The notes beneath the pieces are model-generated. The model was not told the DNA's origin. It did no database searches and was given only the letters and a program-made list of their open reading frames with translations. A stretch of DNA of 54,298 nt from the NCBI GenBank assembly GCA_025449935.1, contig JANWIJ010000079.1, positions 1 through 54,298 on the forward strand. The letters are read 5' to 3'. The DNA is from Chitinophagaceae bacterium (GTDB lineage Bacteria; Bacteroidota; Bacteroidia; Chitinophagales; Chitinophagaceae). How positions within the stretch are numbered: the stretch's first letter is position 1; each line of letters opens with the position of its first letter. Made by a program: the position numbers and the translations under genes. Positions 1 through 54,298 of this stretch are shown here, piece by piece.

Positions 1-284
1 CCAAAAATGGCATTAATTGTATTAAAGGTGTAATCCGTAACGCCCACGGTAAATGTTTCTGGGGCCGGTGGCGGGGGAGGCGGAGGTGCAGCAACCTCTC
101 CCTCTTTTGGCGGAGGTATCGGTGCTGTTTTAGGTGCAGGTGTAGGAACTGCCACAACGGTATACCCGTTAAACTCCAGCAGTTCTTTAATAAACACTAC
201 TCTTGCCGGCTTTACATTTTTCTCGACGATGCCGCATTTAACGCCGTCCAGTACTTCAAACTCATGATTTTTATTAAGGGCCAT
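1..284 (-). CDS. Proline-rich hypothetical protein (C-terminus cut by window edge)
   Basis: A reading frame open from ATG at 284 to the window edge encodes at least 94 residues; the C-terminus lies outside. The first ~55 residues look folded (MALNKNHEFEVLDGVKCGIV...), followed by a Pro/Ala-rich linker at about residues 53-78 including seven consecutive prolines, then the start of a second folded segment (FTVGVTDYTFN). No signal peptide or membrane segment is visible. It starts only 5 bp after the nuoN stop, so it is almost certainly the last or a late gene of the nuo transcript. I do not recognise the family. A multi-domain or scaffold protein with a flexible linker is possible, but its function is unknown. 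Confidence 0.65.
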   Translation of the reverse strand, partial: MALNKNHEFEVLDGVKCGIVEKNVKPARVVFIKELLEFNGYTVVAVPTPAPKTAPIPPPKEGEVAAPPPPPPPAPETFTVGVTDYTFNTINAIF

Positions 285-289
285 TATAA

Positions 290-1687
290 CTAACTTAATG
301 AATGTATATAGTCGTAAATCCAGCTAAGCAAACCAATCAATACGATACCGGCGGCACAAATGATCAAACCCAGTTTTACGGGTAAGCCGGGCTTTAAATT
401 CTCCACCGGGTGCTCGTTTTTTTCCATGAATACAGCCCTCACTACCCGCAGGTAATAATACAGCGAAATGACCATGTTTAAAGCGGCAACAGTGATGAAC
501 CAGTAACTTGCTTTTGATCCTCCCGCCGTTAAAAGGAAGAGCTTTCCAAAAAATCCCGCTGTTGGCGGGATACCGGCCAGTGAGAACAGGGCAAGTGCCA
601 GTACCCAGCTAAGGAAGGGATTGGTTTTATATAAGCCCCTGTAATCATCAATATTTTCTCTCCCGCTCTGATCTGAAATAACGGCAGCCACCCCAAATGC
701 GGCCAGGTTCGAGAAGATATAAACCAGGATAAAGTACACAACAGCTGTAATACCCATATTATCATTACTGCTGATGCCCACCAGGATAAAACCAACTTGG
801 GCTATGGAGGAAAATGCAAGGAAACGTTTGATGTTTTGCTGGCGCAAAGCAAACAGGTTGCCGATCACCATGGTTGCCACAGCAAGCATCACCAGCATGT
901 TGTACCATATTTCCTGCATGGGCTGGAAAACTTTGTACAGGGTAGTCATGAAAATAAAAGCTACCGATCCCTTTGAAATGACCGAAAGGAATGCCGTAAC
1001 AGCGATTGGTGATCCTTCATATACATCGGCCGTCCATAAATGAAAGGGCACAATGGACAATTTAAAAGCAAAGGCGGTAAACAGGAATACAAATGCGAGT
1101 ACCTGCAGGGGAGAATTATCTAATTGCGCTGGTATTTCCGCAAAACTGATGGTGCCGGAGGCACCATACAGCAAAGAAATACCAAACAACAAGATGCCAG
1201 ACGAGAAGGCTGAAGACAGGATCATCTTCATAGCACCCTCCGAGGAACGTTTTTTATTCAGGTCAAAGTTGGCCATAGCTGCAACCGGAATGGTAGCCAG
1301 TTCAAGCGAGAGGTAAAATATCAGCAGGTTGCCACTGGAGATCATCAGGAACATTCCCAGCAGGGCCGATAACAGGAGCATAAAAAATTCGGGCAGGTGT
1401 TCGCTTTTCTTCAGCCAGTCGGCACAAAGCAATGAAATAAGGTACACCCCGAGACCCAGGATATTCTTCTGGAAAACAATAAGCGGGTTGGTGTAAAACA
1501 TATCGCCAAATAAATTACCCGTTGTGTTCAAAAAGAAACCCGCGATAAAGTTTACCAGCAACAGTGCCTGTACCAGGGATAATAATGATTCATTCTTTAT
1601 CCCCTTACCGATCTTAATAAAGAGCAGCAGAAAGATAATGGCCGTAACCAGCAGCTCGCTCTTCATCAAGGTGAGAAATTCATTCAT
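290..1687 (-). CDS. nuoN: NADH-quinone oxidoreductase subunit N
   Basis: A 465-residue polytopic inner-membrane protein of the antiporter-like complex I subunit family (NuoL/M/N; proton_antipo_M domain). The family core is visible around residues 210-240 with the FKLSIVPFHLWTADVYEGSP motif, including the conserved Lys and His of the proton channel, and again in the AFSSIAQVGFILVG segment. About 13-14 hydrophobic helices are evident and the length is normal for NuoN. It is expected to carry one of the proton translocation channels of the membrane arm. It starts 11 bp after nuoM and is followed after 5 bp by a proline-rich gene, consistent with one operon. Confidence 0.97.
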   Translation of the reverse strand: MNEFLTLMKSELLVTAIIFLLLFIKIGKGIKNESLLSLVQALLLVNFIAGFFLNTTGNLFGDMFYTNPLIVFQKNILGLGVYLISLLCADWLKKSEHLPEFFMLLLSALLGMFLMISSGNLLIFYLSLELATIPVAAMANFDLNKKRSSEGAMKMILSSAFSSGILLFGISLLYGASGTISFAEIPAQLDNSPLQVLAFVFLFTAFAFKLSIVPFHLWTADVYEGSPIAVTAFLSVISKGSVAFIFMTTLYKVFQPMQEIWYNMLVMLAVATMVIGNLFALRQQNIKRFLAFSSIAQVGFILVGISSNDNMGITAVVYFILVYIFSNLAAFGVAAVISDQSGRENIDDYRGLYKTNPFLSWVLALALFSLAGIPPTAGFFGKLFLLTAGGSKASYWFITVAALNMVISLYYYLRVVRAVFMEKNEHPVENLKPGLPVKLGLIICAAGIVLIGLLSWIYDYIHSLS

Positions 1688-1698
1688 CCGGTCCTGTT

Positions 1699-3177
1699 TT
1701 ATTTTCCGCCAATTTTATTCATTATTTCTTCCGCGGCGGGCCGTAATAAATCATTTAGCCAGCCGGGGGCAATACCTATTGCTAAAATTCCCGCTACCAG
1801 GATCACGGCGGCCAGCTTTTCATTCCAGGCCGCATCTTTTAGCTGTAAATAACCGGCATTTTTTAAAGGACCCATCGCCGTATTGCCAATGGCTCTTAAA
1901 ATATAGACCGCCGTAACGACAATTGACATGGCCGCAGCAATGGTGGCAATGCGGTGAAACAAATCATCCCGCTGCCAGGATCCCATGAAAACCGTCATCT
2001 CTGCTACAAAGCCGCTCAATCCGGGCAAACCTAATGAGCAAAGACCTACTATAAATAATACGGTTGTGATAAAGGGCATCACTTTCATGAGTCCGCCCAT
2101 TTCATTTACCATCCGCGTATGTGTCCTGTCGTATATCATGCCAATCACTGCGAAGAAAAGGGCTGTCATCAAACCATGCGAGACCATCTGCATCAATGCC
2201 CCCGTAATAGCTGTTTGTGTCAGCATCCCAATACCGAGAAGACTAAAACCCACATGGCTCACGGATGAATACGCATTGATATATTTCAGATCCTTCTGCA
2301 TCATCGTGGCGAAGGCGCCATACAGGATGGCAATCGCAGAAAGGACAATAATAATTTGGGCATATTCTTTTGCTCCTTCTGGCAACAGGTAGGTGGCCAC
2401 GCGCAAACAGCCATACCCGCCTAATTTCATGGAAATACCTGCCAGGAACATCGAACCCGCAGTCGGGGCGGAAGAATGTCCATCAGGTACCCAGGTATGC
2501 AGGGGAAAGAGGGCTGTAAAAACCCCGAATCCAACGAATAAGAGAGGGAAAATGATGTATTGAACGTTGGTGGGGATGTTTTTTTGGGATAAAGCCATTA
2601 TGTCAAAACTATGCCCGGCCGTAAAATACAAACCAAGCATACCCACCAGGATCAAAGCCGAACCGCCCATCAGCATCAGGGCAAGTTTGTTGGCGCTGTA
2701 TTCTTTTTTACCGCTGCCCCATATCCCGATCAGTAAATATTTCGGTATCACCGATATTTCCAGGAAGAAAAAAAGAATGAAGAGATCCAGCGAAATGAAG
2801 AAACCATATGCACCCAATGCCAGCAGGATCAGCAGGAAATAAAACTCCTTTGTCATCTTTTCAATATTCCACGACACCAGCACACCGGCGATCAGCACAA
2901 AGGAGGTTAGCAAAACCATGGCCACCGAAATGCCATCTACGCCGAAATGAAAATTGATATTCAGGGATGCAAATAGTACATGATGCTGTTCGAACAGCAT
3001 CTGGGCGGTATTCCCCGCCGCTCTTTCCCCGGTGTAAGCAAACAGCAGGACAAACGCTACCGCCAATTGTACAACCGAGCCGGCCAGGGAAATCCATTTT
3101 ACCTGCTCCCTGTTGCGGGACAACAGTACAGCGACGGCAGTTAGTAATGGGGCTCCTATGAGTAATAAAAGGTTCAT
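1699..3177 (-). CDS. nuoM: NADH-quinone oxidoreductase subunit M
   Basis: A 492-residue polytopic membrane protein of the antiporter-like subunit family. The diagnostic NuoM motif is present (FPLHTWVPDGHSSAPTAGS, around residues 220-240), as is the conserved Glu-containing helix LFFFLEISVIPKYLLIG near residue 135-155. It forms one proton-pumping unit in the complex I membrane arm between NuoN and NuoL. Spacing of 23 bp from nuoL and 11 bp to nuoN supports co-transcription. Length and start codon (ATG at 3177) are as expected, with no frameshift. Confidence 0.97.
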   Translation of the reverse strand: MNLLLLIGAPLLTAVAVLLSRNREQVKWISLAGSVVQLAVAFVLLFAYTGERAAGNTAQMLFEQHHVLFASLNINFHFGVDGISVAMVLLTSFVLIAGVLVSWNIEKMTKEFYFLLILLALGAYGFFISLDLFILFFFLEISVIPKYLLIGIWGSGKKEYSANKLALMLMGGSALILVGMLGLYFTAGHSFDIMALSQKNIPTNVQYIIFPLLFVGFGVFTALFPLHTWVPDGHSSAPTAGSMFLAGISMKLGGYGCLRVATYLLPEGAKEYAQIIIVLSAIAILYGAFATMMQKDLKYINAYSSVSHVGFSLLGIGMLTQTAITGALMQMVSHGLMTALFFAVIGMIYDRTHTRMVNEMGGLMKVMPFITTVLFIVGLCSLGLPGLSGFVAEMTVFMGSWQRDDLFHRIATIAAAMSIVVTAVYILRAIGNTAMGPLKNAGYLQLKDAAWNEKLAAVILVAGILAIGIAPGWLNDLLRPAAEEIMNKIGGK

Positions 3178-3200
3178 TAATTCTTATTTATCGGGCCTGT

Positions 3201-5135
3201 CTATTTCCATCCATAAATAACCAATACTGCCAGCAGTATTACACCGGCCAAAAAGTAAATGGCATATTGCTGCACTTTCCCTGACTGCACTTTTTTGATG
3301 CCTTCTGAAACAGCCTGGGTCGTATTGCCGGCCAGGTTCACTAATCCATCGACCACGTGCCTGTCAAACCAGGCGGCCGGTCTTCCTACCAGGTTGAACA
3401 ATACTTTCCGGGTAATGAACAGGTAGATCTCGTCTATATAAAATTTGTGATAGGCCGCTTTGTATAACCTGCCTAATGATGCGGCCAGCTTTGTGGATTT
3501 ATCACTCTGCTTTTTGTATAACCACAGGGCCGCGATAATCCCGCCAACACCCAATGCTACAGGTGCTACAGAGAATCCTAAATGGAATTTTGATTCAATG
3601 GGTTTACCATCCGGACTTACGAATTCGCCAAAAGGAATAAAACCGGCAGCAGCGGCACCAACAGCCAGTAAAACAAGCGGCAACATCATCGCCCACCCAC
3701 CTTCACCGTGTTTCTCTCCATGGATCACGTGTGGTTTGTTCCAGAAGATGGTAAAGTATAAACGGAACATGTAAAAAGCGGTGAGACCTGATGTGATCAA
3801 CGCAATCCAGTAAATGGCCTTGTTGTTCTCATGAGCCGCCAGCAGGATCGCCTCTTTACTGAAGAACCCGGCGAATGGGGGAATGCCGGCAATGGCCAGG
3901 CAGGCAATCAGAAAAGTAATATGGGTAATCGGTAAATATTTTCTCAGTCCTCCCATGTCTTTCATTTCATTACTGTGCACAAAATGAATAACAGCCCCGG
4001 CTCCAAGGAACAATAATGCTTTGAACATGGCATGAGTAAAAAGATGGAACAGGGAGGCCGTGTAGCCTGATTCTCCCCCGCCACCATAGGATGAAACCCC
4101 AAGTGCAAACATCATATAACCAATCTGCGACATGGTGGAATAGGCGAGCACTCTTTTAATATCCGTTTGTGTGCAGGCAATCACCGCGGCAATAATGGCA
4201 GATACAGCACCCACCCATCCGATGATCTCAAGCACAGCCGGTGTGGTCAGGGCGAAGACCGGGAATAACCTTGCCACGAGATAAACACCCGCCACTACCA
4301 TGGTGGCAGCATGTATCAATGCGGAAACAGGCGTAGGTCCTTCCATCGCGTCTGGTAACCAGATATGCAACGGGAACATGGCGCTTTTACCGGCACCACC
4401 AATAAACACCAGCATGGCTCCCCATGATAATGCCGAAATGCCGAGAAAAGAATAGGTAACCGCTGTTTTAATTTCATCCGATCCGGGAGAAGTTAACCGT
4501 TGGATGAGCGTGGGAAAATCAAGTGTGCCGGCACTATATGATAATATCAAAATGCCGATCAGGAACCCTAAATCGGCAAAACGGGTGACGATAAAAGCTT
4601 TTTTGCAGGCAGCCACCGCGCTTGGTTTGTCATAATAATAACCAATGAGCAGGAAGGATGAAACACCCACCAGTTCCCAGAAAATATAAATCTGGAATAT
4701 ATTTCCGGACAAAACCAGCCCCAGCATGGAGAAGGTGAACAACCCGAGGAAAGAATAGTACGTGGGAAACCTTTCTTCGCCCTTCATATAACCAAGACTG
4801 TATACGTGCACCATCAGCGAAACGAAGGTGACTACCACGAGCATCATTACAGAAATAGGATCTATGATCAGGCTGATGTTAATTGAAACGCCTTTGGAAA
4901 ACTCCAGCCAGGTAATTTCCAGCGGAACAAACTGCTGGTAAACTCCATTCACCCTGCCGTAAACAAAAAAATATTCATAAGCTGTATACAAGGCCAGGAC
5001 GGTGGAAGCAAGTAAAAGGGCGGTACCAATTATGCCAGAACTGTTTTTAAGGTATTTCCGGCCGGCCAGGCCCAGCAAAAGGAACCCGGCAAGGGGCAGT
5101 AACGGAATGAGTGCTATAGCAGTGCTGTTGGGCAT
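3201..5135 (-). CDS. nuoL: NADH-quinone oxidoreductase subunit L
   Basis: A 644-residue membrane protein, the distal antiporter-like subunit of complex I. It has an N-terminal Oxidored_q1_N region (residues ~70-120), the antiporter core with the GKSAMFPLHIWLPDAMEGPTP motif near residue 250-270, and a long C-terminal extension. That extension would form the lateral amphipathic helix and ends in a final transmembrane segment (YAIYFLAGVILLAVLVIYGWK). Length is typical (600-660). It starts 6 bp after nuoK. It is expected to pump protons at the far end of the membrane arm. Confidence 0.97.
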   Translation of the reverse strand: MPNSTAIALIPLLPLAGFLLLGLAGRKYLKNSSGIIGTALLLASTVLALYTAYEYFFVYGRVNGVYQQFVPLEITWLEFSKGVSINISLIIDPISVMMLVVVTFVSLMVHVYSLGYMKGEERFPTYYSFLGLFTFSMLGLVLSGNIFQIYIFWELVGVSSFLLIGYYYDKPSAVAACKKAFIVTRFADLGFLIGILILSYSAGTLDFPTLIQRLTSPGSDEIKTAVTYSFLGISALSWGAMLVFIGGAGKSAMFPLHIWLPDAMEGPTPVSALIHAATMVVAGVYLVARLFPVFALTTPAVLEIIGWVGAVSAIIAAVIACTQTDIKRVLAYSTMSQIGYMMFALGVSSYGGGGESGYTASLFHLFTHAMFKALLFLGAGAVIHFVHSNEMKDMGGLRKYLPITHITFLIACLAIAGIPPFAGFFSKEAILLAAHENNKAIYWIALITSGLTAFYMFRLYFTIFWNKPHVIHGEKHGEGGWAMMLPLVLLAVGAAAAGFIPFGEFVSPDGKPIESKFHLGFSVAPVALGVGGIIAALWLYKKQSDKSTKLAASLGRLYKAAYHKFYIDEIYLFITRKVLFNLVGRPAAWFDRHVVDGLVNLAGNTTQAVSEGIKKVQSGKVQQYAIYFLAGVILLAVLVIYGWK

Positions 5136-5141
5136 TTTGGT

Positions 5142-5456
5142 TTAATACTTTAGTTCTTCGGCATTTTCCACATCAATAGACTGGTGACTACGGTATAAAT
5201 TGATGATAATGGCTATGGCAACGGCCGCCTCGGCCGCGGCGATCGCAATGATAAAAAGTGTAAAGAACAATCCGTCCATTTTCCCGGGCCATAAATATTT
5301 GTTGAACGCAATAAAATTAAGATTCACACTGTTCAGTATCAGTTCTATGCTCATCAGCATGGTAATAAGGTTTCTCCTGGTTAAAAAACCATACACGCCA
5401 ATAAAGAAGAGGGCAGCACTGATAAACAGGAGGTGATATAGTCCGGGTTCCATCAT
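5142..5456 (-). CDS. nuoK: NADH-quinone oxidoreductase subunit K
   Basis: A small 104-residue membrane protein with three hydrophobic helices. The NuoK signature is visible in RRNLITMLMSIELILNSVNLNF, with the conserved membrane Glu in MSIE and a second Glu in the AAAEAAVAIAIIINLYR helix. Both acidic residues are known to be needed for proton coupling in the family. The start overlaps the end of nuoJ by 4 bp (ATGA type), a sign of translational coupling. Confidence 0.95.
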   Translation of the reverse strand: MMEPGLYHLLFISAALFFIGVYGFLTRRNLITMLMSIELILNSVNLNFIAFNKYLWPGKMDGLFFTLFIIAIAAAEAAVAIAIIINLYRSHQSIDVENAEELKY

Positions 5457-5974
5457 TTGGTTTCAGGTTTACTTCGCAGGGCAATCACGATACACCCAAT
5501 CATGGCAGCCAGTAACAGCATTGAAATAACTTCAAAAGGTAAAGCATATCCTTCCTCGTTAACATTCATCATTTTTTTACCAATATTGAAAACGGTTGTT
5601 GGGAGCGGGGTTTCTGAAGTTTCATAAAACGTATGCTGGTAGACCTGGATCATGGTTAGTGCAAACCCGCAAAAGACTGCCAGTGCTGAAAAGATTTTTC
5701 TGCCCGGTTTTTGTTTGGCCAGTTTTTCACCGGCTTGCTGGGTCAGGAAGATGGAGAAGATTATCAGTACGACAATCCCTCCCACATACACCACCACCTG
5801 GACAGCAGCAATAAATTCATACTGCAGCCAGAAATAAAGACCTGCAATGCCAATCAATGAAAACAATAAATAAATGGCTGCCCGGAATATCTGTCTTGTA
5901 GTAACAGACAAAAAGCCACAGGTTAGCGTCAATGACGCCAGCAAATAGAATATAATAGTTGAACCTGTTATCAT
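5453..5974 (-). CDS. nuoJ: NADH-quinone oxidoreductase subunit J
   Basis: A 173-residue protein with five predicted transmembrane helices. The family hallmark is the third helix region VQVVVYVGGIVVLIIFSIFLT, where the pi-bulge-containing TM3 of NuoJ lies. It belongs to the proximal membrane arm with NuoA, K and H, close to the quinone site. It overlaps nuoI by 4 bp at its start and nuoK by 4 bp at its end, so nuoI-J-K appear translationally coupled. Confidence 0.95.
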   Translation of the reverse strand: MITGSTIIFYLLASLTLTCGFLSVTTRQIFRAAIYLLFSLIGIAGLYFWLQYEFIAAVQVVVYVGGIVVLIIFSIFLTQQAGEKLAKQKPGRKIFSALAVFCGFALTMIQVYQHTFYETSETPLPTTVFNIGKKMMNVNEEGYALPFEVISMLLLAAMIGCIVIALRSKPETK

Positions 5975-6447
5975 TCTATGCCATCCATGATTTTAGAACC
6001 GGGGTTATTCAAAATCTTTGTCAGTTTCGTCCGGTCAAATACACTGTGCTCAAATGTCTGGGCCATTACGATGGCATCCGATGGGCAGGCAACAACACAA
6101 AGATTACACATGGTGCAGAGCTCCAGGTGATAGACCAGTTTGTCAATCGCTTTTTTCTTCCTGCCGTCTGCCAGCAAGACAGACTGTGTAATCACTTTGA
6201 TCGTGCCGTTGGGGCAGGCCAGTTCACAAGCCTGGCAGCCGGTACAGCGGTGTTCATTTTTTTCGTCATGTGGCATCACGACTTCCCCCTTAAACCGTTC
6301 AGGCAGGTTTAAGGTATCTCTGTTGTCAGGGTATTGCTGCGTGATAATTTCTTTATGGTGAGTAAAATAATAGCCCGTCCGCTTCATACCCACCAGGAGT
6401 GATTTTATACCGAGGTAAACTTCTTTTATATATTTTGTTATAAACAT
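5971..6447 (-). CDS. nuoI: NADH-quinone oxidoreductase subunit I (two 4Fe-4S clusters)
   Basis: A 158-residue ferredoxin-type subunit with two classic 4Fe-4S binding motifs, CTGCQACELACP around residues 69-80 and CTMCNLCVVACP around residues 111-122. These bind clusters N6a and N6b, which relay electrons to NuoB. The N-terminal ~30 residues form the amphipathic membrane-docking segment. Because NuoE, F and G are missing from this operon, NuoI is the most exposed electron entry point of the encoded complex and the likely docking place for a soluble donor such as ferredoxin; that is inference. It ends 4 bp inside nuoJ. Confidence 0.96.
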   Translation of the reverse strand: MFITKYIKEVYLGIKSLLVGMKRTGYYFTHHKEIITQQYPDNRDTLNLPERFKGEVVMPHDEKNEHRCTGCQACELACPNGTIKVITQSVLLADGRKKKAIDKLVYHLELCTMCNLCVVACPSDAIVMAQTFEHSVFDRTKLTKILNNPGSKIMDGIE

Positions 6448-6451
6448 AGTT

Positions 6452-7528
6452 TTAAAAATGCCATTTCAATATGGCCATGGCGGTTACCAGTAACAGGTTT
6501 ATCATGCTGATGGGTAATAAATATTTCCATTCCAGGTTCAACAACTGGTCAATCCTTAACCGGGGGAACGTCCACCTGAACCACATAATAATAAATATCA
6601 GGAAGAACGTTTTTCCAAAGAACCAGATACTCGATGGAATATAATCCATCACCTTGTTGAACCCCGTCCAGTTCCCGATATGGAAGGGCATCCAGCCACC
6701 CAGGAACAAGGTAGCTCCAATGGCACAAACGATAAAAACATTCACATATTCTGCCAGGAAGAACAAGGCGAACTTCATTCCAGAGTATTCAGTATGAAAA
6801 CCTGCGGTTAATTCTGATTCGGCTTCTGCCAGGTCGAAAGGAGCCCGGTTTGTTTCCGCCGTAACAGCAATAATGAAAATAACAAACGCGATGAGGGCAG
6901 GAATATGCCCTTTAAAAATCCACCAGCCGTCGGCTTGCGACTGAATGATGTCAGAAACCCGCAGGCTCCCGGTCAGCACTACTATTGTCAGGATGGATAA
7001 GCCCGCTGATAATTCATAGCTGACAATCTGCGCACCACTCCGCATGGCACCCATCAACGAATATTTGTTGTTGCTGGCCCATCCTGCCATCAATATACTG
7101 ATGACCATGATGGAAGAAACTGCTGAAACATACAATACTCCAATATTCAGATCCCACAATTGGAAATCTTTGGCAAAAGCAATCGGCGCCATCAGCAGCA
7201 TCGCAACGATCATCGCGATAAAAGGGGCCAGGTTGAACAATAACTTATCAGCCCCGTTCGGGGTTAATCCTTCCTTCACCAATAATTTCAAGGTGTCAGC
7301 CAGCGATTGCAGCATCCCTTTCGGACCGACCCGGTTGGGTCCCAGCCGTATCTGCATCCACGCAGATACCTTTCTCTCCATGAGCACGAGTACCAGGCCC
7401 AGGACCGCGAATAAACTAATGACGGCAATACCGGCAATAACCATTTCAATGACCAATGTCAAAGTGGGGTTGAAGGTTTTATTCAACCATATGTGCAATT
7501 CATTGGCGATATCGCTAAAACTCCACAT
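6452..7528 (-). CDS. nuoH: NADH-quinone oxidoreductase subunit H
   Basis: A 358-residue membrane protein of the NuoH/ND1 family, which forms the quinone-binding chamber and connects the peripheral to the membrane arm. Diagnostic stretches are MERKVSAWMQIRLGPNRVGP near residues 50-70 and the acidic loop FDLAEAESELTAGFHTEYSG near residues 230-250. About eight transmembrane helices are present. It follows nuoD directly (87-bp gap) where nuoE-F-G would be expected in a 14-gene operon, and precedes nuoI by 4 bp. Confidence 0.96.
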   Translation of the reverse strand: MWSFSDIANELHIWLNKTFNPTLTLVIEMVIAGIAVISLFAVLGLVLVLMERKVSAWMQIRLGPNRVGPKGMLQSLADTLKLLVKEGLTPNGADKLLFNLAPFIAMIVAMLLMAPIAFAKDFQLWDLNIGVLYVSAVSSIMVISILMAGWASNNKYSLMGAMRSGAQIVSYELSAGLSILTIVVLTGSLRVSDIIQSQADGWWIFKGHIPALIAFVIFIIAVTAETNRAPFDLAEAESELTAGFHTEYSGMKFALFFLAEYVNVFIVCAIGATLFLGGWMPFHIGNWTGFNKVMDYIPSSIWFFGKTFFLIFIIMWFRWTFPRLRIDQLLNLEWKYLLPISMINLLLVTAMAILKWHF

Positions 7529-7539
7529 GCAGCGGATTC

Positions 7540-7611
7540 CTAAAAGGAAATTTGTTTTTTAGAGATGATAAATACCATTTTCACTTTCATATTGTTTAAT
7601 TTCTTATCCAT
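7540..7611 (-). CDS. Possible 23-residue ORF in the nuoD-nuoH gap
   Basis: The 87-bp gap between nuoD and nuoH contains an ATG-to-TAG frame of 23 codons (MDKKLNNMKVKMVFIISKKQ...), starting 4 bp after the nuoD stop and ending 11 bp before nuoH. The peptide is basic and lysine-rich. It sits where nuoE-F-G lie in 14-subunit operons but shows no similarity to them. A short hairpin (TTCCT-AAA-AGGAA) covers its stop codon. It may be only a spacer that keeps ribosomes moving to nuoH, or chance; a functional peptide is not shown. Confidence 0.2.
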   Translation of the reverse strand: MDKKLNNMKVKMVFIISKKQISF

Positions 7612-7615
7612 GTTC

Positions 7616-8731
7616 TTACCTGTCTATATCGGGTATGACCAAATCCAACGTCCCCATCATGGCTACCAGGTCCCCAAGTTTACTGCCCCGGGCAATATGG
7701 TCCAGTACCGAAAGATTTGAAAACCCGGGTGAGCGGAATTTAATCCGGTAGGGAGTTGTGCCTCCTTCACTAACAATATAAACTCCCAGTTCTCCCCGGG
7801 CCGTTTCCACCCGGCTATAAAATTCTCCTTTGGGTAATTTCAGCACCGCTTTTGTTTTTGCCTGGAAATCACCTTCCGGGATATTGTCAATCAATTGTTC
7901 GATGATGCAGACAGATTGTTCCATTTCCCGGATGCGCACCATGTAACGGGCAAATGAATCACCCCCCGTTTCCAGTATTTCTTCAAATTCCACGTTATTA
8001 TATACTTCGTAGGGGTAATATTTCCGGATATCACAGCGGACACCGCTTCCCCTGGCCGTTGGCCCGGAGCAGCCGTAAGAGACCGCATCTTCGGCTGATA
8101 AATAACCTACTTTTTTCATCCGGTTCTGGAAAATAACATTCCCAGTTACCATTTCATCGTATTCATGAATTTTGCGTTTAAACAACTGTATAAACTCTTT
8201 TACCTTCCGCTGGAAATCAGGATGAATATCCTGCATCACTCCTCCTGGTACCATATAGTTCATGGTCAGCCTGGCACCACAGGTTTCTTCCATAATATCA
8301 TTGATGGTTTCTCTTTCCCGGAAAGCATGAAAGAAAGGTGTGAAAGCGCCAAGGTCCATGGCCATCGCTCCCCACCAAAGTTCATGAGAGGCTATTCTTG
8401 TCAGCTCATCCATTAACACCCGCACCACCTGGGCTCTCGGGGGAATTTCCAGCTGCAACCCCTTTTCCACACACATTGCGCAGGCGTGGTTATTAATATG
8501 TGCCGAGAGGTAATCCATCCGGCTGGTGACATAAATAAATTGCCGGTAGCTGAGGCTTTCACACATTTTTTCAATAGAACGATGAATAAATCCCAGGTGC
8601 GGTTCTACTTTTTTGATCGTTTCCCCGTTCAGGGTAATCACCAGGTGCAATACACCATGGGTAGCGGGATGCTGGGGTCCCACATTAATGATTAAGTCAC
8701 CTTCTGTTGTTGTACCGACTTCTTCGAACAT
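7616..8731 (-). CDS. nuoD: NADH-quinone oxidoreductase subunit D
   Basis: A 371-residue peripheral-arm subunit of the 49-kDa/NiFe-hydrogenase large-subunit superfamily. It has the N-terminal GPQHPATHGVLHL motif (quinone-site His region), HLGFIHRSIEK, and a C-terminal DLVIPDIDR ending that matches the family. It lies over the quinone cavity together with NuoB. NuoC and NuoD are separate proteins here, unlike the fused NuoCD of Bacteroides and enterobacteria. It starts 1 bp after the nuoC stop. It is slightly short for the family (usually 390-410), from a trimmed N-terminus. Confidence 0.96.
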   Translation of the reverse strand: MFEEVGTTTEGDLIINVGPQHPATHGVLHLVITLNGETIKKVEPHLGFIHRSIEKMCESLSYRQFIYVTSRMDYLSAHINNHACAMCVEKGLQLEIPPRAQVVRVLMDELTRIASHELWWGAMAMDLGAFTPFFHAFRERETINDIMEETCGARLTMNYMVPGGVMQDIHPDFQRKVKEFIQLFKRKIHEYDEMVTGNVIFQNRMKKVGYLSAEDAVSYGCSGPTARGSGVRCDIRKYYPYEVYNNVEFEEILETGGDSFARYMVRIREMEQSVCIIEQLIDNIPEGDFQAKTKAVLKLPKGEFYSRVETARGELGVYIVSEGGTTPYRIKFRSPGFSNLSVLDHIARGSKLGDLVAMMGTLDLVIPDIDR

Positions 8732-8732
8732 A

Positions 8733-9191
8733 TCAGAGTCTTATCATGTTAACCGGGTCTTCAAAATCTTTTCTCATCGGGTTCCTTCCTTCCCATCCGT
8801 CCGGCAGTATCAGCAGCCGAAGGTCTGGATGGTTGAGAAAATTGACACCAAACATTTCGTATACCTCCCGTTCGTGGAATTCCGCGGTTCTCCATATATG
8901 GGAAACCGCTTCAATTCCAGGTTGGCTGCTGTCAAGTTTGGATTTGATAACAATTGTATGCCTGTACTGCGTGGATGATAAATGATAAACCATCGACAGG
9001 TGGGTTTTCCAGTCAACACAGGTCAGGCAAAAAAGATAATCGAAGAATAGTGAACGGTCATTCCGTAACGGCTGCGCCAGCAACAACCAGTCTTTTGGTT
9101 CCACGTTGACCGTAAGCCAATCTCCACCTTCTTCAAAAGTGGCAGCCGGGAGTAGTTCAGTTATTTTGGTTCTCAGCTCTTCGTTCAGCAT
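8733..9191 (-). CDS. nuoC: NADH-quinone oxidoreductase subunit C
   Basis: A 152-residue subunit of the 30-kDa complex I family. The signature is HEREVYEMFGVNFLNHPDLR near residues 96-115, followed by LPDGWEGRNPMRKDF. I chose the ATG at 9191 (MLNEELRTKI...). The open frame continues upstream to 9305, but that extension would run 97 bp into nuoB, is low-complexity, and is not expected in the family. With this start nuoC begins 17 bp after nuoB. The protein is part of the peripheral arm with NuoB, D and I. Confidence 0.93.
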   Translation of the reverse strand: MLNEELRTKITELLPAATFEEGGDWLTVNVEPKDWLLLAQPLRNDRSLFFDYLFCLTCVDWKTHLSMVYHLSSTQYRHTIVIKSKLDSSQPGIEAVSHIWRTAEFHEREVYEMFGVNFLNHPDLRLLILPDGWEGRNPMRKDFEDPVNMIRL

Positions 9192-9208
9192 AACAATAAT
9201 TACGATTC

Positions 9209-9781
9209 TTAATCCTTTCTGATCTGTTCCCTGGTCAGCCCGCTTTTTATTTTTTCCTGCAGCGTTATCAATGCGTGAAGCAGTGCTTCCGGCCGGGGCG
9301 GGCAACCCGCCACGTATACATCCACCGGGATGATATGGTCAGCCCCCTTTACCACCGAATAGGTGTTATAAAAGAAAGGGCCGCCGCTGATGGCACAGGC
9401 TCCCATGGCAATTACATATTTTGGATCAGCCATCTGGTCGTACAATCTTTTTAGTACCGGCCCCATTTTATTGACAATGGTTCCGGCGATGATGATTACA
9501 TCAGCCTGCCGCGGCGTAGCCCTGGCAACTTCAAAACCAAACCTGGAAAAATCGTATTTCGCAGAAGCGACCGCCATCATTTCAATACCGCAGCAACTGG
9601 TGGCAAAAGTCAGTGGCCAGAGAGAATTAGACCTGGCCCAGTTGATAACGTCATCCAGCTTACTAAGGACGATCCCACCACCCGGTGTTTCATGAATCTT
9701 CCCGGGGAAAGAAGTCTTTTCATCCTTCCCGGCGGAGGGGAAATTGGCAGTTTCGTTTAGTATTTTATTTTCTTCGCTCAT
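9209..9781 (-). CDS. nuoB: NADH-quinone oxidoreductase subunit B
   Basis: A 190-residue iron-sulfur subunit binding the terminal cluster N2 that reduces quinone. The tandem cysteines of [10 protein letters not shown] (residues ~63-64), the Cys in [10 protein letters not shown] and the Cys in [10 protein letters not shown] are all present. The N-terminal ~35 residues are a polar, poorly conserved extension. It follows nuoA with an 85-bp gap that holds a tiny ORF with its stop 4 bp before this ATG. Full-length and intact. Confidence 0.96.
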
Positions 9782-9785
9782 TATC

Positions 9786-9866
9786 TTAATAAAATCGGTT
9801 CTTACTGTCCGACCAGGCTTGTTCTGTACCTGGGGCGGCCACCTCTTTTGCAGTGGGAGGCGTCAT
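9786..9866 (-). CDS. Possible 26-residue ORF bridging nuoA and nuoB
   Basis: The nuoA-nuoB gap holds an ATG frame of 26 codons ([20 protein letters not shown]...). Its ATG overlaps the nuoA stop as TAATG and its TAA lies 4 bp before the nuoB ATG, so it fills the gap almost exactly. This is the arrangement expected for translational coupling from nuoA through to nuoB. The peptide is hydrophilic with no recognisable motif. It could be a coupling spacer or a degraded C-terminal extension of NuoA. No evidence of function beyond position. Confidence 0.3.
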
Positions 9867-10216
9867 TACATCCATTTCAAGGCACCTTTTTTATGGGCAT
9901 ATAAAAAGCCCATGAATAAAATAAAAAAGAAAATACCAATTTCAATCAGCGCTACCCAGCCGATACTTTTCGCCACCACGGCCCAGGGATATAAAAAAAC
10001 CAGTTCGACATCAAATATCAGGAATAGCAGGGCAAACAGGTAATAACCTACGTTTAATTGTACCCATGTTTTTCCCCGGGTAGGGATACCGCATTCATAT
10101 GGCTCACCTTTTTGCTTATTGGTAGTTGCCTTTAATACAAATTTTGAGATAAGGATAGCAATGCCGGAGAAGGCAATGGCTGCAATAATCAATACAATAA
10201 GCGAGGAAGCACCCAT
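9866..10216 (-). CDS. nuoA: NADH-quinone oxidoreductase subunit A
   Basis: A 116-residue protein with three transmembrane helices. The NuoA loop signature is GEPYECGIPTRG (ECG motif, residues ~38-49), with the conserved Cys of the quinone-proximal loop, followed by YYLFALLFLIFDVELVFLYPW. It belongs to the proximal membrane arm. It is the first nuo subunit gene and follows the second flavoprotein reductase gene by 51 bp. Length is normal and the ATG at 10216 is unambiguous. Confidence 0.96.
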   Translation of the reverse strand: MGASSLIVLIIAAIAFSGIAILISKFVLKATTNKQKGEPYECGIPTRGKTWVQLNVGYYLFALLFLIFDVELVFLYPWAVVAKSIGWVALIEIGIFFFILFMGFLYAHKKGALKWM

Positions 10217-10267
10217 GTGCAGATTGATTTGTACGAATATACCAACAAAGCGCTGAACTTAAAAGCG

Positions 10268-11005
10268 TCAATTATCAACTTCGTCCGTAAGAAAAAATTC
10301 CTGGTGGATTGTTTTGGTATCATAACCCATTTCCACAATTTTCTTTTTTGCATCTTCCATCATATTTTGCCAACCACAAAGAAAAAAATGAGCCGGCTGC
10401 TTTTGCCGGCATAGTTCTTCATACACGGGATGAACATAACCCTGCCGGTCCTCCCAGTTTTCGCGGGACAATGTAGGGATATAATGGAAACCCGCCGTTT
10501 TTTCCTGCAGTTGTTTTAACTCATCATAATAAAGCAGGTTCTCTTTTTTCCTGCACCCAAAAATGAGGTAGATATTCTTAAAAGGGATGTTATGCAGGTG
10601 TATGTAGTTGATCATGCCCCGGAATGGAGCCAGCCCGGTACCGGTACAAATAAGAAAGATATCCTTATCCAATCGGGGCGGTAACACGAAAATACCCTGT
10701 GCCCCGCGAACGGTTATTTCGCTCCCTACTTTAATCTCATTAAAAAGATAAGTTGTGCCGGCGCCACCTGGCAGTAATATAATGATCAGTTCAAATACAT
10801 TTGTCCCGTCGGGCCAGGAAGCGATGGAATAATTGCGCCAGCGGCGGGCTGGTTCATCATGAATGGGCAGGTCCAGTGTGATGAACTGGCCGGGGACAAA
10901 ATCGAATTTTTCCAGTTCAGGGATCTGTATCCAGAAACGTTTCGTGGCCGGGTTATATTCTTCAATGCGTATTACTTTAGCTTTCCGCCAGGGTTGCAGA
11001 CTCAT
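10268..11005 (-). CDS. Ferredoxin-NADP+ reductase-like flavoprotein, copy 1
   Basis: A 245-residue protein of the ferredoxin-NADP reductase (FNR) fold. The N-terminal FAD-binding barrel has the RNYSIAS motif (residues ~57-63) and a GGAGTTYLF segment. The C-terminal nucleotide-binding half has CTGTGLAPFR (~119-128), IFGCRKKENLLYYDEL and FFLCGWQNM. It most likely moves electrons between NAD(P)H and ferredoxin or flavodoxin in the cytoplasm. It is a close paralogue of the neighbouring upstream gene. Its C-terminus ends HQEFFLTDEVDN, lacking the E-x-YG-type end seen in copy 2, which may change how NADP(H) stacks on FAD. It lies 51 bp before nuoA. A plain NAD(P)H-flavin reductase is an alternative. 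Confidence 0.85.
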   Translation of the reverse strand: MSLQPWRKAKVIRIEEYNPATKRFWIQIPELEKFDFVPGQFITLDLPIHDEPARRWRNYSIASWPDGTNVFELIIILLPGGAGTTYLFNEIKVGSEITVRGAQGIFVLPPRLDKDIFLICTGTGLAPFRGMINYIHLHNIPFKNIYLIFGCRKKENLLYYDELKQLQEKTAGFHYIPTLSRENWEDRQGYVHPVYEELCRQKQPAHFFLCGWQNMMEDAKKKIVEMGYDTKTIHQEFFLTDEVDN

Positions 11006-11021
11006 ACAGGGCTTGTTTATT

Positions 11022-11029
11022 CAAAAGTA
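11022..11029 (-). promoter_or_regulatory. Candidate -7 element before FNR copy 1
   Basis: The minus strand reads TACTTTTG, a perfect match to the Bacteroidota -7 consensus TAnnTTTG, about 17 bp before the ATG of the second reductase gene. No clear -33 TTTG was found at the usual distance. It suggests that this reductase and the nuo genes can be transcribed independently of the first reductase. Confidence 0.4.
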
Positions 11030-11073
11030 AAATACAAATAATTGCATTAAAAGTGAAATAGGGAAACGGGCCT

Positions 11074-11796
11074 TTAGCCATACAGTTCCTGGTGAATTGC
11101 TTTTTTATCATAGCCCATTTCCACGATTTTCTTTTTGGCATCATCGATCATGTTTTTCCATCCGCAAAGAAAGAATTGTGCTGGTTGTTTTTCCCGGCAG
11201 AGTTCCTCGTATACCGGGTGAACATATCCATGATGATGTCCTTCCAACTGTTCCCGGGATAGTGTGGGGAGGTAATGAAAACCCGGTAATTTTTCCTGGA
11301 AAGATTTTAGTTCATCATAATACATCAGGTCCGCTTTTTTCCGGCAGCCAAAAATGAGGTAAATGTTTTTGAAAGGTATTTGGTGAAGATGCAGGTAATT
11401 GATCATGCTTCTGAAAGGCGCTAATCCCGTGCCGGTACAGATAAGGAAAATATCTTTATCAATCTGCTGCGGTAAAACAAATACTCCCTGCGGTCCGCGG
11501 AAAGTTAATTCACTGCCGGCACTTATTTCATTAAAGAGATAAGTGGTGCCCGCCCCTCCCTCTGCCAGGACGATCAGCAATTCAACGACATTCGTACCAT
11601 CCGGCCAGGAGGCAATGGAATAGCTCCTCCACCGTTTATTGGGTTTTTCATGAATAGGCAGGTCAAGCGTAATAAACTGGCCGGGTATAAAATCAAACCG
11701 GTCGGTTTCAGGAATTTCGATCCAGAACCTTTTGGTATTGGGCGTATAATCTTCAATGCGCAGCACCTTGCCTTTCCGCCAGGGTTGAAGAGCCAT
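11074..11796 (-). CDS. Ferredoxin-NADP+ reductase-like flavoprotein, copy 2
   Basis: A 240-residue FNR-fold oxidoreductase, by eye about three quarters identical to the gene just downstream. It shows the FAD motif RSYSIAS, the nucleotide-binding CTGTGLAPFR, the IFGCRKKADLMYYDEL segment and FFLCGWKNM. It ends in HQELYG, the usual C-terminal type for small bacterial FNRs, with an aromatic residue expected to stack on the flavin. The two copies look like a tandem duplication. It is divergent from mfd across a 98-bp intergenic region. Position immediately before a NuoEFG-less nuo operon suggests a role in pairing NAD(P)H and ferredoxin pools with complex I (inference). Confidence 0.85.
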   Translation of the reverse strand: MALQPWRKGKVLRIEDYTPNTKRFWIEIPETDRFDFIPGQFITLDLPIHEKPNKRWRSYSIASWPDGTNVVELLIVLAEGGAGTTYLFNEISAGSELTFRGPQGVFVLPQQIDKDIFLICTGTGLAPFRSMINYLHLHQIPFKNIYLIFGCRKKADLMYYDELKSFQEKLPGFHYLPTLSREQLEGHHHGYVHPVYEELCREKQPAQFFLCGWKNMIDDAKKKIVEMGYDKKAIHQELYG

Positions 11797-11810
11797 TGGT
11801 TTTGTTTATA

Positions 11811-11818
11811 CAAATGTA
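11811..11818 (-). promoter_or_regulatory. Candidate -7 element before FNR copy 2
   Basis: The minus strand reads TACATTTG, matching TAnnTTTG exactly, 15 bp before the ATG at 11796. A -33 TTTG at standard spacing is not evident. Likely start of the reductase-nuo transcript. Confidence 0.4.
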
Positions 11819-11878
11819 AAGGACTATTGCCTAGAAATTAATACTCAAAAATCATTTTAGCCAATGCTGTCCGCGGGT

Positions 11879-11886
11879 TAACTTTG
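11879..11886 (+). promoter_or_regulatory. Candidate -7 element before mfd
   Basis: TAACTTTG matches the TAnnTTTG consensus and ends 8 bp before the mfd ATG, so the transcript would have almost no leader. A weak TTTT tract lies at the -33 distance (about 11855-11858). Confidence 0.4.
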
Positions 11887-11894
11887 CGCCTCTG

Positions 11895-14800
11895 ATGAGT
11901 GTAAGGGATTTGTTGTTACAGTATCAAAATACTCCCCGCCTTTTTCAACTGGCGGACAAGCTTTCTTTTGCCCAACCCCAGAAAATCTACCTGAAAAATT
12001 TACGGGGAAGTTCCTCCCAGTTTGTTGTGGCCGCGGCATTTCAGCATCCGGCCTGTTCACAGCTCAATCACCTTATTATATTGAATGATACAGAAGAAGC
12101 CGCTTATTTTCATAACACGCTGGAAAACCTGACAGAGGCACTGGACCTGTTTTATTTCCCTTCTTCATTTAAAAACAGGAAGAATTACCAGCTCCTGAAT
12201 TCATCCCATGTGATGTTGCGGACGGAGGCGCTGACAAAAATTGCGGCAGGCGGAAATAAAAAAATACTGGTCACTTATCCCGAAGCCCTGTTTGAAAAGG
12301 TGATGTTGCCCTCCACACTTTCTTCCAACATCATCCATATAAAAGCCGGTGACACATTAAACGTTGAAGCGTTGCTGCTGAAGCTGGCAGATTACGGGTT
12401 TGAAAGAACCGATTTTGTATATGAGCCCGGCCAGTTTGCCATCAGGGGCGGCATACTGGATATCTATTCGTTTGGCAATGAAAAACCTTACCGGTTCGAA
12501 TTATTCGGCAACGATGTGGATTCTATCCGCATTGTCGACCCGGAATCTCAACTGAGTGAACGAAAATTATTACAGGTAAGTATTATTCCGAACCTGGATA
12601 AACAATTTGATGATGAAGAAAGAATTTCCCTCTTTGAATTTTTACCTGCCAATACAGTCTGCTGGATACAGGACTATGCAGTGTGCAGGGAAAAACTGGA
12701 GGATTGTGAAGAGGACCTGGATGCTTTCTTAAGATGGCAGGAGGAAACAAAAATCCCGGGTGTACAACGAACTGCACCCGAAGATGCCGATGACAGGTTG
12801 TTGAAGAAGGACGTGAGTCAAACTGATTTCATTGCAGTACCGCGCCTGCAGCAGGAATTTGAAAAAAAGCATTTGGTTGAGTTTGGATACCAGCCTTCCC
12901 TGGCTGATGTTGAGATTGAGTTTACTACCCGGGAACAACCCGCGTTTAACCGCCAGTTTGAATTGCTCATCAAAGACCTTAAGAACTGGGAAGCTAGAGG
13001 TTTCCAGCTTTACCTGTTCGCAGATAACCCCAAACAACTCGAAAGACTTCAAAGCATATTTGATGACTTAAAAGCAGCTATTGTTTTTAATCCCGTAGCG
13101 GTTTCTATTCACGAAGGATTTATCGATGAAGATCAGAAGCTGGTTTGTTACACGGATCACCAGGTTTTTCAGCGGTATCACAAATACAAGGTCAAGCAGG
13201 CCTATAATAAAAACAAGGCATTAACCTTACGGACCTTACGGGAACTGCAACCCGGGGATTTTGTCACACATATTGATCATGGCGTGGGAGTTTTCAGCGG
13301 CCTGCAGAAACTGGAAGTGAATGGCAGGCTGCAGGAGGCGGTACGTCTGATCTATAAAGACAGTGATATTCTTTATGTGAACATCAACAGCCTTCATAAG
13401 GTTGCCAAGTATACCGGGAAAGAAGGAAGCATTCCCAAAATTAATAAACTGGGGAGTGATGTATGGAACAGGCTGAAAGAAAAGACCAAATCAAAAGTCA
13501 AGGAAATTGCCTTTGACCTGATTAAATTATATGCCAAAAGAAAAGCCCAGCATGGTTTTCAGCATTCCCCGGACAACTATATGCAAACAGAACTGGAAGC
13601 CTCGTTTATTTATGAGGACACACCTGACCAGAGCAAGGCAACGGCCGATGTAAAAAAAGACATGGAGTCTCCTTCGCCGATGGACAGGCTGGTTTGTGGT
13701 GATGTGGGTTTTGGAAAAACAGAAGTTGCCATCCGGGCGGCCTTTAAAACCTGTCTCGACGGAAAGCAGGCGGCTGTGCTGGTTCCCACCACTATTCTTG
13801 CTTTCCAGCACTATAAAACATTTGGGGAAAGACTAAAAGATTTCCCGGTTACAGTTGATTACATAAATCGGTTCAAATCTCCGAAGGAAAGAAAAGAAAC
13901 CCTGAAGAGGCTGGAAGAAGGAAAGGTGGACATTATCATCGGTACCCATGGATTGTTGGGCAAAGAGGTAAAATTCAAAGAACTTGGATTACTCGTTGTC
14001 GATGAGGAACAAAAATTCGGGGTCGGGCATAAAGAAAAAATTAAAACACTCCGTACCGCCGTTGATTGCCTGACATTAACCGCCACGCCAATTCCAAGAA
14101 CCTTACAATTTTCGCTGATGGGTGCCAGGGACCTCAGTATTATCAACACCCCGCCGCCCAACAGGCAGCCCATTCAAACGGAAGTACTGGTATATAATGA
14201 AGATTTTATCCGGGATGCGATTTATTTTGAAACGGAAAGGGGAGGGCAGGTGTTTTTTATTTATAACCGCATCGCGGGCCTTGCAGAAATGGCAGCCATC
14301 ATCCAGGGATTGTGTCCTGATTTGAGCATCGGCTATGCGCATGGCCAAATGGAAGGTCATCACCTGGAAGAAAGAATTTTAGATTTCATTGAGAAAAAGT
14401 ATGATGTACTTGTCTGCACCAACATAGTTGAAAGTGGTGTCGATATTGCCAACGTAAATACCATACTCGTCAATAATGCCCACCAGTTCGGGTTAAGTGA
14501 TTTACACCAGCTGAGAGGCCGGGTAGGCCGCAGCAATAAAAAAGCATTTTGCTATTTGCTGGCTCCGCCAATGAGCACATTGCCCAACGATTCAAGGAAA
14601 CGCCTGCAAACCCTGGAACAGCATAGTGAACTCGGGAGCGGGTTCCAGATAGCCATGAGAGACCTGGACATACGGGGCGCCGGTAATTTATTAGGAGGAG
14701 AGCAAAGTGGTTTTATGGCCGAGATTGGTTTTGAGATGTACCAGAAAATACTGGATGAAGCCATCCGGGAATTAAAGAGAACTGATTTTAAAGACCTGTT

Positions 14801-15314
14801 TAAAGAAGAGATAGCCAGACAGGATGATTTTGTACAGGATTGTACGATTGATACCGACCTGGAGATCCTGATTCCCGATGAATATGTAGAAAGTATTACT
14901 GAAAGACTTTCATTGTACCAGCGGCTTGACGATTGTGAAACAGAAGAGGATCTGGCTGCCATGAGAACAGAACTGGAAGACCGGTTTGGAGCATTGCCGC
15001 TGCAGGTAGCAGACCTGTTTATTACGGTTCGTTGCCGTAAACTGGCTGTTGATCTCGGCTTTGAAAAAATGTCTTTAAAAGACAATACGCTTCGTTGTTT
15101 CTTTATCAATCGCCCCGATTCCCCGTATTTCGAATCAGGTATATTTCAAAAGATCATTGATTTTTTGCAAACCGGGACCAATAAGGCCAAACTTAAGCAA
15201 ACAGGCCGGTTGTTTATGCTGATAGCCAACGAGATGAAAAACATGGATGAAATGCACCGCTTCCTGGCCAGCATGCATCTATACTGTTTTGCAGGAAAAG
15301 CAATCTTATCCTGA
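11895..15314 (+). CDS. mfd: Transcription-repair coupling factor
   Basis: A 1139-residue ATP-dependent translocase that removes stalled RNA polymerase and recruits UvrA. Visible in order: an N-terminal UvrB-homology module, a CarD-like RNA polymerase interaction domain around residues 445-540 (LQPGDFVTHIDHGVGVFSGL), a RecG-like helicase core with Walker A GDVGFGKTEVA near residue 602-612, the DEEQ box in VVDEEQKFGV near residue 703, the TATPIPRTL motif, helicase motif VI QLRGRVGRS, and the C-terminal TRCF domain. Length is typical. It is transcribed divergently from the reductase-nuo operon. Nothing unusual was seen. Confidence 0.97.
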   Translation: MSVRDLLLQYQNTPRLFQLADKLSFAQPQKIYLKNLRGSSSQFVVAAAFQHPACSQLNHLIILNDTEEAAYFHNTLENLTEALDLFYFPSSFKNRKNYQLLNSSHVMLRTEALTKIAAGGNKKILVTYPEALFEKVMLPSTLSSNIIHIKAGDTLNVEALLLKLADYGFERTDFVYEPGQFAIRGGILDIYSFGNEKPYRFELFGNDVDSIRIVDPESQLSERKLLQVSIIPNLDKQFDDEERISLFEFLPANTVCWIQDYAVCREKLEDCEEDLDAFLRWQEETKIPGVQRTAPEDADDRLLKKDVSQTDFIAVPRLQQEFEKKHLVEFGYQPSLADVEIEFTTREQPAFNRQFELLIKDLKNWEARGFQLYLFADNPKQLERLQSIFDDLKAAIVFNPVAVSIHEGFIDEDQKLVCYTDHQVFQRYHKYKVKQAYNKNKALTLRTLRELQPGDFVTHIDHGVGVFSGLQKLEVNGRLQEAVRLIYKDSDILYVNINSLHKVAKYTGKEGSIPKINKLGSDVWNRLKEKTKSKVKEIAFDLIKLYAKRKAQHGFQHSPDNYMQTELEASFIYEDTPDQSKATADVKKDMESPSPMDRLVCGDVGFGKTEVAIRAAFKTCLDGKQAAVLVPTTILAFQHYKTFGERLKDFPVTVDYINRFKSPKERKETLKRLEEGKVDIIIGTHGLLGKEVKFKELGLLVVDEEQKFGVGHKEKIKTLRTAVDCLTLTATPIPRTLQFSLMGARDLSIINTPPPNRQPIQTEVLVYNEDFIRDAIYFETERGGQVFFIYNRIAGLAEMAAIIQGLCPDLSIGYAHGQMEGHHLEERILDFIEKKYDVLVCTNIVESGVDIANVNTILVNNAHQFGLSDLHQLRGRVGRSNKKAFCYLLAPPMSTLPNDSRKRLQTLEQHSELGSGFQIAMRDLDIRGAGNLLGGEQSGFMAEIGFEMYQKILDEAIRELKRTDFKDLFKEEIARQDDFVQDCTIDTDLEILIPDEYVESITERLSLYQRLDDCETEEDLAAMRTELEDRFGALPLQVADLFITVRCRKLAVDLGFEKMSLKDNTLRCFFINRPDSPYFESGIFQKIIDFLQTGTNKAKLKQTGRLFMLIANEMKNMDEMHRFLASMHLYCFAGKAILS

Positions 15315-15401
15315 GATGCCACCGTACCTGTTCAGAACCCTTAATGGGAGTGGGTTTTCCGGGATATTTGTTTTATTTTTAATTCTTTATTTAAAGTGCC
15401 G

Positions 15402-18400
15402 ATGAGACCAAATCCAATTCCCCTGATAACTATCTGCCTGCTTGTGAGTTTTTCTTTGCTTGCCCAGGATGACTCCCGTTACGATTTATTGCTCCGTAGC
15501 GGAACACTTTCTCCAGAAAAAAATATCAGCACCGGGAAACTTGATCAGTTTAACCGTACTGCTTCCAGGACGTCAGGCAAAACTTTTGCTGTTATCCAGT
15601 TTGAATACCTGCCGACTACCTCAGAAAAACAACAATTATCCGCAGCAGGGGTTGAACTGCTTGACTATATTCCAAACAATGCATTTACGGTAACCATTGC
15701 CGGGTCTTTAAATATTGATTTGCTTAGCCTGGTGCAGGCACGGGCTATTATTACTCTTTCAGCCCTGCAAAAAATGCAACCGGAACTGGCAACCGGTAAT
15801 TTTCCGTCCTGGGCCGTGAAGGTGGCGGGTACGGTCGACGCCTGGATAAGTTTTCCAAAAACATTTGATTTTGAAACCGTAAAGGGAGAGCTGCAAAAGA
15901 GAAATTTTGAAATCATTTCTGCAGATTATAAGTCTTACCGCATTCTTGCATTGCGGGTACCTGTTACCAGGCTGGGAGAACTTGCCTTGTTACCTTTTAT
16001 CGAATATGTACAATCGGCTCCCGGTGAGGATAAACCTGTCAATTATAACAGCATGTTTTTGTCGAGGGCAAATGTGCTGAAAGCCCCGCTTGCCATTGGT
16101 GGTAAAAATCTGAACGGGCAGGATGTCGTTATCGGTATTGGCGAGGATGGGGATGCACAGACACATCTTGATTTTACAGGAAGACTGATCAATCGTACTG
16201 GTGAAATACCAAAAGCCCATGCTTCGCATGTCGTTGGCACGGTCGGGGGCGCGGGGATCATCCAGGAATTGTATGCGGGCTATGCTCCCAAAGCGACCAT
16301 GGTGACCCAGCTTTTGTCAAATATTTTAAAGCACGCTGCAACTTATGTGCAGGACTATGGAATGGTGATCACCAATAATTCTTATGGTTCAGTTGTAAAC
16401 GATTGTGCGTATAATGGTTTTTATGATCTCACGTCAAGGGTACTGGATCAGCAGGCATTTGATCTTCCTGAACTCCAGCACGTTTTTGCCGCGGGAAATG
16501 ATGGCGATAAAGTTTGTAGTCCTTACCCACCCGGATTCAGAAACGTGTTAGGTGGTTACCAGTCAGCAAAAAATGTTTTAACGGTTGGCAGTACGGATTA
16601 TAAAGGAAGCATCAGTGGATTTTCAAGCAGGGGACCAGTTAAAGATGGACGGATAAAACCCGAGATCATGGCACAGGGACAGTTTCTTGCGTCCACCTGG
16701 ATCAATAATCAGTATAGTTATAATAATGGAACCAGCATGGCCGCACCAGGTGTTTCCGGCGGGCTGGCATTGCTGGTTGAGCTTTACAGGGATTTAAACG
16801 GTGATACAAACCCAAAAAATGCCTTACTGAAAGCACTGTTATGTAACGGGGGATCGGACCGGGGAAATGCAGGACCTGATTATACCTATGGCTTCGGCAG
16901 CATGAACCTGTTGCGTTCTTCTGTGATGATGGAGAATGAAACTTATTTTACTTCAACCGTCACCCAGGGTTCCAATATCGTGGAGTCCATTTCAGTTCCG
17001 GCCAATACAGCGCAATTAAAAGTATTGGTATACTGGCAGGACCCTCCCGCTGCGTTGCTTGCCAGTAAAACATTAGTAAATGACTTGGACCTCGAAGTAG
17101 ATTCACCGGGAGGAACTGTTTTCCCGGTAAAACTCGACACAACTGCTGCCTTTGTCAATAATCCTTCAGGAACAGGAGCCGATCATCACAACAATATTGA
17201 ACAGGTGGTGATTAATAATCCGGCAGCCGGGGATTATGACCTTAGAGTTATCGGCACTACTATACCCCAGGGACCGCAAGAATATTTTTTGGTGTATGAC
17301 ATTATTCCTCAAAGCCTGGTACTGACCAATCCCATAGGCGGTGAAGCGTTTGTGCCGACCATTTCCCCGTTGAAAATAGATACGGTATATATTGAATGGG
17401 ATTCCTATGGGGATCCTGCCAATACTTTTACGCTGGAATTTTCAAGTGATAACGGAAATAACTGGAGCACTTTAAATAATAATATAGCCGCAGCAGCAAG
17501 GGTGTATAGCTGGGCAGTTCCCACCAATACACCTACCGACGTGGCGAGGATCAGGATCACGAAAAACAGCACTGCGTTTACACAAACAAGTTTGCCATTC
17601 ACGATTACGGACCTGGCAATTGATTCTTTAACGCCAACCCAATGCGAAGGATATATTCAATTAGGCTGGCGGAATGTTCCAGGAGCCACGGACTATGAAG
17701 TAATGATGTTGCAGGGTGCTGACATGGTTTCTGTCGCGACAACCACCCTCTTAAATTATACTTTCAGCGGCTTATCAAAAGATAGTGTATACTGGGTAGC
17801 AGTCAGGCCCAGAATAAATGGCAAACCGGGCAGAAGAGCCGCGGCCGTTTCGCGCCAGCCAAATACCGGAACCTGTTCAGGAACCATTTCTGATAATGAC
17901 CTGAAAATTGATGCCATCCTGTCTCCGGCTTCTTCCGGGAGACTATTTACGTTATCCGCTTTAACGAACAACGTCCCCGTTATCATACGTATTAAAAATC
18001 TTGATGACGCGGTTTCTTCAGGAAATATTAATGTAAGCTATTCCATCAACGCGGGAACACCCGTTACGGCCACCATCACCAGCCCGTTAGCCGATATCGC
18101 TGCAGGGGATTTTATTGATTATACTTTCAGCACTGGAGCCGATCTTTCTGCCGCGGGTACCTATAGCATTGAAGTGATTGCAACAAAGGCTTCTGACCCT
18201 GTTACTGCCAATAACAACCTGGCCAGAGTATTTAAGCAACTGGACAACCAGCCGTTCACCAATGGTGATCTGCCCTGGGAGGATAACCTGGAAGCAACCG
18301 CTGAACAGACAGTTATTGTTGACCAGATGGGCCTTGCCGGCAGCGACAGGTATGATTTTGTAAACAGTACCGTCTATGGCCGGCTAAGGACTTTTGTTAA

Positions 18401-20831
18401 CTCAGGCATAGCTTATTCCGGTAACAGGGCAATAACATTGGATATGAGCCGGTACATTGCCGGTGGTAATGTGGATTCGTTGACGGGTACTTTTAACCTT
18501 GATAATTTTATAGCCGCCGACGATATCCGTCTTGATTTCCGGTATAAAAATCATGGTCAAAAATCAAACGCAGCCAATAAAGTATGGATACGCGGCAGTG
18601 ATAGTGACAACTGGATCGAGGTATATAATTTATTTACTAACCAGCCGGATACAGATGGTACTTACAAACTGTCGTCCAGCCTTGAATTAAGTGATTCCTT
18701 AACAGCGCATGGCCAGGCATTCTCTTCCAGTTTCCAGGTACGCTGGGGGCAATGGGGAGAGTATATGACCGCCGATAATGAAGGTGGGGCCGGGTATACC
18801 TTTGATAATATCCGGATCTATCGTGCCATCAATGATATACAAATGGTAAGCATAGATTCACCCGTAGTTATCAGCTGCGGGTTGAGTAATGCGGTCAGGG
18901 TAAAAGTTGTTGCCCGCAACAGCACAGACGCAGCCGTTACTAACGTCCCCGTTGTTTTACGGGTAAACGGCGTAATTGTCGCCACTGAAACTATTCCTTC
19001 GATTCCTGCCAACGATACTATACATTATATCTTTAATCCCGGGGTAGCAAACCTTGCAGCACCGGGAAATCACAGCGTGGAAGTGTGGGTTGATTTCCTG
19101 AATGATAATGTTCCCGAAAACGATACGGCCAGGGTAACAGTAAACAGCCTGCCCCTCATAACAACATTCCCTTATCTTGAAAATTTTGAGTCGGGTAATG
19201 GCAACTGGTATACGGAAGCTGTTACCAACGGCACCTGGGAATATGGAACACCGGCTTCAGCAAAAATAAACCGTGCTGCCAGTGGCACAAAAGCATGGAA
19301 GACCCATATTTATGGGTATTATAGTGATAAAGAACTTTCTTATTTGTATTCCCCCTGTTTTAATGTTTCGGCGATGACTAATCCCACTTTAAGCTTCAGT
19401 CTCTCCCTGGATATTGAGGATTGCGGAGCTGCATTGTGTGATGCGGCCTGGGTGGAATATTCAAATGACGGGGGAGTGACCTGGAATAAACTTGATGCTT
19501 TCGGCCAGGGAACCAACTGGTATAATAAGAATTATTCAGGCAATCAGGTGTGGAGCAGGCAGGATTATACCCGGTGGCATGTTGCCACTACTGCGTTGCC
19601 CAATACCAATAACAGCAACTTAAAATTCCGGTTTGTGTTTGATTCGGACGAGGGATTAACAAAGGACGGCATCGCCATAGATGATATACATATCTATGAT
19701 AATGTTTATGGTATTTATGAGGTGACGGGCACCAGCCCGGTTATTAACCAGCCCGCAGTAAATGGTGCCGGATGGATTGATTTCATAGAACCCGGAACAA
19801 ATAAGCTGATCGCTTCGGTTAATCCAAACGGGCAGAACCTGGGAAGTACCGACGTTCAATCTTATATCAATACCGGGGCAGTCCGCACGAATAGCGAACA
19901 ATATTACCACGACCGGAATATCACCATTAAGCCTACAATTATCAACCTGGCCGATTCTGCTACGGTTCGTTTTTATTTCCTGGATACAGAAACAGAAGCC
20001 CTGATCAATGCTACGGGCTGCAGTTATTGTTTTAAACCATCCATGGCGTATGACTTGGGAGTAACAAAATACAGTGATGCTGATGATAGCAAGGAAAATG
20101 GAACCCTGGCAGACAATACACCCGGCAATTATATTTTCATCAATTCGCCCCGGGTCAAAAAAATTCCTTTTGATAAAGGTTATTATGCAGAATTTAAAGT
20201 GAAAGATTTTTCAGAGTTCTGGTTAAATAACGGCGGATTCGATAACAACCAACCGTTGCCCGTTCAACTGGTTAGTTTTACAGCCAAAAAGAAATCTTTC
20301 TCAAAAGATGTCCTTGCAGCATGGGTAACAGCATCCGAAGTAAATGTAGACCGGTTTGAAGTAGAGGTCGCAAAAGGAAACACAGCCTACCAGCAAAACA
20401 GCTTTAGTAAGGTCGGGGAAGTGAGCAGCCGGGGCAACTCCACACAGGAGCAGCATTACAGCTTTACGGATTTGGAAACAAACAAGACCGGTGTACGTTA
20501 TTACCGGTTAAAGATTGTTGATATAGATGGAAACGCGGACTATTCAGCTGTCAGGCCTGTTGTGTTTAATGAGGAGATCAGCTGGCAGGTTACGCCGAAT
20601 CCTTCTTCAGGTCTTTTTAACCTGAACTTCCAGGCGGATCAGGGTGAAATGATGCTGGTTAAACTGTATGACGTCAACGGCAGAATGATTTACAACGCAA
20701 GTATCAGGGCCAATGGGTTTGTACAAAAAACCGAAATAGACTTACGGAAACCCGGTTTCGCAGCGGGCTTATACTTAATGGAAACCATGGCAGGCGGCAA
20801 AAAACAATTATTCAGGCTATTGAAACAGTAA
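15402..20831 (+). CDS. Secreted subtilisin-family serine protease with T9SS sorting domain
   Basis: A 1809-residue exported protease. The ATG at 15402 is preferred over the in-frame GTG two codons upstream. A signal peptide ends near residue 20 (LLVSFSLLAQ). A propeptide-like domain (FAVIQFEYLP...) precedes the S8 catalytic domain. Probable triad: Asp in GEDGDAQTHLDF (~246), His in KAHASHVVGT (~275) and Ser in NGTSMAAPGVSGG (~444), with FAAGNDG as the oxyanion Asn region. Then follow a fibronectin-like domain, CARDB-like domains (about 840-935 and 1145-1240) alternating with two jelly-roll/MAM-like domains, and a C-terminal type A sorting domain (WQVTPNPSSGLFNLNF...) of about 80 residues. It should be exported by the type IX system. 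Substrate unknown. Confidence 0.93.
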   Translation: MRPNPIPLITICLLVSFSLLAQDDSRYDLLLRSGTLSPEKNISTGKLDQFNRTASRTSGKTFAVIQFEYLPTTSEKQQLSAAGVELLDYIPNNAFTVTIAGSLNIDLLSLVQARAIITLSALQKMQPELATGNFPSWAVKVAGTVDAWISFPKTFDFETVKGELQKRNFEIISADYKSYRILALRVPVTRLGELALLPFIEYVQSAPGEDKPVNYNSMFLSRANVLKAPLAIGGKNLNGQDVVIGIGEDGDAQTHLDFTGRLINRTGEIPKAHASHVVGTVGGAGIIQELYAGYAPKATMVTQLLSNILKHAATYVQDYGMVITNNSYGSVVNDCAYNGFYDLTSRVLDQQAFDLPELQHVFAAGNDGDKVCSPYPPGFRNVLGGYQSAKNVLTVGSTDYKGSISGFSSRGPVKDGRIKPEIMAQGQFLASTWINNQYSYNNGTSMAAPGVSGGLALLVELYRDLNGDTNPKNALLKALLCNGGSDRGNAGPDYTYGFGSMNLLRSSVMMENETYFTSTVTQGSNIVESISVPANTAQLKVLVYWQDPPAALLASKTLVNDLDLEVDSPGGTVFPVKLDTTAAFVNNPSGTGADHHNNIEQVVINNPAAGDYDLRVIGTTIPQGPQEYFLVYDIIPQSLVLTNPIGGEAFVPTISPLKIDTVYIEWDSYGDPANTFTLEFSSDNGNNWSTLNNNIAAAARVYSWAVPTNTPTDVARIRITKNSTAFTQTSLPFTITDLAIDSLTPTQCEGYIQLGWRNVPGATDYEVMMLQGADMVSVATTTLLNYTFSGLSKDSVYWVAVRPRINGKPGRRAAAVSRQPNTGTCSGTISDNDLKIDAILSPASSGRLFTLSALTNNVPVIIRIKNLDDAVSSGNINVSYSINAGTPVTATITSPLADIAAGDFIDYTFSTGADLSAAGTYSIEVIATKASDPVTANNNLARVFKQLDNQPFTNGDLPWEDNLEATAEQTVIVDQMGLAGSDRYDFVNSTVYGRLRTFVNSGIAYSGNRAITLDMSRYIAGGNVDSLTGTFNLDNFIAADDIRLDFRYKNHGQKSNAANKVWIRGSDSDNWIEVYNLFTNQPDTDGTYKLSSSLELSDSLTAHGQAFSSSFQVRWGQWGEYMTADNEGGAGYTFDNIRIYRAINDIQMVSIDSPVVISCGLSNAVRVKVVARNSTDAAVTNVPVVLRVNGVIVATETIPSIPANDTIHYIFNPGVANLAAPGNHSVEVWVDFLNDNVPENDTARVTVNSLPLITTFPYLENFESGNGNWYTEAVTNGTWEYGTPASAKINRAASGTKAWKTHIYGYYSDKELSYLYSPCFNVSAMTNPTLSFSLSLDIEDCGAALCDAAWVEYSNDGGVTWNKLDAFGQGTNWYNKNYSGNQVWSRQDYTRWHVATTALPNTNNSNLKFRFVFDSDEGLTKDGIAIDDIHIYDNVYGIYEVTGTSPVINQPAVNGAGWIDFIEPGTNKLIASVNPNGQNLGSTDVQSYINTGAVRTNSEQYYHDRNITIKPTIINLADSATVRFYFLDTETEALINATGCSYCFKPSMAYDLGVTKYSDADDSKENGTLADNTPGNYIFINSPRVKKIPFDKGYYAEFKVKDFSEFWLNNGGFDNNQPLPVQLVSFTAKKKSFSKDVLAAWVTASEVNVDRFEVEVAKGNTAYQQNSFSKVGEVSSRGNSTQEQHYSFTDLETNKTGVRYYRLKIVDIDGNADYSAVRPVVFNEEISWQVTPNPSSGLFNLNFQADQGEMMLVKLYDVNGRMIYNASIRANGFVQKTEIDLRKPGFAAGLYLMETMAGGKKQLFRLLKQ

Positions 20832-20871
20832 TACCGGTTTGATTTTAAGCTTTAACCGCTCGCCGATGGGC

Positions 20872-20901
20872 AAAAAAAACATCCCGTCGGGGACGGGATG
20901 T
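20872..20901 (-). terminator. Intrinsic terminator of the small 20924-21127 gene
   Basis: A perfect 10-bp inverted repeat (ACATCCCGTC-GGG-GACGGGATGT, 20879-20901). Read on the minus strand it is followed by an eight-base T run (the A run at 20872-20879). It ends the small minus-strand gene and may also slow plus-strand transcription leaving the subtilase gene. Confidence 0.85.
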
Positions 20902-20923
20902 AAATATTTAGAAAATCAGCTTT

Positions 20924-21127
20924 TTACCAGCTTTGTTTTGCAATGCCTGCTTTAACAGCAGCCAAGGCCTTTTCTTCGCCCATGAGGGTAGTTAGCTTAT
21001 TTCCTTTACCATCATGGCCCTGGGCCATATAAGCACCTTTCGCTGTTTTGGTGATAACAGCATCCAGCATCTCTACACCTTTTTCTTTGGTTTTTACGTT
21101 GTAAGCTGTGATTTTTACATCAGACAT
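20924..21127 (-). CDS. Small hypothetical protein (67 residues)
   Basis: A small, soluble, slightly basic protein (MSDVKITAYNVKTKEKGVEM...). I used the ATG at 21127; another ATG two codons upstream (21133) is equally possible. The sequence looks like a single compact beta-rich domain with a helical end (GEEKALAAVKAGIAKQSW). No metal ligands, signal peptide or membrane segment. It is followed by a strong terminator 22 bp downstream, which supports a real single-gene transcript next to gyrB. I do not recognise the family and propose no function. Confidence 0.75.
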   Translation of the reverse strand: MSDVKITAYNVKTKEKGVEMLDAVITKTAKGAYMAQGHDGKGNKLTTLMGEEKALAAVKAGIAKQSW

Positions 21128-21259
21128 GGTCATTGTTTTTGAGTTAGTAATTCCTGAAATTAAGGAATCCGCAGGGTTCTAAAGGCTAAAATTTTACTAA
21201 GTATCCCTGGAAATCCCAGGTTTTGGAGGATAAATCATTTGTTTATAGCAAGTTATGAG

Positions 21260-23260
<2,001 letters not shown>

Positions 23261-23285
23261 TTAAAATTGAGAATTCCAGGACTGG

Positions 23286-23293
23286 CAAATTTA
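23286..23293 (-). promoter_or_regulatory. Candidate -7 element before gyrB
   Basis: The minus strand reads TAAATTTG, a perfect TAnnTTTG match, 46 bp upstream of the gyrB ATG. No convincing -33 element at 19-20 bp spacing. Confidence 0.4.
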
Positions 23294-23362
23294 CGGAAAA
23301 GCAGCCGGGTAACCGGGTTTTAGCAGCTGTTTTTTAACCTAATTTTTGGTCCCTTTTTGGCT

Positions 23363-23387
23363 AAAAAAAATGCCCGTTTAACGGGCA
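23363..23387 (-). terminator. Intrinsic terminator after lpxC-fabZ
   Basis: A perfect 7-bp inverted repeat TGCCCGT-TTA-ACGGGCA (23371-23387). On the minus strand it is followed by an eight-T run (A run at 23363-23370). It lies 32 bp after the lpxC-fabZ stop and marks the end of the lipid A transcript. lpxA is therefore not in this transcript. Confidence 0.85.
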
Positions 23388-23419
23388 CAATTGCAAAAAG
23401 GTTTACCAGGTACCAGGGC

Positions 23420-24865
23420 TTATTTTTTTACAATCTGGGCCACCAGGTCTGCTTCACAGCAAACCTTATTACCTACATAAGTGGTGCCCCTCATTTCACA
23501 AATACCCCGCCTGATCGGAACGGTGAGTTCCATTTTTAATATGAGGCTGTCGCCGGGTTTTACCATGTGCTTGAACTTACAATTGTCTATCTTAAGGAAG
23601 TAGGTATCGTATTGTCCTTCCGGGCTCATATTGATCGCCAGGATACCACCACACTGCGCCAGCGCTTCAATTTGCAATACACCGGGCATGACGGGGTTCC
23701 CGGGGAAATGACCCTGGAAAAACCATTCGTTAAAGGTCACATTCTTTATCCCCACAATATGGGTATCACTTAATTCAATGATCTTATCTACCAGTGCAAA
23801 CGGGAAACGGTGGGGCAGTTTTTTTTCAATGTACTGCTGGTCATATACCGGAGGGAGATTAGGGTTATAGACCGGAACACCTTTGGTATGCTTGTTTTTC
23901 TTGATATACTGTTTGATCTTCCTGGCAAATTCTACATTGGTCCGGTGACCCGGGCGATTGGCGATGATCCTGCCTTTAATGGGGTAGCCGGTCAATGCCA
24001 GGTCACCCACTACATCTAATAATTTATGCCTCGCCGGCTCATTGGGAAAACGAAGCTCCAGGTTATTCAGGTATCCCTCACTTTTCACTTCAATTTTGTC
24101 TTTTTTAAAGATCTTCTGGAGACGTTCCATTTCCTGGCTGTCAACTTTTTTGTCGACGATCACAATGGCATTGTTGACATCGCCTCCTTTAATCAGGTTA
24201 TTATCGAGGAGCATTTCCAGTTCATGCAAAAAACAAAAAGTGCGGCAGGGGGCTATCTCTTTTTTAAAATCCCTCATCGTTTTCAACCCGGCATGCTGGG
24301 TTCCCAGCACCGGGGAATTAAAATCAATTAAGGTGGTGATTTGATATTCCGGGGCTGGCATAGCCACCATTTCCACTCTTTTTTCATCGTCATAATAGTA
24401 TATGTTCTCATCAATGCTGTACCAGACTTTTGCCGCATCCTGTTCAATCACCCCGGCATCTTCGATCAGTTCAATAAAAGGGGCGGAGCTGCCATCCATG
24501 ATGGGCATTTCAGGTCCGTTAATCTCCAGCAGGCAATTATCAATTCCCATTCCAACCAGGGCAGCCAGTACATGTTCCACAGTACTCACTTTTACCCCGT
24601 TCGATTCCAGCGTTGTACCCCGGCTCACGTCAGTTACCAGGTCACAGTCCGCTTTTATCACTGGTTGCCCGGGCAGATCGGTTCTTTTGAATTGAAAACC
24701 AAAGCCGGGGATAGCAGGATTTAAGGTCAGGTCGGCCATGATGCCCGTATGTAACCCGGTTCCCGATATACTTACCGCTGTTTTCAGCGTGTGCTGTTTA
24801 TCGGGATTAAAATTAGCAGCAGCAGTATCTCCGGCTGAAGATTTTGACTTTGTCAATGGATTCAT
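23420..24865 (-). CDS. lpxC-fabZ: Bifunctional LpxC deacetylase / FabZ dehydratase fusion
   Basis: A 481-residue fusion typical of Bacteroidota. The LpxC half (about 24-310) carries out the committed deacetylation step of lipid A synthesis. It shows SGTGLHTG, the zinc-ligand His in TVEHVLAALVG, MDGSSAPF with the catalytic Glu region, RHKLLDVVGDLALTG with the His and Asp ligands, and the catalytic His in GHRTNVEFA. The FabZ half (about 335-481) dehydrates 3-hydroxyacyl-ACP and has LPHRFPFALVDKI and GHFPGNPVMPGVLQIEALAQ with the catalytic His and Glu. The first 23 residues are a polar extension. It is the last gene before a strong terminator. Confidence 0.97.
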   Translation of the reverse strand: MNPLTKSKSSAGDTAAANFNPDKQHTLKTAVSISGTGLHTGIMADLTLNPAIPGFGFQFKRTDLPGQPVIKADCDLVTDVSRGTTLESNGVKVSTVEHVLAALVGMGIDNCLLEINGPEMPIMDGSSAPFIELIEDAGVIEQDAAKVWYSIDENIYYYDDEKRVEMVAMPAPEYQITTLIDFNSPVLGTQHAGLKTMRDFKKEIAPCRTFCFLHELEMLLDNNLIKGGDVNNAIVIVDKKVDSQEMERLQKIFKKDKIEVKSEGYLNNLELRFPNEPARHKLLDVVGDLALTGYPIKGRIIANRPGHRTNVEFARKIKQYIKKNKHTKGVPVYNPNLPPVYDQQYIEKKLPHRFPFALVDKIIELSDTHIVGIKNVTFNEWFFQGHFPGNPVMPGVLQIEALAQCGGILAINMSPEGQYDTYFLKIDNCKFKHMVKPGDSLILKMELTVPIRRGICEMRGTTYVGNKVCCEADLVAQIVKK

Positions 24866-24870
24866 AATGA

Positions 24871-24878
24871 CAAATATA
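24871..24878 (-). promoter_or_regulatory. Candidate -7 element before lpxC-fabZ
   Basis: The minus strand reads TATATTTG (TAnnTTTG). Its last base lies only 5 bp before the lpxC ATG, so a transcript from here would be leaderless or nearly so. There is no usable later start codon in LpxC. No -33 element was recognised. Confidence 0.35.
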
Positions 24879-24914
24879 GGAAGAAGAAAATAGTCTTTTT
24901 ACAGGCGCCCGGCT

Positions 24915-25013
24915 TCAAATGATCCGGTAATTTTTATAATTAAACGGCCTTTTCCAGGTCCTTATTTCAATCCCGTACAGGAGACTTTCCTTAAGCGAAA
25001 GACGTTTTTTCAT
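24915..25013 (-). CDS. Possible 32-residue basic small protein upstream of lpxC
   Basis: A 33-codon frame from ATG to TGA (MKKRLSLKESLLYGIEIRTW...) in the 220-bp gap between the ChaN-like gene and lpxC-fabZ. About a third of the residues are Lys or Arg. A perfect -7 element (TAATTTTG on the minus strand, 25019-25026) ends 5 bp before its ATG, the same geometry as seen at lpxC. Stop is 49 bp before lpxC. It may be a real small protein, a leader peptide, or a chance frame; no function can be assigned. Confidence 0.3.
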   Translation of the reverse strand: MKKRLSLKESLLYGIEIRTWKRPFNYKNYRII

Positions 25014-25085
25014 AACCGCAAAATTAACCTGCCCGTTTTTTCCATGATTCTTTCGCACATAACTGCGGGTCATTGCATGGTTGGG

Positions 25086-25940
25086 TTAGTAAGTGGTTGT
25101 CATGTCTTCATCCACACAAATTATAAAATCCGCTTTTCCTTTATGCTCCCCCAACAGGTAGCTGATGTCCTTTTGAGTAACCGTTGTAATGGTGGCATAT
25201 TTCAGTTCAGGTTTCTTTTTTTTCAGGTACCACAGGATCCCTTCGTAGTTTTCTGAATGATAGGCGCCATTATAATGGATAAATAAACGGCCGGGTTGAT
25301 AGTACTGGAGGATAAAATGGGCCATCGTCGCGTCCTTAAGGGCTTGGGCTTTTGGTAAATTGTCACCGCCGTGCCCGGGCATCATTTCCTTCATTTTTTT
25401 ATAGCCGGGCAAATCCGGATCGTAAGCAATTGGCAGGGGCGCTATCCAGTTTTTAGCAGCGGCTGGTACGGTGTCAAGGCTTTCAAAACCTCCCCTGGCT
25501 ACCAGGGAAGCATACCGGCGGGGTACGTTACTGGCGGCAAAAGGAATTTTATGTTCCCGGGCATAATTGACCAACGGGGCATAATCCGTTGGATAGTTTT
25601 TCCAGAGCCTTGCATTGGAGTCAAGTCCTTTTGCACTTAGCGTACCCTGCAAATACTGGTTAAGTGCCTGCTGGTTGTCCTGTTCAAACATTTCAGCGCC
25701 CAGCAAAAGATCGCGGGTGGCGTCACAATCCCTGGTTACTTCCAGTTGCAACCAATGCGAAATCGGATTATTGTGAAACTCACCGAAAAGAACAATATCT
25801 TTTTCTTCCAGCGAGCGGATCATTTTTTTGTAGGATACTTTTTTACCCTTGCTATTATAAAGTGTATAAGCTTCTTTTTTTTGTGCAAAAAGGAATACGG
25901 TAAAAAAACAAAAAGAAACAAGCAGGAATATCTTTTTCAT
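25086..25940 (-). CDS. ChaN-like secreted protein (haem-binding lipoprotein family)
   Basis: A 284-residue protein with a cleavable signal peptide (MKKIFLLVSFCFFTVFLFAQ). The mature part matches the ChaN/DUF399 family, with the diagnostic VLFGEFHNNPISHWLQLEV stretch near residues 50-68, LGAEMFEQDNQ, and later HYNGAYHSENYEG with the conserved histidines. ChaN proteins bind haem dimers and are implicated in iron handling, but catalytic activity is unclear. The signal peptide has no lipobox Cys, so it is periplasmic or secreted rather than a lipoprotein. It sits between lpxD and lpxC, an unusual place. Confidence 0.85.
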   Translation of the reverse strand: MKKIFLLVSFCFFTVFLFAQKKEAYTLYNSKGKKVSYKKMIRSLEEKDIVLFGEFHNNPISHWLQLEVTRDCDATRDLLLGAEMFEQDNQQALNQYLQGTLSAKGLDSNARLWKNYPTDYAPLVNYAREHKIPFAASNVPRRYASLVARGGFESLDTVPAAAKNWIAPLPIAYDPDLPGYKKMKEMMPGHGGDNLPKAQALKDATMAHFILQYYQPGRLFIHYNGAYHSENYEGILWYLKKKKPELKYATITTVTQKDISYLLGEHKGKADFIICVDEDMTTTY

Positions 25941-26000
25941 GCAGGCAAATTAGCAATCCCGTGTGATGTTTGTAAAAAGTTTTTAAAAAACATAAAAAAC

Positions 26001-27047
26001 TCAGCCTACTTTTTCATTTACCAGCTGTTTAATCAACGTTTCGAGTTCTTTAAGTCTTTTTTCCAATTCAGGTAATTTTCGGGAAACCGCCTGGCTGCGC
26101 AGCGCTGATGTATAATCATATGCGGGAGAGCCCGTGACCGCCTTACCGGGCTCCACTGATTTACTAACCCCGCTTTGTGCATTTATTTTGGCGCCATCCC
26201 CTATTTGTATATGGCCCACAATACCCGCCTGCCCTCCAATCATCACACCCTTGCCGATCTTTGTACTGCCACTAACGCCTGACTGTGCCGCAATAACTGA
26301 ATTGTTACCTACTTCCACATTATGGGCGATCTGGATAAGATTGTCAAGTTTGGCCCCTGATTTTATGATCGTGGACCCGATAGTAGCCCGGTCGATCGTT
26401 GCATTGGCGCCTATTTCCACATGATCTTCGATGACCACGTTTCCGATCTGCGGTACTTTCTTAAAACTGCCGTCTGCCTGCGGGGCAAAACCAAACCCGT
26501 CACTGCCGATGATCGTTCCGGCATGTATAATGACATGGTTCCCGATCACGCAATCATTATAGATCTTAACTCCGGGATGAATGACGGTATTTTCCCCGAT
26601 CCGTGCATTGTCGCCGAGATAGACATTTGGAAAAATCTTTGTGTTATCACCCAGTTTTACCTTTTCTCCCAGGTAAGCAAAGGCGCCGATAAATACATTG
26701 TTTCCGTACGAGGCTGTCCTGGCAATATAGCAGGGTTGCTGAATCCCGGATAACTGTTGGGTCATTAATTCCTGGTACTTGCTCAGCAGGGTGGCAAATG
26801 CGGTATAGGCATCTTTTACGCGGATCAGCGTTGCGGCCACCGGTTTTTTCACGATAAAATCATCATTGACGATAATAATGGAAGCGTTGGAGGTATAAAG
26901 AAAATCCCCGTATTTGGGGTTGGCCAAAAAACTAAGCTGTCCCGCACCGGCTTCTTCGATCTTTCCAAACGCGGCAACACTTGCACCGGGATCGCCCTCG
27001 ATCCTACCATTTACCAGTAAAGCTATTTGTGCAGCGGAGAATTGCAT
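26001..27047 (-). CDS. lpxD: UDP-3-O-acylglucosamine N-acyltransferase
   Basis: A 348-residue acyltransferase of lipid A synthesis that adds the second acyl chain after LpxC. It has an N-terminal uridine-binding LpxD domain (about 1-100), a left-handed beta-helix of hexapeptide repeats (about 105-305, e.g. VFIGAFAYLGEKVKLGDNTKIF), and the catalytic His in LIQIAHNVEVG. The C-terminal ~35 residues form a coiled coil (LPELEKRLKELETLIKQLVN) as in the family. It lies 79 bp after the HD-domain gene, an arrangement common in Bacteroidota. Confidence 0.96.
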   Translation of the reverse strand: MQFSAAQIALLVNGRIEGDPGASVAAFGKIEEAGAGQLSFLANPKYGDFLYTSNASIIIVNDDFIVKKPVAATLIRVKDAYTAFATLLSKYQELMTQQLSGIQQPCYIARTASYGNNVFIGAFAYLGEKVKLGDNTKIFPNVYLGDNARIGENTVIHPGVKIYNDCVIGNHVIIHAGTIIGSDGFGFAPQADGSFKKVPQIGNVVIEDHVEIGANATIDRATIGSTIIKSGAKLDNLIQIAHNVEVGNNSVIAAQSGVSGSTKIGKGVMIGGQAGIVGHIQIGDGAKINAQSGVSKSVEPGKAVTGSPAYDYTSALRSQAVSRKLPELEKRLKELETLIKQLVNEKVG

Positions 27048-27126
27048 AACAAGATTAAAAGAATTTCAGGTTTAACGCTTAAGGGTGTTTTAAATAGTAT
27101 GTTACAAAACCTTAAATTTTTAAATG

Positions 27127-28344
27127 CTAAACCCGCCAGTAACAAATGTAATATTTTTTAACCGGGATGTTCAGGTGCTGGTGTATCAGCGCATTGTCTA
27201 CCCGGGATATGTCTTTGACCGTTCCGTCTTTAAATAAAATGTTGATCCTTTCATCGGCCGGATCATAGGTTGTATTGGTGGTTTCACCGGTAAATACAAA
27301 AAAAGATGATTCTTTTTCATTGATCCCGAGCATATCGCCGACCTGTTTGGTTTTTTCTGCGACGAAAGAGTTTTCAAAGGGCTCAGCCTGGAGTTTTACT
27401 TTAAATAAATTCCGTTCCACCAGCGAACGGGACAGGATAGCCAGGATCTTATCAGGGTGATTTCCCCAGTTCTTGATGGTAGCCATCACATCATGATCAT
27501 CCAGCCGGCAAAAAGTTTCTAAATGTTGCTGAATGTCATTTTCAGGGCCGGGATGTAATAAAAAAAAATTCAGTTCATCAGAAGCGGCCTTTACAGGATG
27601 GCCGCCGGCGATCAATTCCTTGGCCCGGCGGATAATTTTTACCAGCATCATTTCGGCCGCTAACACGGTTTTATGAAGGTATACCTGCCAGTACATCAGC
27701 CTTCTTGAAACCAGGAACTTTTCGATCGAATAAATCGCTTTTTCTTCCACCATTAATTGCCCATCCTGCACGGCCAGCATTTTGATGATGCGGTCGTAAC
27801 CAATTACCCCCTCCGCGACGCCCGTAAAAAAACTATCCCGGTTCAGGTAATCCATCCTGTCCACATCCAGCTGTCCCGATACCAGCTGGTGTAAAAATTT
27901 TTTTGGATAATTATCCGTAAAAATATCAATAGCTGTCTTCAGTTTCCCGTTGAATTCTTCATTCAGTTTTCGCATCAGCAAAATAGAAATAGTTTCATGA
28001 TGAACATCCTGTATCAGTTCATTCTCCAGGGCATGCGAAAAAGGCCCGTGCCCCACATCGTGTAACAGGATAGCCACTTTTGCACCCAGTTCTTCTTCAG
28101 CGGTTATTTCGATGTTTTTGCCTTTCAGTTCATTCAATGCCGTACACATTAAATGATAAGCGCCCAGCGAATGATGCAACCGGGAATGTACGGCACCGGG
28201 GTACACCAGGTGGGCAAAAGCCATCTGGTGGATATTGCGCAGCCGCTGGTAAACAGGATGGGAAATTATCTGCAGGATCAACGGGTGATCAATGGTAATA
28301 AAACCATACACGGGATCGTTGATAATTTTACGGGTTGGCGTCAT
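27127..28344 (-). CDS. HD-domain phosphohydrolase (dGTPase/SAMHD1-like)
   Basis: A 405-residue protein of the HD superfamily. The metal-binding H...HD...D signature is visible in HSRLHHSLGAYHL (~55-67) and AILLHDVGHGPFSHALE (~91-107), with the later QLDVDRMDYLNRDSFF segment supplying another conserved Asp. The overall layout matches SAMHD1/dGTPase-type dNTP hydrolases, though the substrate has not been established for this Bacteroidota branch. It precedes lpxD, a gene pair common in this phylum, so a link to envelope growth is plausible but unproven. Confidence 0.85.
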   Translation of the reverse strand: MTPTRKIINDPVYGFITIDHPLILQIISHPVYQRLRNIHQMAFAHLVYPGAVHSRLHHSLGAYHLMCTALNELKGKNIEITAEEELGAKVAILLHDVGHGPFSHALENELIQDVHHETISILLMRKLNEEFNGKLKTAIDIFTDNYPKKFLHQLVSGQLDVDRMDYLNRDSFFTGVAEGVIGYDRIIKMLAVQDGQLMVEEKAIYSIEKFLVSRRLMYWQVYLHKTVLAAEMMLVKIIRRAKELIAGGHPVKAASDELNFFLLHPGPENDIQQHLETFCRLDDHDVMATIKNWGNHPDKILAILSRSLVERNLFKVKLQAEPFENSFVAEKTKQVGDMLGINEKESSFFVFTGETTNTTYDPADERINILFKDGTVKDISRVDNALIHQHLNIPVKKYYICYWRV

Positions 28345-28372
28345 TGTTGCTTTTTTGTTAAAGGCAAGCCGT

Positions 28373-28380
28373 CAAAAGTA
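28373..28380 (-). promoter_or_regulatory. Candidate -7 element before the HD-lpxD genes
   Basis: The minus strand reads TACTTTTG (TAnnTTTG), 28 bp before the HD-domain gene ATG. No -33 match at standard spacing. Divergent from porX. Confidence 0.4.
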
Positions 28381-28504
28381 CAAAGGCGGCGTTTAATAAG
28401 CTAAATTTGACGATTGGGCACTGGTGGCTGGTCCTGGTTGCAGTGTCCTGATTTCGTCCGCTCTCTTAACCGAAGACAGTATTCAGCTTTAGGAAAACAA
28501 ACGA

Positions 28505-28532
28505 GTAACAACTAACTAGTAACTGGTAACAA
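28505..28532 (+). repeat. Four tandem 7-bp repeats just before porX
   Basis: Four heptamers in exact register: GTAACAA, CTAACTA, GTAACTG, GTAACAA (28505, 28512, 28519, 28526). The block ends one base before the porX ATG at 28534. The shared core is TAAC. It would lie in the untranslated leader and cover the ribosome entry area. Confidence 0.7.
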
Positions 28533-28533
28533 C

Positions 28534-30090
28534 ATGGCAGTAGCAAAAATTATCTGGGTAGACGATGAGATCGAAAGTCTTCAGTCACAGAAATTGTTTT
28601 TAGAGAATAAAGGATACGAGGTTCAGACATTTACCAACGGGTTTGACGCGATAGATTATGTAAAAGAGAACCCGGTGGATGTGGTGCTTATCGACGAAAG
28701 CATGCCCGGGATCACGGGGCTGGAAACCCTGGCGAAGATCAAGGAAGTAAACCAGTCGCTGCCGGTTGTTTTAATTACGAAAAATGAGACCGAGAACCTG
28801 ATGGATGATGCTATCGGCTCGCAGATCAGTGATTACCTGATCAAGCCGGTAAATCCCAACCAGGTATGGCTTAGCCTGAAAAAGATCATTGACAATAAAA
28901 GACTGGTAGCGGAAAAAACCACCACGGCCTACCAGCAGCAGTTCCGAAATTTATTCATGGCACTGAACAGTAACCCGGATTATAACGAGTGGATGGATAT
29001 TTATAAAAAACTCGTGTACTGGGAACTTGAAATGGAGAAAAGTGACAGCCCCGAAATGCAGGAAATATTGCAAAACCAGAAAAGTGAAGCCAACACAGAA
29101 TTTTTCAAATTTGTTTCAAAAAATTATGCAGGCTGGGTAAGCCCTAAAAGTACAGATGGCCCGGTCATGAGTCATTCGCTGATGAAGTTTAAGGTATTGC
29201 CGCACCTGGAAAAAGGCATCCCCCTGTTTTTTGTATTAATTGATAATCTTCGTTTTGACCAGTGGAAGGCGATTCAGCCCATATTTGCTGAAAGTTTCCG
29301 CATCCTCGAAGAAGATAGTTTTTACAGCATACTGCCCACGGCTACCCAATATTGCAGGAATGCCATTTTTTCCGGCCTGATGCCGGTGGATATCGAAAAA
29401 CAATTCCCGGTACAGTGGAAAAACGATGAGGAAGAGGGAGGTAAAAATTTACACGAGGAAGAGTTTTTCCGTACCCAGCTTAAGAAAATGGGTAAAGGTG
29501 ATCTGAAAGTTTCATATACCAAGGTAGTAAACAACCAGGCCGGTCTTGACCTGGTAAACAACATTCATAACCTGCTCAATAATGACCTGAATGTGATCGT
29601 TTACAATTTTGTGGACATGCTCAGCCATGCGAGAACCGAAATGGAAGTGCTGAAAGAACTGGCAGGCGATGAAATGAGTTACCGGAGCATCACCACTTCG
29701 TGGTTTGAACATTCCCCCCTTCACCAGGCGTTGAAAAAAGTAGCTGAAAAGAATATCAAAATTGTGCTGGCGACCGACCACGGAAGTGTGCGCGTAAAAA
29801 CGCCATATAAAGTAGTCGGAGATAAGCAAACCACCACCAACCTTCGTTATAAACATGGGCGCAACCTCAATTATGAACCCCGGGAAGTACTGGCATTCCG
29901 GGATCCGAGAGAAGCGGGGTTGCCGGTACCTACGATCAATTCCTCCTTTATTTTCGCCAAGGAAGACAGTTTTCTCTGCTATCCCAATAATTATAATTAC
30001 TATGTGAATTATTACCGGAATACATTCCAGCATGGGGGCGTGAGCCTGGAAGAAATGATTGTACCGGTGATAAAGATGCAGAGTAAGTAA
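28534..30090 (+). CDS. porX: T9SS response regulator PorX (receiver plus PglZ domain)
   Basis: A 518-residue regulator, the same length as characterised PorX proteins. The N-terminal receiver (1-120) has the acidic pocket WVDDE, the phospho-acceptor Asp54 in LIDESMPG, and the conserved Lys in YLIKPVNP. The C-terminal half (about 200-515) is a PglZ/alkaline-phosphatase-like domain with VLIDNLRFDQWKA, a Thr/metal region near YSILPTATQYCRNAIF, and ATDHGSVRVKTP. In the family PorX, with the kinase PorY and sigma factor SigP, activates T9SS genes; PorX has nucleotide-phosphodiesterase activity. It fits with the T9SS-exported subtilase 8 kb away. Confidence 0.95.
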   Translation: MAVAKIIWVDDEIESLQSQKLFLENKGYEVQTFTNGFDAIDYVKENPVDVVLIDESMPGITGLETLAKIKEVNQSLPVVLITKNETENLMDDAIGSQISDYLIKPVNPNQVWLSLKKIIDNKRLVAEKTTTAYQQQFRNLFMALNSNPDYNEWMDIYKKLVYWELEMEKSDSPEMQEILQNQKSEANTEFFKFVSKNYAGWVSPKSTDGPVMSHSLMKFKVLPHLEKGIPLFFVLIDNLRFDQWKAIQPIFAESFRILEEDSFYSILPTATQYCRNAIFSGLMPVDIEKQFPVQWKNDEEEGGKNLHEEEFFRTQLKKMGKGDLKVSYTKVVNNQAGLDLVNNIHNLLNNDLNVIVYNFVDMLSHARTEMEVLKELAGDEMSYRSITTSWFEHSPLHQALKKVAEKNIKIVLATDHGSVRVKTPYKVVGDKQTTTNLRYKHGRNLNYEPREVLAFRDPREAGLPVPTINSSFIFAKEDSFLCYPNNYNYYVNYYRNTFQHGGVSLEEMIVPVIKMQSK

Positions 30091-30187
30091 GAATGGTGAG
30101 CGGGATGTGGAAAAGAACGAAATGCCGGACAATACAGTGCGGATAAACTGGGTTACATTTGCCTGCATTGACAATTCACTATGCACT

Positions 30188-30469
30188 ATGAAGTATACGC
30201 AGACAACACTTGATAAGTTAGAGGCCATCCCGGAGGAAGCCGGCTATGTATTGCGCTATGAGAGGGGGACCTTTCAAAGTGGTTATTGTATCCTCGAATT
30301 AAAAAAAGTAGTGGTCCTGAATAAATTTCTGCAAACAGAGGGCCGGATCAATACCCTGGCAGACCTGATTCCACAACTGGATATTAATCCGGATTTGCTG
30401 ACGGAAGATTCCCAAAAGCTCTACCGGGAAATTATCGCTAAACTGGAAACCGAGGAAAACGGTAACTAG
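30188..30469 (+). CDS. Small conserved hypothetical protein after porX (93 residues)
   Basis: A 93-residue soluble protein (MKYTQTTLDKLEAIPEEAGY...). I chose the ATG at 30188; the frame runs back to 30107, but that extension is low-quality and the MKYTQTTLDKLE start looks natural. It has a predicted beta-strand core (GYVLRYERGTFQSGYCILELKKVVVLNKFL) followed by two helices. No catalytic or metal motif is apparent. It is 97 bp after porX and 37 bp before the hydrolase gene, so an operon with both is likely. Function not recognised. Confidence 0.8.
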   Translation: MKYTQTTLDKLEAIPEEAGYVLRYERGTFQSGYCILELKKVVVLNKFLQTEGRINTLADLIPQLDINPDLLTEDSQKLYREIIAKLETEENGN

Positions 30470-30506
30470 TCTTTTGCATTGTACATTTTAAATCTACATT
30501 TGTCAG

Positions 30507-31286
30507 GTGAGTTATCCTCCTGTCCAAATTACTTTCCTGGGCACCGGTACAAGCAGCGGTGTTCCCATGATCGGGTGTGACTGTGAAGTATGCACGTCAC
30601 CGGATAAGAAAGATAACCGCCTCCGTTCGAGTATCCTGGTTCAATCTTCCAAAACGACCCTGGTTGTTGATACCGGGCCTGATTTCCGCTACCAGATGCT
30701 GCGAAAAAAAGTAAAACACCTCGATGCCGTCCTCTTTACCCATCCCCATAAAGATCACCTGGCTGGTTTAGATGATATCCGGGCGTATAATTTTTTTTCG
30801 AAAAAGCCCATCAATATTTACGCCGACTCCCTGACGGAGGAAGCGGTACGAAGAGATTTTTATTATGCCTTTACGGAGACTAAATACCAGGGCATTCCTG
30901 AATTAAACCTGAACACCATCACCCTTGAACCATTCGTGGTAGGTGACATCCCGGTGATTCCTGTTCTCGTCTGGCATTTAAAAATGCCGGTGATGGGTTA
31001 CCGGTTTGGAAAATTTACCTACATCACAGATGCCAACCGGATAGATGAGGCGGAGAAGAACAAAATAAAGGGAAGTGAAGTGCTGGTATTAAATGCACTT
31101 CGTAAACAACAACATATTGCCCATTTTACGCTGGAGGAAGCCATTGCAATGGCCAGGGAACTGAAGGTGCCCCTCACTTATTTTACCCATATTTCTCACC
31201 AGCTTGGCCGGTATGCAGAAATCGAAAGAGAACTGCCCGAAGGCATTCACCTCTCTTACGATGGGCTGCAAATTGATTTCAAATAA
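30507..31286 (+). CDS. Metallo-beta-lactamase-fold hydrolase (PhnP/RNase Z-like)
   Basis: A 259-residue MBL-fold enzyme with the di-metal motif FTHPHKDHLAGLDD (HxHxDH, about residues 75-88) and the downstream HTH-type ligands FTHISHQLG near the C-terminus. The N-terminal TFLGTGTSSGVPMIGCDCEVC is typical of the PhnP-like branch, with the cysteines CDCEVC possibly binding an extra zinc. Phosphodiesterase activity on cyclic phosphates is the likely chemistry, but the substrate is unknown. The start is GTG at 30507; no in-frame ATG lies nearby. Confidence 0.9.
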   Translation: MSYPPVQITFLGTGTSSGVPMIGCDCEVCTSPDKKDNRLRSSILVQSSKTTLVVDTGPDFRYQMLRKKVKHLDAVLFTHPHKDHLAGLDDIRAYNFFSKKPINIYADSLTEEAVRRDFYYAFTETKYQGIPELNLNTITLEPFVVGDIPVIPVLVWHLKMPVMGYRFGKFTYITDANRIDEAEKNKIKGSEVLVLNALRKQQHIAHFTLEEAIAMARELKVPLTYFTHISHQLGRYAEIERELPEGIHLSYDGLQIDFK

Positions 31287-31426
31287 ACGTTGTTCAACAA
31301 TTGTATTAACTATCGTAGTTGTAACAGGGGAACCGGCCACTAACTGTCATTTTTCAGTAATAATGACTCCGGATTAACCGGGACCGCAGTTGATTTTTTT
31401 TGGATTGATTATCTTTCCGGGGTTAA

Positions 31427-31621
31427 ATGACCTCAACAATGGAAGTTCTTACCCCGCATAAACTTTCCCTGGCTGAACTGGAGACATTAATAATCTCCGG
31501 GAAAAAAGAATATACAAAAGCCATTGAAAACGGGATGGTCTTCGATAAAGTGAGGCGGCTGTTAAAAGTGATCAGGGAACTGGAAGGTGAACTGCAAAAC
31601 CGGCAAAAATTAAAAGAATAA
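31427..31621 (+). CDS. Small helical hypothetical protein A (64 residues)
   Basis: A 64-residue, almost fully helical protein (MTSTMEVLTPHKLSLAELET...). It is rich in Lys and Glu with regular leucines, suggesting a two-helix hairpin. A second ATG at 31439 is also possible. Its pattern (L-x-x-L-x-x-L, YT, Gly turn, then I/L-x-x-L-x-x-E-I/L-x-x-R) closely matches the next small gene at 31804, so the two appear to be diverged paralogues. Preceded by a near-consensus -7 element (TATCTTTC at 31410-31417). Function unknown. Confidence 0.65.
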   Translation: MTSTMEVLTPHKLSLAELETLIISGKKEYTKAIENGMVFDKVRRLLKVIRELEGELQNRQKLKE

Positions 31622-31803
31622 GCACCCGCCAGCCTGACAGGGGAAACAACAACTGCTTAAAACATACAGCCACTTCCCGGTGGTTTTTTATTTCCGGGCA
31701 CAAAATTATCCTGTTCAGAAACGGTAGTAAAACACTTTCTTCGATGTTTCATCTTAGCATAATGTTTGATGCAAATCCCTGTCGGCATAACCGGTGAACC
31801 ACG

Positions 31804-32025
31804 ATGGAGAATTTAGATAGATTAGAATTTCCTGCACTTGTTGATATGCTTTCACGGCAAACAGAAGGATACACCCGCATGTTAAAAGAAGGCGGGGATA
31901 AGCTTGAATTTGAACAATGTAAAATGTCGATAGCCCTGCTTCAGGATGAGATAGCATTCAGAAGGGAAACTTTTGACAGGAATACCCCTGTCGCCGGCAG
32001 GAGACTCCCTGATTTTATTGAATAG
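31804..32025 (+). CDS. Small helical hypothetical protein B (73 residues)
   Basis: A 73-residue, charged, helical protein (MENLDRLEFPALVDMLSRQT...). It shares the helix-turn-helix pattern of protein A upstream, including the aligned EYT/GYT and the Gly turn, but has an extra C-terminal tail (RNTPVAGRRLPDFIE). No DNA-binding or metal motif is obvious. It stands alone, 182 bp after A and 196 bp before the acyl-CoA dehydrogenase. I do not recognise a family. Confidence 0.65.
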   Translation: MENLDRLEFPALVDMLSRQTEGYTRMLKEGGDKLEFEQCKMSIALLQDEIAFRRETFDRNTPVAGRRLPDFIE

Positions 32026-32062
32026 GCCTTTCCCCTGGAGGTATTCATTGCCCAAAATTTAC

Positions 32063-32078
32063 ACTAACAGTTGTTAGT
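32063..32078. promoter_or_regulatory. Palindromic operator-like site upstream of acyl-CoA dehydrogenase
   Basis: A perfect inverted repeat ACTAAC-AGTT-GTTAGT, with flanking ATTTA/TAAAT arms that extend the symmetry with a one-base bulge. It lies just upstream of a -7-like element (TATATTGC, 32096-32103). The form resembles operators of TetR-family repressors that control fatty-acid catabolic genes. No such regulator is encoded in this window. Confidence 0.45.
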
Positions 32079-32103
32079 TAAATAAAAAATTCCATTATAT
32101 TGC

Positions 32104-32221
32104 ACCCGCCTTTAGCGATTGCAGTAACGATTGCTTGCGTATCGGCCGAAGGCCCAAGACTGTGCCACCCCATAACAGGGAGTGGCATAGTTATTAAAGA
32201 AAACACAACGATTTTAGTTTT
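32104..32221 (+). ncRNA. Candidate structured leader of the acyl-CoA dehydrogenase mRNA
   Basis: The ~115-nt stretch before the ATG can fold into successive hairpins: GCAGT-AACG-ATTGC (32121-32134), GGCC-GAA-GGCC (32144-32154), and a long one at 32159-32191 (ACTGTGCCACCCC pairing with GGGAGTGGCATAGT, one mismatch and one wobble). A repeated CGATTGC lies near its 5' end. There is no T run, so it is not a simple terminator. It does not match any riboswitch class I can recall. Confidence 0.35.
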
Positions 32222-33364
32222 ATGAATTTTCAATCTGCCGAGCTTACGCAACAGGTAGCTCAAACCGCCCGGGACTTTGCCCTGCAACATATCAAACCTT
32301 ACGTAATGGAATGGGATGAAAGCCAGGAATTTCCTGTTCATGTATTTAAGGAAATGGGAAAACTGGGACTGATGGGTGTATTGGTACCCGAGGAGTACGG
32401 GGGAGCAGGGCTTACTTATTTTGAATACAAAGCGGTGATTGAGGAAGTGGCAAAGGTCTGCGGCTCGATAGGGCTGAGCCTGGCTGCCCACAACTCTTTA
32501 TGCACCGGGCATATTATGACATTCGCCAATGAAGAGCAAAAGAAAAAATGGTTGCCTAAACTGGCCACCGCCGAATGGATTGGGGCATGGGGGCTAACGG
32601 AAGCCAACACCGGCAGTGATGCAGGAAATATGAAGTGTACGGCCACAAAAGATGGAAATGACTGGATCATCAACGGCACCAAAAACTGGATCACGCACGG
32701 AAAAAGCGGTGATATAGCCGTGGTTATTTGCCGGACCGGCGAACCCAGGGCAAAGAATAATTCGACTGCTTTTGTTGTAGAAAAAGGCGCAAAAGGATTC
32801 AGTGCGGGTAAAAAGGAAAACAAGCTGGGTATGCGCGCCAGTGAGACAGCTGAAATGGTATTTGATAATTGCCGGGTTCCCGATGCCAACCGGTTGGGTG
32901 AAGTGGGGGCGGGATTTAAGCAGGCGATGAAAGTCCTGGATGGGGGGAGAATTTCTATCGCTTCCCTGTCACTGGGTATTGCCAAAGGTGCTTATGAAGC
33001 CGCCCTGCAATATTCACAGGAACGATACCAGTTTGACCAGCCTATTTCAAATTTCCAGGGCATTTCTTTTAAATTGGCTGATATGGCAACGGAAATTATG
33101 GCGGCGGATTTACTGACCCTGCAGGCCTGCGATCTGAAAGAAAGAAAAGAGCCGATGACCAAGGAAGCGGCGATGGCAAAATATTATGCCAGTGAAGTGG
33201 CGGTAAAAGTCGCTAACGATGCTGTGCAGGTATTCGGGGGCTATGGTTATACTAAAGATTTTCCCGTTGAAAAATATTACCGCGATGCCAAACTGTGCAC
33301 GATCGGGGAAGGTACTTCCGAGATTCAAAAGTTGGTGATAAGTCGCGAGGTCCTGAGAAATTAA
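32222..33364 (+). CDS. Acyl-CoA dehydrogenase
   Basis: A 380-residue FAD-dependent acyl-CoA dehydrogenase of the short/medium-chain type. It has the N-terminal helical domain, the beta-barrel FAD motif WGLTEANTGSDAGN (~126-139), the KNWITHG segment, and the C-terminal helical domain with FGGYGYTKDFPVEKYYRDAK. The catalytic Glu is expected in IGEGTSEIQ near residue 368. It converts acyl-CoA to enoyl-CoA with an electron-transferring flavoprotein as acceptor. It is a single gene with its own leader and terminator. Chain-length preference cannot be read by eye. Confidence 0.95.
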   Translation: MNFQSAELTQQVAQTARDFALQHIKPYVMEWDESQEFPVHVFKEMGKLGLMGVLVPEEYGGAGLTYFEYKAVIEEVAKVCGSIGLSLAAHNSLCTGHIMTFANEEQKKKWLPKLATAEWIGAWGLTEANTGSDAGNMKCTATKDGNDWIINGTKNWITHGKSGDIAVVICRTGEPRAKNNSTAFVVEKGAKGFSAGKKENKLGMRASETAEMVFDNCRVPDANRLGEVGAGFKQAMKVLDGGRISIASLSLGIAKGAYEAALQYSQERYQFDQPISNFQGISFKLADMATEIMAADLLTLQACDLKERKEPMTKEAAMAKYYASEVAVKVANDAVQVFGGYGYTKDFPVEKYYRDAKLCTIGEGTSEIQKLVISREVLRN

Positions 33365-33390
33365 GAATTGATCAATAAGAATTAATAAGT

Positions 33391-33416
33391 AATCCTGCCC
33401 CGGCGGGATTTTTTTT
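33391..33416 (+). terminator. Intrinsic terminator after acyl-CoA dehydrogenase
   Basis: AATCCTGC-CCCG-GCGGGATT forms an 8-bp stem with one G-U pair, followed by an eight-T run. It lies 27 bp after the stop codon, between this gene and the convergent ABC exporter. Confidence 0.85.
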
Positions 33417-33421
33417 GATCC

Positions 33422-35221
33422 CTATTTCACTTCCTGCATTTCCACAAGCTTCCGGTAAAACCCATTCTGCGCCAGCAATTGTTGATGATTACCTCTTTCC
33501 ACGATCTTGCCTTTCTGTAAAACAATGATCTCGTCGGCATGACGGATGGTGGAAAGGCGATGGGCTATCACGATACTGGTCCTGTTCTGCATCATGTTAT
33601 TGATGGCGTCCTGCACCAGTCTCTCGCTTTCGGTGTCAAGGGAAGAAGTGGCTTCATCAAGGATGAGGATGGGGGGATTTTTCAAAACAGCTCTCGCAAT
33701 GGTCAGCCTTTGTCTTTCACCGCCACTTAATTTGGTGCCCCGGTCGCCAATATTACTCTGATATCCACCTTCTTTTTTGACAATAAATTCGTGTGCATTG
33801 GCAATTTTAGCAGCGGCTATGATTTGTTCCTCCGAGGCCTCCGGGTAGGCGAGGGCAATATTATTGGCAATCGTATCATTGAATAAAATTGGTTCCTGGG
33901 TCACAATGCTCATCAGGCTGCGGACGGAATGCAGTGAATAATCCCGGATGTTTATTCCGTCGATCAGCACTTCACCACCCGTTACATCATGAAACCGCGG
34001 AACCAGGTCGGCCAGTGTAGATTTGCCCGCCCCGGATGAACCCACCAGGGCTACAGTCTTCCCTTTTTGTATGGTCAGGTTAATCGTATCAAGGATCACG
34101 GTATCCGCATAGGCAAAACGAACATTTCTGAATTCAATCTTGTCCGTAAATGAATTCAACTGCCTGCCGTTGGGATTATCATCAACAGTCAGAGGGGTAT
34201 TCAGCACTTCTTCAATCCGGTCAATGGCGGCCGCCCCTTTTCGCATATTGCTGAAGGAAGTAGATAATGCTTTTGCCGGGTTAATAATGTTGTAAAAAAT
34301 TCCAAGATAGCCCAGGAAGGCGGACGCTTCCAGTAACTGGTTCTGTAATACCAGGCGACCCCCGTAATAAAGCACCACGGTAAAAAGAATTACTCCCATT
34401 ACTTCCGAGAGGGGAGATGCCAGGTCACGCCGGAACGATATATTATTTTTTGCGTTGAGCAGTTCCTCGTTTGTCCTGAAAAATTTAAGCCGCAATATCT
34501 TTTCAATATTAAATGCTTTAATAACCCGCAGGCCGCTCAAAGTTTCATCCAGGATGGATAGCGTTTCGCCGTATTTATGCGCAACATTCTGCGAGTGTTT
34601 TTTTAATGATCGTGTAATACGGCCAATAACAAGCCCCAGGACGGGAATGAGGATCAGGATAAACAGGGTCATCTGTACGCTGATCAGGAACAGGACCGTC
34701 AGTGTAACGATGATGGTCATCGGGTCCCTGATCCATCCCTCCAGCGTGCCCACTACCGAACCTTCCACTTCACCCACATCATTAGTCATCCGGCTCATCA
34801 GGTCACCTTTTCGTTTTTCGGTGAAAAAACCAATGGGCAACCGCAGTACTTTATCATACAGGTCTTCCCGTAACTGGTTTACGATTTTATTTTTTAACGG
34901 ATTCAGGACATAATAGGAAAGATAGAGAAACAGGTTTTTAAGGATGATAAAACTGATCATCAGCAGGCATATATAACCCAGTGTTTTAATTTTACCCCGC
35001 GTATTAATGGAATTGGTCAAAAAATCATTCACCGACTGGATGACGGGGTTAGAGCTTATATCCAGGGTGGGTTTGCCGGTAAAGATCAGCTGCATAAAAG
35101 GCATCAGCATACCGATAGATATGATGGAAAACAGGATGCTTAACAGCGTAAATAAAAAATAAAGAAAAATCTTTCCTTTATAAGCTTTGAGATATTGAAA
35201 GATCCGGGAATACTGCTTCAT
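33422..35221 (-). CDS. ABC exporter (MsbA-like, fused membrane and ATPase domains)
   Basis: A 599-residue half-transporter that should work as a homodimer. The N-terminal ~320 residues have six transmembrane helices, including ILILIPVLGLVIGRI. The ATPase half has Walker A GSSGAGKST (~near 385), signature LSGGERQRL, Walker B ILILDEATSSLD and the switch His in IAHRLSTI. This matches the MsbA/lipid flippase group, though drug or peptide export cannot be excluded. I chose ATG at 35221 (MKQYSRIFQYLK); the frame extends to 35413 but that would overlap rbfA on the other strand and adds no plausible domain. Confidence 0.9.
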   Translation of the reverse strand: MKQYSRIFQYLKAYKGKIFLYFLFTLLSILFSIISIGMLMPFMQLIFTGKPTLDISSNPVIQSVNDFLTNSINTRGKIKTLGYICLLMISFIILKNLFLYLSYYVLNPLKNKIVNQLREDLYDKVLRLPIGFFTEKRKGDLMSRMTNDVGEVEGSVVGTLEGWIRDPMTIIVTLTVLFLISVQMTLFILILIPVLGLVIGRITRSLKKHSQNVAHKYGETLSILDETLSGLRVIKAFNIEKILRLKFFRTNEELLNAKNNISFRRDLASPLSEVMGVILFTVVLYYGGRLVLQNQLLEASAFLGYLGIFYNIINPAKALSTSFSNMRKGAAAIDRIEEVLNTPLTVDDNPNGRQLNSFTDKIEFRNVRFAYADTVILDTINLTIQKGKTVALVGSSGAGKSTLADLVPRFHDVTGGEVLIDGINIRDYSLHSVRSLMSIVTQEPILFNDTIANNIALAYPEASEEQIIAAAKIANAHEFIVKKEGGYQSNIGDRGTKLSGGERQRLTIARAVLKNPPILILDEATSSLDTESERLVQDAINNMMQNRTSIVIAHRLSTIRHADEIIVLQKGKIVERGNHQQLLAQNGFYRKLVEMQEVK

Positions 35222-35312
35222 TAGGCTTAAATCACTTAAACGGGGCAAAGTAACTAATTTTACACCGTCCGCCGAAGCTTTAGCGGCAGCGGGAAGCAAA
35301 TAATTATCAATT

Positions 35313-35684
35313 ATGGAAGAAGGTAAAAGACAGAAACAGATAGCGGGGGTGCTGAATGAAGAGATGAACATCATTTTCCAGCGGTTGGGGCTAAATATGA
35401 TTGATGGGGGCATGGTGTCTATTTCATCGGTAAAAGTGACGCCAGACCTGCTGGAAGGAAGATTCTACCTGAGTTTTTTCCAGGTAAAAGATGTAAAAGC
35501 GGCCTTGCAGAAGATTGAAGACCGCCATCATGAGATAAAAAAAGAATTGACCGCGAAGATGAGACACCAGCTGCGCAGTATGCCCGTCATCCGGTTTTTC
35601 CAGGATGATACCCTGGATCATGTTTTTAAAATGGAGGAACTTTTCAAAAAGATCAGTGAGGAAAAGAAAGATCTGCCTGAATAA
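35313..35684 (+). CDS. rbfA: Ribosome-binding factor A
   Basis: A 123-residue KH-like protein that helps mature the 30S subunit, binding 16S rRNA. Family features are the N-terminal KRQKQIAGVLNEEMNIIFQR, the SSVKVTPDLLEGRFYLSFF strand region and the C-terminal MPVIRFFQDDTLDHVFKMEELFKKI, where the last part matches the typical D-x-(S/T)-...-I-x-x-L ending. Length normal. It is divergent from the ABC exporter with a 91-bp intergenic space, and followed after 35 bp by the permease gene. Confidence 0.93.
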   Translation: MEEGKRQKQIAGVLNEEMNIIFQRLGLNMIDGGMVSISSVKVTPDLLEGRFYLSFFQVKDVKAALQKIEDRHHEIKKELTAKMRHQLRSMPVIRFFQDDTLDHVFKMEELFKKISEEKKDLPE

Positions 35685-35719
35685 ATAGGATCGTTTTAAT
35701 TAACCAATCAACCTGTCAC

Positions 35720-36943
35720 TTGCATTTTCTTTTCGCCTGGCGATATTTTAAGGCAAAAAAATCTACCAATGCGATCAATATCATTGCCTGGATAAGTATT
35801 TGCGCCATTATTATTGGCACGACCGCGCTAATACTGGTGCTGAGTGTTTTTAATGGATTTGAAGGCCTGGTCAAATCGCTTTATTCCTCTTTTTATACGG
35901 ACCTGAAGATTTCACCGGCTTCTGGTAAGGTGATTGCCATCACTGCCGAACAACTACAAGAACTAAAAGGTCACAGCGGGGTGAAAAATTATTCACTCGT
36001 GGTGGAAGAAAAGGCGCTGGTAAAAAACGGTGATCACCAGTCCATCATCCAGCTAAAGGGAGTCGATGAAAACTACCGTTATGTTACGGGGGTGGCCGAT
36101 CATATCATCAATGGAGAATATGACCTGGGAAACGAAGAAATTCCCAAATTGGTGCTGGGAGCAGGCATAGAAGGGGCGCTCGGTATACAGGCCGACCGAA
36201 ATATTTTTACGCTTACCATTCATTTACCCCGGAAAACAGGGAATGAGCGGCTGGATGAGATAGAAGGGATAAGCAGTGATACCATCCGTTCTGCGGCTGC
36301 CTTTTTAATACAGCAGGATTTTGACAATAAATACGGAATTACCAATATAGCGTTTATAAAAAAATCGCTGAAGATGGCACCTGGCGATTTTAGCGGCGTT
36401 GAAATAACACTTAAAGATCCCGCTGAAACCAATGAGGTAAAAAAGGATTTAAAAAAAATATTCGGGGATGGATATACGATCCAGAACAGGTATGAGCAAA
36501 ACAGGAGCCTTTATTCGATTATGAATGTGGAACGATGGGTTATTTATGGGGTTTTATGCCTGATACTGGTGGTAGCTGCCTTTAATATGATTGGAGCTTT
36601 AACCATGCTGGTACTGGAGAAGCAAAAAGATATCAGTGTCTTGCATGCCCTGGGAGGTAACCGTGGTTTTCTGCAGCGGATTTTTCTGACCGAAGGCATG
36701 TTGCTGGCCTTAATTGGTGGCGGAATTGGGATGTTACTGGCTTTGCTGATTGCCTGGCTCCAGATTCAGTTCCATTTGATCCCCTTGCAGGGCGGTTCAT
36801 TCCTGATTGATTATTACCCCGTGAAGCTGAGACTGATGGATTTTCTTCTCGTGGGAGCGACTGTCTTTATTATCGCGGTCCTGGCTTCCTGGTTACCATC
36901 AAGAAAAGCAGCTGCGCAGGAATTTTCATTACGGAGCGAGTAG
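35720..36943 (+). CDS. LolC/LolE-like FtsX-family permease
   Basis: A 407-residue inner-membrane protein with four transmembrane helices: one near residues 22-45, then a large periplasmic MacB-PCD-like domain (about 50-265), then three helices (about 275-400). The N-terminal FAWRYFKAKKSTNAINIIAWIS segment is typical of Bacteroidota LolC/E-like proteins, which extract lipoproteins for transport to the outer membrane with the ATPase LolD. The start appears to be TTG at 35720; there is no in-frame ATG or GTG between it and the previous stop region that would suit. Linked to rbfA by a 35-bp gap. No LolD gene is in the window. Confidence 0.88.
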   Translation: MHFLFAWRYFKAKKSTNAINIIAWISICAIIIGTTALILVLSVFNGFEGLVKSLYSSFYTDLKISPASGKVIAITAEQLQELKGHSGVKNYSLVVEEKALVKNGDHQSIIQLKGVDENYRYVTGVADHIINGEYDLGNEEIPKLVLGAGIEGALGIQADRNIFTLTIHLPRKTGNERLDEIEGISSDTIRSAAAFLIQQDFDNKYGITNIAFIKKSLKMAPGDFSGVEITLKDPAETNEVKKDLKKIFGDGYTIQNRYEQNRSLYSIMNVERWVIYGVLCLILVVAAFNMIGALTMLVLEKQKDISVLHALGGNRGFLQRIFLTEGMLLALIGGGIGMLLALLIAWLQIQFHLIPLQGGSFLIDYYPVKLRLMDFLLVGATVFIIAVLASWLPSRKAAAQEFSLRSE

Positions 36944-36962
36944 TTCCCAATTTGGGGAATCG

Positions 36963-37796
36963 TTAATAGTCGCCCAGCGTTTCCGGTAGTTGGGTCAGCG
37001 CTTTTGCTAATTGCTCATCATTCGGTGCTATCCCGTGCCACTCATGGGTACCTTCCATAAAATCAACACCTTTCCCCATTACCGTATGCATCATTACAGC
37101 AACCGGTTTGCCCATCCCGGTTAACTTTTTCGCTTCTTCCAGGGTGGCCAGTACTTCATCCATAATATTCCCATTCATTTCCAGCGTGGTCCAGCCAAAG
37201 GCATCAAATTTTTGGCGGATATTGCCGAGTCCCATGACTTTATCCGTAGGGCCGTCAATTTGTTGCCCGTTCCAGTCAATGGTAGAAATGAGGTTGTCCA
37301 CCTTATGATGGGCAGCAAACATGATCGCTTCCCAAACCTGGCCCTCATCCAGCTCCCCATCACCATGCAGGGAAAAAACAGTGGTTTTCTCCTTATTCAG
37401 TTTTTTCGTGAGGGCGGCGCCAATCGCAACACTCATGCCTTGTCCCAATGATCCCGATGCTACCCGCACCCCCGGTAAATGTTCATGGGTGGCCGGGTGT
37501 CCCTGCAGCCTTGAGTTTATTTTACGGAATGTGGACAGCTCTTTAATATCAAAATAACCCGCACGGGCAAGCGTAGAATAAAAAACCGGAGATATATGCC
37601 CGTTTGAGAGGAAAAATACGTCCTCATTCGTAGCATCCATATTAAATGAAGGATTATGCTTCATTACCTTGAAATAGAGAGCAGTAAAAAAATCGGCACA
37701 GCCCAATGATCCGCCCGGGTGGCCACTGTTTGCACCATGTACCATTCTTACAATGTCTCTTCTGATTTGCGTCGCAATGGAAGTAAGTTCTGCCAT
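36963..37796 (-). CDS. Transketolase, N-terminal subunit
   Basis: A 277-residue protein equal to the thiamine-diphosphate-binding half of transketolase. Visible are MVHGANSGHPGGSLGCADF (~18-36), HGDGELDEGQVWEA with the metal-binding GDGxxxEG motif (~144-157) and the later STIDWNGQQIDGP. Split transketolases need a separate C-terminal subunit of ~310 residues. That partner is normally next door but is not here; the downstream neighbour is the convergent permease gene. Intact frame, so it is a natural half and not a truncated gene. Pentose phosphate pathway role expected with a partner encoded elsewhere. Confidence 0.93.
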   Translation of the reverse strand: MAELTSIATQIRRDIVRMVHGANSGHPGGSLGCADFFTALYFKVMKHNPSFNMDATNEDVFFLSNGHISPVFYSTLARAGYFDIKELSTFRKINSRLQGHPATHEHLPGVRVASGSLGQGMSVAIGAALTKKLNKEKTTVFSLHGDGELDEGQVWEAIMFAAHHKVDNLISTIDWNGQQIDGPTDKVMGLGNIRQKFDAFGWTTLEMNGNIMDEVLATLEEAKKLTGMGKPVAVMMHTVMGKGVDFMEGTHEWHGIAPNDEQLAKALTQLPETLGDY

Positions 37797-38028
37797 ATTC
37801 TAATAGGTTGTGATTAAACTTTTTGTATCTTGCCGCTTCAAATCCGGATTGTGCTGCAAATGTGCAATCTTTTTGAATATAAAATTCATCCGGATTGGCA
37901 AAACTCGTAGCAAAATCTAATATCCCCTGGTTTACATAAAATTAATGCTTGTGAGCAGTGAAAATGTAACCATAAAGCAAAACCTATGAGGGTTAAGGCC
38001 TATTTTTGTACCATATAAAACTGCTTAG
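37797..38028. other. Divergent intergenic region, tkt / WecA-like gene
   Basis: 232 bp without a gene. It holds two copies of ATCCGGATTG (37842-37851 and 37888-37897), each containing the palindrome ATCCGGAT, 46 bp apart. On the plus strand a perfect -7 element TATTTTTG (38001-38008) lies 20 bp before the glycosyltransferase ATG and is the likely promoter. No -33 TTTG at standard spacing was found. The transketolase promoter is not clear. Confidence 0.5.
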
Positions 38029-39162
38029 ATGCTTGATGTTTTATTGACGGCTTCGGTTTCTTTTATTATCACATTCCTGGCAATACCCGTGGTTTTGCAG
38101 ATTGCGGATAAGAAAAAACTTTACGATATTCCGGATGAAAGAAAAGTTCATACCCGTCCCGTAGCTTCTTTAGGCGGTGTGGGTATCTTCGGGGGTTTCT
38201 TACTTGCTGCACTTTTGTCGATACAGGGATATTTAAATCCTGAATTTCAATACTTTTTTGCGGCGGCGCTGGTTATCTTTTTCCTCGGATTAAAGGATGA
38301 CCTGATGATATTATCAGCGACCAAGAAATTTATTGGCCAGATCATTGCCGCTTCCATACTCATTCACCTCGGGGGTATCCGGCTGGACAGTATGCACGGT
38401 TTATTTGGATTTGGCCAGGTATCTGAAGGCTTTGGACTGGCCTTGTCTTACCTTACCATAATTGTCGTAATCAATTCTTTTAATCTCATTGATGGAATAG
38501 ATGGGCTGGCTGCCAGTCTTGGTATACTGACCATGACCGTTTTCGGGGCTTATTTTTTCGCGGTAGGTTACCAGGCGTACGCACTGCTGGCTTTTTCAAT
38601 GGCCGGAAGTCTGGTGGCCTTTATCATATTTAATCATCATCCTGCCAAAATATTCATGGGAGATTCCGGCTCACTGATGATCGGCCTGGTGAATTCGATC
38701 CTGGTGATTAAATTCATTACGGTTGCAAATGATCCGTTTGTAACCATCCCTGTACCTTCTTCCGTAGCGATCGGGTTTGCGATACTGATTGTCCCTTTGC
38801 TGGATACGCTCCGCGTTTTCAGTATAAGGATTATACATGCCAGGTCACCATTTACACCCGACCGTAACCACGTGCATCACCTGTTACTTGACAAAGGGCT
38901 GGGTCATGCGGCTGTTACGTTTACCTGTGTGTGTATCAATATTTGCTTTATTATCCTGGCCTGGTTCGGACGGACCCTCGGCCCAAATTATATCATGCTG
39001 ATCATGCTGGCCCTTTCTTTCAGCGGGTTTGGATTACTATACTTTCGCAAGCGCCGCAGAACAATGGTTATTGCGAAAGGTATTAACGGGTCGGCAGAAT
39101 TAAAGACTACTTCAAGAGTGGTGCCGCTTACGCAGGAAGCCCATGTAGCTGATAAGAAATAA
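38029..39162 (+). CDS. WecA/MraY-family undecaprenyl-phosphate sugar-1-phosphate transferase
   Basis: A 377-residue membrane protein with about 11 helices that attaches a sugar-1-phosphate to undecaprenyl phosphate to begin polysaccharide or O-antigen synthesis. Family motifs are DERKVHTRPVASLGGVGIF (~36-54), the acidic GLKDDL (~86-91), NSFNLIDGIDGLA (~149-161), FMGDSGS (~214) and TPDRNHVHH (~278-286). The HVHH-type His motif favours WecA-like GlcNAc-1-phosphate transferase over MraY. Its C-terminal ~30 residues are a polar cytoplasmic tail. Followed by a terminator. Confidence 0.92.
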   Translation: MLDVLLTASVSFIITFLAIPVVLQIADKKKLYDIPDERKVHTRPVASLGGVGIFGGFLLAALLSIQGYLNPEFQYFFAAALVIFFLGLKDDLMILSATKKFIGQIIAASILIHLGGIRLDSMHGLFGFGQVSEGFGLALSYLTIIVVINSFNLIDGIDGLAASLGILTMTVFGAYFFAVGYQAYALLAFSMAGSLVAFIIFNHHPAKIFMGDSGSLMIGLVNSILVIKFITVANDPFVTIPVPSSVAIGFAILIVPLLDTLRVFSIRIIHARSPFTPDRNHVHHLLLDKGLGHAAVTFTCVCINICFIILAWFGRTLGPNYIMLIMLALSFSGFGLLYFRKRRRTMVIAKGINGSAELKTTSRVVPLTQEAHVADKK

Positions 39163-39179
39163 TCATTAAATAATTCGAA

Positions 39180-39218
39180 TACCAAAAGGCGACAACAACG
39201 TCTTCTGGTATTTTTTTT
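39180..39218 (+). terminator. Intrinsic terminator after the WecA-like gene
   Basis: TACCAAAAG pairs with CTTCTGGTA (one mismatch) around an 11-13 nt loop, followed by an eight-T run. It lies 18 bp after the stop and before the frr promoter. Confidence 0.75.
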
Positions 39219-39231
39219 GTCCCGGGTGTAC

Positions 39232-39263
39232 TTTGGGGAGATTCTGCACTTTCAGTAGATTTG
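39232..39263 (+). promoter_or_regulatory. Promoter of frr
   Basis: TTTG at 39232-39235 and TAGATTTG at 39256-39263 are separated by 20 bp, a full match to the Bacteroidota promoter (TTTG, 19-20 bp, TAnnTTTG). Start expected near 39269, about 26 nt before the frr ATG. Confidence 0.75.
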
Positions 39264-39294
39264 CCATCCGGATCGAATCATTTAAACGCATATT

Positions 39295-39858
39295 ATGACA
39301 GACGATATAGCATCAGTCATTTCCGTGGCAGAAGATCACATGAAGAAAGCCATCAATCACCTTGAAGCTGAATTGACAAAAATAAGGGCAGGCAAAGCCA
39401 ACCCGCAGATGCTGGATGGAATTGTGGTTGATTATTATGGTTCTCCCATGCCCATCAACCAGGTAGCCAACATCAGTGTGATGGATGCCCGGACCCTCAG
39501 TATTCAGCCCTGGGAAAAAAATATGCTGCAGCCTATTGAACGGTCCATCATAGCAGCCAATATTGGCATCAATCCACAGAATGACGGGGCCCTGATAAGG
39601 TTATTCTTACCCCCGCTGACCGAGGAAAGAAGGAAAGAGCTGGTAAAAAAATGCCAGTCAGAAGGAGAACATTCCAAAGTCGCTATCCGTAATATCCGTC
39701 GTGATGCGATTGAACACATCAAGCGGTTTCAAAAGAACGGGCTCAGTGAAGATGCGGCAAAAGATGCAGAAGCGGATGTGCAACAGGTGACTGATAAATT
39801 TACGGTAGCCGTGGAGAAACACCTCACCGCGAAAGAAAAAGAGATCATGTCGGTTTAG
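39295..39858 (+). CDS. frr: Ribosome recycling factor
   Basis: A 187-residue factor that, with EF-G, splits post-termination ribosomes. The family signatures are present: HLEAELTKIRAGKANPQMLD (~22-41), the domain II region YYGSPMPINQVANISVMDAR, and PPLTEERRKELVKKCQ (~103). Length (185-187) is exactly as expected. The stop codon overlaps the stop of the convergent EamA gene by 3 bp (window CGGTTTAGCT). It has its own strong promoter. Confidence 0.96.
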   Translation: MTDDIASVISVAEDHMKKAINHLEAELTKIRAGKANPQMLDGIVVDYYGSPMPINQVANISVMDARTLSIQPWEKNMLQPIERSIIAANIGINPQNDGALIRLFLPPLTEERRKELVKKCQSEGEHSKVAIRNIRRDAIEHIKRFQKNGLSEDAAKDAEADVQQVTDKFTVAVEKHLTAKEKEIMSV

Positions 39859-40757
39859 CTATTGCTTTCTTTCTTATCAGGCCGGTTGGCCAGGTAAACG
39901 CCAAGTAGAATAATGCCCAGGCAAACGATTTCAATCCAGGTAATTTTTTCTCCGTCAAGGAATCCCCAGAATAAGGCAATAAACGGGATCCCGTAAGTAA
40001 CTAACGAAGCAAATAAGCCGCCGGCTCGTTGTACGAGTATATAAAATAGCGCCGTGGCGATAGCGCTGCAAACAATACCCAGGCAGACGGATGCCAGTAT
40101 CGCCTCCCTGACAGCTGCATGGCTGAAGTCAACTGCCAGGAAATCCTGCTGCCATAAGACTAATCCGGCGGGAACTGTCATACATGCAAGCGATACGGTT
40201 GCTATATGAATGGGATTGATGCCCTTCAGGTAATGGCTTACCATGTTTACATTGATGCCGTACAGCAGGGTAGCAAGCAGTATAAGTAAGGTATAGCTGA
40301 AATTATCAAAGCTGATCGTTTTTTCTCCGGTCAGTGCAGGTATGAGGGTCAGCAATACTAACCCGAGAAAACCGGTGAGTACGCCGACTATCTTTTGTGT
40401 CTTTATTTTATCCTTAAAAAAAAGGATACCAATTACTACAACACAAATAGGAGTCAGCGAATTAAGAATGCCTCCCAGCGACCCATCCGTTTTTGTCATG
40501 GCAGCGGCAAATAAAAACGCCGGCAACAGGTTCCCGAAAACGGCACTCAGTATAACCAGGCCCGTTTTCTTCCGGGGAATTTTGCTGAAATGAAAAATAG
40601 CAAAGGGTAAAAAGACCAAACCGGCTGAAAATATCCGTAACCCGGCTACCTGTGCGGCGCTGAGGGATACGGTACTGTCCTTCATCAGCTTGAAAGAACT
40701 TCCCCAGATGATACACAGGATAATGAATATCAGCCAGCAAATAAACTTATTACTCAT
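39855..40757 (-). CDS. EamA-family (DMT) metabolite transporter
   Basis: A 300-residue inner-membrane protein with ten helices in two EamA repeats (about 5-135 and 150-290). Each begins with the typical pattern, such as IIWGSSFKLMKDSTVSLSA in the first. I chose ATG at 40757 (MSNKFICWLIF), which puts the first helix at the N-terminus; the frame extends 11 codons upstream. Members export or import amino acids, nucleotides or other small metabolites; the substrate is not predictable here. Convergent and overlapping with frr. Confidence 0.88.
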   Translation of the reverse strand: MSNKFICWLIFIILCIIWGSSFKLMKDSTVSLSAAQVAGLRIFSAGLVFLPFAIFHFSKIPRKKTGLVILSAVFGNLLPAFLFAAAMTKTDGSLGGILNSLTPICVVVIGILFFKDKIKTQKIVGVLTGFLGLVLLTLIPALTGEKTISFDNFSYTLLILLATLLYGINVNMVSHYLKGINPIHIATVSLACMTVPAGLVLWQQDFLAVDFSHAAVREAILASVCLGIVCSAIATALFYILVQRAGGLFASLVTYGIPFIALFWGFLDGEKITWIEIVCLGIILLGVYLANRPDKKESNS

Positions 40758-40870
40758 AAAATGACGGCAAAGTTCATAAAAGGAAGTCATTCATGGTCTT
40801 TTATTTTGGGAACGAATGTTATCGTTTAACCGAAATAGTATATTGCAACCATATTTTCAACTGACAACTT

Positions 40871-41617
40871 ATGACCAGGATAAAACTAAACGGGATCTCC
40901 ACCAGGGCGCCGGAAGGATGGGATAAAAAAGAAACTAAAGAAATAACAGAAATTATCGTCAAGGAACTGGATGACCTGCAAAACCTTTTGTATGCAGAGG
41001 GAAAACATTCCATCCTGGTCATCATCCAGGGAATGGATGGGAGCGGCAAGGATGGGGTAATAAGAAATGTGCTGGGCAATATGAATCCACAGGGAGTTAA
41101 TGTAAGTTCTTTTAAAGCTCCCACCGCGGAGGAGCTTTCCCATGATTTTTTATGGCGTATTCACCGGCACGCGCCGCTTAAGGGCATGATACAGGTGTTC
41201 AACCGGTCTCATTACGAGGATATACTGGTAACCCGGGTGCACAAATGGTGCAGCGATAAAATGGCCGAAAAGAGGATGAAAGCGATCAATGATTTTGAAT
41301 TATTGCTGCAGGAGCATAACAACACGCATATCCTGAAATATTACCTGCACATTTCCCCGGAAGAACAGCACGAAAGGCTGGCGGAGCGGATGAAAGACCC
41401 TACCAAGATGTGGAAATACAATGAAAGGGATTTTGAAGAAGCGAAACTCTGGGATATTTATATGAAAATGTATGAAGATTGCTTTAATCATTGCGATTCA
41501 CCGGCGTGGAATATTATACCGGCTGACCAGAACTGGTATAAAGAATATTTAATCGCCAGCCAGTTGCGGGACTTACTGAAAAGCCTGGATATGCAATTCC
41601 CGGGAATAAAAAAATAA
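40871..41617 (+). CDS. ppk2: Polyphosphate kinase 2 family protein
   Basis: A 248-residue PPK2-type enzyme that transfers phosphate between polyphosphate and nucleotides. The P-loop reads IQGMDGSGKDGVIRN (~49-63), Walker-B-like motif FNRSHYEDILVTRVH (~108-122) and the lid-region RMKDPTKMWKYNERDFEEA. Length (about 230-300) fits single-domain PPK2. Whether it prefers NMP, NDP or both (class I-III) cannot be decided by eye. It precedes mscL by 61 bp. Confidence 0.92.
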   Translation: MTRIKLNGISTRAPEGWDKKETKEITEIIVKELDDLQNLLYAEGKHSILVIIQGMDGSGKDGVIRNVLGNMNPQGVNVSSFKAPTAEELSHDFLWRIHRHAPLKGMIQVFNRSHYEDILVTRVHKWCSDKMAEKRMKAINDFELLLQEHNNTHILKYYLHISPEEQHERLAERMKDPTKMWKYNERDFEEAKLWDIYMKMYEDCFNHCDSPAWNIIPADQNWYKEYLIASQLRDLLKSLDMQFPGIKK

Positions 41618-41678
41618 TTTCAATATTAGGGCGGGGTGCGGATAAAGCCCTACTTTGTATAACACTAAAATTGATTTT

Positions 41679-42047
41679 ATGGGAATGCTTAAAGAATTCA
41701 GGGAATTTGCCATGAAAGGCAATATCGTTGACCTGGCCGTTGCTGTGATTATTGGCGGTGCTTTTGGAAAAGTTGTGACCGCCCTGACCAACAGTATCAT
41801 CATGCCCATTATTGCCATGATCCTCGGCAAGGGGGGAATGTCCGAACTTACTTTTACGGTGGGCCAAACGGTGTTCCCGATCGGGCTATTCATACAGGCG
41901 ATTATTGATTTCATTTTAATTGCCTTAGTACTGTTCCTGATAATAAAGGCCATGAACTCGATGAAGAAAAAAGAGGAAGCGGCTCCCGCAGCCACCCCGG
42001 AAGATATCATGCTGCTCCGTGAAATCCGGGATGCCCTGAAGAAATAA
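41679..42047 (+). CDS. mscL: Large-conductance mechanosensitive channel
   Basis: A 122-residue membrane protein that forms a pentameric osmotic safety valve. The signature MKGNIVDLAVAVIIGGAFGKVVTALTNSIIMP (TM1) is clear, with the second helix GLFIQAIIDFILIALVLFLIIKAM and a C-terminal cytoplasmic helix DIMLLREIRDALKK. I chose ATG at 41679 (MGMLKEFREF); the frame extends eight codons upstream but this is the usual start. A -7-like TACTTTG lies at 41651. Confidence 0.96.
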   Translation: MGMLKEFREFAMKGNIVDLAVAVIIGGAFGKVVTALTNSIIMPIIAMILGKGGMSELTFTVGQTVFPIGLFIQAIIDFILIALVLFLIIKAMNSMKKKEEAAPAATPEDIMLLREIRDALKK

Positions 42048-42095
42048 CGTGGAAAACAGGGACCGCTGCTAAAACCTGATTTCCCTTACTTTTGT

Positions 42096-42127
42096 AAAGT
42101 CCTGTTAGGCTAACAGGACTTTATTTT
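42096..42127 (+). terminator. Intrinsic terminator after mscL
   Basis: A perfect 12-bp inverted repeat AAAGTCCTGTTA-GGC-TAACAGGACTTT (42096-42122) followed by a short T-rich run. It overlaps a perfect -7 match, TACTTTTG (42087-42094), which could start transcription of scpA through the second part of the hairpin. Confidence 0.8.
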
Positions 42128-42146
42128 TATTCCAAATTTCAACCAG

Positions 42147-42935
42147 GTGCAAAATATATCCTACCAGATCAAGTTGCCGCAGTTTGAAGGTCCCTTTGAC
42201 CTCCTGCTTTTTTTCATTGAACGGGATGAACTGGATATTTATAATATAAACATCACCGGTATTATCAATGATTTCCTTGATTATATCCACCAGAGTGAAG
42301 AACTAAACATTGAACTGAGCAGCGAGTTTATTCTTTTCATTTCTACGCTGATGCGTATCAAAGCTAAAATGTTGTTGCCGAGAAAAGAGCTGGATGAGCA
42401 GGGGAATGAGATCGATCCCCGCCAGGAACTCATAAATAAGATACTGGAGTATAAAAGATTTAAAGAGGCTTCTGCGAAAATGGCGGAGATGGAGGCCCTG
42501 CGAATGCTGATGGTAAAAAGAGGGAATATTCAGCGGGAATTGTCGCGGATCGGGGAAGAAGACAGCGAGGGTACGGAGATCCAGAATATCACCATGTTTA
42601 AACTGATGCGGGCTTTTGAGAAAGCGATGCAGAAATACAGCGATCGCATCAATAAGCCGGTGCATACTGTAGTGCAGTACAACTATACGATGGAAGGCAG
42701 CCGGGACCAGATGCTGACGCAGGCCCGTGAACAGAAGACATTGTCCTTTGAAAGAATATTTGACAATTGTGAGAACCGGGTGCATGCAATTTTTCTTTTT
42801 TTATCCCTCCTGGAACTGGTGCAGCAAAAGTTCCTGAAGATTATTATCGGTGAAGGCCGCAATAACTTCATTATCGAGTATAATGAACCCGAAAACCGCA
42901 TTGCGGAACTGGAAGAAGAAAACCCATCTTTATAA
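42147..42935 (+). CDS. scpA: Segregation and condensation protein A
   Basis: A 262-residue kleisin of the SMC-ScpAB chromosome condensin. The N-terminal KLPQFEGPFDLLLFFIERDELDIYNINI is the SMC head-binding domain. The middle is helical (RIKAKMLLPRKELDE...), and the C-terminal winged-helix HAIFLFLSLLELVQQKFLKII (~215-235) contacts the partner SMC head. The start is GTG at 42147, the only suitable start near the conserved N-terminus. No scpB is adjacent. Confidence 0.93.
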   Translation: MQNISYQIKLPQFEGPFDLLLFFIERDELDIYNINITGIINDFLDYIHQSEELNIELSSEFILFISTLMRIKAKMLLPRKELDEQGNEIDPRQELINKILEYKRFKEASAKMAEMEALRMLMVKRGNIQRELSRIGEEDSEGTEIQNITMFKLMRAFEKAMQKYSDRINKPVHTVVQYNYTMEGSRDQMLTQAREQKTLSFERIFDNCENRVHAIFLFLSLLELVQQKFLKIIIGEGRNNFIIEYNEPENRIAELEEENPSL

Positions 42936-42952
42936 CATTAAATCATTTTAAT

Positions 42953-43363
42953 ATGAAACGTTTTGGAACAGCAAACTGGAAAGGCTCCGGTAAAGAAGGA
43001 AAAGGAACCAACAGCACTCAATCAGGAGTATTAAAAGATGCGCAGTACTCCTTTAACACCCGTTTTGCCGAGGGCATAGGAACTAACCCGGAAGAACTGA
43101 TTGCGGCGGCACATGCCGGCTGTTTTACCATGAAGCTGAGTTTTGTGTTGGGAGCAGCAGGGTTCACACCGGATAATATTGATACCAAATGTACCATCAC
43201 ACTGGGCGATGGAGCCATTACTGAAAGTCACCTGGAAGTGAAAGCCACTGTGCCCGGTATTGACGCGGCTAAGTTTGCTGAATGCGCTGCCGAGGCAAAA
43301 GCAAATTGCCCGGTCAGCAAATTGCTGAATACAAATATCACGATGGACGCCAGTCTCGCCTGA
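42953..43363 (+). CDS. OsmC-family peroxiredoxin
   Basis: A 136-residue OsmC/Ohr-like protein that reduces organic hydroperoxides. The two redox cysteines are present: [12 protein letters not shown] (~60) and [10 protein letters not shown] (~119). The catalytic Arg is expected in the N-terminal [10 protein letters not shown] segment, and [11 protein letters not shown] is typical of OsmC rather than Ohr. It starts 17 bp after scpA, so they may share a transcript. Cytoplasmic, no signal peptide. Confidence 0.92.
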
Positions 43364-43400
43364 TCACAGTTCAGAAAATTTTGCATACCAACAGAGCAGG

Positions 43401-44039
43401 TTACTCATAAATCCAAAGGAGTACCGGTTTTTTTGATGAATTGATGATCAGCTTAATTTCTTGCAGGAATTGGGGTGATACCGTCGGGCAACCATTGCTC
43501 TGGCAAATTTCCTCCGCGACTTCTGTTTCAGGTACGCAACTGTGCGAATGCAAAACGACGGTACGTTCAAAAGCATTGTTGTTGCTGCTCTCAAGCCCAT
43601 GCAGTTTATAGGAGTATCCCCATTTGCCGGTATAGGAAGACCCAATTCTATACTTGCCCAGCGAGGTGCAGCCACTTCCAACCACATTGCTGTATTGTCG
43701 CCCCTGTAACCAGTTTTGATAGCAATTACCATGCGCTACCAACCCGGCCTGCTGAATCGAATCATTCCTTAAATCGTAGATGAAAAACCTTTCTTGTCCC
43801 GACGGAAGGCTCATGTCCAGTAAAAAACATACGGAAGCATTATAACCTCTTGTATTCAGGAAATGCTTTGCTTCGGAAGCTTTTGATTTGATTTTGTCCG
43901 TGGCGACCGGTAGTGAATAGCTCCCGGATCCATGCACGGGCACTCTATTCTTAACTCCCTGCCAGAAAACGGAAGAGGATAGCCAGCTGATGCAAAGGAA
44001 AAACAGGATAAGGAGAATTGTTGTCCGGGTCTTGGGCAT
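43401..44039 (-). CDS. YkuD_2-type L,D-transpeptidase catalytic-domain protein
   Basis: A 212-residue exported or membrane-anchored protein with an N-terminal hydrophobic segment (ILLILFFLCISWLSSSVFW). The catalytic domain matches the YkuD-like murein L,D-transpeptidase family: GCTSLGKYRIG, YKLHGLE (with His), VVLHSHSCVP and SNGCPTVSP with the nucleophile Cys (~190). It should modify peptidoglycan cross-links or attach proteins to the wall in the periplasm. A terminator-like hairpin and six T's end exactly at its ATG, which makes regulation by attenuation likely. The family is best known from Bacteroidota. Confidence 0.85.
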   Translation of the reverse strand: MPKTRTTILLILFFLCISWLSSSVFWQGVKNRVPVHGSGSYSLPVATDKIKSKASEAKHFLNTRGYNASVCFLLDMSLPSGQERFFIYDLRNDSIQQAGLVAHGNCYQNWLQGRQYSNVVGSGCTSLGKYRIGSSYTGKWGYSYKLHGLESSNNNAFERTVVLHSHSCVPETEVAEEICQSNGCPTVSPQFLQEIKLIINSSKKPVLLWIYE

Positions 44040-44072
44040 AAAAAAGGTTAAGCACCAGGTAGATGCTTAACC
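44040..44072 (-). terminator. Terminator-like hairpin immediately before the YkuD start codon
   Basis: Read on the minus strand, GGTTAAGCA and TGCTTAACC form a perfect 9-bp stem with a 9-nt loop, followed by six T's and then directly the ATG (44039). It could terminate the upstream barrel gene or act as an attenuator for the YkuD gene. Confidence 0.65.
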
Positions 44073-44120
44073 AACGAAAATCCACAAGGACACCGTGTTT
44101 AATGGCCGTTAAGGTTTCTG

Positions 44121-44150
44121 AAAAACTATTTTAATCAATCCCAAACACAA
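44121..44150 (-). promoter_or_regulatory. Candidate promoter of the YkuD gene
   Basis: On the minus strand TTG (44148-44150, within a TTTTTG run) and TAGTTTTT (44121-44128) are 19 bp apart, close to TTTG-N19-TAnnTTTG. A transcript from here would begin about 75 nt before the YkuD ATG and include the terminator-like hairpin. Confidence 0.45.
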
Positions 44151-44222
44151 AAAGATACAATGCCATCCATATTACCCATCCCCATCCTGGCTAAAGCGTA
44201 TTCGCCACGGGGCAGAGACTTT

Positions 44223-44858
44223 TCATTTTTCTTTCTTTTTTGAGTTAGAGGATTGTTTACCGAACCGCCAGCCTGCATACAGCTGAAATACATTGTTTTT
44301 TACATCAATGCTGGGAATAAAAGAAGGTTGCTCGCCGGGTTCGGGTTGCTTGTACAGGTTACCCAGGCTTATATTGACCCGGGCGCCAACTAATATTCCC
44401 CTAAAAGGATGAATCTCCACACCACCACCATACCCATAATCAAAACGGTTATACAAATCCATGAGCTGGCTCCCATTCCCATTCCCGCCGCTTGTGCTGC
44501 TGTCTACTTTTGCATTGAGCAGGAAAGCCATATGGCCTCCAAGAAAAATAGAAATGTATTTGGTTATGTTGATTGACATCAGTTGGGGCATCATTATATA
44601 GTCGAGGTTAACATTACCCGTATTGGTATTGGTTTTATAGTCATACCCCTGGCGGGAAAAGATCAGTTCGGTACGCGAACTGAGAATGCCTTTGGTAGCC
44701 GGGGCTAATACCAGGCCGGCATGAAAGCCTGAACGGCTGCTGTTGTTAATCGAGGAGGCTTTGGTAATATTGGCAAAATTAATACCGGCCCGTATGCCAA
44801 TCTGTGCACCCGCAGAAAGCGGGGCAGACAGGATAAGGAAGACGATTATCTTTCTCAT
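44223..44858 (-). CDS. Outer-membrane beta-barrel protein (PorT-like family)
   Basis: A 211-residue protein with a signal peptide (MRKIIVFLILSAPLSAGAQ) and amphipathic beta-strands typical of the outer-membrane barrel/PorT-like family (e.g. IGIRAGINFANI, GVEIHPFRGILVGARVNISLGNLY, VFQLYAGWRFG). The C-terminus is a Lys/Ser tail and not the terminal Phe. Eight strands are likely. It carries a copy of the shared regulator motif in its promoter, 180 nt upstream, linking it to the sensor/regulator pair. Its role is unknown; membership of the T9SS PorT group proper cannot be shown by eye. Confidence 0.85.
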   Translation of the reverse strand: MRKIIVFLILSAPLSAGAQIGIRAGINFANITKASSINNSSRSGFHAGLVLAPATKGILSSRTELIFSRQGYDYKTNTNTGNVNLDYIMMPQLMSINITKYISIFLGGHMAFLLNAKVDSSTSGGNGNGSQLMDLYNRFDYGYGGGVEIHPFRGILVGARVNISLGNLYKQPEPGEQPSFIPSIDVKNNVFQLYAGWRFGKQSSNSKKKEK

Positions 44859-45025
44859 AAATTAATTTTTATAATGAAAGGAGGGAGGAGAATTTTTATA
44901 AAAGCAGGGTACGGTTTAATCAATGCTTTCCAGCCGACACTAAAGAAAACAGCGAATTTTTTTTTACCTGTCTCCGCAGGGAACCACCAGGATGGGGATA
45001 CAGACAGCACTAAATAGTTTTTCAT
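44855..45025 (-). CDS. Possible 56-residue leader ORF before the barrel gene
   Basis: An ATG frame of 57 codons (MKNYLVLSVSPSWWFPAETG...) begins about 13 nt after the predicted transcription start and ends in TGA that overlaps the barrel gene ATG (ATGA). It is hydrophobic and rich in aromatic residues. Its start and end positions fit a leader peptide translated before the barrel gene. It has no recognisable domain and a frame of this length can occur by chance, so confidence is low. Confidence 0.3.
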   Translation of the reverse strand: MKNYLVLSVSPSWWFPAETGKKKFAVFFSVGWKALIKPYPAFIKILLPPFIIKINL

Positions 45026-45045
45026 CTTCCTGTATTTTTGAAAAT

Positions 45046-45092
45046 TAAACTTAGCGGATTAGCTGAGCTCCGGCAATAGAACAAAAGTTAGT
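45046..45092 (-). promoter_or_regulatory. Shared 19-bp motif plus -7 element, barrel-gene promoter (site 1)
   Basis: On the minus strand ACTAACTTTTGTTCTATTG (45074-45092) ends in TTG, followed after exactly 20 nt by TAAGTTTA (45046-45053). The 19 bp is identical to site 2 at 49193 and has two differences from site 3 at 49888. Predicted start near 45038. The rest of the 323-bp gap (44859-45181) holds the leader ORF described here and nothing else recognisable. Confidence 0.7.
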
Positions 45093-45181
45093 CTCTGCAG
45101 GAAAAGCCAGGATCAACCGGAAAATTCCCCGGCTCTCATCCAGGAAGGGACGTTAGAAATTTGATCACTGGCCGGCTATGA

Positions 45182-46900
45182 CTATTGCCTGGTCATAATA
45201 TTGTCATCAAAACTCATCCGCAGCGTGGGAGGGGAAGGATTTGATTTATCATAGTCGGTGCCCATAAATGCAATTTTTACTTTTCTCCCATCGGAGTAAT
45301 GGAAGGTGACCGTATAGTCTTTTACATCATAAGTGCCTGACCCGGGTTTAAAACCGGGGTTGATACAATTGGTATTGTCATGGTACAAAACCCGCACAAC
45401 ACCGTTGTCTGTAAATCTTCCATCCGCTGTAAATGTGATAACAGGGATCATTTCATAAGATTCACTCATTTTATAAGTGCCACTAAACCTGGCGCCATCA
45501 ACGGATTTCAATTTAAAAAAATGCCAATCTTGCTGGTTCTTGGTAATGACGAGTTTATCGCCTTCGGTTCTGAAGGGAATATCAGCGAAGATCATTTTCA
45601 AATTTCCCTTTCCATTGCTGAATGTATACGTTTTCCAATCCCGCCGGTTTAGTTCGGGAGGTATGCGGGTGTTTAAGCCATTTAATCCTTCAATAGGAAA
45701 GTTTGGACCAAAATAGACCTGGCCATTCGTTAGCAGAATGAGTGAGTAGGCATCTATTCTGAAAGCAGCGGTGGCTGTTGACTGGATAATTCCCTGCCAT
45801 ATCCCAACAATGCCATCTCCCTTTACAGAACCGGGTTTCAAAACAGCTGCATTAAAATCGGCAAACTGGAGAGAGTATAAAAAACTTTCAATGCTGTTGC
45901 GGTAATCTATTCTATCAGATGCATAGTACCTGGATACGCCTCCACAATTTTTCCTTGACTCGAGGATCGCTACCCGTTCAAAACGGTTATTGATCCTGAC
46001 AATAAATAATTCCAGCCCCACTTCAGTCTTATAGGGAGTACCATTTTCTACCTGGATACCTCCTTTACCCCGGATATATTCCCAACCATTGAATGATGTA
46101 TGGGCTTCTTTTTTGCCATACTTGCCATCGGCCTGGTACATACTGGAGCCTTTATACATAATCGTGGCTTCTTCAAAGCTTTGCGCAAGGGCTTGTTCCA
46201 GGCTTCCGGCACCACTCAACGGCATCATAACCTGCACAGCTAAGAGTTCATCAGCCGGTAAATCAAGCGGTTTAAATACTACGCCATCCTGGAATATTTG
46301 TTCGCTCCAACCCTGCGGGGCTACATAGTTCATTAAGCCGAATTTTCCGATTCCACCATTGCCAGGAGACTTTTCTGTAAGGCTGTTATTGACCGGTGCT
46401 GCAGTTGTTTTATCCAGTTCCATTGTCTCCAGTAGTGCATCAATCTGGGATGTATAAGCCTGGTCATTCAGGCTGCTTCTTATGCTGAGCGTTTTTCCAA
46501 ACCCGCTGAACACGGTTAAAATAATATATACATCGTTCCCGTCCACTTTAACCGGCGTGGCGCCCACAACTGCTTTCCACCCATCGGCGGTCGTCTGTGT
46601 TTCAGTTTGCGGGTTGGAGCCTGCTTTATAAGGTGTTGCCACCAGTTCATTCCATGCGCGGTTGAAATCTTTGCTGGCATCCCCGGTGCTGGCAGAACTT
46701 GCATAAAGGGTAATTACACAAAAACTGCCTGTTGAGCTGTTGACACTTGTATAATTTATTACACCATCCCGGGCATCTTTTTTCCAGTCTTTGGGCGGGT
46801 GATAGGTTACAATATCAAATGTTTCAGTTTGGGAGAAGGCCGGTACAGAAATTATAAGACAGAATAATAATTTCGCAACATGATCATTCAGCTTCTTCAT
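45182..46900 (-). CDS. Secreted protein of unknown function with two N-terminal repeats and a lipocalin-like end (572 residues)
   Basis: A 572-residue protein with a signal peptide (KLLFCLIISVPAFSQ). Residues ~27-165 form a domain (DIVTYHPPKDWKKDARDGVI...) that matches the N-terminal domain of the gene at 48136-49152. Residues ~185-365 look like a second, diverged copy (FGLMNYVAPQGWSEQIFQDG...). The C-terminal ~200 residues carry a beta-rich lipocalin-like pattern (FSGTYKMSESYEM..., GSGTYDVKDYTVTFHYSDGR). No catalytic site was recognised. It is the last gene of a three-gene operon, 37 bp after the previous gene. Probably periplasmic or surface-exposed. Confidence 0.8.
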   Translation of the reverse strand: MKKLNDHVAKLLFCLIISVPAFSQTETFDIVTYHPPKDWKKDARDGVINYTSVNSSTGSFCVITLYASSASTGDASKDFNRAWNELVATPYKAGSNPQTETQTTADGWKAVVGATPVKVDGNDVYIILTVFSGFGKTLSIRSSLNDQAYTSQIDALLETMELDKTTAAPVNNSLTEKSPGNGGIGKFGLMNYVAPQGWSEQIFQDGVVFKPLDLPADELLAVQVMMPLSGAGSLEQALAQSFEEATIMYKGSSMYQADGKYGKKEAHTSFNGWEYIRGKGGIQVENGTPYKTEVGLELFIVRINNRFERVAILESRKNCGGVSRYYASDRIDYRNSIESFLYSLQFADFNAAVLKPGSVKGDGIVGIWQGIIQSTATAAFRIDAYSLILLTNGQVYFGPNFPIEGLNGLNTRIPPELNRRDWKTYTFSNGKGNLKMIFADIPFRTEGDKLVITKNQQDWHFFKLKSVDGARFSGTYKMSESYEMIPVITFTADGRFTDNGVVRVLYHDNTNCINPGFKPGSGTYDVKDYTVTFHYSDGRKVKIAFMGTDYDKSNPSPPTLRMSFDDNIMTRQ

Positions 46901-46937
46901 ATATCACTTTTTATAATTAAAAAATGTCACTTTAAAC

Positions 46938-48092
46938 TTATTTGTCCAGGATTGCCTGTAATGCTTTGAAGTTGAAATTATTTTCGATGTGCCTGGCAAA
47001 ATCCAATGATGGATTTTCTGCATTCCATTTCCAGTATATTACAAAAAACTGCGGAACATGTGCCGGGAGTTTGTTATTGAAATACTGGCTGTTTACCTGC
47101 ACCATCATCATTCCTTCGTTCCCGGCAGCAAATTTTCTAAAGGAACCGTAATAGCCTGTATTTTCCATATGGGCGGGGAGGGCCAAACTATCCCCCGGTG
47201 TTTGGCCCAGGTAATCCTGCGCGGTTTTGATGTCACGCTGGTAAACTTCCTCCACCCTGCTTATATCTTCCTGCTGTCGTTGCCTGGCTGTTTTATATCC
47301 CCGTAAAAAATTAGCTTTTGCCTTTTCCCTTGTTTGTTCGTTTTTTTCCTGGTTCGCGACTCTTTCCATTTGTTGTTGTTTGTAGACTTCTTCTTCTGCG
47401 TCAGTCCGCACCCGCATTTTCATTAACTGCGCTAAATATTGTTTATGCCGGGTTTCTTTACTTTTTAAAAAAGCCATCAAATATTGCTTACGGGTAACGG
47501 GCGTATAAGGCAGCTGTCCCTGGCGGCTGATAAGAATTGTTTTTGAAAAGCTGGTGCCCGTGTTGGACGTACTGTTCTCATTCCCGGCAAACACGGGAAA
47601 CCCGTCTAATTCGCCCAGTTTTTTTGTAAGCAGATAGACCGGTTTGTCTTCCACCAAAAAATTCTCATCTTTTTCCGCAAACCAGCTGAATTTATTTACC
47701 CATGCGTAAAACCAGTTACCCGTTTCTGTACCCAATAACAATTTATTTACATTGCTGTTGCAATAGTATGTTTTGAATAAGGCATTTAAAACATACGATT
47801 CAGCACCCGGACTCACGGACGAATTATAACCGCCCATAGAACGATACCAGGCGGCTTCAATCCCTCTTGGACGGGGATAAGCCGCCTGTAACAATTGCTG
47901 TATCTTGTCAATGCGGTTTATTACCTGTGCCTGGTTACCAGGTTTCATAGTAGCGTCCGGTCGTTTTGTCCATTTACCATTTATCGCCATAATTATTTCA
48001 TCATTGCAGGGTGCTTGTGCCAGCCCTGTTTGCATGAAAAAGGTAAGCAGGCATGCGGGAACGATTTTTTTATGTTCCAGGATCAATTGCAT
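46938..48092 (-). CDS. Secreted protein with central coiled coil, unknown function (384 residues)
   Basis: A 384-residue protein with a signal peptide ending near residue 26 (LLTFFMQTGLAQA). The first ~190 residues are a mixed domain with a Trp-rich segment (TGNWFYAWVNKFSWF). Residues ~230-300 are strongly charged and helical (EEEVYKQQQMERVANQEKNE...), likely a coiled coil. The C-terminal ~80 residues (YYGSFRKFAAGNEGMMMVQVNSQYFNN...) look like a beta domain. No family was recognised. It sits between two paralogous secreted proteins in one operon (gaps of 43 and 37 bp), which suggests that the three proteins act together. Confidence 0.75.
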   Translation of the reverse strand: MQLILEHKKIVPACLLTFFMQTGLAQAPCNDEIIMAINGKWTKRPDATMKPGNQAQVINRIDKIQQLLQAAYPRPRGIEAAWYRSMGGYNSSVSPGAESYVLNALFKTYYCNSNVNKLLLGTETGNWFYAWVNKFSWFAEKDENFLVEDKPVYLLTKKLGELDGFPVFAGNENSTSNTGTSFSKTILISRQGQLPYTPVTRKQYLMAFLKSKETRHKQYLAQLMKMRVRTDAEEEVYKQQQMERVANQEKNEQTREKAKANFLRGYKTARQRQQEDISRVEEVYQRDIKTAQDYLGQTPGDSLALPAHMENTGYYGSFRKFAAGNEGMMMVQVNSQYFNNKLPAHVPQFFVIYWKWNAENPSLDFARHIENNFNFKALQAILDK

Positions 48093-48135
48093 TTGGATAT
48101 TTTGGTAAAACCATAACGGTTACATACCGTAATGG

Positions 48136-49152
48136 CTATTTTAAAGGATGGAATTTGAATTCCGGCTGTTTTTCCCGGCTGTATAAAAAAGAATTCGGGA
48201 ATAAACTATTGGATGAAAATCCACCGTCAATGACATTTTCTCTGGAAGCAGTCAGCACCAGGTTTGTTTCCTGTATCCCTTCATAATAATACGTTTGCCA
48301 GCTATAGATTCTTTTGGACAAGTTAAGTTGTTCTGAATTCTTCATTTTTCCATCCTGGTCAACCACCCGGTACAAGCTTTTCACGGGTGAGAGTGTTAGC
48401 TGATTGCCTGTTACCCGGTAACTGCCGTTTTCATCAATCAGCCGGTATTCGGTCGCATTGAGATAGCCGCCCCAGCTCTCTCCCTGGAAAATATAAGTCC
48501 CGTTTGTTTTAAAATCATACTGGCCCTTTGTGTAACCGGAATAGGCCAGGTTGTTCATTACACCGTTGGTGTAGGCTGAAGGTGAGCTGGAAGATTTGCC
48601 CCATTTCCCATTGATAACGGTAAGGTTTGTTTCAAGCCCCGGTTCCTTTTTTGCAGTAGCCACTACTGCTTTTTTATCCAGCTTAACGCTTGCAAGGAAT
48701 TTGTCCAGCTCTGCCACGTAAGCCTGGTCGTTCAGGTTGGCCAGAACCGCCGTGGTTTTTCCGAAACCATTGAATACGGTCAATACTATATAAAAACCAG
48801 CGCCATCTTTTTCTGCTGCTGAAGCCGCGGACATCACATTCCAGCCCTCGGGTGTTGTTAATGATTCGGTGGCCGGGTTGGTTCCGGTATTAAAGGGTAT
48901 TACGGCCAATTCGTTCCATTCATGCTGGAAGTCAGCCTGGACATTGCCAGTGCTGGGTATAGCTGCGTAGAGAGCGATCATGCAATAACTCCCGCTAAGG
49001 GTATCCATTTTAGTATAGATCACGACTCCTTCTTTGGTATCTTTTTTCCAGGATCGTGGTATGCTATAGGTAGCAATATCAAAAGTGGCGGTTTGGGGAA
49101 GAACTTCGCGGGTTGGTAATATGCAGAGGAGGGATATGAAAATTCTTTTCAT
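48136..49152 (-). CDS. Secreted protein of unknown function, paralogue of the 572-residue protein (338 residues)
   Basis: A 338-residue protein with a signal peptide (MKRIFISLLCILPTREVLPQ). The domain at ~24-155 (DIATYSIPRSWKKDTKEGVV...) aligns along its full length with the first domain of the 572-residue protein, including WNELAVIPF/WNELVATPY and LNDQAY. A C-terminal lipocalin-like domain (~170-330) follows (INGKWGKSS..., YDFKTNGTYIFQGESWGGYL). No active site is evident. It is the first gene of the operon and carries site 2 of the shared regulatory motif 41 bp upstream. Leader predicted to be only a few nucleotides. Confidence 0.8.
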   Translation of the reverse strand: MKRIFISLLCILPTREVLPQTATFDIATYSIPRSWKKDTKEGVVIYTKMDTLSGSYCMIALYAAIPSTGNVQADFQHEWNELAVIPFNTGTNPATESLTTPEGWNVMSAASAAEKDGAGFYIVLTVFNGFGKTTAVLANLNDQAYVAELDKFLASVKLDKKAVVATAKKEPGLETNLTVINGKWGKSSSSPSAYTNGVMNNLAYSGYTKGQYDFKTNGTYIFQGESWGGYLNATEYRLIDENGSYRVTGNQLTLSPVKSLYRVVDQDGKMKNSEQLNLSKRIYSWQTYYYEGIQETNLVLTASRENVIDGGFSSNSLFPNSFLYSREKQPEFKFHPLK

Positions 49153-49164
49153 AAGCTAAGGGGA

Positions 49165-49211
49165 TAAAAATAGTTCTATCGTGCTGCCTGCCCAATAGAA
49201 CAAAAGTTAGT
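49165..49211 (-). promoter_or_regulatory. Shared 19-bp motif plus -7 element, secreted-protein operon (site 2)
   Basis: On the minus strand ACTAACTTTTGTTCTATTG (49193-49211), then exactly 20 nt, then TATTTTTA (49165-49172). An ATAGAAC/GTTCTAT inverted repeat (49173-49179 and 49195-49201, centres 22 bp apart) is present only at this site. Predicted start is within ~10 nt of the ATG at 49152. Confidence 0.7.
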
Positions 49212-49220
49212 TCAGCCGGA

Positions 49221-49850
49221 TCAATTTTTCCCAAAAGCCTTATTAATAGCCTCGGTCCGGTTCTCCACATGAAGCTTTTCATATATTTTATGAATGTGCT
49301 GGCGAACCGTGCCGGTAGCGATGGAAAGCTGGTCCGCGATTTCCTTGTATAAAAGTCCCTTGGAGAGCAGCAGCAGGATTTCATTCTCCCTGGCGGATAA
49401 TGCTTCCACGGGCTCTGCTTTTTTTTCATTCTCCCTGAAAACAGTAACCAGCTTGCGGGCAATATTGGCACTCATCGGGCTCCCCCCGCTGTGTAATTCT
49501 TTTAATGCTTCGATTAACTGAAGCAGGCCGGTATTTTTTAGTAAATAACCGGAAGCCCCTGCTTTTAATGCTTCAAAAACCTTTTCATCATTTTCATATA
49601 CTGTAAACATCATAAACTGCGTGGCGGGGACTTTGGTTTTTACCTGGCGGATACATTCAATGCCATTCATTCCCGGAAGGTTGATATCCATAATAACGAT
49701 GTCAGGCTTAAGTACTGGTATATCCACCAGGGCTTCTTCCGCGGTTTTAAAAGTAGCCAGCACGGCAAAACCTTTGCTAAGGGAAAGAAAGCTCTTTAAC
49801 CCGTTGCGTACTTCATCAAGATCCTCAACAATGGCAATAGATATGCTCAT
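49221..49850 (-). CDS. NarL/FixJ-type response regulator
   Basis: A 209-residue two-component regulator. The receiver (1-120) has the acidic pair VEDLDE (Glu9/Asp10), phospho-acceptor Asp55 in IVIMDINLPGMNG, the Thr switch in FTVYEND and conserved Lys in GYLLKNTG. The C-terminal LuxR-type helix-turn-helix (~145-205) reads LSARENEILLLLSKGLLYKEIADQLSIATGTVRQHIHKIYEKL. It is 67 bp downstream of the sensor kinase gene, same strand, so the two are a cognate pair. Its own promoter carries site 3 of the shared motif, pointing to autoregulation. Confidence 0.93.
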   Translation of the reverse strand: MSISIAIVEDLDEVRNGLKSFLSLSKGFAVLATFKTAEEALVDIPVLKPDIVIMDINLPGMNGIECIRQVKTKVPATQFMMFTVYENDEKVFEALKAGASGYLLKNTGLLQLIEALKELHSGGSPMSANIARKLVTVFRENEKKAEPVEALSARENEILLLLSKGLLYKEIADQLSIATGTVRQHIHKIYEKLHVENRTEAINKAFGKN

Positions 49851-49859
49851 ATAGTTAGC

Positions 49860-49906
49860 TGAAAGTAATTTAGCAGGTTTGCTTTAACAATAGAACGAAA
49901 GTTAAT
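49860..49906 (-). promoter_or_regulatory. Shared motif plus -7 element, response-regulator promoter (site 3)
   Basis: On the minus strand ATTAACTTTCGTTCTATTG (49888-49906), then exactly 20 nt, then TACTTTCA (49860-49867). It differs from sites 1 and 2 at two of the 19 bases. It lies in the 67-bp gap after the kinase gene. Confidence 0.6.
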
Positions 49907-49917
49907 AAAGAACCGGG

Positions 49918-52900
49918 TCAGGTTAACGGAGCACTCAACACGACTTCCGTGCCATCGTCACCCGTTATGTTGAAAACACCTTTTATTTCAGACATTCTTT
50001 TCTGCATATTGCTGATACCGTTACTAAAAGGCCGGATATTCTTTTTATCAAAGCCCATCCCGTCGTCTTTAATCCGAATGGTTAAATGCTGGCCCGTATT
50101 GACGGTAATAACTATATGATCGGCCTGGGCATGTTTGATAATATTATGCAGGGCTTCCTTGATCGTAAGGTAAATATTCCGCCTGAACTCACCGCTCACA
50201 AAAAGGTCAGGTATATTTTCAGGCATATTTATTTTACAGCTGATACCATTTTGTGTAAGGTAGTCGGCCGCATAAGAACGGGTGTAGGACAACAGGTCAC
50301 TCAGGGAGTCATTTTTTTCATTCAGGGCCCAGACTATTTCTCCCATTTTATCAATCATTTCATGGGAGTATTCCCTGATTTTCGTGATGTCTTCTTCGAT
50401 AGGCTGGCGCTGCTGTTTTTTTATGCCGATGGTTTCACTCAGGAATTTAATCCTGGATAACCCGGCACCAAGGTCATCATGCATATCTGTCGCAATCCTC
50501 GTTCTTTCCTTTTCAATCGCCTGTTGTCTCTCCAGTACTGTTTTTTGCTTTTCCAGTTTTCTGCGGTAATAGAATCTTATGCCTGCTATCAGCATACCAA
50601 CACCCAACAGCCCGATTCCCACGCGGAACCACCAGCGCTGCCACCAGGGAGGTACGATGACAAAGGCAAAGGTTGTTGCTGCCGGTGAGTAAGCCGTCGA
50701 AGGGAAAAAAGCTTTCACCTGCAGGGTATAGCTCCCGGGAGAAAGATTCAGGAGGTTAATGTCGGCAACATTGCTGGTATCACTCCATTCTTCCGGGCCA
50801 GCCCCCGTCAGCAGGTAACTGTATTTTATTTGTTTTTCATCCAGGAATGCAGGGGCAGCTACACTGAACGTGATATTACGCTGCTGGTATTTCAGGCGCA
50901 AAGGAGACGGGAAGAGCGAACTGCGTTTCCCATTTATTTTTATTTCTTCAATTAATAATTTTGGTTCATAATGTGATGGCCCGTTCCGGGACGCCTCCAT
51001 CCGGAAAAGTATGCCGGAGTTGCTGAGTGCAAAAGCATTTTTGTTAAGATCTGTCCAGACAGTACTGATGTAAGAAAAAATATTATTGCTTTTAGTCAGG
51101 TTTTCCAGCCGGTAACTGTCGCCGTTGGTTTTTATCAGCCTGTCCAGGCCTGTTTGCATACCAATAATTATATTGTTATCATCATCGGTCGCAAGAGAAG
51201 TGACAAAATTATCTGTCAGGCCGTCCTGTGTCTGAAAATGAAATATTTTTCTTAACCGGTTGTTTTTATAGTCAAAACCCATGAGCCCGTTGTAACGCGT
51301 ACCTGTCCAGAGGATTTCATTTTTATCAACGGTCATGCAACGGGGGGAAGCATTTTCAAACTCTTTTGTAAACCCGGCTTTTTTCTGCAGGTAATTGGAT
51401 GGGTTTTCAGGATGCAGCGAAAAAACCTGCAACCCGTTACTGCGGCTCACCACCCACAGCTGTTTATTCCTGTCCATATACATTCCCTCAATCAGGTCGT
51501 ATGAATTTACCGGGTAGGTATGCAATAGTTTTTCCTGCCGGAACACACAGATATTTCTTCCCTCGAAGAGAATGATATTGCCAGAGGGATCATTTACATA
51601 GCTCGCTCCAAAGGAGGCTGTATCGGGGAGTTCCAGGATTTTTTTGAACCGGATCGTGGTTTCATCACCTGCTGGCAGCGCTGCCATATAAAGATTATTA
51701 TAATCGGCAGCATATAAGTTACGGCTATTATAATACAGCGTATTGGCATTAAAGGAGGGGGCGACAGAGAAGCTTTTAGTTCTGAACAGGGCCTGTAAAA
51801 TCACTTCCCCGTTGTTCATGACTACCCAGCAGGTATCGGGCGAATTTGACCTAACGCACCTTACCCCGGATTTATTTTCTCCAAAAATCGCGGGCGAGGA
51901 CTGAAGCTTTGTATTGGATAATTTATAAACACCGTTGCCGTCATGACACACCCACAGCACATCCTCGCGGTCAATAAAAAAATTCTGCAATACCAAATCA
52001 GCTATTTCAGGTGAGCCGATGTGGAGGATAGTACCGTCTTTCCGGTAACGGACTATGCCTTTGCCTGACGAAGCGATATGGAGTTCGTTCTGACCATTAA
52101 AAACAATATTTCCGGGGTGAAAGGTCCCGGCAGCCGCAGCTAAATAATAGGGTTTCACGAACACCAATTTCCCGGTTTGCAGGGCAGTGGTATCCAGGTT
52201 CAAGATTTCTTTGTTCACACTGATCCACAGCTTTCCCGAATGATCAGATTTCAAACTGTAGATGAGCGCTTTTGGCAAGTAGTCTGTTATTGCATTGTCT
52301 TTCTTGCTATAGAGGTAAAGCCCGGTGTAATACCTCAGGTCATTGGTTGTAAAAACAAGGAAGTCCTTGTATTCGGCTACCTCACCCAGGTAGATCGCAT
52401 CCTCCTTTTTCCCGGGTAGCCGGGTTGAAAGTTTTTCAAAGCTATGCTGCTTTAACTGGTAGAGGCCGTCATCAGCCGTAGCATACACAATACCCTCCCG
52501 GCTCTTCAAAAAATGATTCACCACCGGGCAGTTGTTTCCCGTCAGGGGGAGGTTCTTTATTTCACTGTGAACCAGGACCCGCAAACCACAGGTATTGGTA
52601 GCCACCAGCAGGGAATCATTGCCTATTTCAAGCACATCATTCACCAGGTCAACCGGCAACCCGTTTTGCGAGGTATAGTTCCTGAACCGTGCGCCATCAT
52701 ACATACTGAGGCCGCCAAAGGTCAGGAAATACATCCGGCCCCTGCTGTCCTGGTAAGCTTTCCGGACCCGGCTGTTTACGAGGCCATCCCTGGGAGTATA
52801 ATGAACAAATGGATATTGTTGCGCTACGCAACAGGTAAAAAAAATAAGCATGCAGCAACAGGAAAAAACCTCTTTTGCATACTTAAATGTAATCAGAAAA

Positions 52901-52926
52901 ATATTATTGCGGGAGCTCACTGACAC
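49918..52926 (-). CDS. Two-component sensor histidine kinase with beta-propeller and Y_Y_Y sensor
   Basis: A 1002-residue membrane kinase. A signal peptide or signal anchor (CCCMLIFFTCCVAQ, ~24-37) is followed by a periplasmic part with two-component propeller repeats (e.g. YTPRDGLVNSRVRKAYQDSRG, FHFQTQDGLTDNFVTSLATD) and a Y_Y_Y domain (~680-750). One transmembrane helix (~762-782) leads to a HisKA_3 domain with H-box RIATDMHDDLGAGLSRIKF (His ~815) and an HATPase with IKEALHNIIKHAQ and DDGMGFD. This pairs with the NarL-type regulator downstream. The best start is GTG at 52926, overlapping the end of dxs by 23 bp; the next ATG would cut the signal peptide. Confidence 0.9.
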   Translation of the reverse strand: MSVSSRNNIFLITFKYAKEVFSCCCMLIFFTCCVAQQYPFVHYTPRDGLVNSRVRKAYQDSRGRMYFLTFGGLSMYDGARFRNYTSQNGLPVDLVNDVLEIGNDSLLVATNTCGLRVLVHSEIKNLPLTGNNCPVVNHFLKSREGIVYATADDGLYQLKQHSFEKLSTRLPGKKEDAIYLGEVAEYKDFLVFTTNDLRYYTGLYLYSKKDNAITDYLPKALIYSLKSDHSGKLWISVNKEILNLDTTALQTGKLVFVKPYYLAAAAGTFHPGNIVFNGQNELHIASSGKGIVRYRKDGTILHIGSPEIADLVLQNFFIDREDVLWVCHDGNGVYKLSNTKLQSSPAIFGENKSGVRCVRSNSPDTCWVVMNNGEVILQALFRTKSFSVAPSFNANTLYYNSRNLYAADYNNLYMAALPAGDETTIRFKKILELPDTASFGASYVNDPSGNIILFEGRNICVFRQEKLLHTYPVNSYDLIEGMYMDRNKQLWVVSRSNGLQVFSLHPENPSNYLQKKAGFTKEFENASPRCMTVDKNEILWTGTRYNGLMGFDYKNNRLRKIFHFQTQDGLTDNFVTSLATDDDNNIIIGMQTGLDRLIKTNGDSYRLENLTKSNNIFSYISTVWTDLNKNAFALSNSGILFRMEASRNGPSHYEPKLLIEEIKINGKRSSLFPSPLRLKYQQRNITFSVAAPAFLDEKQIKYSYLLTGAGPEEWSDTSNVADINLLNLSPGSYTLQVKAFFPSTAYSPAATTFAFVIVPPWWQRWWFRVGIGLLGVGMLIAGIRFYYRRKLEKQKTVLERQQAIEKERTRIATDMHDDLGAGLSRIKFLSETIGIKKQQRQPIEEDITKIREYSHEMIDKMGEIVWALNEKNDSLSDLLSYTRSYAADYLTQNGISCKINMPENIPDLFVSGEFRRNIYLTIKEALHNIIKHAQADHIVITVNTGQHLTIRIKDDGMGFDKKNIRPFSNGISNMQKRMSEIKGVFNITGDDGTEVVLSAPLT

Positions 52927-54298
52927 TTACCTGTTCCTTCATCATTTCTCTAACCGCGGCGGCAATTGCGGGTGCATCATACCCGCATTCGTGCTGCAGT
53001 TCTTTAGGCGTTCCATGCTCAACCAGGCGGTCCGGAATACCCAGGATCGTTACGTCATTTTTATACCCATGCACCGCCATGAACTCGAGAATAGCAGAAC
53101 CCAGGCCACCTTCTACTGTCCCGTCTTCAACCGTAATTAATTTTTTATACTGCCGGCAGGCTTCGTGAAGCAACGCTTCATCCAGGGGTTTGGCAAACCG
53201 CATATCATAATGTGCAGGATTCAGCCCGTCGTTCTTTAATTCCCGGATAGCTGCAGCGGCAAAATTTCCAGGGTGACCAAAAGAAAGTATAGCAATATCT
53301 TTTCCATCTTTCAACCTCCGCCCGGTACCGATTTTTATTTTTTTCATCTCCGTCTTCCATTCCGGCATCACGCCTTCACCACGCGGGTAGCGGATCACAA
53401 ACGGTAAAGTGGTGGATTCCAGTTGGGCAGTGTACATGAGGTTCCGCAATTCACTTTCATTCATGGGAGCACTTACAATCATATTTGGAATGCAACGCAT
53501 ATAAGCAATGTCATAACAGCCGTGGTGCGTGGGGCCATCGTCACCCACGAGCCCTGCCCGGTCCAGGCAAAATATTACGGGTAATTTTTGTATGGCCACA
53601 TCATGTATCACCTGGTCATATGCCCGTTGCATGAACGAAGAATAGATATTACAGAATACTTTCATGCCCTGGGTCGCCATGCCGGCACTTACCGTAACCG
53701 CATGTTGCTCAGCGATGCCTACATCAAAAGCACGGTCGGGCATTTTATCCATCATAAATTTCAGGGAGGAACCGGAAGGCATAGCCGGGGTGATACCAAA
53801 TATTTTATTATTCTTTTCCGCGAGTTCAATAATTGTATGACCAAAGACATCCTGGTATTTAGAAGGCTGGGGAAGATCAAACCTCTTCTTTTGGATCTCC
53901 CCGGTTATCTTATCAAATAACCCGGGCGCATGCCATTTGGTCTGGTCCTTTTCTGCCAGCGCATAGCCTTTACCTTTTGTAGTAATGATATGCAGGATCT
54001 TCGGTCCGGGTATTTCCCGCAGGTCCCTCAATGTGTCAACAAGTTTCGCAATATTATGCCCGTCAATCGGTCCGAAATAACGGAGTTTCAGTGCCTCAAA
54101 GAGGTTGGCCCGGCTGTGTACCATGCCTTTCACTCCTTCAACCAGTTTATGCGCCATGGCCCTGGTAAAATTCTTACCTACCGGCAGTTTGCCCATCAGG
54201 TTCCATACTTCATCTTTTACTTTATTGTAAGTGGGTGAAGTAGAAATATCGGTCAGGTATTCTTTTAAGGCCCCGACATTCGGGTCAATGCCCATGCA
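52904..54298 (-). CDS. dxs: 1-deoxy-D-xylulose-5-phosphate synthase (N-terminus outside window)
   Basis: At least 464 residues of DXS, the thiamine-diphosphate enzyme that starts the MEP isoprenoid pathway. The visible part begins near MGIDPNVGALKEYL and covers the end of the ThDP-binding domain, the pyrimidine domain with GIAEQHAVTVSAGMATQG (catalytic Glu) and DRAGLVGDDGPTHHG, and the C-terminal domain (LITVEDGTVEGGLGSAI). The first ~170 residues lie beyond the right edge. The C-terminus is intact. Its last codons overlap the sensor-kinase start, so the two genes may be co-transcribed. Confidence 0.95.
   Translation of the reverse strand, partial: CMGIDPNVGALKEYLTDISTSPTYNKVKDEVWNLMGKLPVGKNFTRAMAHKLVEGVKGMVHSRANLFEALKLRYFGPIDGHNIAKLVDTLRDLREIPGPKILHIITTKGKGYALAEKDQTKWHAPGLFDKITGEIQKKRFDLPQPSKYQDVFGHTIIELAEKNNKIFGITPAMPSGSSLKFMMDKMPDRAFDVGIAEQHAVTVSAGMATQGMKVFCNIYSSFMQRAYDQVIHDVAIQKLPVIFCLDRAGLVGDDGPTHHGCYDIAYMRCIPNMIVSAPMNESELRNLMYTAQLESTTLPFVIRYPRGEGVMPEWKTEMKKIKIGTGRRLKDGKDIAILSFGHPGNFAAAAIRELKNDGLNPAHYDMRFAKPLDEALLHEACRQYKKLITVEDGTVEGGLGSAILEFMAVHGYKNDVTILGIPDRLVEHGTPKELQHECGYDAPAIAAAVREMMKEQVSVSELPQ

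What the first reader, a model, noticed from the sequence alone, without database searches (positions are those of the whole stretch)
45046..49906. Three promoters share a 19-bp element at a fixed distance from the -7 box: a probable new NarL-type regulon
On the minus strand ACTAACTTTTGTTCTATTG occurs exactly twice (45074-45092, 49193-49211) and once with two changes (49888-49906). In all three, the terminal TTG lies exactly 20 nt from a TAnnTT(T/C)A element, the spacing of Bacteroidota -33/-7 promoters. The sites precede an outer-membrane barrel gene, a three-gene secreted operon and the NarL-type regulator itself. Seen in sequence: the repeats and their spacing. Known: NarL-type regulators often bind next to the -33/-35 box and control their own gene. 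Inferred: this regulator binds the 19-bp element and activates these genes.
Basis: partly seen in the sequence, partly recalled or inferred. Interest (0 to 1): 0.85.

Follow-up and report, generated by a model that had tools for sequence, protein, structure and literature searches.

The report
Conserved self-regulating bacterial surface-gene switch
Three promoters in this bacterial genome carry the same short DNA label, very probably the landing site of the neighbouring response regulator, which would thereby control its own gene and nearby cell-surface genes; the same label at the same distance from the promoter recurs in dozens of related genomes, so the prediction is strong and directly testable, though the kind of system is familiar.

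Summary
The 19-mer occurs three times in the window (expected 0.01); in the whole 3.50-Mb genome the element plus a -7 box is found only at these places. In 24 of 24 loci whose complete regulator is at least 69% identical, a matching element stands before the regulator gene, with TAnnTT exactly 20 nt after its TTG. Exact 17-mer copies: 46 in 25 genomes carrying such a regulator, 0 in 36 genomes without a close orthologue. The core is a dyad, AAC-N4-GTT, abutting the -33 TTG; its geometry resembles the LiaR motif rather than the NarL heptamer. Sister clades with a different recognition helix mostly carry a different operator at nearly the same place. Recurring targets are the regulator itself, an outer-membrane barrel and other apparently exported proteins. 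Best explanation: a propeller-kinase/NarL-LiaR-type pair controlling its own regulator gene and a small local surface-protein regulon, probably as a class-II-like activator. Binding, sign of regulation and signal are inferred, not shown. New member of a known kind; interest about 0.5.

The parts
49888..49906 (-). Operator 1, ATTAACTTTCGTTCTATTG, between kinase stop and regulator ATG; includes the -33 TTG
   Evidence: matching site before the regulator in 24 of 24 closest complete loci
49860..49867 (-). -7 box TACTTTCA of the regulator promoter, N20 after the TTG
49221..49850 (-). Response regulator, 209 aa: receiver domain (Asp55 in MDINLP) and LuxR-type GerE HTH, TVRQHIH at 181-187
49918..52926 (-). 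Sensor histidine kinase: two-component propeller repeats, Y_Y_Y just below its cut-off, HisKA_3, HATPase_c; the GTG start overlaps the end of dxs
49193..49211 (-). Operator 2, ACTAACTTTTGTTCTATTG, before the three-gene operon
49165..49172 (-). -7 box TATTTTTA of the operon promoter, N20 after the TTG
48136..49152 (-). Predicted exported 338-aa protein, first gene of the operon; similar to the target in L221
46938..48092 (-). Predicted exported 384-aa protein, no Pfam match
45182..46900 (-). Predicted exported 572-aa protein, N-terminal part similar to the 338-aa protein; Lipocalin_4 match below its cut-off
45074..45092 (-). Operator 3, ACTAACTTTTGTTCTATTG, before the barrel gene (long leader)
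45046..45053 (-). -7 box TAAGTTTA of the barrel promoter, N20 after the TTG
44223..44858 (-). Outer-membrane beta-barrel protein (OMP_b-brl_2), 211 aa; similar proteins stand behind the same operator in other genomes

Best explanation
The 19-bp element is the operator of the LuxR/NarL-type response regulator encoded at 49221-49850. A dimer of the (presumably phosphorylated) regulator binds the dyad TAAC-TTTY-GTT(C/A), whose downstream edge runs into the -33 TTG of a housekeeping-type promoter (TTG-N20-TAnnTT). If the -7 octamer lies at -12 to -5, as mapped in Flavobacterium psychrophilum, the dyad centre is near -43.5, close to the position of class II activators. The propeller kinase encoded upstream would sense an envelope or extracellular signal; the regulator would then raise its own transcription from a promoter between the kinase and regulator genes and switch on the neighbouring exported three-gene operon and the outer-membrane barrel gene. 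Shown: sites, spacing, scarcity in the genome, conservation with the orthologous pair, recurrence of the barrel as target, and operator differences between sister clades that go with recognition-helix differences. Inferred: physical binding, dependence on phosphorylation, activation rather than repression, and the signal.
For: Observation. Loci chosen by protein similarity alone: the best 17-mer match within 150 nt before the regulator is 14/17 or better in 44 of 77 loci, against 2 of 7,700 shuffled windows and 39 of 13,870 other windows of the same loci (the latter probably include true target sites); TAnnTT at N20 in 41 of the 44, at N19 in 2, none in 1; the 24 loci at 69% identity or more all pass, all at N20. 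Kinase matched upstream of the regulator in 74 of 76 loci tested. Exact 17-mers: 46 in 25 regulator-carrying genomes (about 108 Mb), 0 in 36 genomes without a close orthologue (about 119 Mb). 14 paralogues at 49-53% identity: best forward match 10-11/17, other strand 9-11/17. Spacing over 95 distinct sites: N20 in 48 of 55 exact and 27 of 40 one-mismatch sites; no other offset above 4. Most flanking and spacer columns are below 0.3 bits, so the copies are not simple recent duplicates. Helix by operator class: A mostly [TVIL][GSAN]TV[RK]QHIH, B HGTVR[QH]HIH (9 of 9), C FHTVRQHI[GC] (11 of 11); classes cluster on the regulator tree. C-N4-G-N4-A, three of four fixed bases of the LiaR motif, in 71 of 75 N20 sites (motif from PMC7191749, passages). 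Nearest solved relatives include VraR, DevR and NarL.
Against: No binding or expression data. The link of operator class with helix is phylogenetically confounded: a few clades, not many independent switches. 16 of the 75 regulators on the tree had no recognised operator (one, L131, has a cut upstream region); class A needs 5 changes, so it is not one clade. Two regulators break the helix rule: L141 has the common class A helix TGTVRQHIH but a class D operator before its gene (an exact class A site stands before its next gene), and L142 (HGTVRQHIY) lies with clade B but was scored class A. 20 of 95 sites have no -7 box at N20. A site overlapping the -33 region could equally serve repression. 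The barrel gene's element is 215 nt from its ATG here. In G008 the element before the regulator matches better on the other strand (14/17), and neither G008 nor G010 has a match at up to 1 mismatch. The full LiaR motif, with its first T, is in only 24 of 75 sites and not in the window's three.
Confidence: 0.83

Rival explanations
1. Same regulator and operator, but as a repressor: the dimer overlaps the -33 box and blocks RNA polymerase until the signal removes it; autorepression keeps regulator levels low.
For: The dyad runs into the -33 TTG in the sites found. NarL represses ompW from a site centred at -18.5 (PMC4886647, passages).
Against: The near-constant N20 and a centre near -43.5 fit a class II activator (in E. 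coli FNR -41.5 and CRP -42.5, same passages); in sister clade B a perfect dyad stands 22 bp upstream of a degenerate -33-proximal site (counted by eye), which fits recruitment better than occlusion. Not decisive.
Confidence: 0.15
2. The element is the long -33 region of an alternative sigma factor's promoter, not a regulator site.
For: Fixed spacing to a -7 box and high identity across promoters.
Against: The -7 box is of the housekeeping TAnnTTT type (consensus in PMC9723704, passages); the core has dyad symmetry (AAC-N4-GTT pairs kept in 70, 71 and 75 of 75 sites), exact copies accompany this regulator and were not found in 36 genomes without a close orthologue, and the element differs between regulator clades.
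Confidence: 0.03
3. Chance, a dispersed repeat or recent local duplication of promoter DNA.
For: The three copies lie within 5 kb of each other.
Against: Expected 0.01; surrounding sequence differs; conserved at the corresponding place in many diverged genomes.
Confidence: 0.01

Closest known systems
LiaR/VraR cell-envelope-stress regulators of Firmicutes
   Same: Same protein family; VraR is the best-scoring solved relative (7ve6); operator geometry T-N4-C-N4-G-N4-A largely shared (C-N4-G-N4-A in 71 of 75 sites; motif in PMC7191749 passages).
   Different: The kinase carries a large propeller sensor; LiaR's primary site on PliaI is -76 to -52, here the centre is about -43.5; the inner bases TTTY are nearly fixed here; the core promoter is of the Bacteroidota type.
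NarL/NarP of Escherichia coli
   Same: Receiver + GerE architecture; solved relative 1a04.
   Different: Operator is not built of TACYYMT heptamers (consensus in PMC4886647 passages); small local regulon.
HaeSR of Porphyromonas gingivalis
   Same: Bacteroidota two-component system whose regulator binds its own promoter and that of ragA (PMC3764172 passages).
   Different: Binding sites in front of 57 genes are reported there; the passages seen give no operator sequence and do not state the regulator's family.
Hybrid two-component systems (HTCS) of Bacteroides
   Same: Propeller and Y_Y_Y sensor domains (recalled for HTCS).
   Different: Here kinase and regulator are separate genes and the output domain is GerE; AraC-type output of HTCS is recalled.

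Membership tests
NarL/FixJ (LuxR-type) response regulators | Receiver domain with phospho-acceptor Asp plus C-terminal GerE HTH | tested here: met
   Response_reg 1.3e-24, GerE 5.7e-16; MDINLP at 54, LLKN at 103
NarL regulon proper | Operator of TACYYMT heptamers | tested here: not met
   Operator core is TAACTTTYGTTMTATTG
LiaR/VraR regulators | Operator T-N4-C-N4-G-N4-A | tested here: inconclusive
   C-N4-G-N4-A 71 of 75, full motif 24 of 75; the window's three lack the first T
LiaR/VraR regulators | LiaF-like third component | not tested
   No search for a LiaF-like gene was made
HTCS | Sensor, kinase, receiver and HTH in one polypeptide | tested here: not met
   Separate kinase and GerE regulator genes
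Autoregulated two-component operon | Regulator bound at its own promoter | not testable with these tools
   Operator present there in 24 of 24 closest complete loci; binding cannot be measured here
Class II activator-dependent promoter | Operator centred near -41 to -43, meeting the -35/-33 element | tested here: inconclusive
   Nearly fixed N20 spacing; start sites not mapped in this organism

The most novel reading that the evidence does not exclude
A family-wide regulator/operator code in Bacteroidota: a family of propeller-kinase/LuxR-type pairs, often encoded near dxs, in which each clade carries its own operator, locked at a fixed distance from the -7 box, while the exported proteins placed behind it are swapped between genomes. 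A few recognition-helix positions would set the operator bases, and the regulator would be made from a nearly leaderless transcript.
Probability: 0.45. Interest if true: 0.65.

Novelty: new member of a known kind. Interest (0 to 1): 0.52.

Why it matters
As far as I recall, few operators are known for LuxR-type regulators in Bacteroidota. Here the operator, its promoter geometry and likely target genes are predicted for dozens of genomes, including a named species (Puia dinghuensis, L104), and the sister clades offer natural operator/helix variants. This makes DNA recognition by this regulator family, and the control of many unannotated exported proteins, directly testable.

Tried and rejected
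Chance and alternative-sigma readings were rejected (see rivals). The weak fourth genomic match (C72:15565, 3 mismatches) was dropped: no -7 box. Literature: three exact 17-mers occur in no held paper; the listings of searches showed nothing that I recognised as this regulator or operator; subscription papers and preprints are not held. Papers: PMC9723704, PMC7191749, PMC4886647 and PMC3764172 were seen as passages only; others only in search listings. Rows dropped: 3 of the 80 loci (L121, L158, L160: regulator cut off; L121 is 81% identical over residues 52-209 and could not be tested); L155, L161 and L162 besides before the tree. One search printed flanks for only part of the 80 loci. G163 and G348 are the same genome by identical coordinates and are counted once. 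Several of the 36 comparison genomes are incomplete drafts. The export test is crude: 41 of 43 targets pass, but so do 61% of 508 background ORFs. A structure job for the 338-aa protein was unfinished at eight polls, so no fold is claimed; alignment A2 was not used.
Full report
OBSERVATION. In each the TTG is followed by N20 and TAnnTT(T/C)A. In the whole genome (G000, 3.50 Mb) only one more match with up to 3 mismatches exists, without a -7 box, and a promoter-form pattern finds exactly these three (reversed control 0).

ANATOMY. On the minus strand the order is dxs (end at 52904), propeller/HisKA_3 kinase (52926-49918), operator 1, LuxR-type regulator (49850-49221), operator 2, three predicted exported genes (49152-45182), operator 3, OMP_b-brl_2 barrel (44858-44223), L,D-transpeptidase-like gene (44039-43401). 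Operators 1 and 2 end 37 and 40 nt before the ATG, operator 3 ends 215 nt before it.

CONSERVATION. One scan with the regulator protein gave 80 loci. Of 77 with a usable regulator start, 44 have a 14/17 or better match to the window's 17-mer core within 150 nt before the regulator, against 2 of 7,700 shuffles and 39 of 13,870 other windows of the same loci; 41 of the 44 have TAnnTT at N20, two at N19, one none. The 24 loci at 69% identity or more with a complete regulator are all among them; L121 (81%, cut off) could not be tested. A kinase match lies upstream of the regulator in 74 of 76 loci tested.

SPECIFICITY. TAACTTTYGTTMTATTG with up to one mismatch: 78 sites in 25 regulator-carrying genomes (46 exact, in 22 of the 25; reversed control 12), every genome with at least one. 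In 40 further genomes: G001 two exact; G163 (the same genome as G348) one exact and three one-mismatch; G008 and G010 none; the other 36 zero exact and three one-mismatch (reversed control 21). In those 36 no regulator above 54% identity was listed or, for five of them, none at E up to 1e-55. Fourteen paralogues at 49-53% identity have at best 10-11/17 before the regulator on the forward strand and 9-11/17 on the other.

GEOMETRY. Over 95 distinct sites in the loci held, TAnnTT stands at N20 in 48 of 55 exact and 27 of 40 one-mismatch sites; no other offset exceeds 4. Most flanking and spacer columns carry under 0.3 bits. These sites were chosen by the motif, so the high bits inside it are partly by construction; the counts are not. 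The dyad is AAC-N4-GTT (its three inner pairs kept in 71, 75 and 70 of 75 sites; the next pairs outward in 13, 37 and 27); C-N4-G-N4-A, three of four fixed bases of the LiaR motif, is present in 71 of 75, the full motif in 24 (motif from PMC7191749 passages). With the octamer at -12 to -5 (PMC9723704 passages) the dyad centre falls near -43.5.

CO-VARIATION. Clade B regulators (HGTVR[QH]HIH, 9 of 9) carry TAACGTTCGTCCTATTG-like sites, and behind the regulator a perfect dyad TATAACATTCGTTATA (exact or one mismatch) followed 22 bp on by a degenerate site at a CTATTG. Clade C (FHTVRQHI[GC], 11 of 11) carries ACAAAATACCTAT, with TAnnTT most often 21 nt further (11 of 24 distinct matches). Four regulators (D) have TAACCAAAGTT-like sites. 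On a tree of 75 regulators the operator classes need 12 changes against a shuffled mean of 36.4; the window lies in a supported group of 24 rows, all class A. This is what direct recognition predicts, but it rests on few clades; 16 of 75 rows had no recognised operator, and L141 and L142 break the helix rule (see evidence against).

TARGETS. Of 88 sites with an assigned downstream ORF (some assignments, at sites without a -7 box, are probably spurious), 30 precede a regulator, 14 a barrel of the window's type (the window's included), 8 a family without Pfam match in the two members tested, and 8 a family with weak ZU5 matches in the two members tested; others include YadA-head/Peptidase_S74, OmpA-domain and T9SS-tailed proteins. 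Of 43 distinct non-regulator targets with an N20 box, 41 look exported by a crude rule that 61% of background ORFs also pass. So the constant parts are operator, promoter and regulator, while the apparently exported cargo varies.

MECHANISM. Most likely a class-II-like activator with positive autoregulation; repression remains possible. Binding, phosphorylation and signal were not testable here.

NOVELTY. An operator and local regulon not found in the held library, within a familiar kind of system.

Noticed in passing
window 49850-49867; 27 regulator promoters: The regulator's ATG lies a median of 7 nt after the -7 octamer (44 other targets: median 18), predicting a leader of about 3 nt, i.e. 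a nearly leaderless regulator mRNA; leaderless mRNAs were only 5.5% in Flavobacterium psychrophilum (PMC9723704 passages).
   Followed up: partly
window 52904-54295; 20 of 100 loci: dxs lies beside the kinase/regulator pair in the window and is matched in 20 of 100 loci searched (some loci overlap on one contig): an old linkage of unknown meaning.
   Followed up: partly
L118, L123, L127, L128, L132, L135, L137, L139 behind the regulator: In sister clade B a dyad TATAACATTCGTTATA stands 22 bp upstream of a degenerate -33-proximal site: two sites about two helical turns apart.
   Followed up: partly
L093/L124/L146, L094/L118, L099/L139: Two or three paralogous regulators of different operator classes sit on the same contig, about 8-17 kb from one another.
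   Followed up: no
window 43401-44039; 10 of 100 loci: An L,D-transpeptidase-like (YkuD_2) gene follows the barrel gene; a match lies in 10 of 100 loci searched.
   Followed up: no
L089:3118-3166: Tandem operators 32 bp apart (about three helical turns) before one target gene.
   Followed up: no
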